Assembly (NCBI GenBank): GCA_026391675.1
Contig: JAPLDQ010000036.1
Location: 164,522 to 228,521 of the forward strand
DNA from: Bacteroidota bacterium
Lineage (GTDB): Bacteria > Bacteroidota > Bacteroidia > Bacteroidales > JACABE01
DNA: 64,000 nt
Direction of reading: 5' to 3'
Below the pieces are notes generated by a model, which was not told the origin of the DNA, did not search any database, and saw only the letters and a program-made list of their open reading frames with translations. Each line of letters starts with the position of its first letter. The stretch's first letter is position 1. Of the stretch, positions 1 through 64,000 are shown piece after piece. Position numbers and translations under genes: made by a program.

Positions 1-333
<333 letters not shown>

Positions 334-361
334 TATTTAAAAATTAAATGCAGAGAATTAA

Positions 362-958
362 ATGACTGTAAACAAAAGAATTACTATTAAAACTATGCAT
401 ATTGTTGCATTGATTCTGGTATTATTTTGTTTACAGCTTAAAGCTCAGGATAAACATACTTCATTTTTTGCTGAGAAAGGTTTTAAAATAGGATTATGTG
501 CATTTAGTGTAATGCTTCCTGAAGGCAATAATTATCGTCCGCTTTTATTAATGGGCAATTTAGGTCATGAATTAACAAAAAAAGAGAAAAAAGGCAAGTG
601 GTGGATTATGTTTGAACCACAATTCAATCCGGTTTTTTTAGATGATAAATTAAAAGAAGCTGAATTTGGTATCAATCTGGCTTTTCGTTACAAATATCAG
701 CTGACTGAAGGCTTTTATATATACAGTCAATTGGGTTCCGGACCACATTTTATTACAATTGCAACAACGCGTCAGGCTCATGGTTTTATTTTTTCTGATA
801 ATTTAGCATTGGGTATCAGCAAATTCATCAATAATAGCTTGATGTTAAATACAGAAATCAGGATACGTCATATATCCAATGCCAATTTTATGAAACCAAA
901 CCGTGGTATGAACAATATTTTTTTAGCAATTGGAATTACTAAAAAATTAGGCAAATAA
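362..958 (+). CDS. PagL-like lipid A 3-O-deacylase / acyloxyacyl hydrolase family protein
   Basis: A 198-residue protein with an N-terminal signal peptide (hydrophobic stretch ending LKAQ) and alternating beta-strand character, as in an eight-stranded outer-membrane barrel. Near the C-terminus it has HISNANFMKPNRGMNN, which matches the PagL active-site pattern with a catalytic His-Ser pair (here His170 and Ser172) followed by Asn. PagL enzymes remove an acyl chain from lipid A at the outer membrane. It follows lysS on the same strand and converges with the giant adhesin gene: its stop codon abuts that gene's stop with no spacer. The family assignment rests on one motif plus the size and barrel pattern. 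Substrate specificity is inference. Confidence 0.72.
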   Translation: MTVNKRITIKTMHIVALILVLFCLQLKAQDKHTSFFAEKGFKIGLCAFSVMLPEGNNYRPLLLMGNLGHELTKKEKKGKWWIMFEPQFNPVFLDDKLKEAEFGINLAFRYKYQLTEGFYIYSQLGSGPHFITIATTRQAHGFIFSDNLALGISKFINNSLMLNTEIRIRHISNANFMKPNRGMNNIFLAIGITKKLGK

Positions 959-3900
959 TTATCGAAGCAAAGTTACGCTTCCATGTTTTTGTTTTGAACC
1001 TTTATTAATCCCTTTACTCTCATATTCAATAAGATAATAATAGACACCATCTGCACATAAATTGCCATAATATTTCCCATCCCAAATTATAGCTTTACCG
1101 GAGCCTTCAAAAATTTGATTTCCCCAGCGGTTATAAACATACATTTTAATCTTATCAATGTTTGTACAAATCGGGAAAAAGAAATCATTTATTCCGTCTC
1201 CATTTGGTGTAAAAACATTGGGAACCCAGATTTCAGAACCACATTCATCAATTAATATTTCATCACTGGCATCACATGGACCGTCGGTGACAATAACCGA
1301 ATATATACCGGGTTGAGTAACATTTAAACTGGCAGTTACAGCACCGGTTGACCACAAATAGCTACTAAATCCTGAACCTGGTAAAAGAACAATAAGATCT
1401 CCGGGACATATCAGTGTATCATTTCCAAGTGTTATTATTGGTTTTGGAACAGTATTAATCAGAATTGTATCATTACCTTTACATCCGCTATTGTTAACAT
1501 TCACCCAGTATTTTCCTGCTGCTGAAACTGTAATATTCTGCGTATTTTGCCCGGCATTCCACACATAAGTACTGCCGGGATTTCCAGCATTTAATACAAC
1601 ACTGTTTCCTTGACAAATTATGGTATCATTACCAAGATTAACGGCAAGATTTGGAGAAAAGCTTATTAATATAGTATCCCTACTCTTACATCCATTATTA
1701 TCAGTAACATTCACAGTATACATCCCTGCAATTGAAACAAATATCATTTGGCTTGTTTGTCCAGTATTCCATAAATAATTACACCCTGAAATATTAGAAT
1801 TTAATTTGATTGAATCTCCTTGACAGATAGATGTATCATTACCTAAATTTACTAAAGGATTAGAAAGAATATTTACAAGTATAGTGTCGGTAAAAAAACA
1901 TCCATAACTATTAGTAACTTTCACCGAATATACTCCTGTGGAGTTTACGAATACGGTTTGTGTGATTTGTCCATTATTCCAAAAATATGTGCACCCTGGA
2001 TTGTTAGCATTAAGTTGTATATTATTACCATAACAAATTGATGTATCATTACCAAGATTAACAAAAGGTTTTGGTATAAAATTTATTATTATTGTATCTC
2101 GGGATATACAACCGCTAGAGTTAGTAACTTTTACGCTATATGTTCCTGAAACAGATACATTTATTGTTTGACTCGTTTGTCCTGTACTCCAGTTGTATGA
2201 AGAACCAGGATTACCGGCATTTAATATCTTGATATTTCCTTGACAGATTGAGGTATCATTACCAAGGTTAATTATTGGATTTTGAGCAAAATTAATATTT
2301 ATTGTATCTTTTCCTATACATCCACTGGAATTTACAACAGTCACTGTATAAGTACCTGGTGTTGTTATTGTAATACTCTGAGTTGTTTGTCCTGTACTCC
2401 AGGAATAACTACATCCCGGATTACCTGCATTTAGGTTAAAACTACTCCCCTGACAAATAGATGTATCATTTCCTAAATTAACAATAGGTTTCGATAACAG
2501 ATTTACTATTATTGTATCTCGTGATATACAACCGTAGGAATTAGTAACTTTTACACTATATGTTCCTGAAACAGATACGTTTATTGTTTGACTTATTTGT
2601 CCTGTACTCCAATTGTATGAAGAACCAGGATTACCGGCATTTAATATCTTGATATTTCCTAGACAAAACGTGGTATCATTACCAAGGTTAATTATTGGAT
2701 TTTGAACAAAATTAATATTTATTGTATCTTTTCCTATACATCCATTGGAATTGGTAACAGTAACAGCATAAGTTCCTGATGTAGTTATTGTATTACTCTG
2801 TGTTGTTTGTCCTGTATTCCAGAAATAAGAACATCCAGAATTACCGGCATTAAGAATTAAACTACTCCCCTGACAAATAGATGTATCATTCCCCAAGTTT
2901 ACTAAAGGTTTCGATAACAGATTTACAATTATTGTATCTCGTGATATACAACCGTTGGAGTTAGTAACTTTCACACTATATGTTCCTGAAACGGAAACAT
3001 TTATTGTTTGACTCGTTTGTCCTGTACTCCAGTTGTATGAAGAACCAGGATTACCGGCATTTAATATCTTGATATTTCCTTGACAAAACGTGGTATCATT
3101 ACCAAGGTTAATTATTGGATTTTGAACAAAACTAATATTTATTGTATCTTTTCCTATACACCCACTGGAATTTGCAACAGTAACAGCATAAGTACCTGGT
3201 GTTGTTATCGTAATATTCTGAGTTGCTTGTCCTGTACTCCAGGAATAAGAACATCCAGAATTACCGGCATTCAGGATCAAACTACTCCCCTGACAAATAG
3301 ATGTATCATTCCCCAGATTTACAACAGGTGGTCCAATAACCTCAATAATCTTACAAATATTAGATTGTGTTGGGAGTCCTTCGTTTACTAATAAACTAAC
3401 ATTATATGTCCCTATAGCATTATAAGAATAGGTTGGTGGATTTTGCAGATTAGATGAAGGAATTGACGAATTGTTGCAATTTGTAAAACACAATCTTGAA
3501 ATAGTATTATTATTAACATTCATAATGAATGTATAAAGAGAATCTCCGACCCTGAAAAGTTCAGATATATGATGTGGGAAATCAAAATTAGCAATATTTC
3601 CCAAAGAGATGCCTGTTGGTGTACTCAATATGCCATTAGGAAATGTTAATCTGACAATATCATTTGTAGTTTCATTTACTACGAATCCGAAAACCTTTCC
3701 ACAATCACGAATTACTGAAATATACCGTGGAACATTGATAGTATTATTAACACTTCCAATATTTATACCTGTTGGATAATTTAGTAAAGAATTGCCAAAA
3801 TTTAATCTTGATATTGAATTACTTGTTCTATTAACAATAAAAAGATACCAGATTCCATTATCTAATATTGGCACTAAACCTAGAGGATAACTCAGACTTC

Positions 3901-4576
3901 CTATATTTCCAATATTTACGGCTGTAGGTGTATTTGACAAGCTGGAACCAAAACTTAATCGAACAATCGTATTATTATTTATATTACTTACAAACCCATA
4001 CCAGTTATTGTTTTCTTGAAATATATACAAAGAATGAGGATAATTAAATGTATTACTAATATTTCCTAAACTAACCATTGTTGGAGTATTAGCAAGACTC
4101 GTTCCAAAATTCATTCTACCCAAATAATTGTTTTGACCACCAGCAATTATTCCATACCAATTACCATTCCCATCTTTTTTTACCTGAATACCTTCTATAT
4201 AACTACTCATTATACCCAAATTGCCTAAATTAGTGGCAACAGGATTATTAATCAAGCTATTACCAAAACTTAATTTTGTAATACTTCCTCCCGAATGGTT
4301 AGTTATAAACATATAATAGTTATTACCATCTTTCGCAATAGCTGAATAAACAGGTAAATTTAAAGACCCTAAATTTCCCAAATTAATTCCATTTGGGATA
4401 TTTGATAAATTACCAGAACAAAAATTCCAGTAATAAGTACTTCCTCCTATTGATGTATTTTGAATTGTAACATTTTGATTAACACAAACTGTATCAGGTA
4501 TTATAAAACTTGCAACTTGTCCATTTAATAAAAAGAAATTAATAAAAAGAAATATTATACTTATTGATTTTTTCAT
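959..4576 (-). CDS. Giant secreted repeat protein with T9SS type B (gliding-motility) C-terminal domain
   Basis: A 1205-residue secreted protein. Residues 1-20 are a signal peptide. Residues about 50-370 hold six repeats of roughly 55 residues ending in R-L-S-F-G-x-S-L-x-N-T-P-T, which look like beta-propeller blades. A PKD-like stretch follows. Residues about 416-1112 are ten Ig-like repeats of about 70 residues, each starting NLGNDTSIC and containing a W-[ST]-T-G-Q strand and GTYSVKVTNSxGC. The last 90 residues (VPNVFTPNGDGINDFF, then YNRWGNQIFEG and WDG) are the type B sorting domain used by the type IX secretion system, so the product should reach the cell surface or medium. Repeats 1-6 alternate in two forms, giving three near-identical 420 bp units. 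It is probably an adhesin or surface-layer protein; its ligand is unknown. Confidence 0.9.
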   Translation of the reverse strand: MKKSISIIFLFINFFLLNGQVASFIIPDTVCVNQNVTIQNTSIGGSTYYWNFCSGNLSNIPNGINLGNLGSLNLPVYSAIAKDGNNYYMFITNHSGGSITKLSFGNSLINNPVATNLGNLGIMSSYIEGIQVKKDGNGNWYGIIAGGQNNYLGRMNFGTSLANTPTMVSLGNISNTFNYPHSLYIFQENNNWYGFVSNINNNTIVRLSFGSSLSNTPTAVNIGNIGSLSYPLGLVPILDNGIWYLFIVNRTSNSISRLNFGNSLLNYPTGINIGSVNNTINVPRYISVIRDCGKVFGFVVNETTNDIVRLTFPNGILSTPTGISLGNIANFDFPHHISELFRVGDSLYTFIMNVNNNTISRLCFTNCNNSSIPSSNLQNPPTYSYNAIGTYNVSLLVNEGLPTQSNICKIIEVIGPPVVNLGNDTSICQGSSLILNAGNSGCSYSWSTGQATQNITITTPGTYAVTVANSSGCIGKDTINISFVQNPIINLGNDTTFCQGNIKILNAGNPGSSYNWSTGQTSQTINVSVSGTYSVKVTNSNGCISRDTIIVNLLSKPLVNLGNDTSICQGSSLILNAGNSGCSYFWNTGQTTQSNTITTSGTYAVTVTNSNGCIGKDTININFVQNPIINLGNDTTFCLGNIKILNAGNPGSSYNWSTGQISQTINVSVSGTYSVKVTNSYGCISRDTIIVNLLSKPIVNLGNDTSICQGSSFNLNAGNPGCSYSWSTGQTTQSITITTPGTYTVTVVNSSGCIGKDTININFAQNPIINLGNDTSICQGNIKILNAGNPGSSYNWSTGQTSQTINVSVSGTYSVKVTNSSGCISRDTIIINFIPKPFVNLGNDTSICYGNNIQLNANNPGCTYFWNNGQITQTVFVNSTGVYSVKVTNSYGCFFTDTILVNILSNPLVNLGNDTSICQGDSIKLNSNISGCNYLWNTGQTSQMIFVSIAGMYTVNVTDNNGCKSRDTILISFSPNLAVNLGNDTIICQGNSVVLNAGNPGSTYVWNAGQNTQNITVSAAGKYWVNVNNSGCKGNDTILINTVPKPIITLGNDTLICPGDLIVLLPGSGFSSYLWSTGAVTASLNVTQPGIYSVIVTDGPCDASDEILIDECGSEIWVPNVFTPNGDGINDFFFPICTNIDKIKMYVYNRWGNQIFEGSGKAIIWDGKYYGNLCADGVYYYLIEYESKGINKGSKQKHGSVTLLR

Positions 4577-4717
4577 AAAAAAATAAAATATTATATATTT
4601 TGTTAATTTAATAACACAAAATTAAAAAAAAATAGAAGTAAAAAAAATAAAAAGTCAATTATTTAGGTATTCATTTTAATTAACTTTGCGCAAAAATTGA
4701 TATAAATAAATGCAAAA

Positions 4718-5305
4718 ATGGAAACAGATAGTCAGGCATATAAAGAACATCTTGAAAATAAATATCTTCCAGGACGAGATAAATACTTACAATGGTTTTT
4801 CTATCCTAAAATATTACGCCAGTTTAATTCAGGAAACATCATTGATATGGGTTGCGGTACAGGTGAATTTTTACAATTTTTGCAATTTAAAAAAAGAAAA
4901 TTTTCAGGTATAGATAACAATCCTTTTCTTGTTGAAAAATGTGTTAAAATAGGGTTTGATGTGATATTAGATGATGTAACTAAACTTGAAAATATCAAAC
5001 AACCAATTGAAAATGCTTTATGCGATAATGTGTTAGAACATCTCGATTTAATTCAGATTGATGATTTCTTTTCAGCTATCAAACTTAAAATGGTTAAAAA
5101 AGGTACTTTAATTGTTATAGTCCCTGATAAAAAAGGATTTCAGCATGACCCAACCCATAAAACATTTGTTAATAACCTGATTATTAAAGACATGTGTGTT
5201 AAATATTGCGTGCAACTTCAAAAAAGTTTCTCGCATCCTATTAATATTAGGTTTTTAGGTAATTTCTTTTACCTGAACATGCAGGTTTTCGTAATAAAAT
5301 TTTAG
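4718..5305 (+). CDS. Class I SAM-dependent methyltransferase
   Basis: A 195-residue protein with the SAM-binding motif I (IIDMGCGTGEF) near residue 42, an acidic motif II (FSGIDNNPF) and the NVLEHL motif typical of ubiE/methyltransferase_11-type enzymes. No membrane segment is seen, so it is probably cytoplasmic. It opens a four-gene run on the plus strand, with the next gene starting 5 bases after its stop. The partners are glycosyltransferases, so it most likely methylates a sugar or lipid-linked glycan intermediate; the substrate cannot be read from the sequence. An overlapping start at 4710 gives a different frame without motifs and was not used. A TAACTTTG minus-7-like element lies at 4681-4688. 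Confidence 0.85.
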   Translation: METDSQAYKEHLENKYLPGRDKYLQWFFYPKILRQFNSGNIIDMGCGTGEFLQFLQFKKRKFSGIDNNPFLVEKCVKIGFDVILDDVTKLENIKQPIENALCDNVLEHLDLIQIDDFFSAIKLKMVKKGTLIVIVPDKKGFQHDPTHKTFVNNLIIKDMCVKYCVQLQKSFSHPINIRFLGNFFYLNMQVFVIKF

Positions 5306-5310
5306 CCTCT

Positions 5311-6138
5311 ATGAAAATCCAACCATTGGTAAGTATCTGTATTCCTGCTTATAATTCCGAAAGTTTCATAAAAGAAACGATTGAGAGTGTTATTAATCAG
5401 TCTTACAAAAATATTGAAATTATTATTAACGATGATTTCTCAAAAGATAAAACCGTTGAAATTATTTATTCATTTGACGACAACAGAATAAAATTCTTTC
5501 AGAATAAACAGAATCTTGGGGCTGAAGGGAACTGGAACAAATCATTAGAAAGGGCTAAAGGTAAATATTGTAAAATCATGGGTGCTGACGATATTCTTAG
5601 CTCTAATTGTATTGAAGAACAAGTTGCTATTTTTGAAAATCCAGATAATAAAAATATTGTTTTGGTTACATCTAATAAAAAGGTTATAAATCAGGATGGA
5701 AAACTCATAATTAATCGAAAATTTCCTGGAAAAGGAAGAATTACAGGCATTAAATCATTAAAAAAATGTTTATACATGGGAACAAATCTGATTGGAGAAC
5801 CAGCAGCCGGATTATTCAGAAAGGAGATATTAGAAAAATCAGGATATTACAATGGTGAAAATTTGTATATGATTGACCTTGATTTATGGAGCAGGATACT
5901 TAAATTTGGCGATTTATATGCTATTCCTAAGGTTTTATATTCATTCAGGATTTCGACCAAATCAATAAGTACCAATATTGGGTTTGCACAAATCAAACTT
6001 TTTAATACATTTGTAAATAAATTGTATCTGGACAAATCTTTTCAAATCAATTATTTTGACAAAATTATAGCCGAAATTATGTCTTTTATAATGGGAATTT
6101 CCCGTAATTTGGTTTATATATTATACTTTAAAAAATAA
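5311..6138 (+). CDS. Glycosyltransferase family 2
   Basis: A 275-residue GT-A fold enzyme. The N-terminus has the GT2 signature (VSICIPAYNSESFIKETIESV), followed by a nucleotide-binding NDDFSKDKT and a GADDI motif serving as the DxD-type metal/nucleotide-sugar site. It should transfer a sugar from a nucleotide-sugar donor onto a glycan or lipid acceptor at the inner face of the cytoplasmic membrane. Only a weak hydrophobic stretch is present near the C-terminus. It sits 5 bases after the methyltransferase and 5 bases before a polyprenyl-phosphate-type GT2, so all are probably one transcript. Donor and acceptor are unknown. Confidence 0.87.
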   Translation: MKIQPLVSICIPAYNSESFIKETIESVINQSYKNIEIIINDDFSKDKTVEIIYSFDDNRIKFFQNKQNLGAEGNWNKSLERAKGKYCKIMGADDILSSNCIEEQVAIFENPDNKNIVLVTSNKKVINQDGKLIINRKFPGKGRITGIKSLKKCLYMGTNLIGEPAAGLFRKEILEKSGYYNGENLYMIDLDLWSRILKFGDLYAIPKVLYSFRISTKSISTNIGFAQIKLFNTFVNKLYLDKSFQINYFDKIIAEIMSFIMGISRNLVYILYFKK

Positions 6139-6143
6139 TTTTT

Positions 6144-7082
6144 ATGCTCATATCAGTTGTTATTCCCTCTTATAACGAGGAAGAAGTTATTACAGAAAGT
6201 TACAGACGATTGGCAAAAGTTTTTACTGATAACAATTTGCCTGATTTTGAGCTTATTTTTATAAATGATGGCAGCCGTGATAAAACCATGTTTATCCTCA
6301 AAGATATTGCAGCTAAAGATGCTCATGTAAAATTACTTAATTTTTCAAGAAATTTTGGACATCAGGCTGCAGTTACTGCCGGATTAAGGGAATCTAAAGG
6401 CGATGTAGCTGTTATTATTGATGCAGATTTACAGGATCCGCCTGAAGTGATTATTGATATGCTTAGAGTATATGAAACTGAGCAGTGCAATGTAGTGTAT
6501 GGCGTTAGAAATAAAAGAAAAGGCGAAAGTTTTTTTAAATTACTGACTGCAAAATTATTCTATCGCTTATTAAATTCATTATCTGATATTTCATTCCCGG
6601 TTGATACCGGCGATTTTCGCTTAATTGACCGCAAAGTAATTAATGCTTTCAATAACTTACATGAAAAAAATAAATACATCAGAGGATTAATAAGCTGGCT
6701 GGGCTTTAAACAATGCCCCGTTTACTATAATCGCGAAGCCCGTTTTGCAGGTGAAACCAAATATCCTTTCCGTAAAATGCTCAAGTTTGCTTCAATCGGT
6801 TTGTTCTATTTTTCAAAAAAACCTTTAAAACTGGCAACTTCCGTTGGATTCCTGAGTATTCTTGCAGGTCTGCTATATGTATTAATGCTTATCGCAGGTC
6901 AGATCTTCGGATTTGGTCATGTCGTAAGCGGCTGGACATCTACTATTATTATTATCATCTTTTTTGGCGGTGTACAACTTTTAACTATTGGCGTACTTGG
7001 TCAATATATTGGTAGTTTGTTTGATGAGGTAAAAAACCGACCTGAATATATTATTGCAGAAAAAGTTAATTTTAACGAATAA
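6144..7082 (+). CDS. DPM/GtrB/ArnC-like polyprenyl-phosphate glycosyltransferase
   Basis: A 312-residue protein with an N-terminal GT2 domain (SVVIPSYNEEE, INDGSRDKT, and DADLQDPPEV as the metal/donor site) and two C-terminal transmembrane helices (about residues 233-257 and 265-292). This is the layout of dolichyl/undecaprenyl-phosphate sugar synthases such as GtrB and ArnC. These load a sugar onto undecaprenyl phosphate so that a GT-C enzyme can use it on the far side of the membrane. The next gene encodes just such a GT-C enzyme, which supports a donor-plus-transferase pair. The sugar is not identifiable. Confidence 0.88.
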   Translation: MLISVVIPSYNEEEVITESYRRLAKVFTDNNLPDFELIFINDGSRDKTMFILKDIAAKDAHVKLLNFSRNFGHQAAVTAGLRESKGDVAVIIDADLQDPPEVIIDMLRVYETEQCNVVYGVRNKRKGESFFKLLTAKLFYRLLNSLSDISFPVDTGDFRLIDRKVINAFNNLHEKNKYIRGLISWLGFKQCPVYYNREARFAGETKYPFRKMLKFASIGLFYFSKKPLKLATSVGFLSILAGLLYVLMLIAGQIFGFGHVVSGWTSTIIIIIFFGGVQLLTIGVLGQYIGSLFDEVKNRPEYIIAEKVNFNE

Positions 7083-7094
7083 TTTTTATTAAAT

Positions 7095-9974
7095 ATGAGT
7101 AAAACTATACAATATAAAAACCCTAATCTTAATAAAAAAACCGGCGATAAAGAGATTGTTACTAATAAAAATCTTAGCTATTCGATGGTAGTTGTTATAC
7201 AAGAACAGCATAATCAACTGTTTCATTTTATTGAATGTCTGAAAAAAATTAAACAAGATTATTATTCAAAGTTTGAATTTATTTTGGTAGATAATCAAGC
7301 TTCTGCTGCAATAATACAAAAACTTGAAACCGAAGAGATTTTTAAAACCTTAACTGCACAGAATTTAGTTAAAGTTGTCAAAACGAAAAGCTTACTTAAA
7401 AAAGTTAAAGCTTTTCAAGCTGGAATTGAAAATGCGACTAAAGATGTTGTTTTAGTTTTTGATATTGACAAACTAAGCAATTCTTTCAATATCAATGATT
7501 TATTTTCATTCAAAAAAGATATTACCGGCAAAGTTGGGGTTGCAGTATTTCAGCAAAAGGAAAAAACAAAACGCAATTCACTGGATTATTCTTTATTGCT
7601 CGGCGAAAGAAACCTTTTAGACTATCTCTTTACCAATGTTAACTTTGCCGGCAATGATTATAAGTATGAAATCAATTATCAGTTAAAACAAGCTGAGATT
7701 GAAACTGAAGAAATTCCTGTTTTTCAGGCAAATCCATTTACTGAAACTCCCCACCCATTTTATTTAACAAAGGTTTATAAAAATATATTAAATCGTATTA
7801 ACTGGTTTTTTATAATTCCTGTTAAGGAATTAAAAGGGAAACCAAAAAACGATTTGTTACCCAAAAGGTTGAAAGAATCATCTGTATTTCGACTTTTATT
7901 TGCAGCATTTGCTATAATAACTTTCATAGCGATGCCTTTGATGGCATACCACGCAGGAAATTCTGCCGATGAAGATTACTATCAATACCCTCAGGCATTA
8001 AGAGTATATAATTATTATGCTTCTTTTGGTAAAGATACTTCATTTACAAATGCTGACAATAAGGATATGGAAGGTATGAAAGACTACGGAATGTCTTTCG
8101 ACTTACTTACAGTGGTTGTAAACAAAATGCTTCATGTTGACAAAATTTTTGAATCGCGTCATGCCATGAATGCTATGGTTGGTTGGCTGGCCATGCTCTT
8201 TTGTGGTTTACTTGCCTATAGATTAGCAAACTGGCGGGCAGCATTAATTACTTTCTTTTTAATGTTCTTTTCACCCCGTTTTCTCGGACATTCATTCAAT
8301 AATCCCAAGGATGTCCCCTTTGCAATGGCGTATATCTTTTGTATTTATTATATCGTCAGATTTTTTCAACAATTCCCAAAACCCTCCAAAAAGGTTAGTT
8401 TTTATGTGGCTTTGGGAATTGCTATGGCTATAAGCGTCCGTATCGGAGGTTTACTGCTGATTGCATATTTATTTGTATTTATGGGCTTTTATGCACTTTT
8501 TACCACAAATCTTAAATCATTATTTGCACAAGAGAGTATAGCAAAATTTAAAAAGCTACTGATTTATGCGGCTATCATTTCAGTTGCAGGATATTTTATG
8601 GGCATACTCTTGTGGCCTTATGCTTTACAGTCACCGATTAGCAATCCGCAAAAAACACTGGCTTTCATGTCAAACTTTACTGCCAGTTTACGTCAGATAT
8701 ATGAAGGCGTTTCCATCTGGAGTGATAAAGTGCCCTGGTATTATACCATCAAATATATTTTGATTTCTGTACCGGTTTCAGTTATTGTAGGTGCAATTTT
8801 ATTTATCTTTCTGGAAAAGAAAAAAGATTTACAATATTTCTGGGTTTTTGTAATATTGTTTTCTTTTGGCTTCCCTATCTTCTATATTGCTTACAAACAT
8901 TCAAATGTTTACGGTGGTTGGCGTCATGCTATGTTTACCTATCCACCGCTGGTTGTTGCTGCAGGATTGGGCTTTAATAGTCTGATTAATGTATTCAAAA
9001 ATAATTATTTGAAAATCGGAGCAGCTGTTGCTCTTGTATTATTAACAACAAGTGCGATCCGTCATACCATTAAAAACCACCCGTATGAATATGTATATTA
9101 TAACGAATTTGTAGGTGGTGTTAAAGGAGCATTTGGTAATTATGAGATGGATTACTATGTGCATAGTTTAAAACAAGCTGCTGAATGGGTAAAGGAGAAT
9201 GCTGAAAAAGACAGCCATATTACAGGAAGGAAAATTAAGGTTGGTGCCTGGATTACATCTCCTTTAACTTACTATTTCAGAAAAGATACCGCTAAATTTG
9301 AAGTTGTATTTATCCGTTATTACGAGAAAGGAAACACAGATTGGGATTATGCTTTATTTGTCAATATGGGTATAAATCCTGCCCCGTTAAAGAATCACTC
9401 ATGGCCTCCTGCCAATGCAGTTCATACAATAACTGTGGATGGAAAACCTATCTGTGTTGTATTAAAACGAACAGATAAAAGCGATTTACTTGGGTATCAG
9501 GCTATGGGAAAAAATGACACAACCAATGCAGTTCGTTATTTCAATAAAGCACTGGAAGTAGTTCCAACAAATGAAACGGTACTTTTAAATCTGGCAGATT
9601 TATATACCAGAATGCAGAAACTTGACAGCGCTGATATAACAATCAAAAGATTATTGAAATTTGATCCGGAACTGGATAATGCCCTTTATTCACAGGCCAT
9701 TATTTATTATACCAGAAATGATGTAGAAAATGCATTGCTAACAGCTAACCGTATTATTAAAAACAATGTAAAATATTATATGGCTTACTATATTGCTGCT
9801 TATGCATATTTACAAAAAAAGGATGCCAATTCAGCAATAATATCATTAAATAAATTATTGGAACAAAATCAGGGATTTAAACCGGCATATATATTGCTTT
9901 CACAAATATATCAACAACAAGGGGATATGGAAAATGCGCAAAAGTATGCAAGTATTGCAAATCAGTTAAGATAA
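7095..9974 (+). CDS. Fusion protein: GT2-like domain, GT-C (PMT/ArnT-like) membrane transferase, TPR tail
   Basis: A 959-residue, three-part protein. Residues about 28-215 resemble a weak GT2 fold (SYSMVVVIQEQ, then VFDIDK as a possible DxD). Residues about 265-700 form a multi-pass membrane region with GT-C features: an acidic DEDYYQYP motif in the first periplasmic loop and NNPKDVPFA after a helical hairpin. These resemble GT39/ArnT enzymes that use polyprenyl-phosphate sugars. Residues about 795-955 are tetratricopeptide-like helices (AVRYFNKALEVVP, LLNLADLYTRM). It follows the polyprenyl-P-sugar synthase by 12 bases and closes the operon at a strong terminator. The likely job is transferring the lipid-linked sugar to a periplasmic acceptor. 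The N-terminal domain may be catalytically dead. Confidence 0.8.
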   Translation: MSKTIQYKNPNLNKKTGDKEIVTNKNLSYSMVVVIQEQHNQLFHFIECLKKIKQDYYSKFEFILVDNQASAAIIQKLETEEIFKTLTAQNLVKVVKTKSLLKKVKAFQAGIENATKDVVLVFDIDKLSNSFNINDLFSFKKDITGKVGVAVFQQKEKTKRNSLDYSLLLGERNLLDYLFTNVNFAGNDYKYEINYQLKQAEIETEEIPVFQANPFTETPHPFYLTKVYKNILNRINWFFIIPVKELKGKPKNDLLPKRLKESSVFRLLFAAFAIITFIAMPLMAYHAGNSADEDYYQYPQALRVYNYYASFGKDTSFTNADNKDMEGMKDYGMSFDLLTVVVNKMLHVDKIFESRHAMNAMVGWLAMLFCGLLAYRLANWRAALITFFLMFFSPRFLGHSFNNPKDVPFAMAYIFCIYYIVRFFQQFPKPSKKVSFYVALGIAMAISVRIGGLLLIAYLFVFMGFYALFTTNLKSLFAQESIAKFKKLLIYAAIISVAGYFMGILLWPYALQSPISNPQKTLAFMSNFTASLRQIYEGVSIWSDKVPWYYTIKYILISVPVSVIVGAILFIFLEKKKDLQYFWVFVILFSFGFPIFYIAYKHSNVYGGWRHAMFTYPPLVVAAGLGFNSLINVFKNNYLKIGAAVALVLLTTSAIRHTIKNHPYEYVYYNEFVGGVKGAFGNYEMDYYVHSLKQAAEWVKENAEKDSHITGRKIKVGAWITSPLTYYFRKDTAKFEVVFIRYYEKGNTDWDYALFVNMGINPAPLKNHSWPPANAVHTITVDGKPICVVLKRTDKSDLLGYQAMGKNDTTNAVRYFNKALEVVPTNETVLLNLADLYTRMQKLDSADITIKRLLKFDPELDNALYSQAIIYYTRNDVENALLTANRIIKNNVKYYMAYYIAAYAYLQKKDANSAIISLNKLLEQNQGFKPAYILLSQIYQQQGDMENAQKYASIANQLR

Positions 9975-9982
9975 TATTTAAT

Positions 9983-10013
9983 AAAAAAGTCAACTAATGT
10001 AGTTGACTTTTTT
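9983..10013. terminator. Bidirectional intrinsic terminator
   Basis: A perfect 14 bp inverted repeat (AAAAAAGTCAACTA / TAGTTGACTTTTTT) with a 3-base loop lies between the convergent glycosylation operon and the 10012-10644 gene. A/T tracts at both sides allow it to stop transcription from either direction. Confidence 0.92.
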
Positions 10014-10644
10014 ATTTATTAGTATTTATCAGCACTTTCTTATTTTCCCATTTACATTTTATTGAATCTTTGGAAATTATGTTATTATAGTTATCCAGAA
10101 ATTCACCCTGTTTGTTCTTTTTAATCATTTTCATTTTTCCCTCAAGAATATTTTTGATAACAAGGACTTTAAGACTATCTTCAGAAATATTTTTATTGGA
10201 TGTACCAATTTGTATACCTATATCATTATTCCATAAATCCATGTCCGAACTGATTTTATCAGGCAAAGTTCCTTCTTCCAGCCGATGCTTTTTATAGTCC
10301 AGATAATTCCCTTTTTCATGTGCTTTTCCTAAACTATATGCTTTTCGCCATGAAATTTTCTGAGAAAGCATCGCCATCCAGTAAGCATGGCGAAAAGCAT
10401 CTACCTGTCCTCCATTGGCATCGCCATCCAACAAATTTGATTTTTGAACGCTATCTGTTTGTAAACGTACAAATTGAGTAATTTTCCATGCTTTTTTTGC
10501 AATAAAAACATGTTTAATTACCCAGCATTTTTCAGGACAACTTAATTTTTTAAATTGTTTACAAGCTGAAGTCTTTGATTGACCAATAACTTGTAAGTTA
10601 GAAAATAAAATAACAATTAATAACGTATAACTGAATTTTCTCAA
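10012..10644 (-). CDS. Secreted protein with a DUF6973-like domain
   Basis: A 210-residue protein with a signal peptide (about residues 1-21, ending VIGQ). The core holds GDANGGQVDAFRHAYWMAML, then GKAHE and MDLWNNDIG. This pattern of D-A-F-R-H-A-x-W, a later H-E and a D-L-x-N-N motif resembles the uncharacterised DUF6973 family. The conserved His/Glu/Asp residues suggest a metal site or hydrolase, but no function is established. Several Cys lie near the N-terminus (SACKQFKKLSC, EKC), possibly forming disulfides after export. It is a single gene that converges on the glycan operon. Confidence 0.6.
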   Translation of the reverse strand: MRKFSYTLLIVILFSNLQVIGQSKTSACKQFKKLSCPEKCWVIKHVFIAKKAWKITQFVRLQTDSVQKSNLLDGDANGGQVDAFRHAYWMAMLSQKISWRKAYSLGKAHEKGNYLDYKKHRLEEGTLPDKISSDMDLWNNDIGIQIGTSNKNISEDSLKVLVIKNILEGKMKMIKKNKQGEFLDNYNNIISKDSIKCKWENKKVLINTNK

Positions 10645-10705
10645 AACTAAAAAGGGCTAATCTTGTTTATTTTTCATCAAAAATACTAAAATTCATAAGA
10701 TTTTG

Positions 10706-10737
10706 TTGAATCAATAAAATTAATTGCATTACATTTG
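10706..10737 (+). promoter_or_regulatory. Bacteroidota-type promoter for the PTPS/folE pair
   Basis: A TTG at 10706-10708 (minus-33 element) and TACATTTG at 10730-10737 (TAnnTTTG minus-7 element) are separated by 21 bases. The predicted transcript start lies only about 8-10 bases before the ATG at 10752, so the leader would be almost absent. The match is to the consensus known from Bacteroides/Flavobacterium. Confidence 0.6.
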
Positions 10738-10751
10738 TTAAAAATATTTGC

Positions 10752-11165
10752 ATGATTTATATAACTCGCAAAGAAAGGTTTAATGCAGCTCACCGGCTTT
10801 TTCGCGCTGATTTTTCTGATGAAAAAAACCTTGAAATTTTCGGAAAGTGTTCCAATCCAAACTGGCACGGACATAATTACGAACTTTTTGTTACTGTAAA
10901 AGGCAATATAAATCCGGAAACCGGGTTCTTAATCAACCTTAAGGATTTGAGCATTATTGTTAATGAATACATTATCAATAAAATAGATCATAAAAATATA
11001 AATATTGAAGTGGATTTTATGCAAGGAAAGTTAGCTTCAACCGAAAATCTGGCAAAAACCATTTGGGAGCAAATTGCATTACCAATTCAGAATTTAGGAG
11101 CAAAATTACATTGTATAAAACTTTATGAAACAGAAAATAACTTCGTTCAATATTACGGAGAATAA
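10752..11165 (+). CDS. 6-pyruvoyl-tetrahydropterin synthase / 6-carboxytetrahydropterin synthase (QueD) family
   Basis: A 137-residue member of the PTPS/QueD family. The three zinc-binding histidines are seen in FNAAHRL and NWHGHNY. The catalytic Cys precedes them in [11 protein letters not shown], and [12 protein letters not shown] plus STENLA are the usual downstream motifs; the conserved Glu of KLYETENN follows. The enzyme converts dihydroneopterin triphosphate to a tetrahydropterin (QueD gives 6-carboxytetrahydropterin for queuosine). It starts 11 bases before folE, which makes its substrate, so the two form one operon. No queC or queE is in the window, so a queuosine role is likely but not proven and I leave the symbol blank. 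Confidence 0.9.
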
Positions 11166-11176
11166 AAATTAAAAAC

Positions 11177-11818
11177 ATGGATAAAAAAACTAAAAAAGAA
11201 TGTTTTGAAGAACATCATATGGATGGTTACGAGAAATTAGACCTTTATAACCCTTCAACCATTAAAAAATTATCACATCATTATTATGAGATATTAAAAC
11301 TGATAGGCGAAAATCCGGAAAGAGAGGGATTGCATGATACACCAATGCGGGTTGCTAAAGCACTTCAATTTTTAACCCATGGTTATGATGCAAATCCTGA
11401 AGAAATTTTAAATTCAGCAAAATTTAAAGAAGATTACCGACAGATGGTTATTGTTAAAGATATTGAAATTTACTCCATGTGCGAGCACCATATGATACCA
11501 TTCATTGGAAAAGCTCATGTTGCTTATATTCCAAATGGTTATATTGTCGGATTAAGTAAGTTACCAAGGATTGTAGATGCCTTTGCACGTCGTTTGCAGG
11601 TACAGGAAAGACTTACCACTCAAATAAAAGACTGCATTCAGGAAACTTTAAAACCGCTGGGTGTTGCTGTTGTTATTGAAGCCAAACATCTTTGCATGTC
11701 AATGCGGGGCATTCAGAAACAAAACTCAGTTACTACTACATCTGATTTTACCGGTGCTTTTTTAATGGATAAAACCCGTCAGGAATTCTTACATTTGATT
11801 AGTGCAAATTTAAGCTAA
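11177..11818 (+). CDS. folE: GTP cyclohydrolase I
   Basis: A 213-residue enzyme, within the usual length for the family. It opens the imidazole ring of GTP to form 7,8-dihydroneopterin triphosphate, the entry step for folate and for 7-deazapurine/queuosine synthesis. The zinc site is visible as MCEHHMIPF and HLCMSMRGI, with the family blocks [20 protein letters not shown] and [10 protein letters not shown]. The preceding PTPS-family gene is in the same transcript. FolB, which acts later in folate synthesis, is encoded at 44.6 kb, so both pterin branches are represented in the window. Confidence 0.96.
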
Positions 11819-11853
11819 AACTTAATTTTTTAAGTAAGCTGTTTCAGGAGATT

Positions 11854-12903
11854 TTACTTACACTTTGCTATTTTCTTAAACTCAGGTGTCTTAAACAAAG
11901 GGCCAAAACTATCTATAGATTTTGTGATATAGCTGGATAAAATAACACCGGATTTAGCGTTTATAAAACATTTCATATACATTATCAATTCAAGGAATTC
12001 CATACCTTCAATACCGGATTTATCAGATTTTATCGAGAATGGGATAGAGACGCTTACAGCTTCTTCTTCCTGATTGGTAATCATTTTACTCATATCTTCA
12101 GAGGAAATTATACTTAATTTCCCATCGTAAACTTTAATAATTTCAGTTTTTTTAGATTTTAAGTCCAATAATTTTTCATCGACAACCAGCGTCATATTTT
12201 TAAGTTTCACACAATTCTCTTCATCCTGATCCTTTGCATAATCCATCATAGTATAGTTTTTCTTATCAAAGTTTCTGATTTCTTTAATATGGTTCTGAAT
12301 AATTTTTAATGAAAGAATTAAATCAGAAACATATAACTTATGATTTGTACGTGAATTCGTATAAAGCATATAAAAACTATAATCGAACTTTTTATTAAAA
12401 AATTCATCATTTGGCGGGCAGTTTTCCATACGCGAATAAACCAAGGCCGGAATGGCTTTTTTTGTAAAAGTTTCTATTCCATATTCGTTGGTTACCCATA
12501 ATTTAATAGGTATTAGCTGTAAAACTGTATATAATTTCGGATTGATTTTTCTTAATACCTGAACATCTGAAAAGCTCTTGTATTCTACAGGTTTTTCTTT
12601 ATTAAATTCCCAAACTTTTTCTATTGCATCTTTTATCAGACTATTATAACCTGCAACATATTCCTTATATGCCAACAATTCGGATTCCAGTTCTGCTTTT
12701 CTTTTTTCGTTGCTTGTTTTAGAAATTCTTTTTTGTAAATCATCAACATAATAAGCATCTTCGGTAATAAGCTGTACGATTAACGGACGCCTGCAGATTT
12801 CTTTAAAATCCTCAGCTTTTGCGTTTATTATTTGCGCTTTGGAATTATTGCTTAAAAGCATTGCAAAAATAAAAATTAATATTGAATTTTTAAAATGTCT
12901 CAT
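11854..12903 (-). CDS. Hypothetical secreted protein
   Basis: A 349-residue protein with a clear signal peptide (hydrophobic stretch ending SNNSKAQ). I do not recognise a family. Residues about 45-85 are charged and probably helical or coiled-coil (DDLQKRISKTSNEKRKAELE). The rest is mixed alpha/beta with a few Cys (CRRP, MENCPP, EENC, KCF). No catalytic motif stands out. It faces away from metA with a 126-base shared upstream region, in which a minus-strand TAGATTTG element lies at 12933-12940. Likely periplasmic; function unknown. Confidence 0.6.
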   Translation of the reverse strand: MRHFKNSILIFIFAMLLSNNSKAQIINAKAEDFKEICRRPLIVQLITEDAYYVDDLQKRISKTSNEKRKAELESELLAYKEYVAGYNSLIKDAIEKVWEFNKEKPVEYKSFSDVQVLRKINPKLYTVLQLIPIKLWVTNEYGIETFTKKAIPALVYSRMENCPPNDEFFNKKFDYSFYMLYTNSRTNHKLYVSDLILSLKIIQNHIKEIRNFDKKNYTMMDYAKDQDEENCVKLKNMTLVVDEKLLDLKSKKTEIIKVYDGKLSIISSEDMSKMITNQEEEAVSVSIPFSIKSDKSGIEGMEFLELIMYMKCFINAKSGVILSSYITKSIDSFGPLFKTPEFKKIAKCK

Positions 12904-12981
12904 TGCTTTAAATTTATTAAAGTTTTAAGCATCAAATCTACACTATTTTTTTCAAATATTGTCATATTAAAATAATAATGT

Positions 12982-13014
12982 TTGTAATTATTATGATGAT
13001 GTTACTTAAATTTG
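12982..13014 (+). promoter_or_regulatory. Predicted promoter of the metA-like gene
   Basis: TTG at 12982-12984 and TAAATTTG at 13007-13014 are separated by 22 bases and match the Bacteroidota TTTG/TAnnTTTG promoter. The ATG follows 15 bases after the minus-7 element, so the leader is too short to hold a riboswitch. Confidence 0.55.
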
Positions 13015-13029
13015 TTGCTTAAATTCTGA

Positions 13030-13812
13030 ATGATGAGAATAGGTTTTTTAAACATTATGCCTGAAGCCGAAAAATATGAAAAATACATATTTAATTTGTT
13101 GGAACGTCAATCTATTCCTATAGAAATCATATTGATAAAAGCTAAAAATCACAGCTATAAGTCAACTAACAAAAAGCATTTAGATAAATACTATATTACT
13201 TTTGACCAAGCTATCGAAAATCAAAAACTTGATGGCTTAATTATTACAGGTGCTCCTGTTGAAACTTTTCCATTCGAATATATTACTTACTGGCAAGAAT
13301 TAATTGAAATTTTTGAATATGCCAAACACAACATTTTAAGTACGATGGGTTTATGCTGGGGAGGCATTGCAATCGGTAAATATCTGGGTATTAACAGTGT
13401 TCAGTTTAATGAAAAGTTATTTGGGGTCTTCCCATCGGTTTATTTGAAAAAAGAACATTGGATGACAGATTTAACAAATCGCGAATTTGATTGCCCGCAA
13501 AGCAGGTATGCCGGAATGAATGAAGAAGAATTATTGGAAGCTGAAAAGAATGGAATAATCCGATTGCTAGTTAATGCTGAAGAAGCAGGTCATTATGTTT
13601 TTGAATCTATTGATGAACGATTTATTGCACACTTAGGTCATCCTGAATACGATACCAAAAGGATAATTGCAGAATATGAAAGGGATATTATAAAAGGATT
13701 AAATCATATTCCTATGTATTTTGATGTAAAAAATCCAGTTGATACCTGGCAAAACCATGGAAATGATTTTTTTTCGAAATGGATAAAAAAAATAATAGAA
13801 CTTCACAATTAA
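13030..13812 (+). CDS. MetA-family homoserine O-acyltransferase, short form, probably acetyl-CoA-specific
   Basis: A 260-residue member of the MetA (HTS) family, which activates homoserine for methionine synthesis. The nucleophile is Cys109 in GLCWGG, and the catalytic His204 and Glu206 lie in GHPEYD. At the position equal to E. coli MetA residue 111, E. coli has Gly (TGAPLG) while this protein has Glu78 (TGAPVE). In this family Glu there has been linked to acetyl-CoA rather than succinyl-CoA use. The protein begins at the segment matching E. coli residue 36 or so and lacks the N-terminal arm, making it about 40-45 residues shorter than usual. No in-frame upstream start fits, because the promoter lies just ahead. 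Single gene. Confidence 0.83.
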   Translation: MMRIGFLNIMPEAEKYEKYIFNLLERQSIPIEIILIKAKNHSYKSTNKKHLDKYYITFDQAIENQKLDGLIITGAPVETFPFEYITYWQELIEIFEYAKHNILSTMGLCWGGIAIGKYLGINSVQFNEKLFGVFPSVYLKKEHWMTDLTNREFDCPQSRYAGMNEEELLEAEKNGIIRLLVNAEEAGHYVFESIDERFIAHLGHPEYDTKRIIAEYERDIIKGLNHIPMYFDVKNPVDTWQNHGNDFFSKWIKKIIELHN

Positions 13813-13898
13813 GTGATAACTTAACAAATAATAATATTAAATTTGCTGATGCGGAAAACGGGTTACACCGGCTTTTCTTTAAGCAGAATTATGCTATC

Positions 13899-14408
13899 AT
13901 GAGAAAATATATTTCATACATCTCGCTGTTTATCATTCTATTTAATATTGGAGGCTATTATATATGGTTTAGCGTTCAGCAATTCAGAATTCAGAGAGAA
14001 ATTGAAGTCTCAATCATTAAAGAATTAAAAGATAAAGACCTTATTTTAATTGAAGTTGCAAATAATCAAAAATCAGAAATCCGTTGGATTGAACCAGATA
14101 AAGAGTTTGATTTAAACGGGGAAATGTATGATGTTGTAAGAATAAAATTTCAAAAAGATAGAATTTCATATTATTGTATTAATGATGTCAAAGAAGAAGA
14201 ACTGATTGCCAAATTTAAAAATACGCACAATAAAAAGAAGGAAATTGATAAAAACATAAAATATGTTTTTAATTTTCAGTTTTTTCAGCAACAGCATTCA
14301 ATAATAAATAACAAATATTCTTCAGATTTTATTTTTCCCAGCCTTGTATTGCTGTATAAATCAAAATCAATTGAAATTAAATCGCCTCCTCCCAAATTCA
14401 TAATTTAA
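13899..14408 (+). CDS. Small membrane-anchored protein upstream of a TonB receptor
   Basis: A 169-residue protein starting at the ATG at 13899. The same frame runs back to 13779 inside metA, but a TAAATTTG element at 13838-13845 makes the later start preferable. One N-terminal transmembrane helix (ISYISLFIILFNIGGYYIWF) is followed by an extracytoplasmic part with EIRWIEPDKEFDLNGEMYDVV and YYCINDVKEEEL. From memory, short proteins with this EFxxxGxMYDVV pattern recur beside TonB-dependent receptors in Bacteroidota, which matches the neighbour here. I know no experimental function. The C-terminus is Pro-rich (KSPPPKF). Confidence 0.62.
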   Translation: MRKYISYISLFIILFNIGGYYIWFSVQQFRIQREIEVSIIKELKDKDLILIEVANNQKSEIRWIEPDKEFDLNGEMYDVVRIKFQKDRISYYCINDVKEEELIAKFKNTHNKKKEIDKNIKYVFNFQFFQQQHSIINNKYSSDFIFPSLVLLYKSKSIEIKSPPPKFII

Positions 14409-14616
14409 GTTTATTCATTTTACCGGATATTTATAATATGTATCATAAACTGCTATAGCTTTATGATGTGTAATATATTTGACCAAGATGAATATTTCAA
14501 TAAAACATGATAAATAATTAGTGTTTATTCTCAATATTAAATTTTATATAACAAACTATGTTATAGTAAATTATTAAGCACTTTAATCAAAAAATATGAA
14601 TGAAAATAAATAACAC

Positions 14617-16767
14617 ATGAAAATAAAAATATTTTTCGTTGCACTATTAATGTGCACGAGTGGATGGTTGTCCGGACAAAATAATAATCCTGACAGCACT
14701 AAAGTTATGAGGCTGGGAGAAGTAATTATTTCAGTTAACAGATTGCCTGTCATGTTAAAAACTAATCCCGGTTCAGTTTCTTTGGTTACACCTGATATGC
14801 TTTCTATTATGCCAAAAGGAATTGGTGCCGAAGAAGCATTACGTTTGGTCCCGGGCGTTCGTATTGACAATCAACACGATGGAGAGCGGGTTCATATTTC
14901 AATTCGTGGTCAGGGAATATTAACAGAACGCGGTTTACGGGGAATAGGTGTAATGATAGATGGCATAGTTTTAAATGATCCTTCAGGATTTGCACCCGAC
15001 TTATATGATATAGATTGGTCATGCATAAAAAAAATTGAAGTTTTACGCGGTCCAGCAGCAGGTTTATATGGAGGTAGCGGTGCTTCCGGAATATTAAATA
15101 TAACTACCAATAACGGAGGTTCAAAACCAATAGGAGGTGAGATTAGCCAAACCATTGGTTCAAACGGATTCAGAAAATCATTAATCCAACTGGATGGATC
15201 AAAAGACGCTGTTGATTATCGCATAAATTACTCACGTACTGATGGTAATGGATATCGTGATCATCAGGCTTTTTGGAGTAATAAACTGTATGAAAAAATC
15301 AACTTTCATCCTTCCAGTCAACTTTCAATCACACAAATTATCTCACACAGTGATTATTTTCAACAAAATCCTGAAGGCCTCAATTTAGGGCAATTCAATA
15401 ATTTGTTACAGGCAAATCCGGATGCTTGTCCGTTTAATGAATATCAAAAGACCAACCGCACTACAATAGGTTTAACAGGATCTTATAAAATTAATGATAT
15501 GCATGATTTTCAGTTTTCATCATTCCTGAGATTATGGAATTATAAAGAAACCAGCAATAAATGTGCTGAATACAGGAATTATACGGTTCCCGGACTTAGT
15601 GCCCAGTATAATTTACATTTTAATGCTGGAAAAACGAATAATCATATCAGTATAGGTACTGAATTTAAATGGCAAAAGATTGATATGTATAAATTGCAAA
15701 GCGCAGGCAATCCTTTGAGGGTAGAAAGTATTGATGAGACAAACATCGAAAATGATTCATTGCTTGCCAATCAGATAATTTCACAAAGCAGTGCAGCAGC
15801 ATTTATTTTGTATAAGTTCGGGATTGGAAAATTCAATTTTATGGGAAGTATACGTTATGATGGAATGAATAATGAACTGACAAATAAAATGATGGCTTCG
15901 GATACAGCTAAAACTTCACAAAACTATACAAAAGCAGCAGCCCGTTTGGGAGCAAGTTATTCTTTTATGGATGCGATAACTTTATTTGCAAACTGGAGTC
16001 AGGGTTTTATGCCACCTTCTACCGAAGAGCTTGCAAATAATCCTATTGGTTATAACGGATTTAATACACATCTGGTACCGGCAACGTCAAACTGTATTGA
16101 AATGGGTTCACGCGGTTTTTTTGGTGAAAAATTTTACTATGAAATTACAGGATTTATAATGAATACTGAAAATGATTTTTTCCGGTTTAAACAGAACGGA
16201 AGAGGGAATCAGGAAGTTTTTTACGGGAATGCTGGCAATAGCAAACGTTATGGAATTGAAGCATTTATTTCATACAAAATTATAAAAAACCTCAGTTTTC
16301 AGCTTGCCTATACTTATGCTGATTATAAATACACTTCAGCAAGCATTGATCCGGTGTATACTGACCCAACTTATGTTTTAACCACTCCTCCAACCAGCGG
16401 TCAATGGCTGCCGAATTCACCCAAACACCAGATTTATACTGAAGTTGTTTATGCAATTAATAAAAACTTTAAAATCAGTTTGGGTAATGAATACCAGTCA
16501 AAATGGGCAATTTATACCGATGCAAAAGCTTACAACGGTCTATTAGACCCGACAGTATACCAAAACTGGCAGGATGGATTTAATTTATTACACGCCCGCA
16601 TTTCATATAACTGGAAATTATGGGGTTTAAACGGAGAATGCAGTTTATTTGCACGTAATTTAACAGCTGAGAAATACATGGCTTTCACTGAACCTGATCC
16701 TGATGGTAATTCTTATCAACCCGGTCCTAAGAGAGAAATTTTCGGAACATTAAAAATTAAATTTTAG
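14617..16767 (+). CDS. TonB-dependent outer-membrane receptor
   Basis: A 716-residue receptor. A signal peptide (ends WLSGQ) is followed by the plug domain at about residues 30-150: LGEVIISVNR, ALRLVPGVRID, the IRG motif and KKIEVLRGPAAGLYGGSGASG. The rest is a 22-strand barrel ending in aromatic Phe (GTLKIKF). It imports a scarce nutrient across the outer membrane using TonB energy. The last part (LNGECSLFARNLTAEKY) is typical of the FecA/BtuB-like group. The ligand is unknown, although a metal chelate would fit the neighbouring small membrane protein and the metal transporter operon downstream. It lacks the SusC N-terminal carboxypeptidase-like domain. A strong terminator follows. Confidence 0.92.
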   Translation: MKIKIFFVALLMCTSGWLSGQNNNPDSTKVMRLGEVIISVNRLPVMLKTNPGSVSLVTPDMLSIMPKGIGAEEALRLVPGVRIDNQHDGERVHISIRGQGILTERGLRGIGVMIDGIVLNDPSGFAPDLYDIDWSCIKKIEVLRGPAAGLYGGSGASGILNITTNNGGSKPIGGEISQTIGSNGFRKSLIQLDGSKDAVDYRINYSRTDGNGYRDHQAFWSNKLYEKINFHPSSQLSITQIISHSDYFQQNPEGLNLGQFNNLLQANPDACPFNEYQKTNRTTIGLTGSYKINDMHDFQFSSFLRLWNYKETSNKCAEYRNYTVPGLSAQYNLHFNAGKTNNHISIGTEFKWQKIDMYKLQSAGNPLRVESIDETNIENDSLLANQIISQSSAAAFILYKFGIGKFNFMGSIRYDGMNNELTNKMMASDTAKTSQNYTKAAARLGASYSFMDAITLFANWSQGFMPPSTEELANNPIGYNGFNTHLVPATSNCIEMGSRGFFGEKFYYEITGFIMNTENDFFRFKQNGRGNQEVFYGNAGNSKRYGIEAFISYKIIKNLSFQLAYTYADYKYTSASIDPVYTDPTYVLTTPPTSGQWLPNSPKHQIYTEVVYAINKNFKISLGNEYQSKWAIYTDAKAYNGLLDPTVYQNWQDGFNLLHARISYNWKLWGLNGECSLFARNLTAEKYMAFTEPDPDGNSYQPGPKREIFGTLKIKF

Positions 16768-16807
16768 TACAGTTTATTATTTTTTATTCTTTAAAAAAAC
16801 AAATAAG

Positions 16808-16849
16808 AATGTAACATACTTCAAAAATATTGCTGAAGTATGTTACATT
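16808..16849. terminator. Intrinsic terminator (16 bp perfect stem)
   Basis: AATGTAACATACTTCA at 16808-16823 and its exact complement at 16834-16849 form a 16 bp stem with a 10-base loop, followed by TTTCT. It ends the TonB receptor transcript and insulates the metal transporter operon. A perfect dyad of this length could also bind a dimeric regulator. Confidence 0.8.
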
Positions 16850-16898
16850 TCTATGTTATTAATTAACTTTATTATCATTTTAATTAAATAAAAAACCT

Positions 16899-16906
16899 TA
16901 TTTTTG
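16899..16906 (+). promoter_or_regulatory. Minus-7 element of the MgtE-N/Nramp operon
   Basis: TATTTTTG matches TAnnTTTG. No good TTG is seen at minus 33. If used, transcription begins near 16912 and leaves a leader of about 124 bases before the ATG at 17036. Confidence 0.5.
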
Positions 16907-16911
16907 CACTG

Positions 16912-17035
16912 CAAATCAATATCACATTAAAATGGACGATGACCCTGCGAGAAAATATTTAATAAACCTGATATAGGGGGGTGACTTCGCCATTTGGCAT
17001 AACTCCTTTAATATCATTAAAAACAGGAGGTGCCT
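16912..17035 (+). ncRNA. Candidate structured 5' leader (metal-responsive?) of the transporter operon
   Basis: The leader is richer in G/C than its surroundings. It contains GACCCTGCG, then a run of six G at 16977, and GGGGT..ACTCC flanking an inner GCC-ATTT-GGC hairpin (about 16977-17006), so several helices can compete. It ends in a strong Shine-Dalgarno AGGAGG at 17025-17030, unusual in this genome. I could not match it to the yybP-ykoY manganese or M-box magnesium riboswitch consensus. Its position ahead of a metal-sensor and transporter pair makes a cis-regulatory RNA plausible. Confidence 0.35.
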
Positions 17036-18304
17036 ATGACATCTTTTACAACATTTTACTTAAGTCGCGTAATTGGCAAAAAAGTATTTGATGCCAAGGG
17101 CAAATGTATTGGCATTATCAAAGATTTACTTGTAAAAACAGAATTTTTAAACAATGCTGATGAACGGGCTATTGTTACCGGGATAAAATTAAGTTTTAAA
17201 GGTAAAATTACATATTATTCTTTTGAGCAATTTCAGATTGAGAAACGAAAAACGAAAATCAGAATCAGCTATAACCGATTAAAGGAATTGTCCGCTGAAG
17301 CTATTGAAAACAGTCTGTATCTTGTTGAAACCGTTCTTGATAAACAAATTGTTGATTTAAACGGTCGTAAACTTGTACGTGTAAACGATGTAAGATTGGT
17401 TACCGTGGCAAACGGAACTTTTGCACTGGCTGTTGATATTGGCATTGAAGGTTTATTGCGGAGAATTGGTATTGCCAAACCATTAAAATTCATACTTTCA
17501 GTTTTTAAAGCAAATATACCGGCAAAATTTATCCTTTGGGAAGACGTTGAAGCCATTGATTTTTCAAGCCGTAATATCAAGCTTTCAAAAAGCTATTCAA
17601 AATTACAAACCCTCCACCCTTCTGATTTAGCTGATATTATTGAAGAATTAGGCAGGAAATCGAGTGCCGAAGTCTTTTCATCATTGGACGAAGAAAGAGC
17701 AGCAGATGTATTGGAAGAACTCGAAGTTGAAACCCAGGTTCACATTATTGAAAGCCTTTCTATTGAAAAAGCAGCTGATGTCTTAGATAAAATGCCGGCT
17801 GATGAAGTTGCCGATATTCTGGATGCACTGGAAGATGAAAAAGCAGAATTGCTGTTGAATGAAATGGAAAAAGATACTTCTCAGGAAGTACGTGAATTGC
17901 TTGATTATCCTGACCATGCTGTTGGAAGTATTATGTCGACCGAAGTATTATCATTCAACGAAAACGCAACCATAGAAGAAGTGCTTAAATCATTACGAAC
18001 ACAGCAACCAGAAGCCGAAACCCTTTACAATCTATTTGTTGTTAATGAAACTGAAGAATTAGTTGCAACATTTTCCTTAAGAGATTTAGTAGTTACTGCT
18101 CCTGAAACTAAGATTTCAGAAATCATGAAACCTTCTCCTGTTCACTTGTACGATTATCAGGAGATTGATGATATTGCAGAATTTGTATCTAAATACAATA
18201 TGCTTGCCATACCCGTTGTGGACCGCGATAATATATTACAGGGCATGGTTGTAATTGATGATATTATTGATGATTTGATGGATAAAGGCAGAACGAATAA
18301 ATAA
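17036..18304 (+). CDS. PRC-barrel / MgtE N-terminal / CBS-domain protein without a membrane domain
   Basis: A 422-residue soluble protein. Residues about 5-170 hold two PRC-barrel-like units (GKKVFDAKGKCIGIIKD; KQIVDLNGRKLVRVNDV). Residues about 195-295 are the MgtE intracellular N domain (LHPSDLADIIEELG, KAADVLDKMPADEVADIL). Residues about 300-420 are a CBS pair (GSIMSTEVLSF, ISEIMKPSPVHLYDY, MLAIPVVDRDN). In MgtE these domains bind Mg2+ and close the channel, but the MgtE membrane domain is absent here. The gene is 12 bases ahead of an Nramp-related transporter, so it is probably that transporter's metal sensor or gate. I chose the ATG at 17036 over an in-frame GTG at 17030 because AGGAGG ends at 17030 and would overlap the GTG. 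Confidence 0.87.
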   Translation: MTSFTTFYLSRVIGKKVFDAKGKCIGIIKDLLVKTEFLNNADERAIVTGIKLSFKGKITYYSFEQFQIEKRKTKIRISYNRLKELSAEAIENSLYLVETVLDKQIVDLNGRKLVRVNDVRLVTVANGTFALAVDIGIEGLLRRIGIAKPLKFILSVFKANIPAKFILWEDVEAIDFSSRNIKLSKSYSKLQTLHPSDLADIIEELGRKSSAEVFSSLDEERAADVLEELEVETQVHIIESLSIEKAADVLDKMPADEVADILDALEDEKAELLLNEMEKDTSQEVRELLDYPDHAVGSIMSTEVLSFNENATIEEVLKSLRTQQPEAETLYNLFVVNETEELVATFSLRDLVVTAPETKISEIMKPSPVHLYDYQEIDDIAEFVSKYNMLAIPVVDRDNILQGMVVIDDIIDDLMDKGRTNK

Positions 18305-18316
18305 AGGAGGAAGCGT

Positions 18317-19564
18317 ATGATTTTAAAAAACAAAAAATCCTTTTTCCGTCAGCTGGCACTGTTTTTCGCCATATTAGGTCCGGGGATTATTACCGGAAGT
18401 GTGGATAACGATGCCGGCGGTATTACCACCTATTCTGTTGCCGGTGCAATATATGGCTATAATCTGTTGTGGACACTTATCCCATCATTTATTGTATTGA
18501 TTGTAATCCAGGAAATGAATGCCCGTATGGGTATTGTTACCGGTAAAGGTCTTGCCGACCTCATCCGCGAAAATGCCGGTGTAAGACTAACTTTTTTTAT
18601 CTTTTTAGGACTTTTGATTGCTGATATTGGCAATACAACTACAGAATTTGCCGGTGTTGCCGGAAGTATGGAGGTATTTGGAGTCAGTAAATACATATCG
18701 GTTCCATTAGTCGCACTTATGGTGTGGATACTGGTGGTAAAAGGAACCTATAAAATTGCAGAGCGGATATTTTTAATATTCAGTGTTTCGCTGCTGATGT
18801 ATGTGGTTTCAGCCATTATGGGAAAACCACACTGGAGTGAAATCGGACATGCAGTTATTCATCCCCAAATGAAAGTGAATGCCAAAAGCCTTGCCATGGT
18901 CATTGGGATTATCGGTACTACCATCGCGCCATGGATGCTGTTTTATATGCAGTCTTCCGTAACTGAAAAAGGCCTGAAAATGAAACACTATAAATACCTT
19001 ATTATTGATATTATAGTGGGTTGTGTGGCCACTGTTGTTGTTGCTTTCTTTATCATAGTAGCCTGTGCATCAACACTTCATGTAAATGGTGTTCAGATCA
19101 ATGAAGCCAAAGATGCTGCTCTGGCATTACAGCCGTTGGCCGGTGCTTTTGCATCTCAGGTATTTGCTTTCGGCCTTTTTATAGCTTCTGTTTTTTCAGC
19201 CACTATTTTACCATTGGCTACTGCATTCTATATCAGCGAAGCTTTTGGTTTCGAAGCCGGTATTGATAAGAAATGGGATGAAGCCAAGGAGTTTTATACC
19301 CTTTATACCGGTATTATTGCAATTGCAGCTACCATTATCTTATTTCCAAATGCACCATTGATATTGATTTCATTGTGGTCGCAGGTTCTGAATGGTATGT
19401 TTTTACCCGTGGTTCTTATTTGTATGATTATCATTGTCAATAACAAAAAAATTATGGGCAAATATGTCAATAAACCGATTAACAATATTATTGGTGTGAC
19501 AACCATATCGATATTAATCATTTTAACTGTTATGCTTTTTGTACTTCCCATATTTCAGAAATAA
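18317..19564 (+). CDS. Nramp-family divalent metal transporter, NRMT-like (possibly Mg2+)
   Basis: A 415-residue protein with about 11 transmembrane helices and the Nramp/LeuT fold. In classic Mn/Fe Nramps the metal is bound by DPGN in helix 1 and MPH in helix 6. Here helix 1 reads GSVDNDAGG and helix 6 reads GTTIAPWMLFYMQSS, so the metal-binding Met is replaced by Ala and the His by Trp. Loss of that soft Met ligand is a feature of the Nramp-related magnesium transporters (NRMTs). Linkage to an MgtE-N/CBS protein, whose relatives sense Mg2+, supports a Mg2+ role. A strong Shine-Dalgarno (AAAGGAGG at about 18303-18310) precedes the ATG. I therefore avoid the symbol mntH. Confidence 0.85.
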   Translation: MILKNKKSFFRQLALFFAILGPGIITGSVDNDAGGITTYSVAGAIYGYNLLWTLIPSFIVLIVIQEMNARMGIVTGKGLADLIRENAGVRLTFFIFLGLLIADIGNTTTEFAGVAGSMEVFGVSKYISVPLVALMVWILVVKGTYKIAERIFLIFSVSLLMYVVSAIMGKPHWSEIGHAVIHPQMKVNAKSLAMVIGIIGTTIAPWMLFYMQSSVTEKGLKMKHYKYLIIDIIVGCVATVVVAFFIIVACASTLHVNGVQINEAKDAALALQPLAGAFASQVFAFGLFIASVFSATILPLATAFYISEAFGFEAGIDKKWDEAKEFYTLYTGIIAIAATIILFPNAPLILISLWSQVLNGMFLPVVLICMIIIVNNKKIMGKYVNKPINNIIGVTTISILIILTVMLFVLPIFQK

Positions 19565-19603
19565 TAAAAGCAGAAGATTTAAAACGAAATCCCTCATTCT
19601 CTT

Positions 19604-19631
19604 TTGATTTCCTCAAAAATATGTAAATTTG
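19604..19631 (+). promoter_or_regulatory. Promoter of pheT
   Basis: TTG at 19604-19606 and TAAATTTG at 19624-19631 are 17 bases apart and match the Bacteroidota consensus. The ATG follows 18 bases after the minus-7 element. Confidence 0.62.
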
Positions 19632-19649
19632 CCTTTTAAAAAATAAAAG

Positions 19650-22115
19650 ATGAAGATTTCTTATAATTGGTTAAAGACCTATATAAATATAGATATAAGT
19701 GCCGAAAAAGCAAGTGAATTGCTTACAGCATGCGGGCTGGAAGTTGAAAGCATTGAAAAAATAGAATCAGTAAAAGGTGGTTTGCAAGGCATAGTAATTG
19801 GAGAAGTTAAAACTTGTATAAAACATCCTGACGCTGATAAATTAAGCATTACAACTGTTGATATCGGAGCTGAAGAACTGCTTCATATCGTTTGCGGTGC
19901 ACCCAATGTAGCTACAGGGCAAAAAGTGCCGGTTGCCACCATCGGAACTGTTCTTTATAGTGGTGATGAAGCTTTCACCATAAAAAAATCCAAAATACGA
20001 GGCGAACTTTCCGAAGGTATGATTTGTGCTGAAGATGAACTTGGATTAGGTCATTCACATGCCGGTATTATGGTTTTGGATGCAGCGGTTGCCGTTGGAA
20101 CTCCTGCCCGTGACTATTTCAAAATTGAAGATGATTATATGCTGGAAATCGGTTTAACACCTAACCGTTCCGATGCTACATCACATATTGGCGTTGCACG
20201 TGATTTAACAGCGGTAATCAATAATCTGCCTGAAAATAATAAAAAAGTTAAGCTAACATATCCAAGTGTGGCTGATTTCAAAACAGATAATCATAATTTA
20301 CCTATTGAAGTAATAGTTGAAGATACTGTCGCATGTCCGCGTTACACTGGGATTACACTTTCAGGCATAAAAGTTCAGGAATCGCCCGACTGGCTGAAGA
20401 ATAAATTAAAGACCATAGGCTTACGCCCCATCAATAACATCGTTGATATTACCAATTATGTTCTTTTCGAAACAGGACAACCCTTACACGCTTTTGATGC
20501 TGATAAAATATCCGGCAAAAAAGTTATTATAAAGAAACTGGCAAAAAACACTCTTTTTGTAACGTTGGATGGTACAGAACGTAAATTATCAGGTGAAGAT
20601 CTCATGATTTGCAATGTCAGTGAAGGCATGTGTATTGCCGGCGTTTTTGGAGGAGCAAAATCAGGGGTTACAGCGGAAACTACCGCTATTTTCCTCGAAA
20701 GTGCTTACTTTGACCCTACCACTATTCGTAAAACGTCTAAACATCACGGATTAAAAACAGATGCTTCTTTCCGTTATGAACGTGGATGCGATCCAAATAT
20801 TACCAGATATGCACTCAAACGTGCAATTACAATGATGAAAGAGATAGCAGGTGGAAATATTTCTTCAGAAATTGTAGATGTGTATCCAAATCTTATTGAA
20901 TGCAAGTCCGTGGATGTTAGTTATAAGAATATTTACCGCCTGATTGGTAAGGTGATTGATAAAGATATCATTAAAAACATATTGCTTTCACTTGAAATTG
21001 AAATTACCAACGAAAGCAATGAAGGCTTAAGTTTACTTATCCCGACCAATAAGGTTGATGTTAGCCGCGAAGCTGATGTTATAGAAGAGATTCTGCGAAT
21101 TTATGGTTACAACAATGTGGAAATCGGCGACGAATTGCATTCAAGCCTTGCCTATATTGCCAAACCGGATAAGGAAAAAGTTCAGAATACCATTTCTGAT
21201 TACCTCAGCAATAACGGATTTGTTGAAATCATGAACAATTCGCTTACCAGTGCTGAATACGTTACTAAAGTTGAAGCCTTCAAGTCAGAAATGAATGTAA
21301 AAATACTGAATCCGTTGAGCAAGGAACTGGATGTAATGCGTCAGACCTTGTTATTCGGAGGACTGGAAAGTATCAGTTATAATATCAACCGCAAATCCAA
21401 CGATTTAAAGTTATACGAATTCGGAAATACTTATACCTACAATACCGGAGCTGCTGCTGATGCCAATGTTACCAAGCGTTTCAAGGAAGAAAAACACCTG
21501 GCTGTATTTGTTTCAGGGAAAAAATATGCTGAAAGCTGGAATCTGACTGCTACAAATCAGGATATATTCAACCTCAAGGCTTATGTGATGAATATACTGC
21601 ATCGTATGCGTATCAACGCAAGTAAACTGAAAATGAATCAGATTTCTGACTCGGTATATGATGAAGCGCTTGAATATACATTGAACGATAAAAGAATACT
21701 CATATTTGGCAGTTTACAGTCAAAATTATTATTGTCGTTTGATATCAAACAGGCCGTTTATTATGCCGATTTCCAATGGGATAACATTATTAAAATGATA
21801 CCTGGAGCTGAAGTTGAATATACTGAAGTGCCTAAGTTTCCTGAAGTTCGTCGCGATCTGGCATTGCTGATTAACAAGGAAGTAAGTTTTGCTGAAATCG
21901 AGCAACTGGCTTATCAGACAGAGAAAAATCTATTGAAAAATGTCAATCTTTTCGATGTTTACGAAGGAGAAAAGCTGGAAGCAGGCAAAAAATCATATGC
22001 TGTTAGTTTTATTATTCAGGATAAGGAAAAAACACTGAACGACAAACAGATTGACGGCATCATGAACCGCCTGATTAAGGTTTATTCTGAAAAATTAGGT
22101 GCTGTTATCAGATAA
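19650..22115 (+). CDS. pheT: Phenylalanyl-tRNA synthetase beta subunit
   Basis: An 821-residue beta subunit of the alpha2-beta2 PheRS. Domains in order: an N-terminal tRNA-binding OB domain (about residues 40-150, HPDADKLSITTVDIG); a B3/4 editing domain (RPINNIVDITNYVLFETGQP); a B5 domain; a catalytic-like core; and a C-terminal ferredoxin-like anticodon-binding domain (FPEVRRDLALLI, FDVYEGEKLEAGKKS). It charges tRNA-Phe together with PheS, which is not in this window, so pheS and pheT are separated here. The gene has its own promoter and a terminator-like hairpin downstream. Confidence 0.97.
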   Translation: MKISYNWLKTYINIDISAEKASELLTACGLEVESIEKIESVKGGLQGIVIGEVKTCIKHPDADKLSITTVDIGAEELLHIVCGAPNVATGQKVPVATIGTVLYSGDEAFTIKKSKIRGELSEGMICAEDELGLGHSHAGIMVLDAAVAVGTPARDYFKIEDDYMLEIGLTPNRSDATSHIGVARDLTAVINNLPENNKKVKLTYPSVADFKTDNHNLPIEVIVEDTVACPRYTGITLSGIKVQESPDWLKNKLKTIGLRPINNIVDITNYVLFETGQPLHAFDADKISGKKVIIKKLAKNTLFVTLDGTERKLSGEDLMICNVSEGMCIAGVFGGAKSGVTAETTAIFLESAYFDPTTIRKTSKHHGLKTDASFRYERGCDPNITRYALKRAITMMKEIAGGNISSEIVDVYPNLIECKSVDVSYKNIYRLIGKVIDKDIIKNILLSLEIEITNESNEGLSLLIPTNKVDVSREADVIEEILRIYGYNNVEIGDELHSSLAYIAKPDKEKVQNTISDYLSNNGFVEIMNNSLTSAEYVTKVEAFKSEMNVKILNPLSKELDVMRQTLLFGGLESISYNINRKSNDLKLYEFGNTYTYNTGAAADANVTKRFKEEKHLAVFVSGKKYAESWNLTATNQDIFNLKAYVMNILHRMRINASKLKMNQISDSVYDEALEYTLNDKRILIFGSLQSKLLLSFDIKQAVYYADFQWDNIIKMIPGAEVEYTEVPKFPEVRRDLALLINKEVSFAEIEQLAYQTEKNLLKNVNLFDVYEGEKLEAGKKSYAVSFIIQDKEKTLNDKQIDGIMNRLIKVYSEKLGAVIR

Positions 22116-22416
22116 TTTATTATAATTATTTGCCTCCAATTTATCAATATTTAAATTTTATATAGTTCATCTAAATAGCAGAAAGTCTCTAAAAATGTTT
22201 TATTTAGGGAGATTTTTAATGTATATTTGTTAAAATATTATTGAAAATATAGCGTTTAAATGACAAATCCCTATTTATGAAATCTCTCATGCTTTTATTT
22301 CCCCCTGAAATATTAAGCAACGCTTGGTTTAAAAATATGAGCGTTGCTGTAATATCTGATTTAGGGTTTTGGTAAAACTTCCTTAACCAATTAAGTAATT
22401 AAAGCAGAGTTTTATT
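22116..22416. other. Non-coding gap between pheT and the lipoprotein gene
   Basis: Besides the pheT terminator this gap holds a second hairpin, AGCAACGCT (22316-22324) paired with AGCGTTGCT (22340-22348), with a 15-base loop and no T-run after it. No reading frame of note and no clear TAnnTTTG promoter were found. Confidence 0.5.
22182..22217 (+). terminator. Probable pheT terminator
   Basis: AAAGTCTCTAAA at 22182-22193 can pair with TTTAGGGAGATTT at 22203-22215 with one bulge and a loop of about 9. It is followed by T residues. Confidence 0.6.
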
Positions 22417-23682
22417 ATGATAAGAGAAGACAAAGAACATTTTAATAAATCATTAATAATAATAGCTTTGTTCTGGCTGTCTATTACATCCTGTAAATAC
22501 ATACACAAATCTCAGCATTGGGTTTTTATACCAACTGATACAATAAATTTTGCCTATAAAAATATTTCAAAAATGAATTCGGTATATGTTGATAGTTCAA
22601 TATATAACTGGATTAGCTTTTCTGATAAAGAACTTAGTGAAATAGTTTTAATGAAGAAGGGCTTTTACAACAGCACGTTTGTTTTTCATATCAATAATAC
22701 AATAAAAGAAAGTAAGCAATATATTATTAATAATTATCAATATTTTGTTAAAGATACAAATAAGATCTTCCTTTTAGTTTCAGAAAAGACAAAAATTATA
22801 CCAGAAAATTTAAATAAAATAGAACAGCATAACTATAAATATTCTTTACTTAGTATTAACAATAAAGGAGAGGTTGTTGATACAATAAAAATAATAAATA
22901 ATCTTGATAAAAATCTTATTTTGGGACATATTTATCCTTATGCAATTCAAAATAATGAAGATTCAACAATATACATTACAGATGTTACCGTTTCATCTAA
23001 ATTCGGATCAAAACCAAACAATGATTACTGTATCAATGTTAAATCCAGATTAGATATGTTTTCTCAAGAAAATTTTGTATATATCATTGTTAAAAAGAAT
23101 AATACAGCCTATATTAAAAGCTGTAACAATCATTTTCCAAGCATACTTTTAGATACTAATTTAATCTTTTACGATTATTTTCCTCATTTTTCTATTAGCA
23201 AATCAAAGTCAATTTTGCATATCTATTTTGATTTAGATACTATTTATGAAGCTAAATTTTTAGATAATAAAACAATAAAACATCCAATACAAAGTAAATA
23301 TAAAACAAAGTTTGTAAATTTTGATATGAATGAATACTTTAATTATGAATATATTTTTAAAAGCTCATCTGAAAAATCAGCGTTTGTTTATATAAAATCT
23401 AATTTTAAAAATGGCCAAATATATGTCATTGTAAAAAAACCAATAAAGTATGAAAATTCAGACGGAACAGTAAATAATGCAAGAGATAATCCATTTTCTG
23501 TAATTGTAATTGATTCAAATTACAAGCAATTAGGTGAATTTGACATACCGCCTGAATATAGTAAACATAATAGTTTTATTGTAAATAATGGAATTGCCTT
23601 CCTAAACGAAAAACTAACCGAAACTGACCCAAATAAATATCTTCATTATGTGGTTTTCGAACTTAAAAATACTAAGAAATGA
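22417..23682 (+). CDS. Lipoprotein, possibly DUF4221-like
   Basis: A 421-residue protein with a lipoprotein signal (ALFWLSITSC; lipobox Cys at about residue 26). It should be anchored in a membrane facing the periplasm or surface. The body is rich in beta-strand with aromatic/Asn-rich repeats. The C-terminal stretch (VIVIDSNYKQLGEFDIPPEY, then a hydrophobic strand and NKYLHYVVFELK) resembles the uncharacterised Bacteroidota DUF4221 lipoproteins, which often look like propellers. The assignment is from memory and weak. Its last 4 bases overlap the thioredoxin-like gene, so the two are translationally coupled. It is more A/T-rich than pheT and the GH27 gene around it. Confidence 0.6.
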   Translation: MIREDKEHFNKSLIIIALFWLSITSCKYIHKSQHWVFIPTDTINFAYKNISKMNSVYVDSSIYNWISFSDKELSEIVLMKKGFYNSTFVFHINNTIKESKQYIINNYQYFVKDTNKIFLLVSEKTKIIPENLNKIEQHNYKYSLLSINNKGEVVDTIKIINNLDKNLILGHIYPYAIQNNEDSTIYITDVTVSSKFGSKPNNDYCINVKSRLDMFSQENFVYIIVKKNNTAYIKSCNNHFPSILLDTNLIFYDYFPHFSISKSKSILHIYFDLDTIYEAKFLDNKTIKHPIQSKYKTKFVNFDMNEYFNYEYIFKSSSEKSAFVYIKSNFKNGQIYVIVKKPIKYENSDGTVNNARDNPFSVIVIDSNYKQLGEFDIPPEYSKHNSFIVNNGIAFLNEKLTETDPNKYLHYVVFELKNTKK

Positions 23683-24494
23683 AAAAAAACATAATCTTAA
23701 TATTTATTATTTGTTCATTTACAATTTCATGCACAAATCATAAGAGTCAATCAAAAATTTTAACAGATTATCTGTCCTGCCTGCTTAACAAAAATTATAA
23801 AGAAAATGGAAAGTATTTAATAGTAACCCCAAGAGGTTGTTTGGGGTGTATTTCATCTAATTTATTATACTTAAAAAAAAATCCACTTTGTCTAAAACAG
23901 TTTTTAGGAATAGTTTACTCTAATACAATTGCTGAACAATTTCCCGATATAAAAACTTTAGAAATATCTAAATATTGTGATTCAACTAATAAACTGGATG
24001 TTTTAAACATAGGAGTTTCAGGTTTGGCCATAGTTACCTTAAAAAAGAATGAAGTTGTGAAAATCGAAAATTCAAATGTAAACATAAGTTCCCAACTAAA
24101 CCTATTAAATAATTTTTATAAGAAAGATAGCATCTTTAAAACTTTAAACTCATTATCATTTAAGGAGTTATATAGAGTTGAATTTGAAAACAAGTTTAAA
24201 GATATAAATTTTAAAGAATTATCTTCCGACAAAAAAATGGTTTTATATTTTACATCGGATTATTGCGCTCCTTGTAAATTAGCATTTCCAATAATTGATT
24301 CATTATCTGTATTATATAAAGATTCTATAGAATTCTATTATATAAAAGCTAACAAAAAGGATAATTCTCTTATTTTTAATAAATATAATATCTACGCAAC
24401 ACCAACCTTGATTGTATTAAAAAAAGGAAAAAAGCTTAAAAAAATAATTGGCTGTGTTAAAAGTGATAAAATAAGTAACTTTATTTTGAACTAA
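23679..24494 (+). CDS. Lipoprotein with C-terminal thioredoxin-like domain
   Basis: A 271-residue lipoprotein (IICSFTISC lipobox near residue 18). The C-terminal 100 residues are thioredoxin-like: KMVLYFTSDYCAPCKLAFP carries the CxxC redox motif and ATPTLIVLKKGKK the cis-Pro loop. The N-terminal half has another Cys pair (RGCLGC), which could be a substrate-like or second redox site. It probably acts on periplasmic thiols. It overlaps the preceding lipoprotein gene by 4 bases, so the two gene products likely work together. The function of the pair is unknown to me. Confidence 0.75.
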   Translation: MKKNIILIFIICSFTISCTNHKSQSKILTDYLSCLLNKNYKENGKYLIVTPRGCLGCISSNLLYLKKNPLCLKQFLGIVYSNTIAEQFPDIKTLEISKYCDSTNKLDVLNIGVSGLAIVTLKKNEVVKIENSNVNISSQLNLLNNFYKKDSIFKTLNSLSFKELYRVEFENKFKDINFKELSSDKKMVLYFTSDYCAPCKLAFPIIDSLSVLYKDSIEFYYIKANKKDNSLIFNKYNIYATPTLIVLKKGKKLKKIIGCVKSDKISNFILN

Positions 24495-24511
24495 CCTAAA
24501 ATCAAACAAAA

Positions 24512-26731
24512 ATGAAAAATATTTACACATTTCTTATCGCATTAACATTTACTGTTCTTTCACTGAAAGCTCAGGATGTTCAACCCATCACCAACTGGAA
24601 ATTTCATGTTGGCGATAATATGCAATGGAAAAATCCCGGCTTTGATGATAAATTATGGCAGCCGATAAGGGTGGATATTCCCTGGGATGATCAGGGATAT
24701 AAAAAAAATGAAGGATATGGCTGGTACCGGGCTAAGTTTATGCTTCCATCTTCGCTTAAAGATAAATCATATTTAAAAGACAGTATCAAGATTTACATTG
24801 GTCCGGTTGACGAATGCGATCAGACCTATTTAAACGGCGTGCTTATCGGTCAGAATGCAGGAATAATAACACCCAATTTTGAAGATCCGAATTATGCCTG
24901 GACTAAACAAAGATGTTATGCTGTAGCTGTTAATGATGCAGCCATAAACTGGGATAAAGAGAATGTAATTGCCATAAGGGTATATAATGGCTATGGCATC
25001 GGAGGTATGTATCAGTGCAAACCGGAAGTCAGTATGAGAGAACTGATAGATTATGTTAAGCTATTTCCTGAAAATATTAGTTTTAAACAGCAGGATAAAA
25101 ATGTTTTCGGGGTTTGTATTGAAGTGCTCAACAAATACAAACCTTTAAAGGTAAACGGAAAGTTAGTGGTACAAATTAAAAGCTGCGATTTACAAAAAGT
25201 TTTTTGGGAAAAACAAATAGATGTTTCTTTAACTCCTTTTGAAATGTATAAACTTAATGTTGATTTCCCTATAATTGAGAATTCATATCTGCAATATACC
25301 TTTACTGAAAGCATTACAAAAAGAGCGATTCAATGCAGGCTGGAAGTTCCCTATATTTTAACGCCTAATACTGCCAAAACACCTAAAATTAACGGAGCCA
25401 AAGCTTTCGGCGTTCGTCCCGGCCATCCTTTCCTTTATAAAATAGCAGCAACAGGAGAAAAACCGCTTAGCTATGCTGCAGAAGGCCTGCCAAATGGATT
25501 AAAAATAGATAAAACAACAGGAATTATCAGGGGCAGTATTGCTGAAAAAGGAACATATAAAGTCAGCTTAATTGCAGAAAACAGTCTGGGAAAAAATACA
25601 AGAAATTTCAGCATAGAATGCGGTGATTTAATCTGTTTAACTCCACCTTTGGGATGGAACAGCTGGAATTGCTGGGGTTTAAGTGTAAGTACAGAGAAAG
25701 TCAAGGCTTCTGCTGATGCCCTTATTTCGAGCGGATTGATTGATCATGGCTGGACCTATATGAATATTGATGATGGCTGGGAACTGGTTCATAAAGGTGA
25801 TAGCATCACTTGCAATGAGAAATTTCCTGACATGAAATCACTGGCTGATTATGTTCATTCAAAAGGAATAAAACTTGGTATTTATTCATCTCCCGGCCCC
25901 AAGACATGCGGTGGTTACGAAGGCAGCTTTAATTACGAACAGTCAGATGCAAATAACTATGCAGCCTGGGGAATTGATTATCTGAAATACGACTGGTGCA
26001 GTTATGAAACTGTTGCCTGTAACGATACCGACAGACTATTTAAACCTTACAGAACAATGCAGAAAGCCTTATCCAGGGTCAACAGGGATATTGTCTACAG
26101 TTTATGTCAATATGGAATGGGAGATGTATGGAAATGGGGAGCATCAGTTAACGGAAATACATGGCGGACAACCGGAGATATTACTGACAGCTGGAGCAGT
26201 CTTTCAGAAATAGGTTTTAATCAGGATAAAGCAGCACCATATTCCCAGCCGGGACGTTGGAATGATCCTGATATGCTGGTAGTAGGTAAAGTCGGCTGGG
26301 GGCCCAGTCTTCACAATACCCACCTAACACCCAGTGAACAATACACACATATCAGTCTTTGGGCCTTATTGTCTGCGCCACTGCTCATAGGCTGTGATTT
26401 AAGCCAGCTGGATGATTTTACCCTGAACCTCTTGTGCAATGATGAGGTAATTGATATTGACCAGGACCCTTTAGGAAAAGGAGCATTAAGAGTAGTTAAA
26501 AATCCGGATTATCAGGTATGGGTAAAACAACTGGAAGACGGTTCAATAGCAGTTGGCATCTTTAATCTTAGTGATGATTTCAACAGGATAACTGTAAACT
26601 GGAACGAATTAAATATTAAAGGCAGTAAAACCTTAAGAGATGTATGGCGTCAAAAAGATTTGGGTAAATACAAAGACAGCTTTACTACTAAAGTTTCATC
26701 ACATGGTGTTCTGCTTTTAAGGATTTATTAA
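24512..26731 (+). CDS. GH27 alpha-galactosidase with N-terminal beta-sandwich and putative Ig domain
   Basis: A 739-residue secreted enzyme (signal ends SLKAQ). Residues about 25-185 form a galactose-binding/GH2-like jelly roll (WYRAKFMLP, VDECDQTYLNG). Residues about 290-372 are a putative Ig (He_PIG) module (LPNGLKIDKTTGIIRG). From about residue 375 comes the GH27 barrel: PPLGWNSWNCWG, YMNIDDGWE, and YLKYDWCSYE with nucleophile Asp near 493. RWNDPDMLVVGK holds the acid/base Asp near 585, and a C-terminal beta domain follows. It cleaves terminal alpha-galactosides (or alpha-N-acetylgalactosaminides) from plant or host glycans. It starts 17 bases after the thioredoxin-like gene and may be co-transcribed. 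No SusC/SusD pair lies nearby. Confidence 0.93.
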   Translation: MKNIYTFLIALTFTVLSLKAQDVQPITNWKFHVGDNMQWKNPGFDDKLWQPIRVDIPWDDQGYKKNEGYGWYRAKFMLPSSLKDKSYLKDSIKIYIGPVDECDQTYLNGVLIGQNAGIITPNFEDPNYAWTKQRCYAVAVNDAAINWDKENVIAIRVYNGYGIGGMYQCKPEVSMRELIDYVKLFPENISFKQQDKNVFGVCIEVLNKYKPLKVNGKLVVQIKSCDLQKVFWEKQIDVSLTPFEMYKLNVDFPIIENSYLQYTFTESITKRAIQCRLEVPYILTPNTAKTPKINGAKAFGVRPGHPFLYKIAATGEKPLSYAAEGLPNGLKIDKTTGIIRGSIAEKGTYKVSLIAENSLGKNTRNFSIECGDLICLTPPLGWNSWNCWGLSVSTEKVKASADALISSGLIDHGWTYMNIDDGWELVHKGDSITCNEKFPDMKSLADYVHSKGIKLGIYSSPGPKTCGGYEGSFNYEQSDANNYAAWGIDYLKYDWCSYETVACNDTDRLFKPYRTMQKALSRVNRDIVYSLCQYGMGDVWKWGASVNGNTWRTTGDITDSWSSLSEIGFNQDKAAPYSQPGRWNDPDMLVVGKVGWGPSLHNTHLTPSEQYTHISLWALLSAPLLIGCDLSQLDDFTLNLLCNDEVIDIDQDPLGKGALRVVKNPDYQVWVKQLEDGSIAVGIFNLSDDFNRITVNWNELNIKGSKTLRDVWRQKDLGKYKDSFTTKVSSHGVLLLRIY

Positions 26732-26833
26732 TTATCAGCTCCTGAAAATAAGAATCAGTATTGTAATAACGTTATCCCTCAAGATTTAATTCAATTTAAC
26801 AAATGCATTTTTTCTTTTCAATCAAATTATATT

Positions 26834-26841
26834 TACTTTTG
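26834..26841 (+). promoter_or_regulatory. Minus-7 element of the barrel/ubiX genes
   Basis: TACTTTTG matches TAnnTTTG and lies 17 bases before the ATG at 26859. No convincing minus-33 TTG was seen. Confidence 0.45.
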
Positions 26842-26858
26842 TTAAAGATTCAATAACA

Positions 26859-27482
26859 ATGAAAACAAAATATTTATTAACCGTAATTTTACTCTTTCTG
26901 TGTGTTTTTTCGCAGGCACAATATTTTAATGCTGGAGCAAAATTTGGTATTGTAGGTTCACAGGTTGATGGTGATGGTTATGCCGGCTATGACAAATTTG
27001 GTATAAGTGCAGGTTTGTATGTTAATTATAAACTTTCCATGCTAACATCACTGCAGTTAGAACTGGAGTATATTCAAAAAGGCAGTACGCATACACCAAA
27101 TGTTGAAAAAGGCGATTATGACAATTACAAATTAAGGTTGGGATACATGCAGATACCGGTTTTATTTCAATACAAACTGGCTTCAAATATTTCTGCAGAA
27201 GCGGGTCCTGCTTTTGGATTATTGATGAGCCATTATGAAGAATGGATGACATACGAAATCGATTATAATCCTTTCAGGAAATTTTCATTAAGCTGGATTA
27301 CCGGGATTAACTATAAAATTTCCGATTTCTGGAATGCCAATTTCCGGATAGATTATTCTTTGATGGCCATACGTCAGCAACCGGCTCCATTAGACCGTTA
27401 CATTCTATTTCAATACGGACAGTTTTGCAATTCATTGGTATTTTCCATTCAATATAATATCAATCATGCAGGAGAAAAATAA
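26859..27482 (+). CDS. Outer-membrane beta-barrel protein, PorT-like fold
   Basis: A 207-residue protein with a signal peptide (ends FSQAQ) and the alternating pattern of an eight-stranded outer-membrane barrel: FNAGAKFGIVGSQVDGDGYAG, SLQLELEYIQKGS, YMQIPVLFQYKL, and AEAGPAFGLLMS. These strands match the common Bacteroidota PorT/OMP_b-brl_2 family. Its specific job cannot be told; PorT itself is a T9SS factor, but many family members are uncharacterised. Its end overlaps the ubiX start by 17 bases. Confidence 0.78.
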   Translation: MKTKYLLTVILLFLCVFSQAQYFNAGAKFGIVGSQVDGDGYAGYDKFGISAGLYVNYKLSMLTSLQLELEYIQKGSTHTPNVEKGDYDNYKLRLGYMQIPVLFQYKLASNISAEAGPAFGLLMSHYEEWMTYEIDYNPFRKFSLSWITGINYKISDFWNANFRIDYSLMAIRQQPAPLDRYILFQYGQFCNSLVFSIQYNINHAGEK

Positions 27483-28047
27483 AATTAAAATAGCTGTAGG
27501 AGTTACAGGTGCCAGCGGAGCTGTATATGCTAAAGTACTGCTCGATAAATTGTGGGCATTACAAACCCAGCTTTCAGAAGTAGGCGTTGTTTTTACTGAA
27601 AATGCCAAACAAGTCTGGGAATACGAATTGGGTAATGATACCTATAAGCACATCCCGTTTATTTCCTATCAAACTAATGATTTCAATGCCCCTTTTGCCT
27701 CAGGTTCTGCAAATTACGATGCACTGATTATTTGTCCCTGCACCATGGGCACATTAGGACGTATAGCCTCCGGTACTGCAAATGATTTACTTTGCCGGGC
27801 AGCTGATGTAATGCTTAAGGAAAGAAAAAAACTGATACTGGTTTGTCGCGAAACGCCTTTAAACCTGATACATATCAATAATATGAAAACTGTTACCGAA
27901 GCCGGTGGTATTATTTGTCCTGCCACACCTTCTTTTTACAGTAAACCTGAAAGTATTGAAGACGTTGCAGCCACTGTAATTGACAGGGTATTACAACTAT
28001 GCGGTATTGAGCAGGAATCCTATCGCTGGGGTGAAGGAAGTAATTAA
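27466..28047 (+). CDS. ubiX: Flavin prenyltransferase (UbiX/Pad1 family)
   Basis: A 193-residue flavoprotein. It begins with IAVGVTGASGAVYAKVLL, the UbiX FMN-binding loop, and contains the CPCTMGTLGRIASGTANDLL block and the RETPLNLIHINNM motif. UbiX joins a dimethylallyl group to FMN to make prenylated FMN, the cofactor of UbiD-type decarboxylases. No ubiD is in the window. The start overlaps the preceding barrel gene by 17 bases. A second possible Met is not present close by, so this start is kept. Confidence 0.94.
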   Translation: MQEKNKIKIAVGVTGASGAVYAKVLLDKLWALQTQLSEVGVVFTENAKQVWEYELGNDTYKHIPFISYQTNDFNAPFASGSANYDALIICPCTMGTLGRIASGTANDLLCRAADVMLKERKKLILVCRETPLNLIHINNMKTVTEAGGIICPATPSFYSKPESIEDVAATVIDRVLQLCGIEQESYRWGEGSN

Positions 28048-28084
28048 AGTGCTTTTAATGTTTTAGTGCATAAAAAATAAAATT

Positions 28085-28777
28085 ATGGAAAATAACAACA
28101 ACCATGTGCAATTGTTTGAAACAGTAATAAATAAAGCCTTACTCAAACAAGATGTTTATAATAACACACTGAATGCTTCCAAATTATTTAAAGAGGTGAT
28201 TGTTGAAGTTGTTGATGAATTTAAGAATAAACTTACTCCTAACCAATCACATATTAGTTTCGAATACAGGGATAAAGATGTTTTTGAGATGGAACTTAAA
28301 TTTGCTGGTGATGTATTGATTTTTATGATGCATAGTAATATTTTTGAATTCTCCCGTAATCATGAAATAATGAAAACCAATTATATCCGCGAGGATAAAA
28401 ACCGTTCCTATTGTGGCATTATCAATATTTACAATTTTTTAGCCGATTCATTTAAATACAACCGCGAAAATGATATTGGTTATCTGATTGGAAGGGTTTT
28501 TATTAATAATGAAAACCATTATTACATTGAGGGCAAAAAGGAACTGGGATTAATATATAATAATTTCGCCAATAACATTTTAACAAAAGAAGCCGTTCAT
28601 GGCATAGTTGAAAAAGCCATTTTATACACTTCCAATTTTGATTTGCTTACACCTCCTTACGAAGAAGTTAAAGAAGTAAGTGTATTTGAAATACAAGCCA
28701 GTATTGACAATATCCTATTAAAAACAGGCAAGCGTCTGGGTTTTAAATTTCAGGCGGATTCGGATAATATGAAATAG
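28085..28777 (+). CDS. Conserved protein of unknown function downstream of ubiX
   Basis: A 230-residue protein without a signal peptide or membrane segments, so probably cytoplasmic. The sequence is mixed alpha/beta with FKNKLTPNQSHISFEYRDKD, FEMELKFAGDVLIFMMHSN and YLIGRVFINNENHYYIEGK. I have the impression of a Bacteroidota-conserved family near ubiX/yraN but cannot name it, and no catalytic motif is visible. It is 37 bases after ubiX, on the same strand, and converges with yraN. Confidence 0.7.
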   Translation: MENNNNHVQLFETVINKALLKQDVYNNTLNASKLFKEVIVEVVDEFKNKLTPNQSHISFEYRDKDVFEMELKFAGDVLIFMMHSNIFEFSRNHEIMKTNYIREDKNRSYCGIINIYNFLADSFKYNRENDIGYLIGRVFINNENHYYIEGKKELGLIYNNFANNILTKEAVHGIVEKAILYTSNFDLLTPPYEEVKEVSVFEIQASIDNILLKTGKRLGFKFQADSDNMK

Positions 28778-28875
28778 CCATTAGAATGATATTCAATCAA
28801 ACCGAGAATGATATTATGGCGTATTCCATGTGACCATTTAAAAAATAAGAATAATAACACATGAAATAATATTGT

Positions 28876-29244
28876 TTAATAACTTATCGAAGGATAAAAA
28901 GCGTCTTCTATATGATGAATGGTAGTTTTTGCATTTTTTATAATTATCGAAATAATATCGAAGCGGCACTCTTCATTAATATCTTTTTGAATAATATATT
29001 GCTGGGAAGCTCTTATTAGAAATCGCTGTTTTTGTTTGGTAACAGCTATTTCCGGTTCGCCAAATGCATTGGTAGAACGTGTTTTAACCTCAACAATAAC
29101 AAGAAAGCCATTATTTTTAGCAATAATATCAATTTCGTCAGCTCCAAAACGCCAATTGGTGGCTAAAATTTCATAGCCTTTTTCTTTCAGGAAATTTTCA
29201 GCTATTTTTTCGCCGGTAGTGCCCAGTTCGTTATGCTCAGCCAT
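28876..29244 (-). CDS. YraN family (UPF0102) endonuclease-like protein
   Basis: A 122-residue protein of the YraN/UPF0102 family. The nuclease-like core has GEKIAENFLKEKGYEI, NWRFGADEIDIIAKNNGFLVIVEVKTR with the D-E-I-D and E-V-K residues of a PD-(D/E)xK fold, and FGEPEIAVTKQKQ. The function in cells is not settled; proposed roles are in DNA repair or recombination. I start at the ATG at 29244 rather than 29274, because it overlaps the upstream carboxypeptidase gene by 8 bases instead of 38 and matches the usual MAxHNxLGxxGE beginning. Confidence 0.9.
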   Translation of the reverse strand: MAEHNELGTTGEKIAENFLKEKGYEILATNWRFGADEIDIIAKNNGFLVIVEVKTRSTNAFGEPEIAVTKQKQRFLIRASQQYIIQKDINEECRFDIISIIIKNAKTTIHHIEDAFYPSISY

Positions 29245-30148
29245 TATTTTCAAATTCAAGTTCAACAGTATCATTAACTTTCAAATGAGCCATCCGACCG
29301 ATGATTAATGCCCGGTTGTCTTCCTGATGTCCGCATGGAAACTGAAAACAAACCGGATAATCATATTCGGCTACTGCTTCAGCAATAATTTCTTCAGCTG
29401 TTTTACCATAAGGAACCGTATTATCTTTCATTTCCGACATTCCGCCTATTATCAGGCCTGCTAAATTGCTTAATTTCCCGTTTCGTTTCAGGTTCATCAT
29501 CATACGGTCAATATGATAAAGGTATTCATCCAGATCCTCTATAAACAAAATCTTTCCATCGGTATTAATATCGGATGTGGTGCCATTCAGGCTATACAAA
29601 ATTGAGAGATTACCTCCGACCAGTATTCCCGCTGCATTCCCTCTGCGGTTTAATGGATAATCCTGTATTTTGTAATGAATCTTTTCGTTTAGCATAGCTT
29701 TTCTGAGAGAAATCAATGCTTCGTTTTCTGTTCCATCTGCAGGAAAATTAATTGGCATGCATGCGTGCAGGGTTTCAATGCCAAAATTCCTGTGAATATG
29801 AGAATGTAATACGGTAATATCGCTATAACCTATTATCCATTTGGGTTTTGCAATAAATTTAGTAAAATCTATTTCGTCAATTATTCTGACGGTACCATAA
29901 CCACCCCGTGCACAAATAATGGCTTTGATATTCACATCATCCAATGCCCATTGCAGATCTTCTGCTCTTTCTTTATCAGTTCCCGCAAACTGATTGTCTT
30001 CTTTAAGCAGATTTTTTCCATATACTACATCAAATCCCCATTTGTAAAAGCAATCTACCGCAGGATTTAATTCTTCTGAAGTAATTTTACGGGCTGTAGA
30101 AATAATGGCAATTTTATCACCGGCTTTTAATGGAGGAGGTGTTAGCAT
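29237..30148 (-). CDS. LD-carboxypeptidase family protein (peptidase S66)
   Basis: A 303-residue cytoplasmic serine peptidase of family S66, which includes LdcA (murein tetrapeptide L,D-carboxypeptidase) and the MccF immunity proteins. The nucleophile is the Ser in IGYSDIT. Supporting motifs are ICARGGYGT, GGNLSILYSLNGT, and a C-terminal Glu/His pair in LFIEDLDEYLYHIDRM and PCGHQED. Its likely role is muropeptide recycling. It is co-transcribed with yraN, with an 8-base overlap at its 3' end. LdcA and MccF-type substrates cannot be told apart here. Confidence 0.9.
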   Translation of the reverse strand: MLTPPPLKAGDKIAIISTARKITSEELNPAVDCFYKWGFDVVYGKNLLKEDNQFAGTDKERAEDLQWALDDVNIKAIICARGGYGTVRIIDEIDFTKFIAKPKWIIGYSDITVLHSHIHRNFGIETLHACMPINFPADGTENEALISLRKAMLNEKIHYKIQDYPLNRRGNAAGILVGGNLSILYSLNGTTSDINTDGKILFIEDLDEYLYHIDRMMMNLKRNGKLSNLAGLIIGGMSEMKDNTVPYGKTAEEIIAEAVAEYDYPVCFQFPCGHQEDNRALIIGRMAHLKVNDTVELEFENNG

Positions 30149-30364
30149 AAATTATTGTAAATTTTATTAGTACAAAATAAAAAATCAAAAAATGCTTGTT
30201 TGTCTGGCTTTTCAATGGTGTCTTCCGGGCAGAATATAAACCTTGATAACTATATTGTTTACAGGAATTTAAGACTAGTAATAAAAATCGGAATACCTAC
30301 CTAATCAGCTAATCAAAACTTGCAAAGATTTTTACAAAGTTAATACTATTTTTAAAATTTCTTC

Positions 30365-31063
30365 TTACCCCACTTTACTAATTTTATTTAGCTTCCCTGT
30401 ATCTTTTATAACAATATGTTTGCCTGTAATTTCAATAATACCGTCATTATGAAATTTGCGAAGTGTATTTATTACATTTTCTTTTGAACAGCCCACAAAT
30501 TCTGCAAATTCAAGCCGGGACAGGTTGAGGGTAAAAGTTTCACTTTCATAAATAGTTCGTGAAAGATAAAGCAGTATTTCTGCTATTCGTCCATTAACCT
30601 GTTTGTGAGCTAAACTGATAAAGTTAAAAACTGAATCCTTAAACATACCGGAAACCAGTTCAAGTAACTTCATTGCAAAATTACTGTTATTCAGCGCAAT
30701 GGTTTTCAATTGCTCAACATCAATTAAATATCCTTCACAGTCTTCAATAGCTGTAATTGAAAAAATATTGATACCATCATAAAAAATATTGGCACCACCT
30801 AATATTGCAGGCGCTTTTGAAACCATAAGTATCAAATTCTTACCACTGTTATCATGATAATTGAATTTAACCATACCTGTTGTTAAAAAAACGAGATGTG
30901 TTGTCTTCATTCCCTGTTTCAGCAAAACTTCTCCTTTTTTAAACTGCAAAATAACTGAACTGTCGTATAGCTTCTCGAAATCCTCTTCGTTTATATACTG
31001 ACTACTTATTATTTTAAGCAGATTTTTTTCAGAACTTAATATATTTTCGTCTTTTTCTATCAT
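30365..31063 (-). CDS. Crp/Fnr family transcription regulator
   Basis: A 232-residue regulator. The N-terminal cyclic-nucleotide-binding-like beta barrel (FKKGEVLLKQGMKTTHLVFL) is followed by a long dimer helix and a C-terminal winged helix (LSRLEFAEFVGCSKENVINTLRKFH). The four-Cys FNR cluster motif is absent and the phosphate-binding cassette is not a clear cAMP type, so the effector is unknown. It is divergent from the ATPase/GTPase/desulfurase/Fe-S operon, with a 164-base shared region, and may control it. A minus-strand TAATTTTG element lies at 31071-31078. Confidence 0.9.
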   Translation of the reverse strand: MIEKDENILSSEKNLLKIISSQYINEEDFEKLYDSSVILQFKKGEVLLKQGMKTTHLVFLTTGMVKFNYHDNSGKNLILMVSKAPAILGGANIFYDGINIFSITAIEDCEGYLIDVEQLKTIALNNSNFAMKLLELVSGMFKDSVFNFISLAHKQVNGRIAEILLYLSRTIYESETFTLNLSRLEFAEFVGCSKENVINTLRKFHNDGIIEITGKHIVIKDTGKLNKISKVG

Positions 31064-31227
31064 TTGTTTACAAAATTACTTTAGTATTTCAATAAAAAAA
31101 ATGTAATATTTCACTTTCTATAATAAATTCTATCTTTTTTATTGATAATATATCCCATTTAAAATCCAGCATTTATAATAAAAAACCCGCTTAATTTTAC
31201 AACCACTTAATTTAATCAATAATAATA

Positions 31228-32025
31228 ATGGAAATACAAAAAATAACTGTACTGAATGGTTGTGGCAAAGATGGCAAAATGGAGCAAGTGGAGCGTTTCG
31301 ATCTGGAGATGGGCAATATTATAAGTATAGTTGGACCTACCGGCTGTGGCAAAACAACGCTAATAAACGATATTGAACTGTTTGCAAATCGCAATACACC
31401 TTCGGGACGTCAGATACTGATTAATGATGAAGTTATTGATGATGATTTTAGTTTTGACCCAAAGAAACATCCTATAGCGCTGATTTCGCAACATACTAAT
31501 TTCCTTTCCGACTTACCTGTAGGCGAATTTTTAAAAATACATGGAACAGTCAGAGGAGCTGATGATATTGAGCAGATAATTAATGAAACATTAGAATTTG
31601 CCAATCAGTTAACAGGTGAAGCTATTATTAAAGATACAGCTATGACAGAATTATCCGGTGGACAAACGCGTTCGTTGCTAATAGCAGATGCAGTTATTAT
31701 TGGCAATTCTCCTATTATTTTATTGGATGAAATAGAAAATGCCGGGATACATCGTTCAAAAGCATTGGAGTTATTAAAGAATTATAAAAAAATATTCGTT
31801 TTTGTAACGCATGATCCACATATTGCATTGTCGTCTGACTATAGAATTGTGATGAAAAATGGTGGTATGCAACAATTAATAGCAACCAACGGCGAAGAGA
31901 AACTTGCTGCAGCAGAGTTAAAAAAGATTGATGATGTTATGCTCACTTTCCGAGCTCAGATAAGGTCAGGGAAGATAATTACCAACGAAATATTAAAAGA
32001 AAATATTAAAACACTATCAAATTAA
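31228..32025 (+). CDS. ABC-type ATPase without membrane partner (cofactor-assembly operon, gene 1)
   Basis: A 265-residue nucleotide-binding domain. Walker A is GPTGCGKT (36-43), the signature LSGGQ (142-146), Walker B IILLDEIE (163-170) and the H-loop THDPH (about 194-198). No transmembrane ABC subunit is nearby, so it is unlikely to be a transporter. The N-terminal NGCGKDGK adds a Cys. Its neighbours are a CobW/HypB-like GTPase 5 bases downstream, a cysteine desulfurase and an Fe-S protein, which suggests a soluble ATPase working in metal or sulfur cofactor assembly, loosely like SufC. The role is inferred from context only. Confidence 0.82.
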   Translation: MEIQKITVLNGCGKDGKMEQVERFDLEMGNIISIVGPTGCGKTTLINDIELFANRNTPSGRQILINDEVIDDDFSFDPKKHPIALISQHTNFLSDLPVGEFLKIHGTVRGADDIEQIINETLEFANQLTGEAIIKDTAMTELSGGQTRSLLIADAVIIGNSPIILLDEIENAGIHRSKALELLKNYKKIFVFVTHDPHIALSSDYRIVMKNGGMQQLIATNGEEKLAAAELKKIDDVMLTFRAQIRSGKIITNEILKENIKTLSN

Positions 32026-32030
32026 GAATT

Positions 32031-32732
32031 ATGAAACTGGTAATATTTGCAGGCCCGCCTACTTGTGGCAAAACAACCGTAATAAAACAAGTTATAAAAA
32101 GAATGCTGAAGAAAAATTATAAACCTTCTTATATAAAAATAGATGTTTTATTTGCTGATGAAGATGAAAATATAAGAAACGAATTCCATATACCATCCCG
32201 CAAGATATATTCAGGGGAATTATGTCCCGACCATTGCAATGTTGTTATACTCGACGAAGCAGTTGAATGGGCTGAAAAATCAGAGAGTGATTATCTGTTT
32301 GTAGAAACCGCAGGTTTATGTCTGCGTTGTTCGCCTTATGTCGAAAATTCATTGGGTGTTGTTGTTCTTGAAGCTACAAGCGGCATGAATCTTCCAAGGA
32401 AGATAGGTCCTATGCTCACATTGGCCGATATTGCCGTTATAACCAAGATTGATCTTATCTCTCAGGCAGAAAGAGAAGTTTTCAGATACAGGGTGTTGGA
32501 AGCTGCAAGCGAAATTGCTATAGTTGAAAGTAATGCATTGTATGGCATAGGTATCGATCCTATTGTTAAGATAATAGAAAAGACAAATGATGTTGAGCAT
32601 CCTATGTTCTTAAAAGGAAATCCACCTGTTGGAACTTGTACTATCTGTGTGGGTAAAAAAGAGATAGGTGCAAAAAATCATTTTGGTGTATTAAGAACTA
32701 TGGAACAGGATTTGTTTTATGTCGGCGAATAA
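32031..32732 (+). CDS. CobW/HypB-like P-loop GTPase (cofactor-assembly operon, gene 2)
   Basis: A 233-residue SIMIBI-class GTPase. The P-loop is GPPTCGKTT (8-16). IKIDVLFADED supplies the Asp switch residue, VETAGLCLRC replaces the ExxG-type switch, and ITKIDLI is the guanine-specificity motif. Unusually many Cys occur in pairs: CPDHC, CLRC and CTIC, which could bind a metal or an Fe-S cluster. HypB, UreG and CobW relatives deliver metals to enzymes, so a metallochaperone role is likely. It sits 5 bases after the ATPase and its end overlaps the cysteine desulfurase start by 14 bases. The target metal or enzyme is unknown. Confidence 0.85.
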   Translation: MKLVIFAGPPTCGKTTVIKQVIKRMLKKNYKPSYIKIDVLFADEDENIRNEFHIPSRKIYSGELCPDHCNVVILDEAVEWAEKSESDYLFVETAGLCLRCSPYVENSLGVVVLEATSGMNLPRKIGPMLTLADIAVITKIDLISQAEREVFRYRVLEAASEIAIVESNALYGIGIDPIVKIIEKTNDVEHPMFLKGNPPVGTCTICVGKKEIGAKNHFGVLRTMEQDLFYVGE

Positions 32733-33891
32733 TACAAACAGAATATATCTTGATAATGCTTCTACTACCCGGATAGATCCAAGGGTTCTCGCAGAGATGA
32801 TGCCCTATCTGACAGATGATTATGGAAACGCATCCAGTCTGCATTACCTTGGTACATCAGCTAAACAATCTATCAACAAAGCAAGAAAAACTATCAGCAG
32901 ATGTATCAATGCAAAAGCTGAAGAAATAGTGTTTACTTCAAGCGGAACCGAAGCCAATAACCTTGCGTTGAAAGGTATTGCCTTTGCCAATCGCGAAAAA
33001 GGGAATCATATTATTGTATCTGCTATAGAACATGATTGTATTCTCAACACCTGTCATTGGCTGGAAACGCAAGGGTTTTTTATCACCTATATTCCTGTTG
33101 ACAACACAGGCTTTATTGATCTTGATTTTCTTGAAAAATGTATTAATAAAAAAACGATACTTGTGTCGATGATGCATGCCAATAATGAAATTGGCACTAT
33201 AAATCCAATAGATAAAATTGGGTTACTGTGTAAGGAAAGAAATGTATATTTTCATACCGATGCTTGTCAGTCATTCGGGAAATTGCCTGTTGATGTTGTA
33301 AAAGAGAATATAGATCTGCTTACAATTAATTCACATAAAATATATGGACCAAAAGGAGCAGGAGCCTTATACATAAAAGATAAAACCAATATTCAGGCCT
33401 TGCTGCATGGTGGCGGACAGGAAAATAATCTTCGTTCATCCACTGAAAATATTCCTGCAATCATGGGCTTTGCAAAAGCTGCTGAATTATGTTTTGATGA
33501 TTTCGATAATGAAGTAATTCATCTTCTAAATCTAAGAAACAAGATTATTAAAAGGCTAAGTAAGGATATTGAAGGCATCTATTTTAATGGAGATTTATCA
33601 CAACGCTTGCCAAACAATATCAACTTTTGTATCAAAGGCCTTGAAGGTGAAGGAATACGGTTATTATTATTAATGGACGAAGATGGTGTGGACTTATCTG
33701 CCGGTTCAGCATGTTCATCCAACAGCGGAGGAAATCCTTCGCATGTATTGCAGGCAATAGGATTAAACCAGTTTGAAGCGCGGGGCTCTGTCCGTATAAG
33801 TTTAGGAAGATTTAATACACAAGAGGAAACAGATATTTTTCCGGATATTTTAATCAATAATATTAAAAAACTAAAATCAATATTTTCATAA
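32719..33891 (+). CDS. Cysteine desulfurase, NifS/IscS type (cofactor-assembly operon, gene 3)
   Basis: A 390-residue PLP enzyme of aminotransferase class V that takes sulfur from cysteine as a persulfide. It begins RIYLDNASTTRIDPRV. The PLP lysine is Lys207 in NSHKIYGPKG, and the active-site Cys332 lies in AGSACSSNSG, followed by the RGSVRISLGRFNT tail. It overlaps the GTPase by 14 bases and its stop shares a base with the next ATG (TAATG), so the genes are tightly coupled. No IscU/NifU scaffold is seen nearby. The sulfur acceptor may be the Cys-rich protein encoded next. Confidence 0.93.
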   Translation: MSANNTNRIYLDNASTTRIDPRVLAEMMPYLTDDYGNASSLHYLGTSAKQSINKARKTISRCINAKAEEIVFTSSGTEANNLALKGIAFANREKGNHIIVSAIEHDCILNTCHWLETQGFFITYIPVDNTGFIDLDFLEKCINKKTILVSMMHANNEIGTINPIDKIGLLCKERNVYFHTDACQSFGKLPVDVVKENIDLLTINSHKIYGPKGAGALYIKDKTNIQALLHGGGQENNLRSSTENIPAIMGFAKAAELCFDDFDNEVIHLLNLRNKIIKRLSKDIEGIYFNGDLSQRLPNNINFCIKGLEGEGIRLLLLMDEDGVDLSAGSACSSNSGGNPSHVLQAIGLNQFEARGSVRISLGRFNTQEETDIFPDILINNIKKLKSIFS

Positions 33892-34577
33892 TGGAAACAA
33901 CAGTAAATTTAAACAAAATAAACGGGTTATTGCCACAGTTGGATTGTGGTGCATGCGGTTATAAAACCTGTAATACTTTTGCAGATTTTATAACAACTAA
34001 TCCTGACGAAATAAAACGCTGCATACATCTGAATGGCAAAACAAACGAACTGAAGGACGTTTTAAGTTGTCATTCATGTAATGCAAAAGGGATGGGTGAT
34101 AAACTGGGATGGAAAGACAGCCTGCAGCGCGAGTTTGATTTTATACTGGATTGTTTTGAAAATGAGCCGGGACCTAAGGAAACAATACTGCCTTACAACC
34201 CCACTTTAGTAAAAGAATTAGGCATAAAGAAAGGTGATGTTTTAATAGGCCGTCCAATGGGAATGTCATGCGGATGTCCTGTAACGCATTGCGGCATCGT
34301 TACCGATGTAGACCCCCGCAACGGAGTTATTTACTGGTGTGTAACCGGTCCGTTAACACCACGTTCGCAAAGTTTTATTGATATCGGCTTTTATGTTTCG
34401 CAGGCATACGAAGGAATAATAAAAGAAAGCCGTTCAGAAATCAGATTAGGCTGCCGTTATTGGTTTCTTCCCCGCAGATGTATGCTGCAATGGCGCCACA
34501 GCGGACTAGTAAACGCAGTTACCAGACTAAGAGACGGCAGTTTTAAAGTACGTGTTGAAGGATTATTGATAGGTTAG
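33891..34577 (+). CDS. Fe-S cluster protein with RnfB/CODH-type 4Fe-4S domain (cofactor-assembly operon, gene 4)
   Basis: A 228-residue cytoplasmic protein. The N-terminus has Cys19, Cys22, Cys27 and Cys44 in the CX2CX4CX16C spacing of the small 4Fe-4S domain found in RnfB, CODH/ACS subunits and corrinoid activators (QLDCGACGYKTCNTFADF). A second pair (LSCHSC, 60/63) follows. The C-terminal half has more Cys (MSCGCPVTHCG, GCRYW, RRC) and is otherwise unfamiliar. The start codon overlaps the cysteine desulfurase stop. It may be a scaffold or redox partner for the operon. Which cofactor is built cannot be read from the sequence. Confidence 0.8.
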   Translation: METTVNLNKINGLLPQLDCGACGYKTCNTFADFITTNPDEIKRCIHLNGKTNELKDVLSCHSCNAKGMGDKLGWKDSLQREFDFILDCFENEPGPKETILPYNPTLVKELGIKKGDVLIGRPMGMSCGCPVTHCGIVTDVDPRNGVIYWCVTGPLTPRSQSFIDIGFYVSQAYEGIIKESRSEIRLGCRYWFLPRRCMLQWRHSGLVNAVTRLRDGSFKVRVEGLLIG

Positions 34578-34686
34578 TAATTTATCTATTAATTTATTTG
34601 GTTGAAATCAAATCTAAATTATGGAAAGCTCAACAAAAACTATTTATTCAAAGGTAATATATCGTATAAATTTTGATATAAAAGGA

Positions 34687-34717
34687 AAAGGCTTGCAGAT
34701 AAAATCTACAAGCCTTT
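34687..34717 (-). terminator. Former host terminator of the tRNA-Leu operon
   Basis: A 14 bp stem (AAAGGCTTGCAGAT at 34687-34700 with ATCTACAAGCCTTT at 34704-34717; one G-U pair) has a 3-base loop. Read on the minus strand it sits just past the tRNA-Leu 3' end repeat and is followed by a T-rich run. It therefore was most likely the terminator of that tRNA before the element inserted. Confidence 0.72.
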
Positions 34718-34722
34718 GTTAC

Positions 34723-34740
34723 TGTACCCCGGGCGGGACT
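34723..34740 (-). repeat. Left attachment site repeat (att copy)
   Basis: TGTACCCCGGGCGGGACT is identical to 40453-40470, which covers the 3' end of tRNA-Leu from the T loop onward. This is the direct repeat expected from integration by a tyrosine recombinase into a tRNA gene. Confidence 0.9.
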
Positions 34741-34851
34741 AACGCCCTCCTTATTTACAACACGAAAATTTAACTAATTTTATTGTTTAATATACTGTTT
34801 CCCAGTTTTAAATGAAAAAGTAAAATTAAGAGAAATTAAACTGAATAAAAT

Positions 34852-34877
34852 TTTATCGTCCACTATGTAGTCCACTA
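34852..34877 (+). repeat. Inner repeat, left copy (possible recombinase arm site)
   Basis: The 26 bases match 40374-40399 at 25 positions in the same orientation. Each copy contains two GTCCACTA units separated by 4 bases, like paired binding sites for a recombinase arm-binding domain or excisionase. Confidence 0.7.
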
Positions 34878-34932
34878 CTTTTTTTTTATTATATTTGTTG
34901 TGTTCAAATTTTACCAACTTAATAATAAAAAA

Positions 34933-36249
34933 ATGGCAAATGTATATTTCTATTTAAAGGAAAATAAAAAATCAGAACCTTTGGTTGTTGCCCGTATATC
35001 ATTTAATTATTTTGAAATAAATGAAACTGGAAAAAAATTATTTAGGACTGTAAAATATTCCACAGGCGAAAAGATAGACGCTAAATATTGGGATAGTAGC
35101 AAACAAAGAGCAAAGGAAACAAATAAATTTCCTCAATTTCCTGAATTTAACCAACGATTAAATGACATTGAAACTATAATACAAAATGTATTTAGGAAAA
35201 TGTTAAATGATGCGGAGGTTATTACACCCGAAACGCTAAAATCGAAATTAGACGATTTTATGATAAAAACCAATAAGGTTGTCAATCCCCCGAAACAAAC
35301 AAAAAGATTCACCACGTTTATTAAAACAGTTATTGACGAAACAAAAAGAGGAGAGCGGACGAATGAAGGAAAAATATTTAAAAACAGAACTGTTTTAAGT
35401 TATAATACAACATACAATAACTTATTATCGTATGAAACCCATATTAAAAAAAACCTCAATTTTTCAGATATAAATATTAAGTTTTATAACAAATACATTA
35501 AATATCTGAATGAAAAAAGTTTTGCCCCCAATACAATTGGAGGACATATTAAGAACATTAAAGTTTTTATGAAATTAGCTACAAAACGGGGTTTAAATGA
35601 TAATTTAGATTTTTCTGATGGTGACTTTAAAAAAATAAGTGAGGAAACCCAAACGATTTATTTAACAGAAACCGAACTGCAAACAATTTACAACACAGAT
35701 TTATCTAAAAACAAACATTTAATACCAATCCGGGATATATTTTTGATTGGATGTTATACAGGATTAAGATTTTCAGATTTAAAACAATTACGAAAAGAAC
35801 ATTTTTACGATAATGTTATTAAAATAGAAACCGAAAAAACTGGGAAATATATAATAATACCAATACATCCAACAGTAAGTGAAATTTATAATAAATATGA
35901 ATTTAACCTCCCCCGGGTTATCAGTAACCAAAAAATGAATGAATATATTAAGGACTTGGGGGAAATCGCTAAAATAAACGAAATAATTGAAATATCCGAA
36001 ACGCGCGGAGGTTTGAAAGTTAAAAAAAATGTACTTAAATACGATTTAATAACAGTACATACCGCGCGGAGGTCATTTGCTACCAATATGTATTTAGCTG
36101 ATTTCCCAATTTTAGCAATAAGAATGATAACAGGACACCGAACCGAACGCGCATTTTTAACATATATCAAAATAAATGCGGAGGAAAACGCTAAAAAGAT
36201 GTTAGAACACCCATATTTCAACCAATCCAATAATTTAAAAGTTGTTTAA
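34933..36249 (+). CDS. Tyrosine recombinase / integrase of the element
   Basis: A 438-residue site-specific recombinase of the Bacteroidota type. The N-terminal 100 residues form an Arm-DNA-binding domain (MANVYFYLKENKKSEPLVVA, KYSTGEKIDAKYWD). A SAM-like core-binding domain follows, and the catalytic domain carries Arg279 (TGLRFSD), His376-x-x-Arg379 (HTARRSF), His402 (ITGHR) and the Tyr411 nucleophile (TYIK). I use the ATG at 34933 instead of 34900 because it matches the usual start of this family. It is the first gene inside the left attachment repeat and should catalyse integration into, and excision from, tRNA-Leu. Confidence 0.95.
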   Translation: MANVYFYLKENKKSEPLVVARISFNYFEINETGKKLFRTVKYSTGEKIDAKYWDSSKQRAKETNKFPQFPEFNQRLNDIETIIQNVFRKMLNDAEVITPETLKSKLDDFMIKTNKVVNPPKQTKRFTTFIKTVIDETKRGERTNEGKIFKNRTVLSYNTTYNNLLSYETHIKKNLNFSDINIKFYNKYIKYLNEKSFAPNTIGGHIKNIKVFMKLATKRGLNDNLDFSDGDFKKISEETQTIYLTETELQTIYNTDLSKNKHLIPIRDIFLIGCYTGLRFSDLKQLRKEHFYDNVIKIETEKTGKYIIIPIHPTVSEIYNKYEFNLPRVISNQKMNEYIKDLGEIAKINEIIEISETRGGLKVKKNVLKYDLITVHTARRSFATNMYLADFPILAIRMITGHRTERAFLTYIKINAEENAKKMLEHPYFNQSNNLKVV

Positions 36250-36265
36250 TTTTAAATCTGAAATA

Positions 36266-37069
36266 ATGTTTCCAACTTGTACAACAAAAGAATTTAAAGA
36301 TGATATTTCAAAGTTATGTGAGAATTGTCCATTAACTGAAGAAATCAATCAGGGTATCAAAAAACAGATTATATTTCAAGCAGAACAAAACAAATCAATT
36401 TTATCGGATTTACAATTCAAAAATTACATTAATGTCGAGATTGAAGAGGCAATAAAAATAATGAATGAAATTTCTATTTTATCCCAAAATGATAATGAAT
36501 ACACACCAAATAGAATTTATGTCTATATTTGGAATAAAGAAAGAATAAAGGCTCTTAATTCATTTATAACTGAAAAATATCAAAATATTTCAAATCAAAT
36601 GAAAACGATAAAAGAAAATGGATTAAAAATTAAAACTCCAAAATCTTTATGGAAAAAAGAGAACAGAAATACTTTAGAAATATTATACAACTTACTTTTA
36701 AAAGAATATGAATTGATTGATAAAATTGATTTGAGCGTTTTTATTTCACATTTTGATGGAACTGCCACTACTAAAACAAAAAAAATTAATTGGATAGATG
36801 ACCAAACTGTTTTTATCAGACTATTTGATGAAATAAATTTTTGCATTGATAATAATTTTATATTCTCACCAAATAAAACCGTTTCACCTAACGAATTATC
36901 AAAACATTTTATAATTAAGGGAGTTGAAACAAATAATAAAAAACTAACTCAAACAAGAAATACAATAAAAGGAATTGACACTAAAAAAGAGATAGAAATA
37001 AAAAATATCAGAAAAGAATTAGAAAAATTAAATCGACAGTCTATCGACACTCGAACCCCTATCGATTAA
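36266..37069 (+). CDS. Element protein of unknown function, RteC-like C-terminal pattern
   Basis: A 267-residue cytoplasmic protein directly after the integrase (17 bases). I start at the ATG at 36266; an in-frame TTG at 36242 would overlap the integrase. It has an N-terminal Cys trio (TCTTKEF, CENC) and long charged helices. A C-terminal part reads KINWIDDQTVFIRLFDEI ... LSKHFIIKG, a pattern I know from hypothetical proteins of Bacteroidota mobile elements, including RteC-type regulators. This is a weak resemblance. Residues about 235-260 form a charged helix. It could regulate excision, but nothing proves it. Confidence 0.6.
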   Translation: MFPTCTTKEFKDDISKLCENCPLTEEINQGIKKQIIFQAEQNKSILSDLQFKNYINVEIEEAIKIMNEISILSQNDNEYTPNRIYVYIWNKERIKALNSFITEKYQNISNQMKTIKENGLKIKTPKSLWKKENRNTLEILYNLLLKEYELIDKIDLSVFISHFDGTATTKTKKINWIDDQTVFIRLFDEINFCIDNNFIFSPNKTVSPNELSKHFIIKGVETNNKKLTQTRNTIKGIDTKKEIEIKNIRKELEKLNRQSIDTRTPID

Positions 37070-37115
37070 GATAGAACAAATATTTGTACAAAATTAATAA
37101 TTTAATATTTGTACA

Positions 37116-37409
37116 ATGAATGACCTAATATTTTCACAAATTCCCATTAATGATTTAAGAGTATTAATTCAGGAATCAGTAAGGGAGGAAATGCAAAAAA
37201 ATAGCATTTCAGAACCTCAACCCAAAACAGAATTTATCACAAGGCAAGAAACGTCCTCAATTTTGGGGATTTCCTTACCTACATTAAACGAATGGACAAA
37301 AAAGGGGTTAATCCCCGGTTATCGTATTTCATCCCGTGTGCGTTACAAGAGAGCGGAAATAATGGAATCCTTAACAAAAATCAATACCCTAAAATATAGG
37401 AGAGATTAA
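37116..37409 (+). CDS. Small helix-turn-helix DNA-binding protein (excisionase-like)
   Basis: A 97-residue protein with a MerR/excisionase-type winged helix: FITRQETSSILGISLPTLNE then WTKKGLIPGYRISSRVRYKR. Proteins of this HTH_17 kind in Bacteroidota elements act as excisionases or as replication or mobilisation control factors. The N-terminal 40 residues look helical and could dimerise. It lies between the unknown integrase-linked gene and the 44-aa ORF, two bases before the latter, so it probably shares its transcript. It is the best candidate for the directionality factor of the element. Confidence 0.82.
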   Translation: MNDLIFSQIPINDLRVLIQESVREEMQKNSISEPQPKTEFITRQETSSILGISLPTLNEWTKKGLIPGYRISSRVRYKRAEIMESLTKINTLKYRRD

Positions 37410-37411
37410 TA

Positions 37412-37546
37412 ATGAAACAACCATTAATCTTTTCAAATAAAAAAAGGGAACGGTTACCACACCGCCCCCAATTGTTCAAATCTACCACAAAACAACAAAT
37501 GTTAGTGAATAGGTTACAAAGTTACAACAAAATTGATATTAAATGA
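37412..37546 (+). CDS. 44-residue basic ORF coupled to the next gene
   Basis: The ATG at 37412 opens a 44-codon frame ending TGA at 37544-37546, which overlaps the ATG of the next gene (ATGA, 4 bases). The product is strongly basic (FSNKKRERLPHRPQLFKSTT) and has no hydrophobic segment. Filling the whole gap between two genes with a 4-base coupling overlap supports real translation. It could be a small nucleic-acid-binding protein or simply a translational coupler. Confidence 0.55.
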   Translation: MKQPLIFSNKKRERLPHRPQLFKSTTKQQMLVNRLQSYNKIDIK

Positions 37547-38817
37547 TTGACGGTTTTAAAATACTCAATTTGTCCGTTACAATTGACGAACTGTTAAAGA
37601 ATCCTTTGTTGTCTTTTGCAATAAAAATTAATGATTCTACCGGGGAAGTTTTGGAAAATCAAATCCGATTAGCAGAATATAAAGGTTTGAAATTCATTTT
37701 AAAAAACAATAATGTCAAACTTTGCGGGAGTTTTCATAAATTTAAAAATAACGGAGAACACAATTTTAACGATTTTTATTTTTCTGATTTGAGAAATGTA
37801 ATTTCTGAATTATGCAATAAGTTTAATATTAATCCCGGAATAACAAAACTTAATAATTTGGAATTCGGAGTTAATATTCAGATTCCTATTAATCCTGAAA
37901 AGTTTTTTAATTACGTTATCAATTATAAGGGAACACCATTTCATAAATTCAATATAAAAAATGCAAAAGGGATTGAGTGTGAAAAGGGACATTATTATAT
38001 AAAAATTTATGATAAAGGTTATCAATATAATCAAAACGGGAATCTATTAAGGTTTGAAATTAAAGTTGTAAAAATGCAATATTTTGAGAAAAAGGGAATA
38101 AAAATTAAAACAATTTCAGATTTATTAAACATTAATGAATTATACCATTTAAAGGACGTTTTAACGGCTACATTTAACGATATATTGATTTATGATTACT
38201 CTATTAATGCAAAGGAATTAAACGAAAAACAAAAGTTAATTTTAAGTAATGGAAACAATCCTAAATACTGGGAAAAACGCCTCCCTGATAGCAAAGATTT
38301 TGACGGGGGAAACATTAATAAAGAATATAAAAAACTACGAAAAAAATATTATCTGGAATTAGAAAACTTCAAAAAACTATTGAATAAATATTCAACCTCA
38401 ACTTTAAAAAATGATATGTCAATATTAATTGAAGAAAAATGCAAAAAACTATTAAGAATTGAGATTAAAAAAGAGGACAAATTTACCGACATTTTGAACA
38501 TTCCAAAATCAATTGAAAAGGGACAAATTTACATTTCAAATATAGTGTCAAGTTGTCCTATGATTAACGATAAAAACCAAAGAATTTGTTTAAACTGTAA
38601 AAAAGACATTTCAGATAAAAAAGAGAATGCGAAATTTTGTTCTAAAAAATGTAAGAACGATTATACAAATCCATTATTAAATCCCCGTAACAATTTAATT
38701 AAAAGAATAAAAAGGTTAAATAGTTATCCTGTATTATTCGATAATAATCAATTTATTCAGTTATCTAATCACGAAATGAAGTTAATAGAGAATCAAAATT
38801 CAATTTATCTAAAATAG
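37543..38817 (+). CDS. Putative replication-type protein with C-terminal zinc finger
   Basis: A 424-residue protein. The N-terminal 200 residues have the strand-rich pattern of plasmid or filamentous-phage replication proteins (phage X/II-like: KLNNLEFGVNIQIPINPEKF, GHYYIKIYDKGYQY, LRFEIKV), where E-F-G-V-N and Y-D-K are recurrent. A charged helical middle follows. At about residues 345-375 is a zinc-finger-like CLNCKKDI ... KFCSKKCKND (CX2C...CX3C). I did not find a certain rolling-circle HUH motif. If it is an initiator, the element may replicate transiently after excision. The start is coupled to the preceding small ORF. Confidence 0.55.
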   Translation: MIDGFKILNLSVTIDELLKNPLLSFAIKINDSTGEVLENQIRLAEYKGLKFILKNNNVKLCGSFHKFKNNGEHNFNDFYFSDLRNVISELCNKFNINPGITKLNNLEFGVNIQIPINPEKFFNYVINYKGTPFHKFNIKNAKGIECEKGHYYIKIYDKGYQYNQNGNLLRFEIKVVKMQYFEKKGIKIKTISDLLNINELYHLKDVLTATFNDILIYDYSINAKELNEKQKLILSNGNNPKYWEKRLPDSKDFDGGNINKEYKKLRKKYYLELENFKKLLNKYSTSTLKNDMSILIEEKCKKLLRIEIKKEDKFTDILNIPKSIEKGQIYISNIVSSCPMINDKNQRICLNCKKDISDKKENAKFCSKKCKNDYTNPLLNPRNNLIKRIKRLNSYPVLFDNNQFIQLSNHEMKLIENQNSIYLK

Positions 38818-38848
38818 ACAAAAATAAATATTAATAAATTCAAAATCA

Positions 38849-39088
38849 ATGGCTAAAGGAAATAAAACTGGAGGACGGTGTCAAGGTACACCAAATCTAT
38901 TAACAAAAGAGATGAGAGCAGTTTTAAAAGGTATTATTTCAAAAGAATTAGAATTAATCCCGGAAACTCTAAAAAAATCAAATCCTGAAAAAAGGATTGA
39001 AATCGTATTGAGATTATTACCCTATGTTTTACCAAAGGTTGAAAGTGTGCATATGAAAGAGGGCGAACCCTTAAATTTTGATTTTTAA
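38849..39088 (+). CDS. Small basic element protein
   Basis: A 79-residue protein starting MAKGNKTGGRCQGTPNLLT. The K-T-G-G-R-x-x-G-T-P-N opening resembles short proteins that recur in phages and mobile elements, and is often followed by a helical segment as here (MRAVLKGIISKELELIPETL). The function is unknown; nucleic-acid binding is possible from the basic N-terminus. It lies 31 bases after the zinc-finger protein and before a terminator at 39181. Confidence 0.65.
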   Translation: MAKGNKTGGRCQGTPNLLTKEMRAVLKGIISKELELIPETLKKSNPEKRIEIVLRLLPYVLPKVESVHMKEGEPLNFDF

Positions 39089-39180
39089 ATAAATGGAAGG
39101 GATAAATCTCTATTGCAAATTTATTATTGATTTTGCCCCTTAAGTCTTACACAATTTTAAAGATAATTAATAATCTTTAA

Positions 39181-39212
39181 AAAGTCTTGAATTAATTTTC
39201 AGGACTTTTTTT
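39181..39212 (+). terminator. Terminator ending the element's core gene run
   Basis: AAAGTCTTGA (39181-39190) pairs with TCAGGACTTT (39199-39208) with one G-U, an 8-base loop and a following T-run. It separates the integrase-to-small-protein transcript from the cargo gene. Confidence 0.82.
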
Positions 39213-39281
39213 ATATATATCCAGAAATTGAAAATTAAACAATTAACTTTGAATTCATTATTAACCAAAATTTTACATAAA

Positions 39282-40316
39282 ATGAAAAAATCATTATTAT
39301 TTTTTATCATTATTTGTTCTATGAATGTTTTTAGTCAAGAATTAAAACTTAATGAAAACAAGAAATACATTGCAAACGGGGTAATTCAGTTTGATTCAAT
39401 AAATAAAAATGTATTATTTCAAAAATCAAAAGAATGGATAAATATTAATTACAAAAATGAAAAGGATGAAATTTTATTAGACGATAAAGAACAGTTTAAT
39501 ATTATTGCTAAGGGGAAATTTTTAATTAATAAGGAAATAGCAGGGGATAAAATTAATCATACACTTACATTAAAATTTCTGGATAATAAAATAATATATT
39601 CGTATTCTGGATTTTCAGTTTTTGACGATAGGGATGGATTCATATTAAAAATTGAAAGTTTGAATGAAAAGGGACTAAAAATTTATTTACCTAAAATTCA
39701 AGAACAAATTATTTTCAATATTCAAAATCTTAAAAATTCAATAGTTAAAAATTCTAATAATGAAAATAATGAAATATTATCACAAAACAATCCAATAATT
39801 CCAGATGTTAGAAATGTAAATTGGGGAATGTCAAAGGAACAGGTTAAAGAAAAAGAAAACTTAACTAATATAAGTATTAAAAATGAAACTATTAACGAAA
39901 TAAATGCTAAGTTAATTATTTCATCATATTCATGTGCTGTTTTTTATGATTTTTACAATAACAAATTAGTAAGTATATCTATGATTTTTGATATTGACCA
40001 TACTAATAAAAATTTATTTGTCAATGATTATAATGACATTAAAAAATCATTAATTTCAAAATATGGAGAGCCCAAATATGATAAAATTGATTGGTCGAAT
40101 GAATTATTTAAAGATGATGTTAATTATATTGGATTAGCAATTTCAAGGGAAGACGTAAAATACAATTGTACTTGGTATACAGAAAAATCAAAAATATATT
40201 TGTTAATGTCAGGAAATGAGGATAAAAATATAACCATTGGATTAATCTATTTTGATTTAAAAGACATTGACAGACTAAAAAAAATAAATGAAGAAAAAAA
40301 CAAAAATGATTTTTAA
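39282..40316 (+). CDS. Secreted cargo protein with DUF4468-like (TBP-like) domain
   Basis: A 344-residue exported protein. The ATG at 39282 gives a proper signal peptide (KKSLLFFIIICSMNVFSQ); the longer frame from 39228 begins with TTG. Residues about 25-115 (ANGVIQFDSINKNVLFQKSK, then EWININYKN) resemble DUF4468, a Bacteroidota periplasmic domain with a TBP-like fold. Residues about 175-330 form a second domain beginning RNVNWGMSKEQVKEKE, a pattern also found in other Bacteroidota envelope proteins. It is the only exported product of the element and lies behind its own terminator, so it is probably cargo that changes the host envelope. Function unknown. Confidence 0.65.
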   Translation: MKKSLLFFIIICSMNVFSQELKLNENKKYIANGVIQFDSINKNVLFQKSKEWININYKNEKDEILLDDKEQFNIIAKGKFLINKEIAGDKINHTLTLKFLDNKIIYSYSGFSVFDDRDGFILKIESLNEKGLKIYLPKIQEQIIFNIQNLKNSIVKNSNNENNEILSQNNPIIPDVRNVNWGMSKEQVKEKENLTNISIKNETINEINAKLIISSYSCAVFYDFYNNKLVSISMIFDIDHTNKNLFVNDYNDIKKSLISKYGEPKYDKIDWSNELFKDDVNYIGLAISREDVKYNCTWYTEKSKIYLLMSGNEDKNITIGLIYFDLKDIDRLKKINEEKNKNDF

Positions 40317-40373
40317 TAAAAAAATGAGGAAAATTAGAGGTTTTTAAAAGATTATAAATATTTAACATATAAA

Positions 40374-40399
40374 TTTATCGTCCACTATATAGTCCACTA
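40374..40399 (+). repeat. Inner repeat, right copy (possible recombinase arm site)
   Basis: This is 25/26 identical to 34852-34877 in the same orientation, with two GTCCACTA units 4 bases apart. It lies 53 bases inside the right attachment repeat; the left copy lies 111 bases inside its repeat. Confidence 0.7.
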
Positions 40400-40406
40400 T
40401 AATTAA

Positions 40407-40441
40407 AAAACCCGCACAAACCGTTGATTTGTGCGGGTTTT
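40407..40441 (-). terminator. Element-supplied terminator of the tRNA operon
   Basis: AAAACCCGCACAAA and TTTGTGCGGGTTTT form a perfect 14 bp stem with a 7-base loop. On the minus strand it follows tRNA-Leu by 13 bases and is trailed by T residues. It takes the place of the host hairpin now stranded at 34687-34717. Confidence 0.88.
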
Positions 40442-40452
40442 ACTTTGTTTAG

Positions 40453-40470
40453 TGTACCCCGGGCGGGACT
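40453..40470 (-). repeat. Right attachment site repeat within tRNA-Leu
   Basis: Identical to 34723-34740. It covers the tRNA from the T loop through the discriminator base plus two flanking bases, so integration leaves the tRNA intact. Confidence 0.9.
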
Positions 40471-40539
40471 TGAACCCGCACGACCGCAATGGTCACAGGA
40501 TTTTAAGTCCTGCGTGTCTACCAATTCCACCACCAGGGC
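40455..40539 (-). tRNA. tRNA-Leu(UAA)
   Basis: An 85-base tRNA with a long variable arm. The 5' acceptor GCCCTGG pairs with CCGGGGT (two G-U pairs), followed by discriminator A73. The anticodon stem CAGGA/TCCTG encloses the loop CTTAAAA, with anticodon TAA, and the D region GGTGGAATTGGTAGAC is typical of leucine tRNAs. The 3' CCA is not encoded. It is the target of the integrative element, and its 3' 16 bases are duplicated at the left end. It lies 45 bases downstream of tRNA-Gly on the same strand. Confidence 0.96.
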
Positions 40540-40584
40540 GTCCTTGAATAAAATTCCAATGGTAAAAAACAGAACTTTATTTTG

Positions 40585-40657
<73 letters not shown>

Positions 40658-40782
40658 ATTTCCCAAATTTGGGACTGCAAAGATATTAAATTTTTTATTT
40701 CTTTACCAAATTTTTTTCTGATTTATATAATATTTTGCTGATTTTATCATCCCCTACTCGGTTCTGTGGTCTTAGGTCTTCT

Positions 40783-43410
40783 CTACTTCCCCAGCAATTT
40801 CTTTATCTCATTCAACTTCATTAATGCTTCAACAGGAGTCAACGTATTGATATCCGTATTTAAAATATCTTCTTTTATCTGTTGCAGCAAGGGGTCGTCG
40901 AGTTGTATAAAGCTTAACTGATAATCATTTTCAGCCTTTTTCCCTTTTTTTGTCTTATTCCCGGTTTTATGTGCCAGTTCTTCGCTGCTATGCGATTTTT
41001 CGAGTTGTTGCAGTATCTCATTGGCTCTTTCAAGCACTGTTGATGGCATACCAGCCATACGTGCAACATGAATACCAAAACTATGCTCGCTTCCACCCGC
41101 CTGCATCTTACGTAAAAAAATGACTTTGTTTCCAATTTCTTTGACAGAAATGTGGAAATTTTTAATCCGGGGCATTAAAGCAGCCATTTCATTCAGTTCG
41201 TGATAATGTGTGGCAAACAATACCTTCGCTTTAAACAACGGATGCTGGTGCAGGAATTCAGCAATGGACCAGGCAATGGATATTCCGTCGTAGGTACTTG
41301 TCCCCCTGCCAATTTCATCCAGCAATATTAAACTTCTGTTGGAAATATTATTTAATATACTGGCAGTTTCATTCATCTCCACCATAAAGGTAGATTCGCC
41401 GGAAGATATGTTGTCCGAAGCGCCCACACGTGTAAAAACCTTGTCTACCAGGCCTATTTTTGCACTGTCAGCCGGAATATAGCTTCCCATCTGCGTCATA
41501 AGGACTATTAAACCTGTTTGACGCAATAATGCTGACTTTCCTGACATATTGGGCCCGGTAATGATGATGATCTGCTGGTTTTCGTTATCCAGATATACAT
41601 CATTGGCAATATATTGTTCCCCCAGAGGTAATTGCTTTTCAATTACAGGATGCCTGCCGTTTTTAATATCAATTACATAGGAATTATTGATTTCGGGACG
41701 GACATAATTGTTTTTCTTAGCCAGCACCGCAAATGAAAGCAAACAATCCAAACGGGCGGCTAAATTGGCATTCAGCTGAATAGGCTGAATATACTCAGAT
41801 AAATCAAGGAGTAAATCGTTAAATAAATCTGCTTCCAATGCTGCTATTTTTTCTTCTGCTCCGAGTATCTTCTGCTCATATTCCTTCAACTCTTCAGTTA
41901 TATATCTTTCACAATTTACAAGGGTTTGCTTACGATTCCATTCAACCGGTACTTTATCTTTATGCGTATTGGTAACTTCCAGATAATACCCAAAAACATT
42001 GTTATATCCGATTTTTAATGAAGATATACCTGTATTTTCTGCTTCGCGTTGTTGCACTTTTGCCAGATAATCTTTGCCCGAAAATGCCAGCATCCGTAAT
42101 TCATCCAGCTCTGCAGAAACACCCGGAGCAATTACGTTGCCTTTATTCAGCATTACCGGTGCATCCGGATTAATTTCTTTTTCAATCCTGTCGCGGATAA
42201 TATGACAACTGTTCAATTGTTCGGCAATTATTTTCAAGGCTGTATTATCAGCATTATTGCAAATTTCTTTGATTATTTCAATTGCAAATAATGCCCTTTT
42301 AAGCTGAACCAGCTCCCTTGGACTGATTCTGCCCACAGCCACTTTTGAAATCAGGCGCTCTAAATCTCCAATTAACTTAATTTGCTGGGTGAGTGAGTCA
42401 GATAAATTTTCATTTGTCAACAAAAACTCAACAACATCCAGTCTTTCTTCTATAGGTTTTTTATCTTTCAACGGTAATACTACCCAACGTTTCATCAAAC
42501 GGGCACCCATGGGAGAAATGGTATGATCCATAATATCAAACAGGGTAACAGCATTTTCGTTTGTTGAATTCACCAGTTCAAGATTACGGATGGTAAATTT
42601 ATCAAGCCATACAAAATGGTCTTCTTCTATTCGGGTAATTTTACAAATGTGCGATGTTTTATCGTGCTGGGTTTCTGCCAGATAATGCAAGGCAGCACCG
42701 GCAGCAATAATACCACTTTCAAGATTTTCAATGCCAAAACCTTTCAGCGAAGTGGTCTGAAAATGTTTGAGCAATATATCATTGGAAAAATCAATGGTAA
42801 AGACCCAGTCTTCAAAAGTATTGGTGTAAAATTTTTCGCCAAATAATTCCTGAAATTTTCTGAGCTTATTTTTCTGTATAATGATTTCGCTAGGACGGAA
42901 ACTTTGCAACAGCTTATCAATATATTCTTCTGAGCCCTGTGTAATGTAAAATTCACCGGTTGAAACATCCAGAAAGGAAATCCCATTCATTTTTGGATCC
43001 AGATGTATGCTGGCCAGAAAATTATTGACTTTATTTTCCAGCACCTTATCATTATATGATACACCTGGCGTAACCAGTTCGGTAATACCCCGCTTTACTA
43101 TTTTCTTGGTAAGTTTCGGGTCTTCCAGCTGTTCGCAAATAGCTACGCGATAACCTGCTTTTACAAGCTTTGGAAGATAGGTATCCAATGAGTGATAAGG
43201 AAATCCGGCTAATTCGATATAAGATGCATGTCCGTTTGCACGACGGGTAAGAACAATTCCCAGTATTTCGGATGCTTTTATGGCATCTTCGCCGAAAGTT
43301 TCGTAAAAATCACCTACACGGAACAACAGCAAGGCATCAGGATATTTTATCTTGATGGCATTGTATTGCTTCATCAACGGGGTTTCGGCTATTTCTTTCT
43401 TTTCGGTCAA
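40783..43410 (-). CDS. mutS: DNA mismatch repair protein MutS
   Basis: An 875-residue MutS1, the expected length. The mismatch-reading Phe-x-Glu is Phe35-Tyr-Glu37 in [10 protein letters not shown]. The ATPase core has Walker A GPNMSGKS, the ST motif ([14 protein letters not shown]), Walker [17 protein letters not shown] and the ATHYHEL switch. The C-terminal helices end with the dimerisation/tetramer segment. MutS detects base mismatches in new DNA and recruits MutL. It lies downstream of the two tRNAs on the minus strand and has a TATTTTTG-like minus-7 element at 43433-43440. Confidence 0.98.
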
Positions 43411-43590
43411 TTTTATAAAGCTTGGTTGTTTACAAAAATAGTAAAAAAACTTTGACGACCGAAGACCAAAGACCGAAGTTGTTAATAATTACAACTAATG
43501 TTACAAACTTAAGGGTTAATAATTCGTTACTGTTTACAAAGATTATATTATTTTTGCGGTATTAATCTGTTAGCTTTTAAAATAAATTTA

Positions 43591-44154
43591 GTGAAATATT
43601 TAATCTGCGGTCTGGGAAATATAGGAGAAGAATACGCCAATACCCGCCATAATATTGGGTTTTGGGTATTAGATGCATTGGCAAAAAGCATGGATGTAAA
43701 GTTTGAGATGAGCCGTCATGCTTATTATGCAGAAGCAAAGTTCAAAGGAAGAACACTTATTTTAATTAAGCCTACTACTTATATGAATCTGAGTGGTAAA
43801 GCTGTAAAATACTGGCTGGATAAAGAAAATATCACAAAAGAAAACCTCCTGGTTGTTGTTGATGATATTGCACTGGATACTGGTATTTTGCGGATGAAGA
43901 AATCCGGTAATGACGGAGGACACAATGGACTGATACATATCACAGAAACCCTGCTTACCAAGGATTTTGCACGTTTGCGTTTTGGTATCGGCAATGATTT
44001 TGCCCGGGGTTATCAGGTAGATTATGTTTTGGGCAAATGGAGCAGAAAAGAAGAAGAAATCATACTTCCAAAAATAGATATGGCAATAGAAGTGGTTAAA
44101 AGTTTTACTACCATTGGCATTGAAAGAACCATGAATTTTTATAATAATAAATAA
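43591..44154 (+). CDS. pth: Peptidyl-tRNA hydrolase
   Basis: A 187-residue enzyme that frees tRNA from prematurely released peptidyl-tRNA. Conserved blocks are ICGLGNIGEEYANTRHNIGF (with the catalytic His), LIKPTTYMNLSGKAV, VVVDDIALDTGILRMKKSG, GGHNGLIHI and RLRFGIGND. The start is GTG at 43591, set by the universal start of the conserved block; no ATG upstream fits. A TATTTTTG element at 43549-43556 is the probable minus-7 box. The usual neighbour rplY (ctc) is not adjacent in this window. Confidence 0.96.
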   Translation: MKYLICGLGNIGEEYANTRHNIGFWVLDALAKSMDVKFEMSRHAYYAEAKFKGRTLILIKPTTYMNLSGKAVKYWLDKENITKENLLVVVDDIALDTGILRMKKSGNDGGHNGLIHITETLLTKDFARLRFGIGNDFARGYQVDYVLGKWSRKEEEIILPKIDMAIEVVKSFTTIGIERTMNFYNNK

Positions 44155-44600
44155 GTCTGAAGTCGGCTTTTAAGCCTGTAACAGTTATTTATCAGTTGAT
44201 TTATAAAAGTTTAATACAGTAAACAGGACGCACCTACAGTGCTAAATGAATCAAGAGGATTATTTGATAATAACAGTATGCTACTACGTAGCAAAGAAAG
44301 CGAATGAAAAATCATTAAAATTTCAATTTTTAAGAAACTAAGAAACAAATTTCAATGTGCTTTTCTATATCCCAATATTTATAATTCATTAAATTGTTTT
44401 TGCCCTTACTCTATGTTGAACACTATGTAATACATTAATTTTATATTGAATAAAGCAAAAGATAATTGTGTTTAAAAGTCCGTAGGACTTTACTGTTAAT
44501 AATAAAAACAAGGTTTTCCTCATTTAAGCTGCATAGCAGCGTCCTGTTAAATATAACTTTATTAATCTCTTAAAATAAATCCCTGACAAACTTGTGTAAA
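44155..44600. other. Non-coding, palindrome-rich gap between pth and folB
   Basis: The 446 bases contain no credible gene. Near pth is a small GGCTT..AAGCC hairpin (44165-44176). From 44222 to 44548 lies a block with short perfect palindromes, bounded by a 10 bp inverted repeat, listed separately. Confidence 0.6.
44222..44548. repeat. Possible miniature mobile or REP-like element
   Basis: AACAGGACGC (44222-44231) and GCGTCCTGTT (44539-44548) are exact inverted copies. Between them are hairpins TGCTA-CTACG-TAGCA (44279-44293), AAAGTCC-GTA-GGACTTT (44475-44491) and GCTGC-ATA-GCAGC (44528-44540). The block has no reading frame. It looks like a non-autonomous element or a cluster of repetitive palindromes; no target duplication was evident. 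Confidence 0.45.
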
Positions 44601-44951
44601 TTATCTTGTCAAGGTCAGACTCACGCAATTCAATTTCCCGCCCAGTGGTGGATTGAGCTTGGAAACCTTTACCTCTGCCCTGATAATGCCAGGAAACTGA
44701 AGATACAATTCATCCAGTATCCTTTTGCCGACATTTTCGAGCAATTTCGATTTAATTTTCATCTGTTTTTTTACCATTTGATAAACACTCAAATAATTGA
44801 TAGTTAGGTGTAAATCATCATGTATTGCCGCCTCATCCACATTTGCTTCTATAGTTAAATCAACTTTAAACTTGGTGCCAATCACCTGTTCTTCCTTAAA
44901 ACAACCATGATAAGCAAAAAACTCCATTCCTTCTAATTTTATCAGTGACAT
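44601..44951 (-). CDS. folB: Dihydroneopterin aldolase
   Basis: A 116-residue FolB, the usual length. It converts 7,8-dihydroneopterin to 6-hydroxymethyl-dihydropterin and glycolaldehyde in folate synthesis. It begins with IKLEGMEFFAYHGCFKEEQV, containing the Tyr and Gly-Cys/His residues of the pterin pocket. TINYLSVYQMVKK and LLENVGKRILDEL follow, and EVKVSKLNPPLGGK has the conserved Lys and Pro. A minus-strand TAGGTTTG box (44980-44987) lies before the gene. It is divergent from glnS. Confidence 0.94.
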   Translation of the reverse strand: MSLIKLEGMEFFAYHGCFKEEQVIGTKFKVDLTIEANVDEAAIHDDLHLTINYLSVYQMVKKQMKIKSKLLENVGKRILDELYLQFPGIIRAEVKVSKLNPPLGGKLNCVSLTLTR

Positions 44952-45049
44952 ATTTTTTTAATTATAAGTTTTTCAGTCACAAACCTACATTTTTTTTATC
45001 AATTTTAGGCTGTGTTTTAAAAAAATACATGGCTTATCCAATAAATCTT

Positions 45050-45057
45050 TAATTTTG
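45050..45057 (+). promoter_or_regulatory. Minus-7 element of glnS
   Basis: TAATTTTG matches TAnnTTTG and lies 20 bases before the ATG at 45078. The minus-33 element is not clear. Confidence 0.45.
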
Positions 45058-45077
45058 TAGACTCAAAAAAACAAAAA

Positions 45078-46772
45078 ATGGAAGAAAATACGACCAACAC
45101 AAACAGTAAACCGGTGTTGAATTTTATTGAAGAAATTATAGAACAGGATTTAAAAAACGGTAAGAATGCAGCACGTGTGCATACCCGTTTCCCACCTGAA
45201 CCTAATGGTTATTTACACATTGGTCATGCAAAATCTATTTGTTTAAATTTTGGTCTGGCCAAAAAATATAACGGCAAATGCAACTTACGCTTTGATGATA
45301 CCAACCCTACCAAAGAAGATGTGGAATATGTTGATTCCATCCGCGAAGATGTAAAATGGCTGGGATTTAACTGGGATGGTGAGTATTTTGCCTCTGATTA
45401 TTTTGAACAGTTGTATGAATGGGCTGTCCTGCTTATAAAAAAAGGAAAAGCTTATGTATGTGACCTCAGCCAGGAAGAAATGAGTACTTACCGGGGTACA
45501 CCTACAAAGCCGGGGACAGAAAGTCCCTATCGCATGCGTAGTATTGAAGAAAATCTCGATTTATTTTTAAGGATGAAAAATGGTGAGTTTGCCGATGGCA
45601 GCCGTGTGTTACGTGCTAAAGTTGACATGGCTTCACCCAATATGCATATGCGTGATCCTATATTGTACCGCATTCTGCACTCAGAACATCACAGAACCGG
45701 CGATAAATGGTGCATCTATCCGATGTACGATTATGCGCACGGTCAGAGTGATTCAATTGAAGGCATCACGCATTCCATTTGTACGCTGGAATTTGAAGTA
45801 CACCGCCCTTTGTACGATTGGTTCATCAGGGAATTGGAAATTCACGCACCTCAGCAAATAGAATTTGCAAGGCTTAACATCAGTTATACATTAATGAGCA
45901 AGCGTAAATTACTGGAACTGGTGAATGAAAAATATGTAAGTGGCTGGGACGATCCGCGTATGCCAACCATTTGTGGTATACGCAGAAGAGGTTATACGCC
46001 TGAATCATTGCGCAATTTTGCCGATATTATTGGTGTTGCAAAGCGTGATAATGTAATAGACGTTGCCCTGCTTGAGCATTGCATACGTGAAGATCTTAAC
46101 AAAAAGGCCATGCGGGTAATGACTGTATTAAATCCATTGAAAGTAATTATTGACAACTATCCTGATACTACCGAAGAGCTGGATGCCATTAATAATCCTG
46201 AGGATGAAACAGCAGGAAGCAGGAAACTGCCTTTTTCCAGAGAAATTTATGTTGAACGTGATGATTTTATGGAAGAACCTTCAAAAAAATACTTCCGTTT
46301 ATCTCCCGGAAACGAAGTTCGCCTGCGTTATGCTTATTTTATTAAATGCGAAAGCTTTGTAAAAGATGCAAACGGAGAAATAACAGAATTACACTGCACT
46401 TACGATCCTGCTTCACGCGGGGGCAATTCACCGGATGGCCGTAAGGTAAAAGGAACCATACACTGGGTTTCAGCAGCTCACGCAGCCGATGTTGAAGTCC
46501 GCTTATTTGACAGATTGTTTACAGCCCATAATCCTGAAGAATATCCTGAAGGTGGCAGTTATAAAGATAATCTGAATCCGGATTCATTAAAAGTTTTACA
46601 AAACTGCAAGGCAGAACCTTTTCTGAAAGATGTTCCCGTATTATCAAGTTTCCAGTTCGAACGACTGGGCTATTTCTGTGTTGATAAGGATTCAGCTGCC
46701 GGAAAAATGGTCTTTAACAGAACCGTTTCATTAAAAGATTCCTGGGCAAAAATTGAGAAAAAGAATGATTAA
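45078..46772 (+). CDS. glnS: Glutaminyl-tRNA synthetase
   Basis: A 564-residue class I synthetase that charges tRNA-Gln directly. The signatures are [20 protein letters not shown] (HIGH), FDDTNPTKE, and the KMSKS-like LMSKRKL. GlnRS-specific blocks include [20 protein letters not shown] and a C-terminal two-barrel anticodon-binding domain ([13 protein letters not shown]). Its presence suggests that this organism does not rely solely on GatCAB transamidation for Gln-tRNA. It is a single gene ended by a strong bidirectional terminator. Confidence 0.97.
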
Positions 46773-46802
46773 TTTTTAATTATCCAATTTGACCGGATAC
46801 AA

Positions 46803-46837
46803 AAAACCCTTGCAATTAATCAATTGCAAGGGTTTTT
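46803..46837. terminator. Bidirectional terminator between glnS and the DUF5777 gene
   Basis: A 15 bp perfect stem (AAAACCCTTGCAATT and AATTGCAAGGGTTTT) with loop AATC, flanked by A-run and T-run, sits between two converging genes. Confidence 0.94.
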
Positions 46838-46856
46838 GTTTTAGTGTTTACCTGAT

Positions 46857-47750
46857 TCAGGATTTTCTGAATGTTTTTGGTTTTACGATGGTAAATGTTC
46901 TTACAATGTTAAATCCAAAATAAATATATCCTTTTCCCCAGCTCCCCTGTGTTTCTGTTAAAAAACCTCTTTCAAACAAGGGTTGTGAGTTGGTTACAAA
47001 TAACTGGAAAACATGGCCTCCTGTTTCAATATCAACACCCAGTGAAAGCGAATTATCATAATCATTACGGGTTTGACTTGTCATGATGTAATGATATTCG
47101 GCATTTAACGACAAACGTTGGGTTAATTTATATCTTCCGCCTCCACCAAGGATAAAAATATCATTAGGATCAGCATTTAAAACAACCAGATTTTTATGTA
47201 CAAGCGAAGGGGTTAACTGAAACGAAAATTTATTGGTAAATTTTCTGGCAATCAATAATTGATGTACGAATGCAAATCGTGAAGAAAAATAATTATTCCA
47301 TTCAGGATGAGCAAAATGTAAGCCATTAATAGTCATATCGCAGAAATAGGAAATACTCACCGGCATACGGTCATCAGTGGTCTGACGGAAAATTTTGTAT
47401 TTAACAAAAGCGTCAATGGTTTTTTCATAGGAACTTCTTCCCAAACCCAAACTTATTTTATCGGTAAGTCCGTATTCCAGCCCTAAACGGATAGTAGAAC
47501 GGTCCAGTCCATAAAAACCATAAGGTCCATCATTTAATGCACCAAAATGATGGGAGATGCTAAAATTCAAATTTCCTTTAGCCGGGTTTTCAACAGATTG
47601 ACCAATTACAATTCTTGAGGTTTTAAACGTTGCATAGGTAAATGCTTTAGGCTTTACGTCTGGGCCAAATTCATCAGTTAAGTCCTGAGAAAAAGTATTT
47701 TTTACAAATACCAACGAAAAAACAAGTAAAAGAACATAAATTTTTTTCAT
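46857..47750 (-). CDS. DUF5777-like outer-membrane beta-barrel protein
   Basis: A 297-residue exported protein (signal ends NTFSQ). It resembles the Bacteroidota DUF5777 family. After a short linker it reads FTYATFKTSRIVIGQSVENP, then NFSISHHFG, GPYGFYGLDRSTIRLGLEYG and SISYFCDMTIN, alternating in barrel fashion up to a C-terminal strand. It is the last gene of a minus-strand run with YceI, an OB-fold protein and two c-type cytochromes, a neighbourhood I recall for this family. The function is unknown; an electron-transfer or small-molecule export barrel would fit the cytochromes. Confidence 0.78.
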   Translation of the reverse strand: MKKIYVLLLVFSLVFVKNTFSQDLTDEFGPDVKPKAFTYATFKTSRIVIGQSVENPAKGNLNFSISHHFGALNDGPYGFYGLDRSTIRLGLEYGLTDKISLGLGRSSYEKTIDAFVKYKIFRQTTDDRMPVSISYFCDMTINGLHFAHPEWNNYFSSRFAFVHQLLIARKFTNKFSFQLTPSLVHKNLVVLNADPNDIFILGGGGRYKLTQRLSLNAEYHYIMTSQTRNDYDNSLSLGVDIETGGHVFQLFVTNSQPLFERGFLTETQGSWGKGYIYFGFNIVRTFTIVKPKTFRKS

Positions 47751-47764
47751 AACCGTTTGTTTTA

Positions 47765-47800
47765 AAATCCGGAGATATGCAAAAGCATGTCTCCGGATTT
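47765..47800. other. Stable hairpin between yceI and the DUF5777 gene
   Basis: A 16 bp stem (AAATCCGGAGATATGC with GCATGTCTCCGGATTT; one G-U) closes an AAAA loop. It lies inside the minus-strand gene run, with only a short TTTT after it. It may be a partial terminator or an mRNA-stabilising element that sets different levels of the two gene products. Confidence 0.65.
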
Positions 47801-47815
47801 AGTATTTTTTATTAA

Positions 47816-48367
47816 TTATTTTTTAGGATCTAAAGCAACATCAACTGTAATCTGAACTGTTTCTGCAATTTTTCCTGCTACGGCATTTGGTATATTTATA
47901 CCATAATCCTTTACCAGAATATTGAATTTACAGTATGTAATAACTTTACCATCTTTAACTTCGATGGTACCGCTTTGTTTAACTTTTTTGGTAACACCAT
48001 GTATGGTAAGATCTCCTTCTATGGTTGCATTATACTTACCGTTTTTTGTAAAGTTTATATCTTTCAGGTTAATAATTTTTCCTTTAAATGTAGAATTGGG
48101 AAATTTTGGTGATTCCATATAATTTTCATTAAAATGTTCCTGCATCAGCGCTTTTGGAAACTCAAATGAAGTGATAAGAACCTGAAATACAATATCTCCG
48201 GTAGCAGCATCAAGAGCAGCTTTTACCTGATTATTCTTAGCTTCGATTTTTTCCATCGGTGCATCAGAATAGAAATCAATTTTCCCGTTTTTGGTGATAT
48301 ACTTTTGTGCAAAAACATTGGAAGAAAGCATCAAGAGTACAATTATGATTTTAAAAAGAGTTTTCAT
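47816..48367 (-). CDS. YceI family periplasmic lipid-binding-like protein
   Basis: A 183-residue exported protein (signal ends VFAQ) of the YceI family, a lipocalin-like barrel that holds isoprenoid lipids in characterised members. The sequence has ITKNGKIDFYSDAPMEKIEA, FEFPKALMQEHFNENYMES, the strand TFKGKIINLKDINF, and EGDLTIHGVTKKVKQSGTIE, the last being the family's best conserved block. It lies between the OB-fold and DUF5777 genes. In several Bacteroidota YceI proteins accompany cytochromes, as here. The ligand is unknown. Confidence 0.9.
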   Translation of the reverse strand: MKTLFKIIIVLLMLSSNVFAQKYITKNGKIDFYSDAPMEKIEAKNNQVKAALDAATGDIVFQVLITSFEFPKALMQEHFNENYMESPKFPNSTFKGKIINLKDINFTKNGKYNATIEGDLTIHGVTKKVKQSGTIEVKDGKVITYCKFNILVKDYGINIPNAVAGKIAETVQITVDVALDPKK

Positions 48368-48395
48368 TTTAATAAATTTTAAGTGATTAGTAGTA

Positions 48396-48866
48396 TTATT
48401 TAACGATTGAACATTTTTCTATTATTAAATCAGTTCCAGCCATTCCGTTACATAATCCTTTTATTTTAACAGGAATTTCCGGCGTTAATTTTTTTGCAGC
48501 TTCTGAATGATTAGGTAACATGGTACATCTTAAGCCTCCTTCAGCATTTAAATCACCCAATAAATCATCAGTTTTAATTTGAGAGGTATCTTGTTTTTGG
48601 GTAAAAACAGCCACAACCATCGTATCAGAAGGGGTTTCTATTTTAGAAACATTTCCTGTAATTTCAATAACTTTTCCGTTGTATAAAGAATCGGCTTTGG
48701 CTTTGTTAAGCGTATATTCTTTATAGAGTACATCAGCATTTAATGTATATTCGGCTTTGGCTTTTTCAATATCCTTATTGGGTTTATTAATATATTTTAA
48801 TACGCCAATTATTGCAATAATACCAATTACGGCAATAATTATCAGAATTTTTAACCACTTTTTCAT
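48396..48866 (-). CDS. OB-fold (tRNA_anti-like) membrane-anchored protein
   Basis: A 156-residue protein with one N-terminal transmembrane helix (LKILIIIAVIGIIAIIGVLKY). The extracytoplasmic domain resembles the tRNA_anti-like OB fold: ADSLYNGKVIEITGNVSKIE, GLRCTMLPNHSEAAKKL, VKIKGLCNG and DLIIEKCSIVK. The name is historical; the exported versions have no shown nucleic-acid role. Three Cys (RCTM, LCNG, KCSI) may be structural. It lies 18 bases downstream of a c-type cytochrome gene and 28 bases before yceI, in one operon. Confidence 0.8.
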   Translation of the reverse strand: MKKWLKILIIIAVIGIIAIIGVLKYINKPNKDIEKAKAEYTLNADVLYKEYTLNKAKADSLYNGKVIEITGNVSKIETPSDTMVVAVFTQKQDTSQIKTDDLLGDLNAEGGLRCTMLPNHSEAAKKLTPEIPVKIKGLCNGMAGTDLIIEKCSIVK

Positions 48867-48884
48867 TTTATTATTATTTGATTA

Positions 48885-49244
48885 TTAATTATCCAGTGCC
48901 CCTTTATTTATCCAGGCAACAACTTTATTAATGGAACAATTGTCCATTTTACCGGTTTGGGGCATTATATTTCCACTTTGACCTGTTATTCTGCCTTTTA
49001 TCCTGTCGGCTTTGGCAAAAACCTGAGCGTAATTTGTAAATTCAGAATTCGCACTTCCTGTATTGTGGCAGCTATAACAATTTGCAGCAATTATAGCACT
49101 TACTGTACCTGAATAGGTTACATTTGTAGTATCACAGTTGGCCTGCACAAAACGGTAAAGCCCTTCTTCAGAATCACGGTAACAACTGCTGAACAATAAG
49201 GCAAATGCTATTATTGACAAGAATAGTATTGATATTTTTTTCAT
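48885..49244 (-). CDS. Mono-haem c-type cytochrome-like lipoprotein
   Basis: A 119-residue protein with a lipobox (LLFSSC). It carries one haem-binding CXXCH in ANCYSCHNTGS. A conserved Met-Pro (GNIMPQTGKM) can supply the distal ligand, and INKVVAWINKGALDN is the family's usual C-terminal helix. It looks like the C-terminal half of the upstream cytochrome (SGNIMPQ, VAWINKGAL), suggesting duplication. It should carry electrons in the periplasm or at the outer membrane, and is anchored by lipid. Confidence 0.85.
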   Translation of the reverse strand: MKKISILFLSIIAFALLFSSCYRDSEEGLYRFVQANCDTTNVTYSGTVSAIIAANCYSCHNTGSANSEFTNYAQVFAKADRIKGRITGQSGNIMPQTGKMDNCSINKVVAWINKGALDN

Positions 49245-49276
49245 GTGTTATTATTTTTTTTTAACCTGTAAATCGT

Positions 49277-49921
49277 TTAATTATTCAGTTTTCCGGCTTT
49301 AATCCAATTGGTAAATTTAGTAATCTTACACCCGGATAATGAATTAGCAGGAGAAGGAGGCATAATGGAACCGCTTTGAGCTGTAATTCTACCTAAGATA
49401 GTTGCTGCTTTGGTTGCAATCTGATTATAATTTGTGATTTCTCCGTTGGCACTTCCGGTATTATGGCATCCCAGACAATTTCTTTTAAAAATCGGTAAAA
49501 TATCAGCATTAAAAGTATATAAAGAGGTATCGCAGGGTTCGGCATTTTCCAATGCTCCTTGTCTAATCCATGCATAAATTGAAGTAACCTGTTCTAAATT
49601 TAATAAGGCTTTCGGAGCAGGAGGCATTTCATTCCCGATAGCAGTAGTATATAAACGGCTGTTCTGAGGGTCACCTGCTTTAACCAATTTCTTAATACTG
49701 CTATAGGTAGTTAAATCAGGGTCATCATTTCCGCCATGACAATCTGCTAAGGCACAGTTTGACTGAATTATAGGCAAAACTTCATCATAAAAATAAACAG
49801 TGTCATTTAATGCGGCGGTATCAATAACCGGTGGCGTTGTTTCATGCTGACAGCTGTTAAAGAGAATAAGCAGTAAAACTGTAAAAAAGGAGAGAATGAT
49901 TGAATTTTTCATTTTATTCAT
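49277..49921 (-). CDS. Two-domain c-type cytochrome-like lipoprotein with a CX4CH motif
   Basis: A 214-residue lipoprotein (lipobox LILFNSC). The first domain has NCALADCHGG: Cys56 and Cys61-His62 form a CX4CH motif instead of CXXCH. The second has NCLGCHNTGS, a normal CXXCH. Each is followed by the Met-Pro and W-I-x-x-G-A-L helix typical of these small cytochromes (GNEMPPAPKALL; SGSIMPPSP). It opens the operon that continues with a second cytochrome, an OB-fold protein, YceI and DUF5777. It probably transfers electrons near the outer membrane; whether the CX4CH site holds haem is open. Confidence 0.85.
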   Translation of the reverse strand: MNKMKNSIILSFFTVLLLILFNSCQHETTPPVIDTAALNDTVYFYDEVLPIIQSNCALADCHGGNDDPDLTTYSSIKKLVKAGDPQNSRLYTTAIGNEMPPAPKALLNLEQVTSIYAWIRQGALENAEPCDTSLYTFNADILPIFKRNCLGCHNTGSANGEITNYNQIATKAATILGRITAQSGSIMPPSPANSLSGCKITKFTNWIKAGKLNN

Positions 49922-50129
49922 ATTTTATATTTCGTATATGCTGATTTTAGAACAATAGATCAATTTTCAGACCAATAAATAAAATGGTATCAAATTATTT
50001 AAATTAAAATAAAGAATCATTCAATGCTGTATGAAAGTTTAAATATGAATGAAATGAAAAATTCAGTAACGCAAACAGTAAAAGGAAAATTATTTTATTA
50101 ATATTTTTTAACTTTTACTATTTCTTGCT

Positions 50130-50474
50130 TTATTTTAAATCACCATACTTTTTTTTCAGTGTATTTAATTGCATTAATTTTTCCTGTTCTGATAAATTTG
50201 ATGATATTATTTGATTGTATTCTCTGATTATTTGCTCGTATTCCCTGATGCGGGATGCGAAGGCGGTGGTATCTTCTTCTAATGAACGGATTTGTTTTTT
50301 CTGAAATTCAATGCGCTTGTTTAAACTTACTTTTTGCTCGTTGGTATTTATTTCTCTTTCTGTGCAGGCTTTAAGGTCAGTTTCTGATTTTAAATACTTT
50401 TGCTTTGAAACACAAGCTGATAATGTAAGGGTAAAAATGATAACAATAACAATATTTGTCTTAAACCTACTCAT
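50130..50474 (-). CDS. Small coiled-coil lipoprotein
   Basis: A 114-residue lipoprotein (LTLSAC, mature N-terminal Cys) with a nearly continuous helix after it: VSLNKRIEFQKKQIRSLEED and FASRIREYEQIIREYNQIIS form heptads. Residues 20-114 would form a coiled coil. Such short proteins may be envelope spacers or partners of OmpA-type proteins, but nothing specific is known. It is a stand-alone gene between the cytochrome operon and the glucose-1-phosphate thymidylyltransferase gene. Confidence 0.68.
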   Translation of the reverse strand: MSRFKTNIVIVIIFTLTLSACVSKQKYLKSETDLKACTEREINTNEQKVSLNKRIEFQKKQIRSLEEDTTAFASRIREYEQIIREYNQIISSNLSEQEKLMQLNTLKKKYGDLK

Positions 50475-50579
50475 GATTAAATTTCCAAAATTTTGATTAT
50501 TAGGCTACAAACCTACAAAAATTAAATGATAAATGTCACTAAGATTATGGTTTTTTAATTTTTTTTATGAATAATGGTG

Positions 50580-50607
50580 TTGCTGTTAAAAATAAATTCT
50601 ATTTTTG
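50580..50607 (+). promoter_or_regulatory. Promoter of the nucleotidyltransferase gene
   Basis: TTG at 50580-50582 and TATTTTTG at 50600-50607 are separated by 17 bases, matching the Bacteroidota consensus. The ATG is 26 bases further on. Confidence 0.6.
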
Positions 50608-50633
50608 AAAAAATAACTTTAAAATAAGAAAAA

Positions 50634-51494
50634 ATGAAGGGAATTATTTTAGCAGGTGGTTCTGGTACACGTTTGCACCCACTGACAATAGCAGTAAGTA
50701 AGCAATTAATGCCTATTTATGATAAACCCATGATATATTATCCCTTATCAGTTCTCATGATGGCAGGTATCCGCGAAATATTAATCATATCAACACCAAC
50801 CGATTTACCAAATTTTGAAAGATTATTAGGCGACGGGCATCAGATTGGCTGCAAATTCAGTTACAAGGTTCAGGAAGTTCCCAATGGTCTGGCTCAGGCT
50901 TTTGTATTGGGTGAAGAATTTGTTGGCAAAGATAAAGTGGCACTGATTTTAGGAGATAACATTTTTTATGGCAGTGGCCTGCAAAAATTAATTCAGGAAA
51001 ACAATGACCCTGTTGGAGGTATGGTTTTCGCCTATCATGTTTCAAATCCACAGCAATATGGAGTTGTTGAGTTTGATAAAAATTTTAAAGCGATTTCCAT
51101 TGAAGAAAAACCAATGGAACCTAAGTCAAATTATGCTGTTCCGGGATTATATTTTTATGATAATTCTGTGATAGAAGTGGCCAAAAATATTCAGCCAAGT
51201 AAAAGGGGCGAATATGAAATTACTGATGTCAATAAATATTATCTGGAAGAAGGCAAGCTTAAGGTTGGGATATTAAGCCGTGGAACCGCCTGGCTCGACA
51301 CAGGAACGTTTACTTCATTATTGCAGGCATCTCAGTTCGTTGAGGTAATAGAGCAACGACAGGGCTTAAAAATAGGCTGTATCGAAGAAATAGCCTACCG
51401 TCAGGGATTCATTGATAAAATGCAATTGATAGATGTTGCCAAACCGTTATTAAAGAGTGGTTATGGTGATTATTTGTTGCAACTTATAAAATAG
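50634..51494 (+). CDS. rmlA: Glucose-1-phosphate thymidylyltransferase
   Basis: A 286-residue RmlA/RfbA, the normal length. It makes dTDP-glucose from dTTP and glucose-1-phosphate, the first step to dTDP-rhamnose and related deoxysugars. The motifs are [14 protein letters not shown] (nucleotide-binding), [31 protein letters not shown] and [11 protein letters not shown]. RmlB, RmlC and RmlD are not adjacent, so the final sugar is unknown. A consensus promoter lies in front. The product could feed the glycosyltransferase operon at 4.7-10 kb. Confidence 0.95.
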
Positions 51495-51581
51495 TTATTT
51501 AGTTAATAAGTTATTGGTTATTAGTTTCTTAAATTAAATCAGATGTGATTTATTTTATTGAATTTTACAATTGTACTAAAA

Positions 51582-52556
51582 ATGCATACGATACAGGAAT
51601 TACAGGATTATATCAATATAAAATTAGCTGAACAACAATTTACCGGGAATCCTCCTTTGTTATACGAACCCATCAATTACACCCTTTCACAGGGAGGTAA
51701 ACGCATGCGCCCCATGCTTACACTGCTGGCCTGTGAAATGTTTGGCGGAAATATCGAAAATGCGGTTTATCCCTCAATAGGACTCGAAATTTTCCATAAT
51801 TTCACTTTGCTTCACGATGATATTATGGATAAAGCGCCTATAAGACGTGGCAAGGAAACCGTCTATAAAAAATGGAATATCAATATTGCGATACTTTCAG
51901 GTGATACCATGTTTGCACTGGCCTATGAATACATGTTAAAGACCGATTCGCATTTCATTTCACGCATACTTCCTGTGTTAAACCAAACTGCCATTGAGGT
52001 TTGCGAGGGACAACAATATGATATGAATTTTGAAACAGATGGAGATATTACCATTGCAGATTATATTGAAATGATCCGTTTAAAAACAGCTGTATTACTG
52101 GGTGCCAGCTTAAAAATCGGTGCAATTGTAGGTGGAGCTGATGATGTGAATGCCAATCATATTTATGATTTCGGCATTAATATCGGACTTGCTTTTCAGC
52201 TTAAGGACGATTTGCTGGATGTATATGCAGATGTTGAAAAATTTGGTAAAATAACTGGTGGCGATATTGTTACCAATAAAAAAACCTTTCTTTATCTTAA
52301 AGCTTTTGATTTGGCCAATGAAACGCAATCAGAACGCCTGCAGCATTTATTTAATTTACCCGAAACAGAACACAATGCAAAAGTAAACGGAGTTAAAGCT
52401 TTATATGATGAACTCAATATCGAGCAGTTGTGTAAAGAAGAAATGCAGCGTTATTACGAAAAAGCTTTTACTGCTCTCGATAAAATTAATGTATCAAACC
52501 AGCAAAAACAAGAATTAATGGATTTTGCAGAACAATTAATTGGAAGAGAATCTTAA
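51582..52556 (+). CDS. Polyprenyl (isoprenyl) diphosphate synthase
   Basis: A 324-residue trans-prenyltransferase (starting at the ATG at 51582; the longer frame begins with TTG at 51558). Both Asp-rich motifs are present: LLHDDIMDKAPIRRGKETVY (first, DDxxD) and FQLKDDLLDVYAD (second). GGKRMRPML holds the pyrophosphate-binding Lys-Arg. The enzyme condenses isopentenyl diphosphate onto an allylic diphosphate. A bulky residue near the chain-length position cannot be judged here, so product length (farnesyl, geranylgeranyl or longer, for example for menaquinone) is open. Own gene, 87 bases after rmlA. Confidence 0.9.
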   Translation: MHTIQELQDYINIKLAEQQFTGNPPLLYEPINYTLSQGGKRMRPMLTLLACEMFGGNIENAVYPSIGLEIFHNFTLLHDDIMDKAPIRRGKETVYKKWNINIAILSGDTMFALAYEYMLKTDSHFISRILPVLNQTAIEVCEGQQYDMNFETDGDITIADYIEMIRLKTAVLLGASLKIGAIVGGADDVNANHIYDFGINIGLAFQLKDDLLDVYADVEKFGKITGGDIVTNKKTFLYLKAFDLANETQSERLQHLFNLPETEHNAKVNGVKALYDELNIEQLCKEEMQRYYEKAFTALDKINVSNQQKQELMDFAEQLIGRES

Positions 52557-52569
52557 ATTCAGTTATTCC

Positions 52570-53808
52570 CTATTTGAATTTCATCAATAAGGAAACAATA
52601 TTTGAAACCAGCCCATTGCTGCGGTTGTAATATGCATATCTGAGTTCAAGCGTATTGAGTTTATGAATACCCAACAATCCTTTATTTGAATCCATTATAC
52701 GGAAATTGGCACCTACCATGTTGCTGCTGAGACTAGATAAATCATAATCACTGGTATAGTAAGTATCTGTTGGAGCATGTTCGTTAATAGGTTTAAAATA
52801 GCCTGTTCCAATCTGATCATTAAAACGGTACAATAAACCGATTGATGTAAATGGAGTCAGTTTGTAAGTGGGCTCAATGCTGATGGTATGCGTCTGGATA
52901 TTCCAACTGTCAATATAATAACGGTAGAAAGAACGGATTACAATATTGTCGCCCAGAAAATAATTAGCTCTTAAACCGATAGGAGCTTTGTATTTGGTTG
53001 ACGGAAGTATTTCTGCCTTAACTGTGCCATTATTAAAGTAAACCCGCTGAAAACTGGTTTCCAGATGGCCTTGCTGATACCCCAAATCCAGTATCAGCGC
53101 CATTTGCAGATTTCTGTTGATTACATGAGAAAATACAAAATCCAGGTTATAGGAATTGCGGGGTGCTGTAGATGTTGGGCCTTTTGAATTCCGTCCCTGC
53201 GATCCTCCAGTGCTTGGCAGATTATAGGGATAAGGCCGCAATTCCCTGGGTAATATTACCGTCCAGGTATCCAGAAAAGCCGATGCCTTAACTGCAAGCT
53301 CGGTATTATTGTCTTTTGAAGCTTTTGAAAAACTTAAAAAACCTCCTCTTGAAACATAATCAAATTCTTTAGAAAAGGATAAACCTGTTCCCAACGTATA
53401 ATTATGGTCAATGTTTTTGTAATTATAATTTGCAGAAGGATAAATTCTCAGATCACGGCTGGAAGCTGAAGACACGGTAGAAGGATCAATTTTATCAGAT
53501 GATGCCGAAGTGTAAGCATCTACACCCAATTCAAAACTCAGACTGTGAACATTACCGGATTTGCTGCTTCCCGACATTTTTAAATCGAAATTGATAGCGG
53601 CATCTGTAAGCTTTTCGTTGCCAATACCTCCTGTAACGGCCGAGTTATTGCCCTCCTGATGATAAACACTGGAGATGAAATCTATTTCTTCTGTTTTTAA
53701 TTTTCGCGACTGATAATCAGAACTGTCAGCAGTTGAGCGATTATCCTGAGCTTTGACATTATACAACAGCATGGCCAGCATGGAGGCTGTTAAAAAGACC
53801 TTTTTCAT
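52570..53808 (-). CDS. DUF3570 outer-membrane beta-barrel protein
   Basis: A 412-residue exported protein (signal ends YNVKAQ) of the DUF3570 family: ITGG-like early strand (FISSVYHQEGNNSAVTGGIG), LSFELGVDAYTSASSDKIDP, RDLRIYPSANYNYKN and GLSFSKEFDYVSRGG, then alternating barrel strands to the C-terminal Lys. It is the last gene of a four-gene operon with a thioredoxin-like protein, ApbE and a DUF4266 lipoprotein. This combination is widespread in Gram-negative bacteria, so the barrel is likely the outer-membrane part of an ApbE-linked redox system. No function has been shown to my knowledge. Confidence 0.87.
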   Translation of the reverse strand: MKKVFLTASMLAMLLYNVKAQDNRSTADSSDYQSRKLKTEEIDFISSVYHQEGNNSAVTGGIGNEKLTDAAINFDLKMSGSSKSGNVHSLSFELGVDAYTSASSDKIDPSTVSSASSRDLRIYPSANYNYKNIDHNYTLGTGLSFSKEFDYVSRGGFLSFSKASKDNNTELAVKASAFLDTWTVILPRELRPYPYNLPSTGGSQGRNSKGPTSTAPRNSYNLDFVFSHVINRNLQMALILDLGYQQGHLETSFQRVYFNNGTVKAEILPSTKYKAPIGLRANYFLGDNIVIRSFYRYYIDSWNIQTHTISIEPTYKLTPFTSIGLLYRFNDQIGTGYFKPINEHAPTDTYYTSDYDLSSLSSNMVGANFRIMDSNKGLLGIHKLNTLELRYAYYNRSNGLVSNIVSLLMKFK

Positions 53809-53835
53809 CTATTTTATATTTACAGGATTCATAAA

Positions 53836-54045
53836 TTAATTACAACCACAACCACCACCGGTTTTGCCACCATTTGCACCTGATGCCCCTTCGCGGTACA
53901 TCAAAAAATTGCTTTCAAATCTTTCTGATTTTTTAGCCGACAACTCCATATCGGAATCGTTGATTTTTGATTTTTGATATTCTTTTACGCTGGAACAGGC
54001 GCTCAGCGCAACCGTCAGCAATACGGCAATTACTAAATACTTCAT
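53836..54045 (-). CDS. DUF4266 small lipoprotein (possible flavin carrier)
   Basis: A 69-residue lipoprotein: the lipobox is LSAC (Cys17). The mature part has SVKEYQKSKINDSDMELSAK followed by MYREGASGANGG (residues 49-60) and a C-terminal GGGCGCN. The DUF4266 family is small and conserved. The REGASGA element resembles the SGA-core of ApbE flavinylation sites (SGAT-type), and apbE is the neighbouring gene, which shares a base with this ATG (TAATG). FMN attachment at Ser55 is therefore plausible but unproven. The Cys pair at the end may bind metal or react with the thioredoxin-like protein. Confidence 0.82.
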   Translation of the reverse strand: MKYLVIAVLLTVALSACSSVKEYQKSKINDSDMELSAKKSERFESNFLMYREGASGANGGKTGGGCGCN

Positions 54046-54974
54046 TATGATATGTTTATGTTATCTGAGCAATATATTTTGTTGTTATCGTCAATAATAA
54101 TACAGCCAACCTGTTTCAGCTGGTTGATAAAATTTAAACCGACCTTTAATCCCATTACGGTAACAGGTGTTGCCAATGCATCAGCCATTTCAGCGTTTTG
54201 GGTGATTACCGTTACACTTTTAATGCCCGAAACCGGAAAACCAGTTTTGGGATCTATGGTATGTGAATAGCGTTTGCCACCAATCATGACAAATTTTTCA
54301 TAGTTTCCTGAAGTGGCCACCGAAGTATTGGTTATGTTGAGGGATGAAAATACTGTATTTTTATGTTCCGGATTGGCGATGCCTATTGTCCATGGGCTGC
54401 CGTCTTCCTGATAACCCCAGGCGCTTAAATCGCCGGCTGCGTTTACAATCCCGCTTTCCACACCATTACGCTGCATAAGCTTTTTAGCCATTTCAGCTGC
54501 ATAACCTTTACCTATGCCGCCAAAGCCGATACGCATGCCTTTGTTTTTAAGGAAAACCGATTTATTTTCGTTATCCAGTATCAGATTTTTATAGTTGATA
54601 AGGGCAACCGCTTGTTGAGCTGTTGATTTATCCGGTAATTCGGTCATACTGGTATCGAAGTTCCAGAAACGCTTATCCAGACTGCCATATGTAATGTCAA
54701 ATGCACCCTGGGTTATTTCTGATAATTTCTGGCAACGCAGGATGAGGTTGAAGACTTCATCACTTACCTCTACTGCCTTAATACCGGCATTGGCATTGAT
54801 ATTGCTGCAAACGCTGTCATCCGAAAATGTGGTCAGTATCTTTTCTATCCGCTGAATTTCTGCAACAGCAGATGAAATCTGTTCGTTTGCCCAGTTTTCG
54901 TCGGGATGCAAAACAGAAATTTCAAAACGATTGCCCATCAACCGCATTACTTGCTTGTGCAGCATATTAGTCAA
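54045..54974 (-). CDS. apbE: FAD:protein FMN transferase, ApbE family
   Basis: A 309-residue ApbE that attaches FMN to Ser/Thr of exported flavoproteins using FAD. It has FGGIGKGYAAEMAKKLM, VNAAGDLSAWGYQ, HTIDPKTGFPVSG and a late MADALATPVTVMG, all family blocks. A signal peptide is not obvious, so its N-terminus should be checked; the thioredoxin-like gene overlaps its start by 8 bases. Its 3' end overlaps the DUF4266 start, consistent with modification of that lipoprotein or of a protein encoded elsewhere. No Rnf or Nqr genes lie nearby. Confidence 0.92.
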   Translation of the reverse strand: MTNMLHKQVMRLMGNRFEISVLHPDENWANEQISSAVAEIQRIEKILTTFSDDSVCSNINANAGIKAVEVSDEVFNLILRCQKLSEITQGAFDITYGSLDKRFWNFDTSMTELPDKSTAQQAVALINYKNLILDNENKSVFLKNKGMRIGFGGIGKGYAAEMAKKLMQRNGVESGIVNAAGDLSAWGYQEDGSPWTIGIANPEHKNTVFSSLNITNTSVATSGNYEKFVMIGGKRYSHTIDPKTGFPVSGIKSVTVITQNAEMADALATPVTVMGLKVGLNFINQLKQVGCIIIDDNNKIYCSDNINIS

Positions 54975-55395
54975 GGGCTTTAATAAATTCTTCTATGGTT
55001 TCTTTCGGATAGCCGTTCCATTCCTTAATTATTTTGCCGTCTGAATTAAGCAGTAAAATGTAGGGAAAGAGGCCTTTTTTATTGTACTGATCCGCCAGAG
55101 CTTCGTTTTCGGCAGTCAGTTCTTTGGATAATGCATTTTTTTTCTGACGTGGGAAATCTGCATCGTAAACAACTATTTTATCAGCACTATAGGTTTTAAA
55201 TTGCTCTGAATTGATAAAATTCATCCTGAATTTAATACAGGGTGCACACCAGTCGGAACCGGAAAAATACAGCAGTATTTTTTTGTTTTCAGTTTTTGCT
55301 TTCTCTTTAACTGTTGAAAAATGAAGCGTTGGCGATTGCTGTGCCTGAAGCATAAAAGAAAACAAAACTAGGGCGATAAAACTTAATTTTTTCAT
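54967..55395 (-). CDS. Periplasmic thioredoxin-like protein (apbE operon)
   Basis: A 142-residue exported protein (signal ends LQAQ) with a thioredoxin fold: YFSGSDWCAPCIKFRMNF holds the CxxC site and LFPYILLLNSDGKIIKEWNG the cis-Pro region. The Asp-Trp-Cys-Ala-Pro-Cys form matches the thioredoxin_7 type. It starts the apbE operon and overlaps the apbE start by 8 bases. It may reduce the Cys of DUF4266 or a cluster partner. Confidence 0.88.
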   Translation of the reverse strand: MKKLSFIALVLFSFMLQAQQSPTLHFSTVKEKAKTENKKILLYFSGSDWCAPCIKFRMNFINSEQFKTYSADKIVVYDADFPRQKKNALSKELTAENEALADQYNKKGLFPYILLLNSDGKIIKEWNGYPKETIEEFIKALD

Positions 55396-55636
55396 AAAGA
55401 CTCTGATTTAAAAATGTATTTCAACACTTAAATACGCTTATTTTAAGCAATAACGCCATGCTGCATATAATGTTTGAAGTCAAACTTTAAAAAATGTTAA
55501 ATAGAATATACAAGGGAGGGTAAAAATTATAGTATTTTTGAAAATGAATTTATAAGTGAATACGATATATAACAAAACTCCTATATTTAACCACATATAA
55601 GGAAATTTTAGAGTTTTACCCTTAATTAAATCAGGA

Positions 55637-56452
55637 ATGAAATCAGGAAAATCATTTAGTTTATTAATTATTTTATTTTGGGGGATAAATTTATTTTCTC
55701 AAAGACCTTTACTTTATGATACACTTTCAATTAATTCTAAAACAAAATTAATTGGCAGATATCCTCATTTTGATAAAGATAAAACATATGAGAAATGGAA
55801 TTTTATAATAGAAGATTCATCAATTATCAGAACAATGGTAAAAACATTTGTTCCAGAAGAAGAAATTAAAAATTTAATAGAAAATACAGATTTTCGTATT
55901 ACAATAGTTGAGAATTTCAAAGAAATTGCACTTTGGATAATAAATCCTAAAACTAAAAGTGTTCAAACAGGTGGTCATACTTATCGTTTTAATTTTGATT
56001 TATTTACAAAATTATGTTTCAAGTATCCATTTAAGTATAAATTTATAAAAAAGGAGTTTAATAGTTTAAATGAATATTTAATCTTTTTAGAAGAACAGAA
56101 GAAAAATATTAATTTCCTTTTTAATTACCCACCTCAATTCAGATATGAAGGAATTTTTGAAATTGAATTTCCAAAAAATGAAATATATGATAGTCCAAAA
56201 GCTATTTCAGATATTTTAATGCCATTAATTGAACAAATTGTTAAAAAGGATGAATATGCAATCAATTACATTTTAGATAAAAGAAATTTAAAGAACATTA
56301 TAGATAAAAGAAATTTAAAAAATAATTCTAAGTATATTATGACAATTTTGGGAAGCAAAGAAATTTATAAAAGGCTTAAAGTAAAAAATTTTAAGAATAG
56401 AAATTGGAAAAAAACGTCAGAAATTGGAACTTTTTTTTACAGGAACAATTAA
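55637..56452 (+). CDS. Hypothetical secreted protein
   Basis: A 271-residue protein with a signal peptide (ends NLFSQ). I recognise no family. The sequence is strongly A/T-biased (Lys, Asn, Ile, Phe) with no clear motif. Near residue 215 it repeats DKRNLKN twice (a 24-base tandem repeat in the DNA). A TATTTTTG element at 55533-55540 is a possible minus-7 box, giving a leader of about 90 bases. It is an orphan gene, perhaps horizontally acquired given its composition. Confidence 0.55.
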   Translation: MKSGKSFSLLIILFWGINLFSQRPLLYDTLSINSKTKLIGRYPHFDKDKTYEKWNFIIEDSSIIRTMVKTFVPEEEIKNLIENTDFRITIVENFKEIALWIINPKTKSVQTGGHTYRFNFDLFTKLCFKYPFKYKFIKKEFNSLNEYLIFLEEQKKNINFLFNYPPQFRYEGIFEIEFPKNEIYDSPKAISDILMPLIEQIVKKDEYAINYILDKRNLKNIIDKRNLKNNSKYIMTILGSKEIYKRLKVKNFKNRNWKKTSEIGTFFYRNN

Positions 56453-56603
56453 TTGTATCTTTTGATTCCTGCTGAATATATATAAACAAATATTATTACA
56501 TAGAAATAATCAATTTTTTGCTGTTAGATAAGTATGTCAACCACTCCGTTTTGATTCAGCTAAGGAATGCCAAAATGAATATATATTTTAATTAACATTC
56601 AAT

Positions 56604-57026
56604 ATGAAAACACCTGAAATAATTACAATTGTAATCTATGCTTTAGTCGGAATCATATCTTTGATTATGGCCTGTAAATGTCTGTTTTCAAATAAATTTC
56701 TGCCATTTCATGAGATAGCTGCTGCCATTGGCTGGGATAAAATGGATAAACCCCTTCAATCTGTTATTCTTGCTTTAATGCGGGTTTCAGGACTTGGGTT
56801 TTTAGTAACGGCCCTGCTTTTATTGCTGTTTCCTGTTGTAAATTATTTTGTAAAAGATGATTTTGTAAAATTTTCAATCCCTGTCCTGACATTCGTTTTT
56901 TGTAGCGGTCTTTTTCTGGTTAATTATAATTTATACAAACAAACCAAGGCTGCCACCCCCTGGCGTGGTTCAGTTATTGCCATGTTTGGGATAATTATCG
57001 GGATGATTTTATCTTTATTAAATTAA
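56604..57026 (+). CDS. Small four-helix membrane protein
   Basis: A 140-residue integral membrane protein with four predicted transmembrane segments: about 7-25 (IITIVIYALVGIISLIMACK), 57-80, 88-108 and 118-138. Between helices 1 and 2 lies a conserved-looking stretch FLPFHEIAAAIGWDKMDKPL. I do not know its function; similar short membrane proteins are common in Bacteroidota. It converges with the 57037 gene. Confidence 0.6.
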   Translation: MKTPEIITIVIYALVGIISLIMACKCLFSNKFLPFHEIAAAIGWDKMDKPLQSVILALMRVSGLGFLVTALLLLLFPVVNYFVKDDFVKFSIPVLTFVFCSGLFLVNYNLYKQTKAATPWRGSVIAMFGIIIGMILSLLN

Positions 57027-57036
57027 TTGGAAATTC

Positions 57037-57591
57037 TTAATAATTTTTGATAGCGTAATTTTTTAATTTGCTTTTGTTTTTCTTAAAATTTTCGAAATTT
57101 CCATTTATTGGAATTACTATTTGTGCTGATCCGGTCATGCCCCCTATTAATGCACCTGCAATTCCCCCTGAAATACCTCCGCTTAACAACTTAGTTCCTA
57201 CAGGTTTTGGTTGAAAAATATCCTGAGAGAATATTAATCCTAAAAATGCTCCCAATGCAAATCCCAGTATACCACCTGAAAGAGCAGCGTTTGCACCGCC
57301 ATTTTTTTCCTGTAATTTTATTATATCAATAGATTTGTATTCAATTGCTGAAAATTCAAATTTTCCTTTTAAACTATCTTTTCCTGAAACAGAATTTGAG
57401 ATTACAATTGAAGAATCCTTAATTTCACTTAAAACACCTGTCAATTTTGTAGAAGATTGATATAATGAAACCCAGATATAATATAAATTGGAATTACCCA
57501 TATTACCAAACAAATATTTTGTAGTGTCTTCCTGTGCAGAAATTGAACAAAAAAAGAAAAATGCTATTATGGTAAATACAATTTTATTCAT
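57037..57591 (-). CDS. Exported glycine-zipper membrane-associated protein
   Basis: A 184-residue protein with a signal peptide (ends SAQ). After a strand-rich N-terminal domain it has two glycine-zipper hairpins (GGILGFALGAFLGLIF and GGISGGIAGALIGGMTGS), often seen in proteins that insert in membranes or form small oligomers. The rest (VIPINGNFENFKKNKSKLKN) resembles Bacteroidota proteins with a repeated short C-terminal tail. The function is unknown. Confidence 0.58.
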   Translation of the reverse strand: MNKIVFTIIAFFFFCSISAQEDTTKYLFGNMGNSNLYYIWVSLYQSSTKLTGVLSEIKDSSIVISNSVSGKDSLKGKFEFSAIEYKSIDIIKLQEKNGGANAALSGGILGFALGAFLGLIFSQDIFQPKPVGTKLLSGGISGGIAGALIGGMTGSAQIVIPINGNFENFKKNKSKLKNYAIKNY

Positions 57592-57715
57592 AATTATAAA
57601 GATTAAAACAATAAAATTACCCTAATGAGTAACAAAAGTAATACATTATTAAGCTTAAAGCATTCTTTTTAAAAAATCTAAACATTTTAAAAATCAATAA
57701 TTCACAGATTTTTTT

Positions 57716-57723
57716 TACTTTTG
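57716..57723 (+). promoter_or_regulatory. Minus-7 element of ileS
   Basis: TACTTTTG matches TAnnTTTG and lies 20 bases before the ATG at 57744. No clear minus-33 TTG. Confidence 0.45.
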
Positions 57724-57743
57724 CAGGCTTTTAATTTAACGAA

Positions 57744-60700
57744 ATGATATACAAAGAATACAAACACTTAAATCTATCTCAGCTGGGTAAGGATGTGCTG
57801 AAGTACTGGGAAGATAACAATATATTTGAAAAAACACTCGAAAACCGCAGCAACGACAGCGTTTTTGTATTTTATGAAGGACCTCCAAGTGCCAACGGTA
57901 TTCCAGGCATACACCATGTAATGGCACGTGCCATCAAAGATATTTTCTGCAGATACAAAACCCTGAAAGGCTTTTATGTAAAACGTAAAGCAGGTTGGGA
58001 TACCCATGGATTACCTATAGAATTAGCTGTTGAAAAAACGCTGGGAATTACGAAGGAAGACATCGGTAAATCTATATCCGTAGAGGAATACAACAAACAA
58101 TGCCGCATTGAGGTTATGAAATACAAGGATTTGTGGGATGATCTTACCCGTAAAATCGGCTATTGGGTCGATCTGAGCGATCCTTATATTACATTCGACA
58201 ATAAATATATAGAATCCTGCTGGTTTTTACTGAGCAAACTCTACGAAAAAGGCTTACTGTACAAGGGATATTCCATACAACCATACTCTCCTGCCGCAGG
58301 CACCGGTTTAAGTACGCATGAATTAAATCAACCCGGTTGTTACCGCAATGTAAAAGACAATACGGTTGTGGCTCAGTTTAAGATAGTAAAAAATGAAAAA
58401 TCAGCTTTTTTATTTGACAATATAGCCGGAGATTTATCTTTCTTAGCATGGACAACTACCCCATGGACTTTACCTTCAAATACAGCGCTGGCTGTAGGTA
58501 AAAACATTGATTATGTAAAAGTAAAATCATACAATCCATACACAGGCTTGCCCATTACTGTTATTCTTGGTAAAGAACTCCTGGGTAAGTACTTTTCAGA
58601 AAAAAATGCTGAATTGGCAATGGATGCATATAATCCCGGCGATAAAAATATTCCGTTTGAAGTTGTTGGTGAATACAAAGGTACACAACTGAACGGCATC
58701 AGCTATGAACAGCTGTTACCCTATGCTCAGCCCAAGGATGGCGATGCTTTCCGCGTTATAATCGGTGATTTTGTCACTACCGAAGACGGTACAGGTATAG
58801 TACATATTGCACCCAGCTTCGGTGCCGACGACTTCCGCGTTGCCAAACAGAATGGTATAGGCTCATTAACCATGGTAAATAAACAGGGTAAGTTTATTGA
58901 TGAAATGGGAGAATTTGCAGGGAAATATGTTAAATCAGAATATAAACCTGATTTTGATCCTAAAACAGACGAAAGCGTTGATGTTGAAATCATCGTTAAA
59001 CTGAAAAAAGAAAACAAAGCCTTTAAAACCGAAAAATACGAACACTCTTATCCGCATTGCTGGAGAACCGATAAACCTATATTGTATTATCCTTTGGATT
59101 CATGGTTTATACGCACAACCGCAGTAAAAGAGCGAATGATAGCTTTAAACAAAACCATCAACTGGAAGCCTGAAGCTACCGGTACGGGACGTTTTGGCAA
59201 CTGGCTGGAAAACCTGGTCGACTGGAACCTTTCCCGTTCACGTTATTGGGGAACTCCTTTACCAATTTGGGTTACCAAAGACCGTAAGGAAGAAATCTGC
59301 ATAGGTTCCATAGCAGATTTAAACAAGGAAATTGAAAAATCAGTAACTGCAGGATTTATGAAAGAAAATCCTTATGTATCCATGGATTATAACAGTTTTG
59401 ATTTACACCGTCCTTTTGTTGACAATATCGTTTTGGTATCCAAAACCGGTCAGAAAATGTTTCGCGAACTGGATTTGATTGATGTATGGTTCGATTCAGG
59501 TGCTATGCCTTATGCACAGAATCATTATCCTGTTAATCCTTCATCAAAACTTCCGAATGGGGAACCCAACAGCTATCCTGCTGATTTTATTGCCGAAGGT
59601 GTGGATCAGACCCGTGGCTGGTTCTTTACATTACACGCCATTGCAGTAATGCTGTTTGATTCGGTAGCTTATAAAACGGTTGTTTCCAATGGTCTGGTAC
59701 TGGATAAAAGTGGCAATAAAATGTCGAAACGCTTGGGTAATGCAGTTGATCCTTTTGAAACCATCGAAAAATACGGTCCTGATGCTACACGCTGGTATAT
59801 GATTACCAATGCACAGCCCTGGGATAACTTAAAATTTGATATTGAAGGAATTGGTGAAGTACAGCGCAAATTCTTCGGAACTTTGTATAATACCTATAGT
59901 TTCTTTGCCTTGTATGCCAATATTGATAAGTTTACTTACAAAGAAGCTGAAATTCCGATTCACGAACGCCCTGAAATTGACCGCTGGATTATTTCGGAAT
60001 TGAATACCTTAATCAAAAACGTGGATGAATCTTATGCCGATTACGAGCCAACCAAAGCCGGCCGTATGATACAGGATTTTGTTGACGAATACCTCAGCAA
60101 CTGGTATGTCCGTTTATGCCGCCGCCGTTTCTGGAAAGGTGAATATACTGCCGATAAAATATCTGCTTATCAGACACTTTATCAATGTCTGCAAACTGTG
60201 GCACAATTATCTTCACCCATTGCACCTTTCTTCACTGACAGATTGTTTACGGATTTAAATGCAGTTACCGGTAAAATTACAGCTGAATCGATACATTTAA
60301 CAGATTTTCCAACAGCAAATCCTTCCCTGATTGATAAAGATCTGGAAGAAAGAATGCAGCTGGCACAGCAGATAACTTCCATGGTGTTGTCATTGCGTAA
60401 AAAAACCAATTTACGCGTACGTCAGCCACTGAATAAAATAATGTTGCCTGTTAGCAGCAAAAAATTCAAAAAACAGGTTCAGGCCGTTGAAAACCTGATT
60501 TTATCTGAAGTCAATATTAAAGAAATTGAGTATTTAACAGAAACCGCAGGTATCTTGGTAAAGAAAATAAAGCCTAATTTTAAAACCTTAGGTCCGAAAT
60601 ACAGCAAATTAATGAAACAAATTGCCATTGAAGTTGCTGCATTTTCACAGGATGATATTACTAAAATGGAAACAGAAAACCGTTTTCAGTTGAATATCGG

Positions 60701-61088
60701 CGGAGAAATGCTTGAGTTGTTGATGGAAGATGTTGAAATTATTACCGAAGACATTCCGGGCTGGGTGGTTGCCAATATGGGTGTGCTCACTGTTGCTCTG
60801 GATATAACATTAACACAGCAATTAATAGAAGAAGGTATAGCAAGAGAATTGGTTAATCGTATACAAAACCTGCGCAAAGAGCTTAATTATGAGGTTATAG
60901 ATAAAATTTCTGTAAAAATTGAAAAAAACAATGCAATTACATTACCTTTGAGCAATAATTATTCGTATATTTGTTCTGAAACTTTATCAGAATCGATAGA
61001 TCTGGTTGAAACCATTAATGATAAAAATAAAGCAGAAGTGGAATTAACGGATGAAATAAAGATTTTTATTATTATCAACAAATCATGA
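57744..61088 (+). CDS. ileS: Isoleucyl-tRNA synthetase
   Basis: An 1114-residue class I synthetase. The HIGH motif is GIHHV in PSANGIPGIHHVMARAIKD, and KMSKS is GNKMSKRLGN (near residue 655). An editing domain of about 200 residues follows the first part (LAWTTTPWTLPSNTALAVG). GGNK-type C-terminal repeats form the anticodon domain (QPLNKIMLPV, MIQDFVDEYLSNWYVR). The length and the altered HIGH loop point to the long type found in Bacteroidota. It leads an operon with a DksA-like gene 19 bases downstream. Confidence 0.97.
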   Translation: MIYKEYKHLNLSQLGKDVLKYWEDNNIFEKTLENRSNDSVFVFYEGPPSANGIPGIHHVMARAIKDIFCRYKTLKGFYVKRKAGWDTHGLPIELAVEKTLGITKEDIGKSISVEEYNKQCRIEVMKYKDLWDDLTRKIGYWVDLSDPYITFDNKYIESCWFLLSKLYEKGLLYKGYSIQPYSPAAGTGLSTHELNQPGCYRNVKDNTVVAQFKIVKNEKSAFLFDNIAGDLSFLAWTTTPWTLPSNTALAVGKNIDYVKVKSYNPYTGLPITVILGKELLGKYFSEKNAELAMDAYNPGDKNIPFEVVGEYKGTQLNGISYEQLLPYAQPKDGDAFRVIIGDFVTTEDGTGIVHIAPSFGADDFRVAKQNGIGSLTMVNKQGKFIDEMGEFAGKYVKSEYKPDFDPKTDESVDVEIIVKLKKENKAFKTEKYEHSYPHCWRTDKPILYYPLDSWFIRTTAVKERMIALNKTINWKPEATGTGRFGNWLENLVDWNLSRSRYWGTPLPIWVTKDRKEEICIGSIADLNKEIEKSVTAGFMKENPYVSMDYNSFDLHRPFVDNIVLVSKTGQKMFRELDLIDVWFDSGAMPYAQNHYPVNPSSKLPNGEPNSYPADFIAEGVDQTRGWFFTLHAIAVMLFDSVAYKTVVSNGLVLDKSGNKMSKRLGNAVDPFETIEKYGPDATRWYMITNAQPWDNLKFDIEGIGEVQRKFFGTLYNTYSFFALYANIDKFTYKEAEIPIHERPEIDRWIISELNTLIKNVDESYADYEPTKAGRMIQDFVDEYLSNWYVRLCRRRFWKGEYTADKISAYQTLYQCLQTVAQLSSPIAPFFTDRLFTDLNAVTGKITAESIHLTDFPTANPSLIDKDLEERMQLAQQITSMVLSLRKKTNLRVRQPLNKIMLPVSSKKFKKQVQAVENLILSEVNIKEIEYLTETAGILVKKIKPNFKTLGPKYSKLMKQIAIEVAAFSQDDITKMETENRFQLNIGGEMLELLMEDVEIITEDIPGWVVANMGVLTVALDITLTQQLIEEGIARELVNRIQNLRKELNYEVIDKISVKIEKNNAITLPLSNNYSYICSETLSESIDLVETINDKNKAEVELTDEIKIFIIINKS

Positions 61089-61107
61089 TATTAAAATAAC
61101 AGGCGTT

Positions 61108-61518
61108 ATGACAAGTAAAGAAAAAGAGCACGAAGCTCCAAAGACAAGATACTCTAATGAAGAATTACAGGAGTTTAAGGAAATTATTTTGAAAAAGCTT
61201 GAAAAGGCCCGTCAGGATTTAGAAATTCTTACTGAAGCATTTACCACAAGTGGCGAAAATGACATCAGTGACACATCTCCTACTTTCAAAGTACTGGAAG
61301 AAGGTTATCAGGTGATGTCGAAAGAAGAAAATTCTAAATTGGCAGCACGTCAGGATAAGTTTATACAGGCTTTGGAAAACGCTTTAATCAGGATAGAAAA
61401 CAAAACCTACGGTATTTGTCGTGAAACCGGTAAGCTGATTTCAAAGGAAAGATTAAGAATTGTCCCTCACGCTACTTTAAGCATTGATGCCAAGCTTCAA
61501 CAAAATGCAAGGAAATAA
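61108..61518 (+). CDS. DksA/TraR-like protein lacking the zinc-finger cysteines
   Basis: A 136-residue protein related to DksA/TraR. A coiled-coil hairpin (EELQEFKEIILKKLEKARQD) with ENDISDTSPTFKV leads to the globular end YGICRETGKLISKERLRIVP. The canonical family has four Cys (CxxC...CxxC); here only one Cys remains (GICRETG), so zinc is not expected. From memory, Bacteroidota homologues share this loss. DksA-type proteins modulate RNA polymerase with ppGpp. It follows ileS and precedes a terminator-like hairpin before lspA. Confidence 0.88.
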   Translation: MTSKEKEHEAPKTRYSNEELQEFKEIILKKLEKARQDLEILTEAFTTSGENDISDTSPTFKVLEEGYQVMSKEENSKLAARQDKFIQALENALIRIENKTYGICRETGKLISKERLRIVPHATLSIDAKLQQNARK

Positions 61519-61557
61519 TTGTTTTAATAAATCAAATCCGTTTGTTTTATTAATTTT

Positions 61558-61593
61558 AGTATAAGGAAGTATAAAGCTTCCTTATACTTTTTT
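61558..61593 (+). terminator. Intrinsic terminator between the DksA-like gene and lspA
   Basis: AGTATAAGGAAG (61558-61569) and CTTCCTTATACT (61577-61588) form a 12 bp perfect stem with a 7-base loop, followed by a T-run. It ends only about 28 bases before the lspA ATG, so lspA must be read through or start from a nearby promoter. Confidence 0.85.
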
Positions 61594-61621
61594 ATTGTGT
61601 AATATTCAATCCGTTTTTAAT

Positions 61622-62248
61622 ATGCTTAAAAAATCCATTCTCATTGTTTTCCTGATACTTTTAATAGATCAGATTATTAAAATATGGATTAAGACCCACA
61701 TGCAGCTTGGTGATGAGATACATGTATTTGGCAGCAACTGGTTTATCATACATTTTACCGAAAATGAAGGCATGGCATACGGAATGACATTTGGAGGTGG
61801 CTATGGCAAGCTGATATTAAGCCTTTTCAGAATTGTTGCAGTTGGAGTTATTGGCTGGTATTTATATAAGCTGATAAAAGAAAATGCTGATAAATTATAT
61901 ATAGTCTGTATGTCGCTGATAATTGCCGGAGCTGCTGGTAATATTATTGACAGTGCCTTTTATGGATTGATTTTTAACGAAAGTTATTTTAATGTAGCCC
62001 GGTTATTCCCTGCTGATGGTGGCTATAGTACATTTCTGCACGGAAAAGTGGTGGATATGTTCTATTTCCCCATAATTCAAAGTCACTTCCCTGCATGCAT
62101 CCCTTTCTGGGGTGGTGAAGAACTGGTTTTTTTCCGTCCCGTGTTTAATTTCGCCGATGCTTCTATTTCTGTTGGCGTATTTTTGCTTATCATTTTCCAG
62201 AAACACTTCTTTAAAAAAGAAGTGAAGGCAGAAGAACAACAGGCATAA
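61622..62248 (+). CDS. lspA: Lipoprotein signal peptidase
   Basis: A 208-residue LspA (from the ATG at 61622; an earlier frame starts with TTG at 61595). It cleaves the signal peptide of prolipoproteins in the inner membrane. The motifs are LIDQIIKIWIKTHM, HFTENEGMAYGMTF, GAAGNIIDSAFYGLIF with the first catalytic Asp, and PVFNFADASISVGVF with the second. It is longer than the usual 160 residues because of a Bacteroidota-type periplasmic loop (about residues 125-165). The lipoproteins in this window need this enzyme. It converges with the porin gene. Confidence 0.96.
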   Translation: MLKKSILIVFLILLIDQIIKIWIKTHMQLGDEIHVFGSNWFIIHFTENEGMAYGMTFGGGYGKLILSLFRIVAVGVIGWYLYKLIKENADKLYIVCMSLIIAGAAGNIIDSAFYGLIFNESYFNVARLFPADGGYSTFLHGKVVDMFYFPIIQSHFPACIPFWGGEELVFFRPVFNFADASISVGVFLLIIFQKHFFKKEVKAEEQQA

Positions 62249-62253
62249 GCACT

Positions 62254-63552
62254 TTAATCTTTCGAAGTAAAGAAATTAGGTTTAAAAGTCAGCATTAAAT
62301 AGGCAAACTGCGCAAATTTACTTTCACCCTTGGCAATTCCATGCAGATATTCCAGCGATTCTCCCTGAAACATAACGTTATAACCAACACTAAGGTTTAC
62401 TGTTTTGCTGTGTTTAAATGTGTAAAGAAAATCTAATTCAGAACCTAAAAATGTATGAATGCTGTAGCTAGCTTTGTGCAAAACCGGGATATATGATTTA
62501 TCCAGATAAAACCAGTGATAACTGAGTTCAATATTATGTTTTTCCGAGACATCATAGCTGGTACGAAGGAAAAGATCATTGATTCCTGCACCCTTGGTAA
62601 TGTCACTTCCGGTTCCGGTAAAATAGTCCATATAGCCCAGGAAATGATGTGTGCTGCCGTATAACTTGTCAAAGGTAGTGCTTTTGGTTTTGGCAAGTGT
62701 TGTATCTTTATAATCAGTACCGGAATAATGGTCAACCCCGATTGTAAATTCAAGCGGACTTATAATTTTATATCCTAATTTGGCTGAAAAAAAATTGGCA
62801 TATATCGTTCTGCCATCAACCAGATTGCCACCCTGATAATAAAAGGCTGTATTGAATTTAAATTTATCATTTTTGAAACTGATGTTAGGCCCTATCGTAT
62901 ATCTTGAGTATAAATTATCAGGACTTGCTGTTTTTTGATTGACATCCATTATTGACATTAATGAAAGTGATAATTTATTTTCAAGCAACGACTTACTAAT
63001 CCAGACATATGCAAGGTATTTATAATTTTTTACCGTATAATCTGTAAGATAATTTAGTAATCCGGTATTGTTATTCATTGCTAAACCTACATCAGTCTTT
63101 GTTGCAATTTCTTTATTATCATATTGCAATACAAGAATATCATGTACAACGCCCTGGTCAGTCCAGTTTGAAGCGGTTATCAGTCTTTCATCATCATATT
63201 TTATTTGCTGACGGCCTATTTTAATAGCAAATTCTTTGGTAAAATTATATTTGGCCCATGCTTCAAAAATACCCAGATTGGTATTGTTGGCTGTTATGGC
63301 ATCCTGTCCCCAGTTACGGATATCCTGCACAGACAATCCAAAACTCATATTTTCTTTCTGGTAATCAAAAGATAAACGGCTCCGCTGAACAGTAATACCA
63401 TAAGCATGCTGTGACTTTGTGAACAATTGTTTATAGCCGTCCAGTAACATTGTTTTGGTACGGATTTCTCCGTTGATACTAAGCTGTGCAAAGCTTGATT
63501 GTACTGACAAAAATAAAATACAACCCAATAAAAATTTGTTTACTAATCGCAT
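62254..63552 (-). CDS. Outer-membrane porin (alginate-export-like)
   Basis: A 432-residue beta-barrel protein. The ATG at 63552 gives a standard signal peptide (LLGCILFLSVQSSFAQ); a start at 63573 would fall inside the promoter. It reads LSINGEIRTKTMLLDGYKQL, then RSRLSFDYQKENMSFGLSVQ and IKIGRQQIKYDDERLITASN, typical of the Bacteroidota alginate_exp porin group that forms 16-18-stranded barrels. The G-R-Q-x-I-x-Y-D/D-E-R-L motif is the family's best conserved part. The substrate is unknown. Confidence 0.82.
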   Translation of the reverse strand: MRLVNKFLLGCILFLSVQSSFAQLSINGEIRTKTMLLDGYKQLFTKSQHAYGITVQRSRLSFDYQKENMSFGLSVQDIRNWGQDAITANNTNLGIFEAWAKYNFTKEFAIKIGRQQIKYDDERLITASNWTDQGVVHDILVLQYDNKEIATKTDVGLAMNNNTGLLNYLTDYTVKNYKYLAYVWISKSLLENKLSLSLMSIMDVNQKTASPDNLYSRYTIGPNISFKNDKFKFNTAFYYQGGNLVDGRTIYANFFSAKLGYKIISPLEFTIGVDHYSGTDYKDTTLAKTKSTTFDKLYGSTHHFLGYMDYFTGTGSDITKGAGINDLFLRTSYDVSEKHNIELSYHWFYLDKSYIPVLHKASYSIHTFLGSELDFLYTFKHSKTVNLSVGYNVMFQGESLEYLHGIAKGESKFAQFAYLMLTFKPNFFTSKD

Positions 63553-63575
63553 GGTAAAGATTTTAAAAGACAAGG

Positions 63576-63603
63576 CAAAAGTATAGAATATATTATTGAC
63601 AAA
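63576..63603 (-). promoter_or_regulatory. Promoter of the porin gene
   Basis: On the minus strand TTTG (63600-63603) and TACTTTTG (63576-63583) are 16 bases apart, close to the consensus spacing. Transcription would start near 63570, which excludes the ATG at 63573 and supports the one at 63552. Confidence 0.6.
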
Positions 63604-64000
63604 AAAGAAAAGCAGGGATTAAATATTTGCCACAAAGACACAAAATAAAAGTAAGTGAAATTAATTGTAATCAGGTATAATAATTAATGATTGACTTTTT
63701 ATAGGATAAGATTTTAAATATTATAAAATTAATTCATTCTTTTTAGGTTCTGTTCTCAATACGAAGCCCGACCGACATTAAATACTTTACGAAACAAAAC
63801 AAGCCTTTTAAATTAGGGATGGCCTTTTGTAAGCAATACAGAAGTAGCGAAGGAATAATAGAAAATATAAACAATATATTTAATTTCGCTACGGCTTGTA
63901 TTGCGCAGGATTTAAAAGGCGTAGTTTTGAAGTAAAGGATTTTAAGTCTTGATTTTTTGTAACTTTTTTATCAAGAAAAAAGTTTATAAAAATAATTTAT
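63604..64000. other. Non-coding right end of the window
   Basis: No gene is seen. The segment contains a large imperfect inverted repeat (63777-63945) and a second hairpin with a 9 bp stem (AACTTTTTT 63961-63969 with AAAAAAGTT 63976-63984). Confidence 0.6.
63777..63945. repeat. Long imperfect inverted repeat, possible small element or structured RNA
   Basis: Nested arms pair across about 170 bases: ACTTTAC near 63784 with GTAAAG near 63932; GCCTTTTAAAT (63803-63813) with ATTTAAAAGGC (63910-63920); GCAATACA (63833-63840) with TGTATTGC (63897-63904); GTAGCGAA (63844-63851) with TTCGCTAC (63885-63892). The central loop is A/T-rich. No reading frame fits. Confidence 0.6.

Follow-up and report, generated by a model that had tools for sequence, protein, structure and literature searches.

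The window analysed here, a stretch of 64,000 nucleotides from a Bacteroidota bacterium of the order Bacteroidales, carries on its forward strand two adjoining genes that together look like a magnesium-import operon. The first (17036 to 18304) encodes a free MgtE-type sensor, composed of a PRC barrel, an MgtE_N domain and two CBS stretches without the MgtE pore domain; its start codon is the ATG at 17036, the alternative GTG at 17030 falling inside the Shine-Dalgarno sequence (SD). The second (18317 to 19564), which follows an AGGAGG motif at 18305 to 18310, encodes a putative Nramp-related magnesium transporter (NRMT). An earlier note on this DNA had drawn the feature as 17036 to 19564; it begins farther upstream, at about 16899, where a promoter-like box, a short leader ORF and three RNA segments precede the sensor gene.

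How general is this arrangement? We collected 115 sensor loci, namely 35 from genomes (the window included) and the best 80 of a longer GTDB list; the last 100 bases upstream leave 103 of these as unique, and for 99 the upstream sequence available is 110 nt or longer. The transporter gene comes directly after the sensor gene in 96 of the 103 unique loci. Among the other seven, two contigs end too early and five lack the transporter; in one of these five (L079) no more than 376 nt could be read.

The transporter matches the Nramp family (PF01566, E 1.9e-95), and its nearest solved structure is EleNRMT (7QIA, E 2e-109), with MntH proteins next at 5e-24; by these E-values it stands nearer to EleNRMT than to the canonical Nramps. 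Translation and the alignment to 7QIA uphold the earlier note's view that it is an Nramp-related protein with altered metal motifs: DAGG stands in place of DPGN and TTIAPW in place of AxxMPH. The TM1 metal motif (D32-A-G-G35, a DxxG, at 18410 to 18421) is invariant in 96 of 96 relatives, all of which read SVDNDAGGI there, and the TM6 motif (T201-T-I-A204-P-W206, a TxxA, at 18917 to 18934) is kept in all 93 of the 96 that are covered, the consensus being GTT[IV]APWM. 7QIA is identical at both sites (NDAGG and GTTIAPWM). Because the motifs are invariant across the relatives that follow the sensor, we do not regard them as chance. DxxG in TM1 with TxxA/T in TM6 is the published NRMT signature (PMC8806188), and D32–G35 with T201–A204 reproduces it. 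The proton-linked histidines of TM6b are absent, W206 and M211 aligning with a Trp and an Asn of EleNRMT. EleNRMT itself, whose structure and transport of Mg2+ and Mn2+ were described by Ramanadane in 2022, is reported to move Mg2+ without energy coupling of its own (PMC8806188). Membership of the NRMT magnesium transporters is therefore supported, and transport of Mg2+ but not Ca2+, uncoupled from H+ as in that family, is predicted. A second Nramp in the same draft genome (98% complete) is canonical, with DPGN and MPH, so the Nramp of the window is the odd one of the two; that draft also holds one CorA gene, and a search of it for an MgtE pore gene (PF01769) found none.

That the partner is a PRC–MgtE_N–CBS protein without a pore, as the earlier note had it, is borne out by Pfam matches to MgtE_N (7e-26) and to CBS in two stretches (7.5e-15), by a PRC domain at the N-terminal end (1.4e-4; 22.2 bits against a cut-off of 21.2), and by the lack of any Pfam match to the pore domain PF01769. 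The protein resembles the MgtE cytoplasmic domain (2YVY, E 3e-35; the MgtE structure 2YVX is also matched), and AlphaFold2 models it with moderate confidence (mean pLDDT 70.9, pTM 0.46). Taking the residues of MgtE sites Mg4 to Mg7 as given in PMC5882242, we find that the equivalents of E59 (D224), D95 (D260) and D247 (D409) are acidic in 15 of 15 aligned sensors, and that of D91 (D256) in 12, with Asn in the other three. The D226 equivalent is Asn in all 15, and that of D250 varies among D, E and F. Since the gating acids are largely kept while one is Asn and another variable, Mg2+ binding by the sensor is plausible but would be altered.

Upstream, the octamer TATTTTTG at 16899 to 16906 fits the Bacteroidota consensus TAnnTTTG, and we take it to be a −7 box; in 24 of 28 loci of the order a TTTG lies 24 to 33 nt upstream of the leader's ATG. 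A sigma-70 promoter was considered and set aside, as a scan found none and the Bacteroidota-type box is present instead. The leader ORF, MDDDPARKYLINLI, spans 16932 to 16976 and has 14 codons and a stop. In 90 of the 99 unique loci, an ATG ORF that starts MDxxP lies 93 to 126 nt before the sensor; the nine loci that lack a strict MDxxP comprise two with MEEGSS, one with MDEGEPN, one with ATA in place of ATG before DDDPAD, and five with no leader at all, three of which are labelled Verrucomicrobia or Deltaproteobacteria. A fixed rule for such leaders finds one in 88 of 97 loci on the forward strand, in 0 of 97 on the reverse strand and in 0 of 95 further upstream.

Is this small reading frame actually read? 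The 90 leaders were chosen for D or E at position 2 and P at position 5, and not for position 3 or Ala6; among them position 2 is D in 90, position 3 is D or E in 82, and Ala6 is present in 72. Conservation over bases 1, 2 and 3 falls as 1.76, 1.48 and 0.45 bits in codon 3 and as 1.57, 0.78 and 0.20 bits in codon 4, with 0.80 bits at the wobble base of Pro5, where the Pro itself was a selection criterion. Comparison thus reveals selection on coding, and because conservation follows codon positions, we infer that the leader is translated. Conservation extends, however, to the wobble bases of codons 2 and 6 (GAC in 84 of 90, GCG in 69 of 90), so selection on the RNA or on codon choice may account for part of the leader start. 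Beyond codon 6 the peptides differ from one another, with lengths from 9 to 23.

Neither a known riboswitch nor an intrinsic terminator, of those scanned for, accounts for the region. An M-box was rejected, there being none at E up to 5 over 16700 to 17300, where the sub-gathering matches are not M-box; other known riboswitches were likewise rejected, with only tRNA reaching gathering scores in 20 relatives and only sub-gathering matches in the leader of the window. A consensus scan of the leader found no intrinsic terminator, and the sole terminator-like hairpin (16808 to 16849) lies upstream of it.

What the region does appear to hold is a pair of competing helices. Segment 1 (16969 to 16982), which covers the end of the leader and its TAG stop, would act as an anti-anti-SD; segment 2 (16996 to 17016) would act as an anti-SD that can partner either segment 1 or the SD; and segment 3 (17025 to 17034) holds the SD AGGAGGTG with the bases that follow it. 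When the SD is masked, 16969–16982 and 17002–17016 form a predicted helix of 14 bp (duplex −14.6 kcal/mol), and in the alternative predicted pairing 16996–17007 closes a hairpin with the SD-bearing 17025–17034. Each leader's own segments were compared with segments swapped between leaders in 20000 permutations. For a set of 60 sensor leaders that share no more than 80% identity, the 1:2 pairing gives −16.8 kcal/mol with own segments against −11.8 with swapped ones (z −12.3), and the 2:3 pairing gives z −10.1, whereas the control pairing 1:3 gives z −0.1. The same pattern holds for 19 leaders of CorA, MgtE and MgtA-like genes (1:2, z −6.3; 2:3, z −5.7; control 1:3, z −0.8), and 0 of 20000 permutations reached the observed values for 1:2 or 2:3. 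Nine of 28 non-sensor leaders, comprising seven of CorA with an intervening small ORF, that of CorA locus L177 and that of a porin, were left out because the SD rule found no SD in them. Comparison therefore points to two mutually exclusive RNA helices tied to the leader.

Folding predictions lean the same way. Leaving the leader free, as compared with masking it to its stop, raises the predicted accessibility of the SD in 101 of 109 leaders, by more than 0.2 in 29 of the 109, and lowers it by more than 0.2 in none; the mean change is 0.123 over 79 leaders, whereas ten sets in which segment 1 was shuffled gave −0.003 to 0.022. The SD of the window is predicted to be mostly closed either way (0.11 free, 0.06 masked), so a switch here would depend on the order of folding during transcription. 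A plain fold of this leader is only mildly better than its shuffles (z −1.8). As the fold difference of the window itself is small, the reading of a switch leans on the comparative result.

One might ask what an SD is doing here in the first place. Ribosomes of the Bacteroidia are reported to ignore SDs, the anti-SD being held by bS21, bS18 and bS6, and strong SDs in Flavobacterium are reported to be read by SD-competent ribosomes that lack bS21 (PMC9976891). Nevertheless, 96 of 99 loci have an SD-like motif in front of the sensor, and AGGAG or GGAGG precedes NRMT in 39 of 96 as against 21 of 167 other flanking ORFs, though the interval searched before NRMT was wider and the two are not strictly comparable. 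Since these ribosomes are reported to ignore SDs, closing the stem may work by occluding the start region; the motif is either kept for the sake of the stem or read by SD-competent ribosomes without bS21.

The leader is not the property of NRMT alone. We searched 393 genomes of the order for a pattern made of the promoter box and the leader start and found it in 88 genomes (97 rows), against 35 for the reversed pattern by hand count. The 95 distinct matches include 25 before the sensor, 19 before CorA, seven before MgtE, one before an MgtA-like ATPase and one before an OprB porin. The remaining 42 (21 in long ORFs, 13 with no ORF following, eight before other genes) are taken as chance. The genes that follow were classed by phmmer against one or two representatives of each class, and Pfam confirmed ten of these assignments (six CorA, two MgtE, the P-type ATPase and the porin); the ATPase is called MgtA-like from its cation-ATPase domains and its leader setting. 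In one genome (G165) NRMT and the sensor lie on different contigs, each with a leader of its own. On this comparison the same leader appears to serve four importer types, namely NRMT with its sensor, CorA, MgtE and the MgtA-like ATPase. The earlier note's proposal of a Mg2+ importer gains support from this sharing, from the NRMT signature and from EleNRMT as the nearest solved relative, and the association is independent support for magnesium as the business of this NRMT clade.

Within CorA and MgtE the leader is found only in a minority of genes and is not general. Among high-scoring CorA loci, 24 of 30 of which could be evaluated, it precedes 0 of 24, with one hit in the reverse-strand control; among 40 lower-scoring loci, hand-picked from plus-strand rows, a relaxed acidic rule finds it in 10 (control 0) and the strict MDxxP in four. 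The relaxed starts read MDEGP, MDEVP, MDDYHP, MDDSNP and the like. For MgtE the count, made without a control, is at least 4 of 30, since another gene was probably taken for MgtE in L279, L304 and L305. In a phylum-wide sample the pattern occurs in 31 of 345 genomes, at 32 places, and in the 30 of these places inspected by eye no magnesium gene follows it except the window's own. The strict leader therefore seems confined to this order and its near neighbours.

Taken together, these observations suggest to us, with a good deal of confidence, that the operon is under a translational attenuator in which a leader-peptide switch reads the failure of ribosomes at low Mg2+. The mRNA would begin just before the leader ORF, the product of which opens with Met-Asp-acidic-x-Pro. 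With ample Mg2+, a ribosome would translate the leader to its stop and cover segment 1, leaving segment 2 free to close the sensor's ribosome-binding site at segment 3: the OFF state. With scarce Mg2+, the acidic, proline-bearing nascent chain would destabilise the ribosome within the first codons, so that it drops off or stalls; segment 1 would then be free to pair with segment 2, segment 3 would open, and the sensor and the co-transcribed NRMT would be translated: the ON state. NRMT could then import Mg2+ without energy coupling of its own, which is the mode reported for EleNRMT; once cytosolic Mg2+ was restored, feedback at the protein level would probably come from the MgtE-like sensor. 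The leader ORF, its coding selection, its covarying helices and its association with four importer types come from comparison across loci; that transcription starts at the box, that translation is the main output and that the sensor feeds back are what we infer from them, and Mg2+ as the signal and ribosome abortion as the sensing step are argued by analogy. With somewhat less assurance, yet still on the favourable side, we extend this to a Bacteroidales magnesium regulon, in which a recurrent MD[D/E]xP leader, through Mg2+-dependent failure of the ribosome, opens the next ribosome-binding site ahead of four importer types and at least one outer-membrane porin. The unusually strong SDs may, in that wider setting, tie the leader switch to ribosomes that lack bS21.

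The analogy is with leaders known from enterobacteria. In mgtL, early acidic and proline residues are reported to destabilise ribosomes, and low Mg2+ to worsen translation of the leader (PMC11282234, PMC11552253); in mgtQ, Asp2 and Glu5 are reported to be required and an RBS-hiding stem to be what is controlled (PMC8092293). A third precedent is corL. Here, too, the ORF before a magnesium transporter is short and has acidic and Pro codons near its start, and exclusive RNA structures are tied to it (1:2 and 2:3 covary, 1:3 does not). With mgtL, which precedes mgtA in Salmonella and E. coli, our leader shares the early acidic and Pro codons, the exclusive folds and the proposed rule that poor translation of the leader means ON; it differs in lineage, peptide and transporters, and in that the output of mgtL is reported as Rho-dependent transcription termination, whereas here a fold covers the ribosome-binding site. 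With mgtQ of Salmonella mgtB it shares Asp2 with early Pro and Glu residues and translational control by an RBS-hiding stem, but mgtQ sits between two genes, and loss of its start codon lowers mgtB, whereas loss of leader translation here should open the ribosome-binding site. We expect the opposite effect because segment 1 here itself binds the anti-SD. The M-box offers a likeness of another kind, one regulatory RNA ahead of several unrelated families of magnesium importer, with the difference that our leader has no M-box match and would act through a translated peptide.

Could protein-level gating be the special feature of the operon, with the free MgtE domain closing NRMT and the leader incidental? 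We hold this to be a tentative reading that falls a little short of even. The adjacency of the pair in 96 of 103 loci and the gating acids largely kept in the sensor speak for it, as does its pedigree: Shin in 2014 introduced the name NrmT, found that most of the group carry the MgtE-fragment gene, and suggested that the fragment serves in feedback regulation or as a chaperone (PMC4072509). The pair with its free MgtE fragment was thus already published, and the earlier note's idea is sound but not new. CabNRMT and EleNRMT resemble our system in the DxxG-TxxA site, in the change of the first TM6b His to Trp and in a neighbour like the MgtE cytoplasmic domain, of which the present sensor has MgtE_N, CBS and most of the Mg-site acids; it differs from MgtE in being a separate protein without the pore and with Asn for D226. 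Our sensor has a PRC barrel, a word that the main text of that paper does not use (PMC4072509), and the operon has the proposed leader-peptide switch and no M-box that we found. Against gating stand that Asn, constant in the aligned sensors, and the report that in Acidobacterium capsulatum, where rescue of Mg-dependent growth by NrmT was limited to low millimolar Mg, co-expression of the MgtE fragment added no Mg rescue (PMC4072509). Furthermore, in three draft genomes (G003, G219 and G024; 95–98% complete) the sensor and leader are present, NRMT was not found and the only Nramps are of canonical type (24–26% identity), and the sensor may therefore have targets besides NRMT; and the leader is conserved too strongly for an incidental feature. 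Gating of the protein could still operate beside the leader switch that we prefer.

The sensing step itself has a variant: the ribosome may be arrested near Pro5 rather than dropped, as a stalled ribosome would also leave segment 1 free. Segment 1 starts 37 nt after the first base of the leader, which, by the length of a ribosome footprint, lies beyond a ribosome at codon 5. For mgtL, however, the report is that the acidic chain makes the ribosome dissociate and that stalling was observed only with EttA (PMC11282234), and we rate arrest as doubtful beside the drop-off favoured above. More doubtful still is that the same RNA logic senses the supply of proline or aspartate, or a ribosome factor such as EF-P, an EttA-like ABC-F or bL31. 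Pro5 and the acidic codons are indeed the conserved part of the leader, and EttA is reported to act on mgtL (PMC11282234) and L31 on mgtQ (PMC8092293), but the leader stands before four unrelated types of magnesium importer, which indicates Mg2+ as the need that is served; any of these factors could still modulate a Mg2+-driven leader switch. That the transporter is mainly an importer of Mn2+ or another divalent ion despite its motif we consider very improbable, for although NrmT of A. capsulatum fully rescued a Mn-transport mutant (PMC4072509) and EleNRMT carries Mn2+ too (PMC8806188), the host has its separate canonical Nramp, and the leader is common to CorA, MgtE and the MgtA-like ATPase.

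In the open-licence literature, which set the scope of our search and leaves subscription literature outside it, we found among the matches listed neither a leader switch of this kind in Bacteroidota nor a description of magnesium sensing in Bacteroidales. The switch would belong to the ribosome-destabilising kind and is apparently undescribed; its novelty lies in the lineage, the peptide, the layout of the RNA and the range of transporters served. If it is real, one peptide switch placed before four unrelated importer families would make up a lineage-wide regulatory system for Mg2+, filling here the role that the M-box has in other lineages, and the sensing of Mg2+ through ribosome stability would extend beyond the enterobacteria. 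The leader would also mark unknown genes as possible magnesium genes, an example being the OprB porin that it precedes at locus L160.

Strong Shine-Dalgarno motifs stand at 17025-17032, just ahead of the sensor gene, and at 18305-18310, just ahead of the gene for NRMT, the Nramp-related magnesium transporter; motifs of this strength are scarce in the window, where only 4 of the 46 ORFs with 150 codons or more have one. Bacteroidia ribosomes reportedly make no general use of Shine-Dalgarno motifs (PMC9976891). Upstream, a hairpin (16808-16849) separates the operon from the gene for a TonB-dependent receptor (14617-16767).

The leader, a short upstream ORF that begins MDxxP, is not confined to intact pairs. 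In genome G165, NRMT and sensor are split over separate contigs (L346 and L027), and each is preceded by a leader of its own. At three loci (L007, L022 and L029), leader and sensor occur with no adjoining NRMT, which was not found elsewhere in the respective draft genomes (G003, G219 and G024). Contigs labelled Verrucomicrobia and Deltaproteobacteria (L049, L053 and L113) carry sensor and NRMT pairs without the leader, at 56-70% sensor identity, and these may reflect either gene transfer or misbinned contigs.

In seven loci of CorA, another importer type (L151, L153, L154, L155, L157, L159 and L161), the CorA gene lies 161-269 nt downstream of where the leader begins, which leaves room for a small readable ORF of 31-45 codons; here, a hairpin might instead control the start of that small ORF. 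In G068, the leader is found both 5' of the NRMT sensor and before an OprB-family porin (L160, 2429-3811), where it reads MDEGPATRLLTVSMER, and this porin is possibly an outer-membrane route for magnesium.
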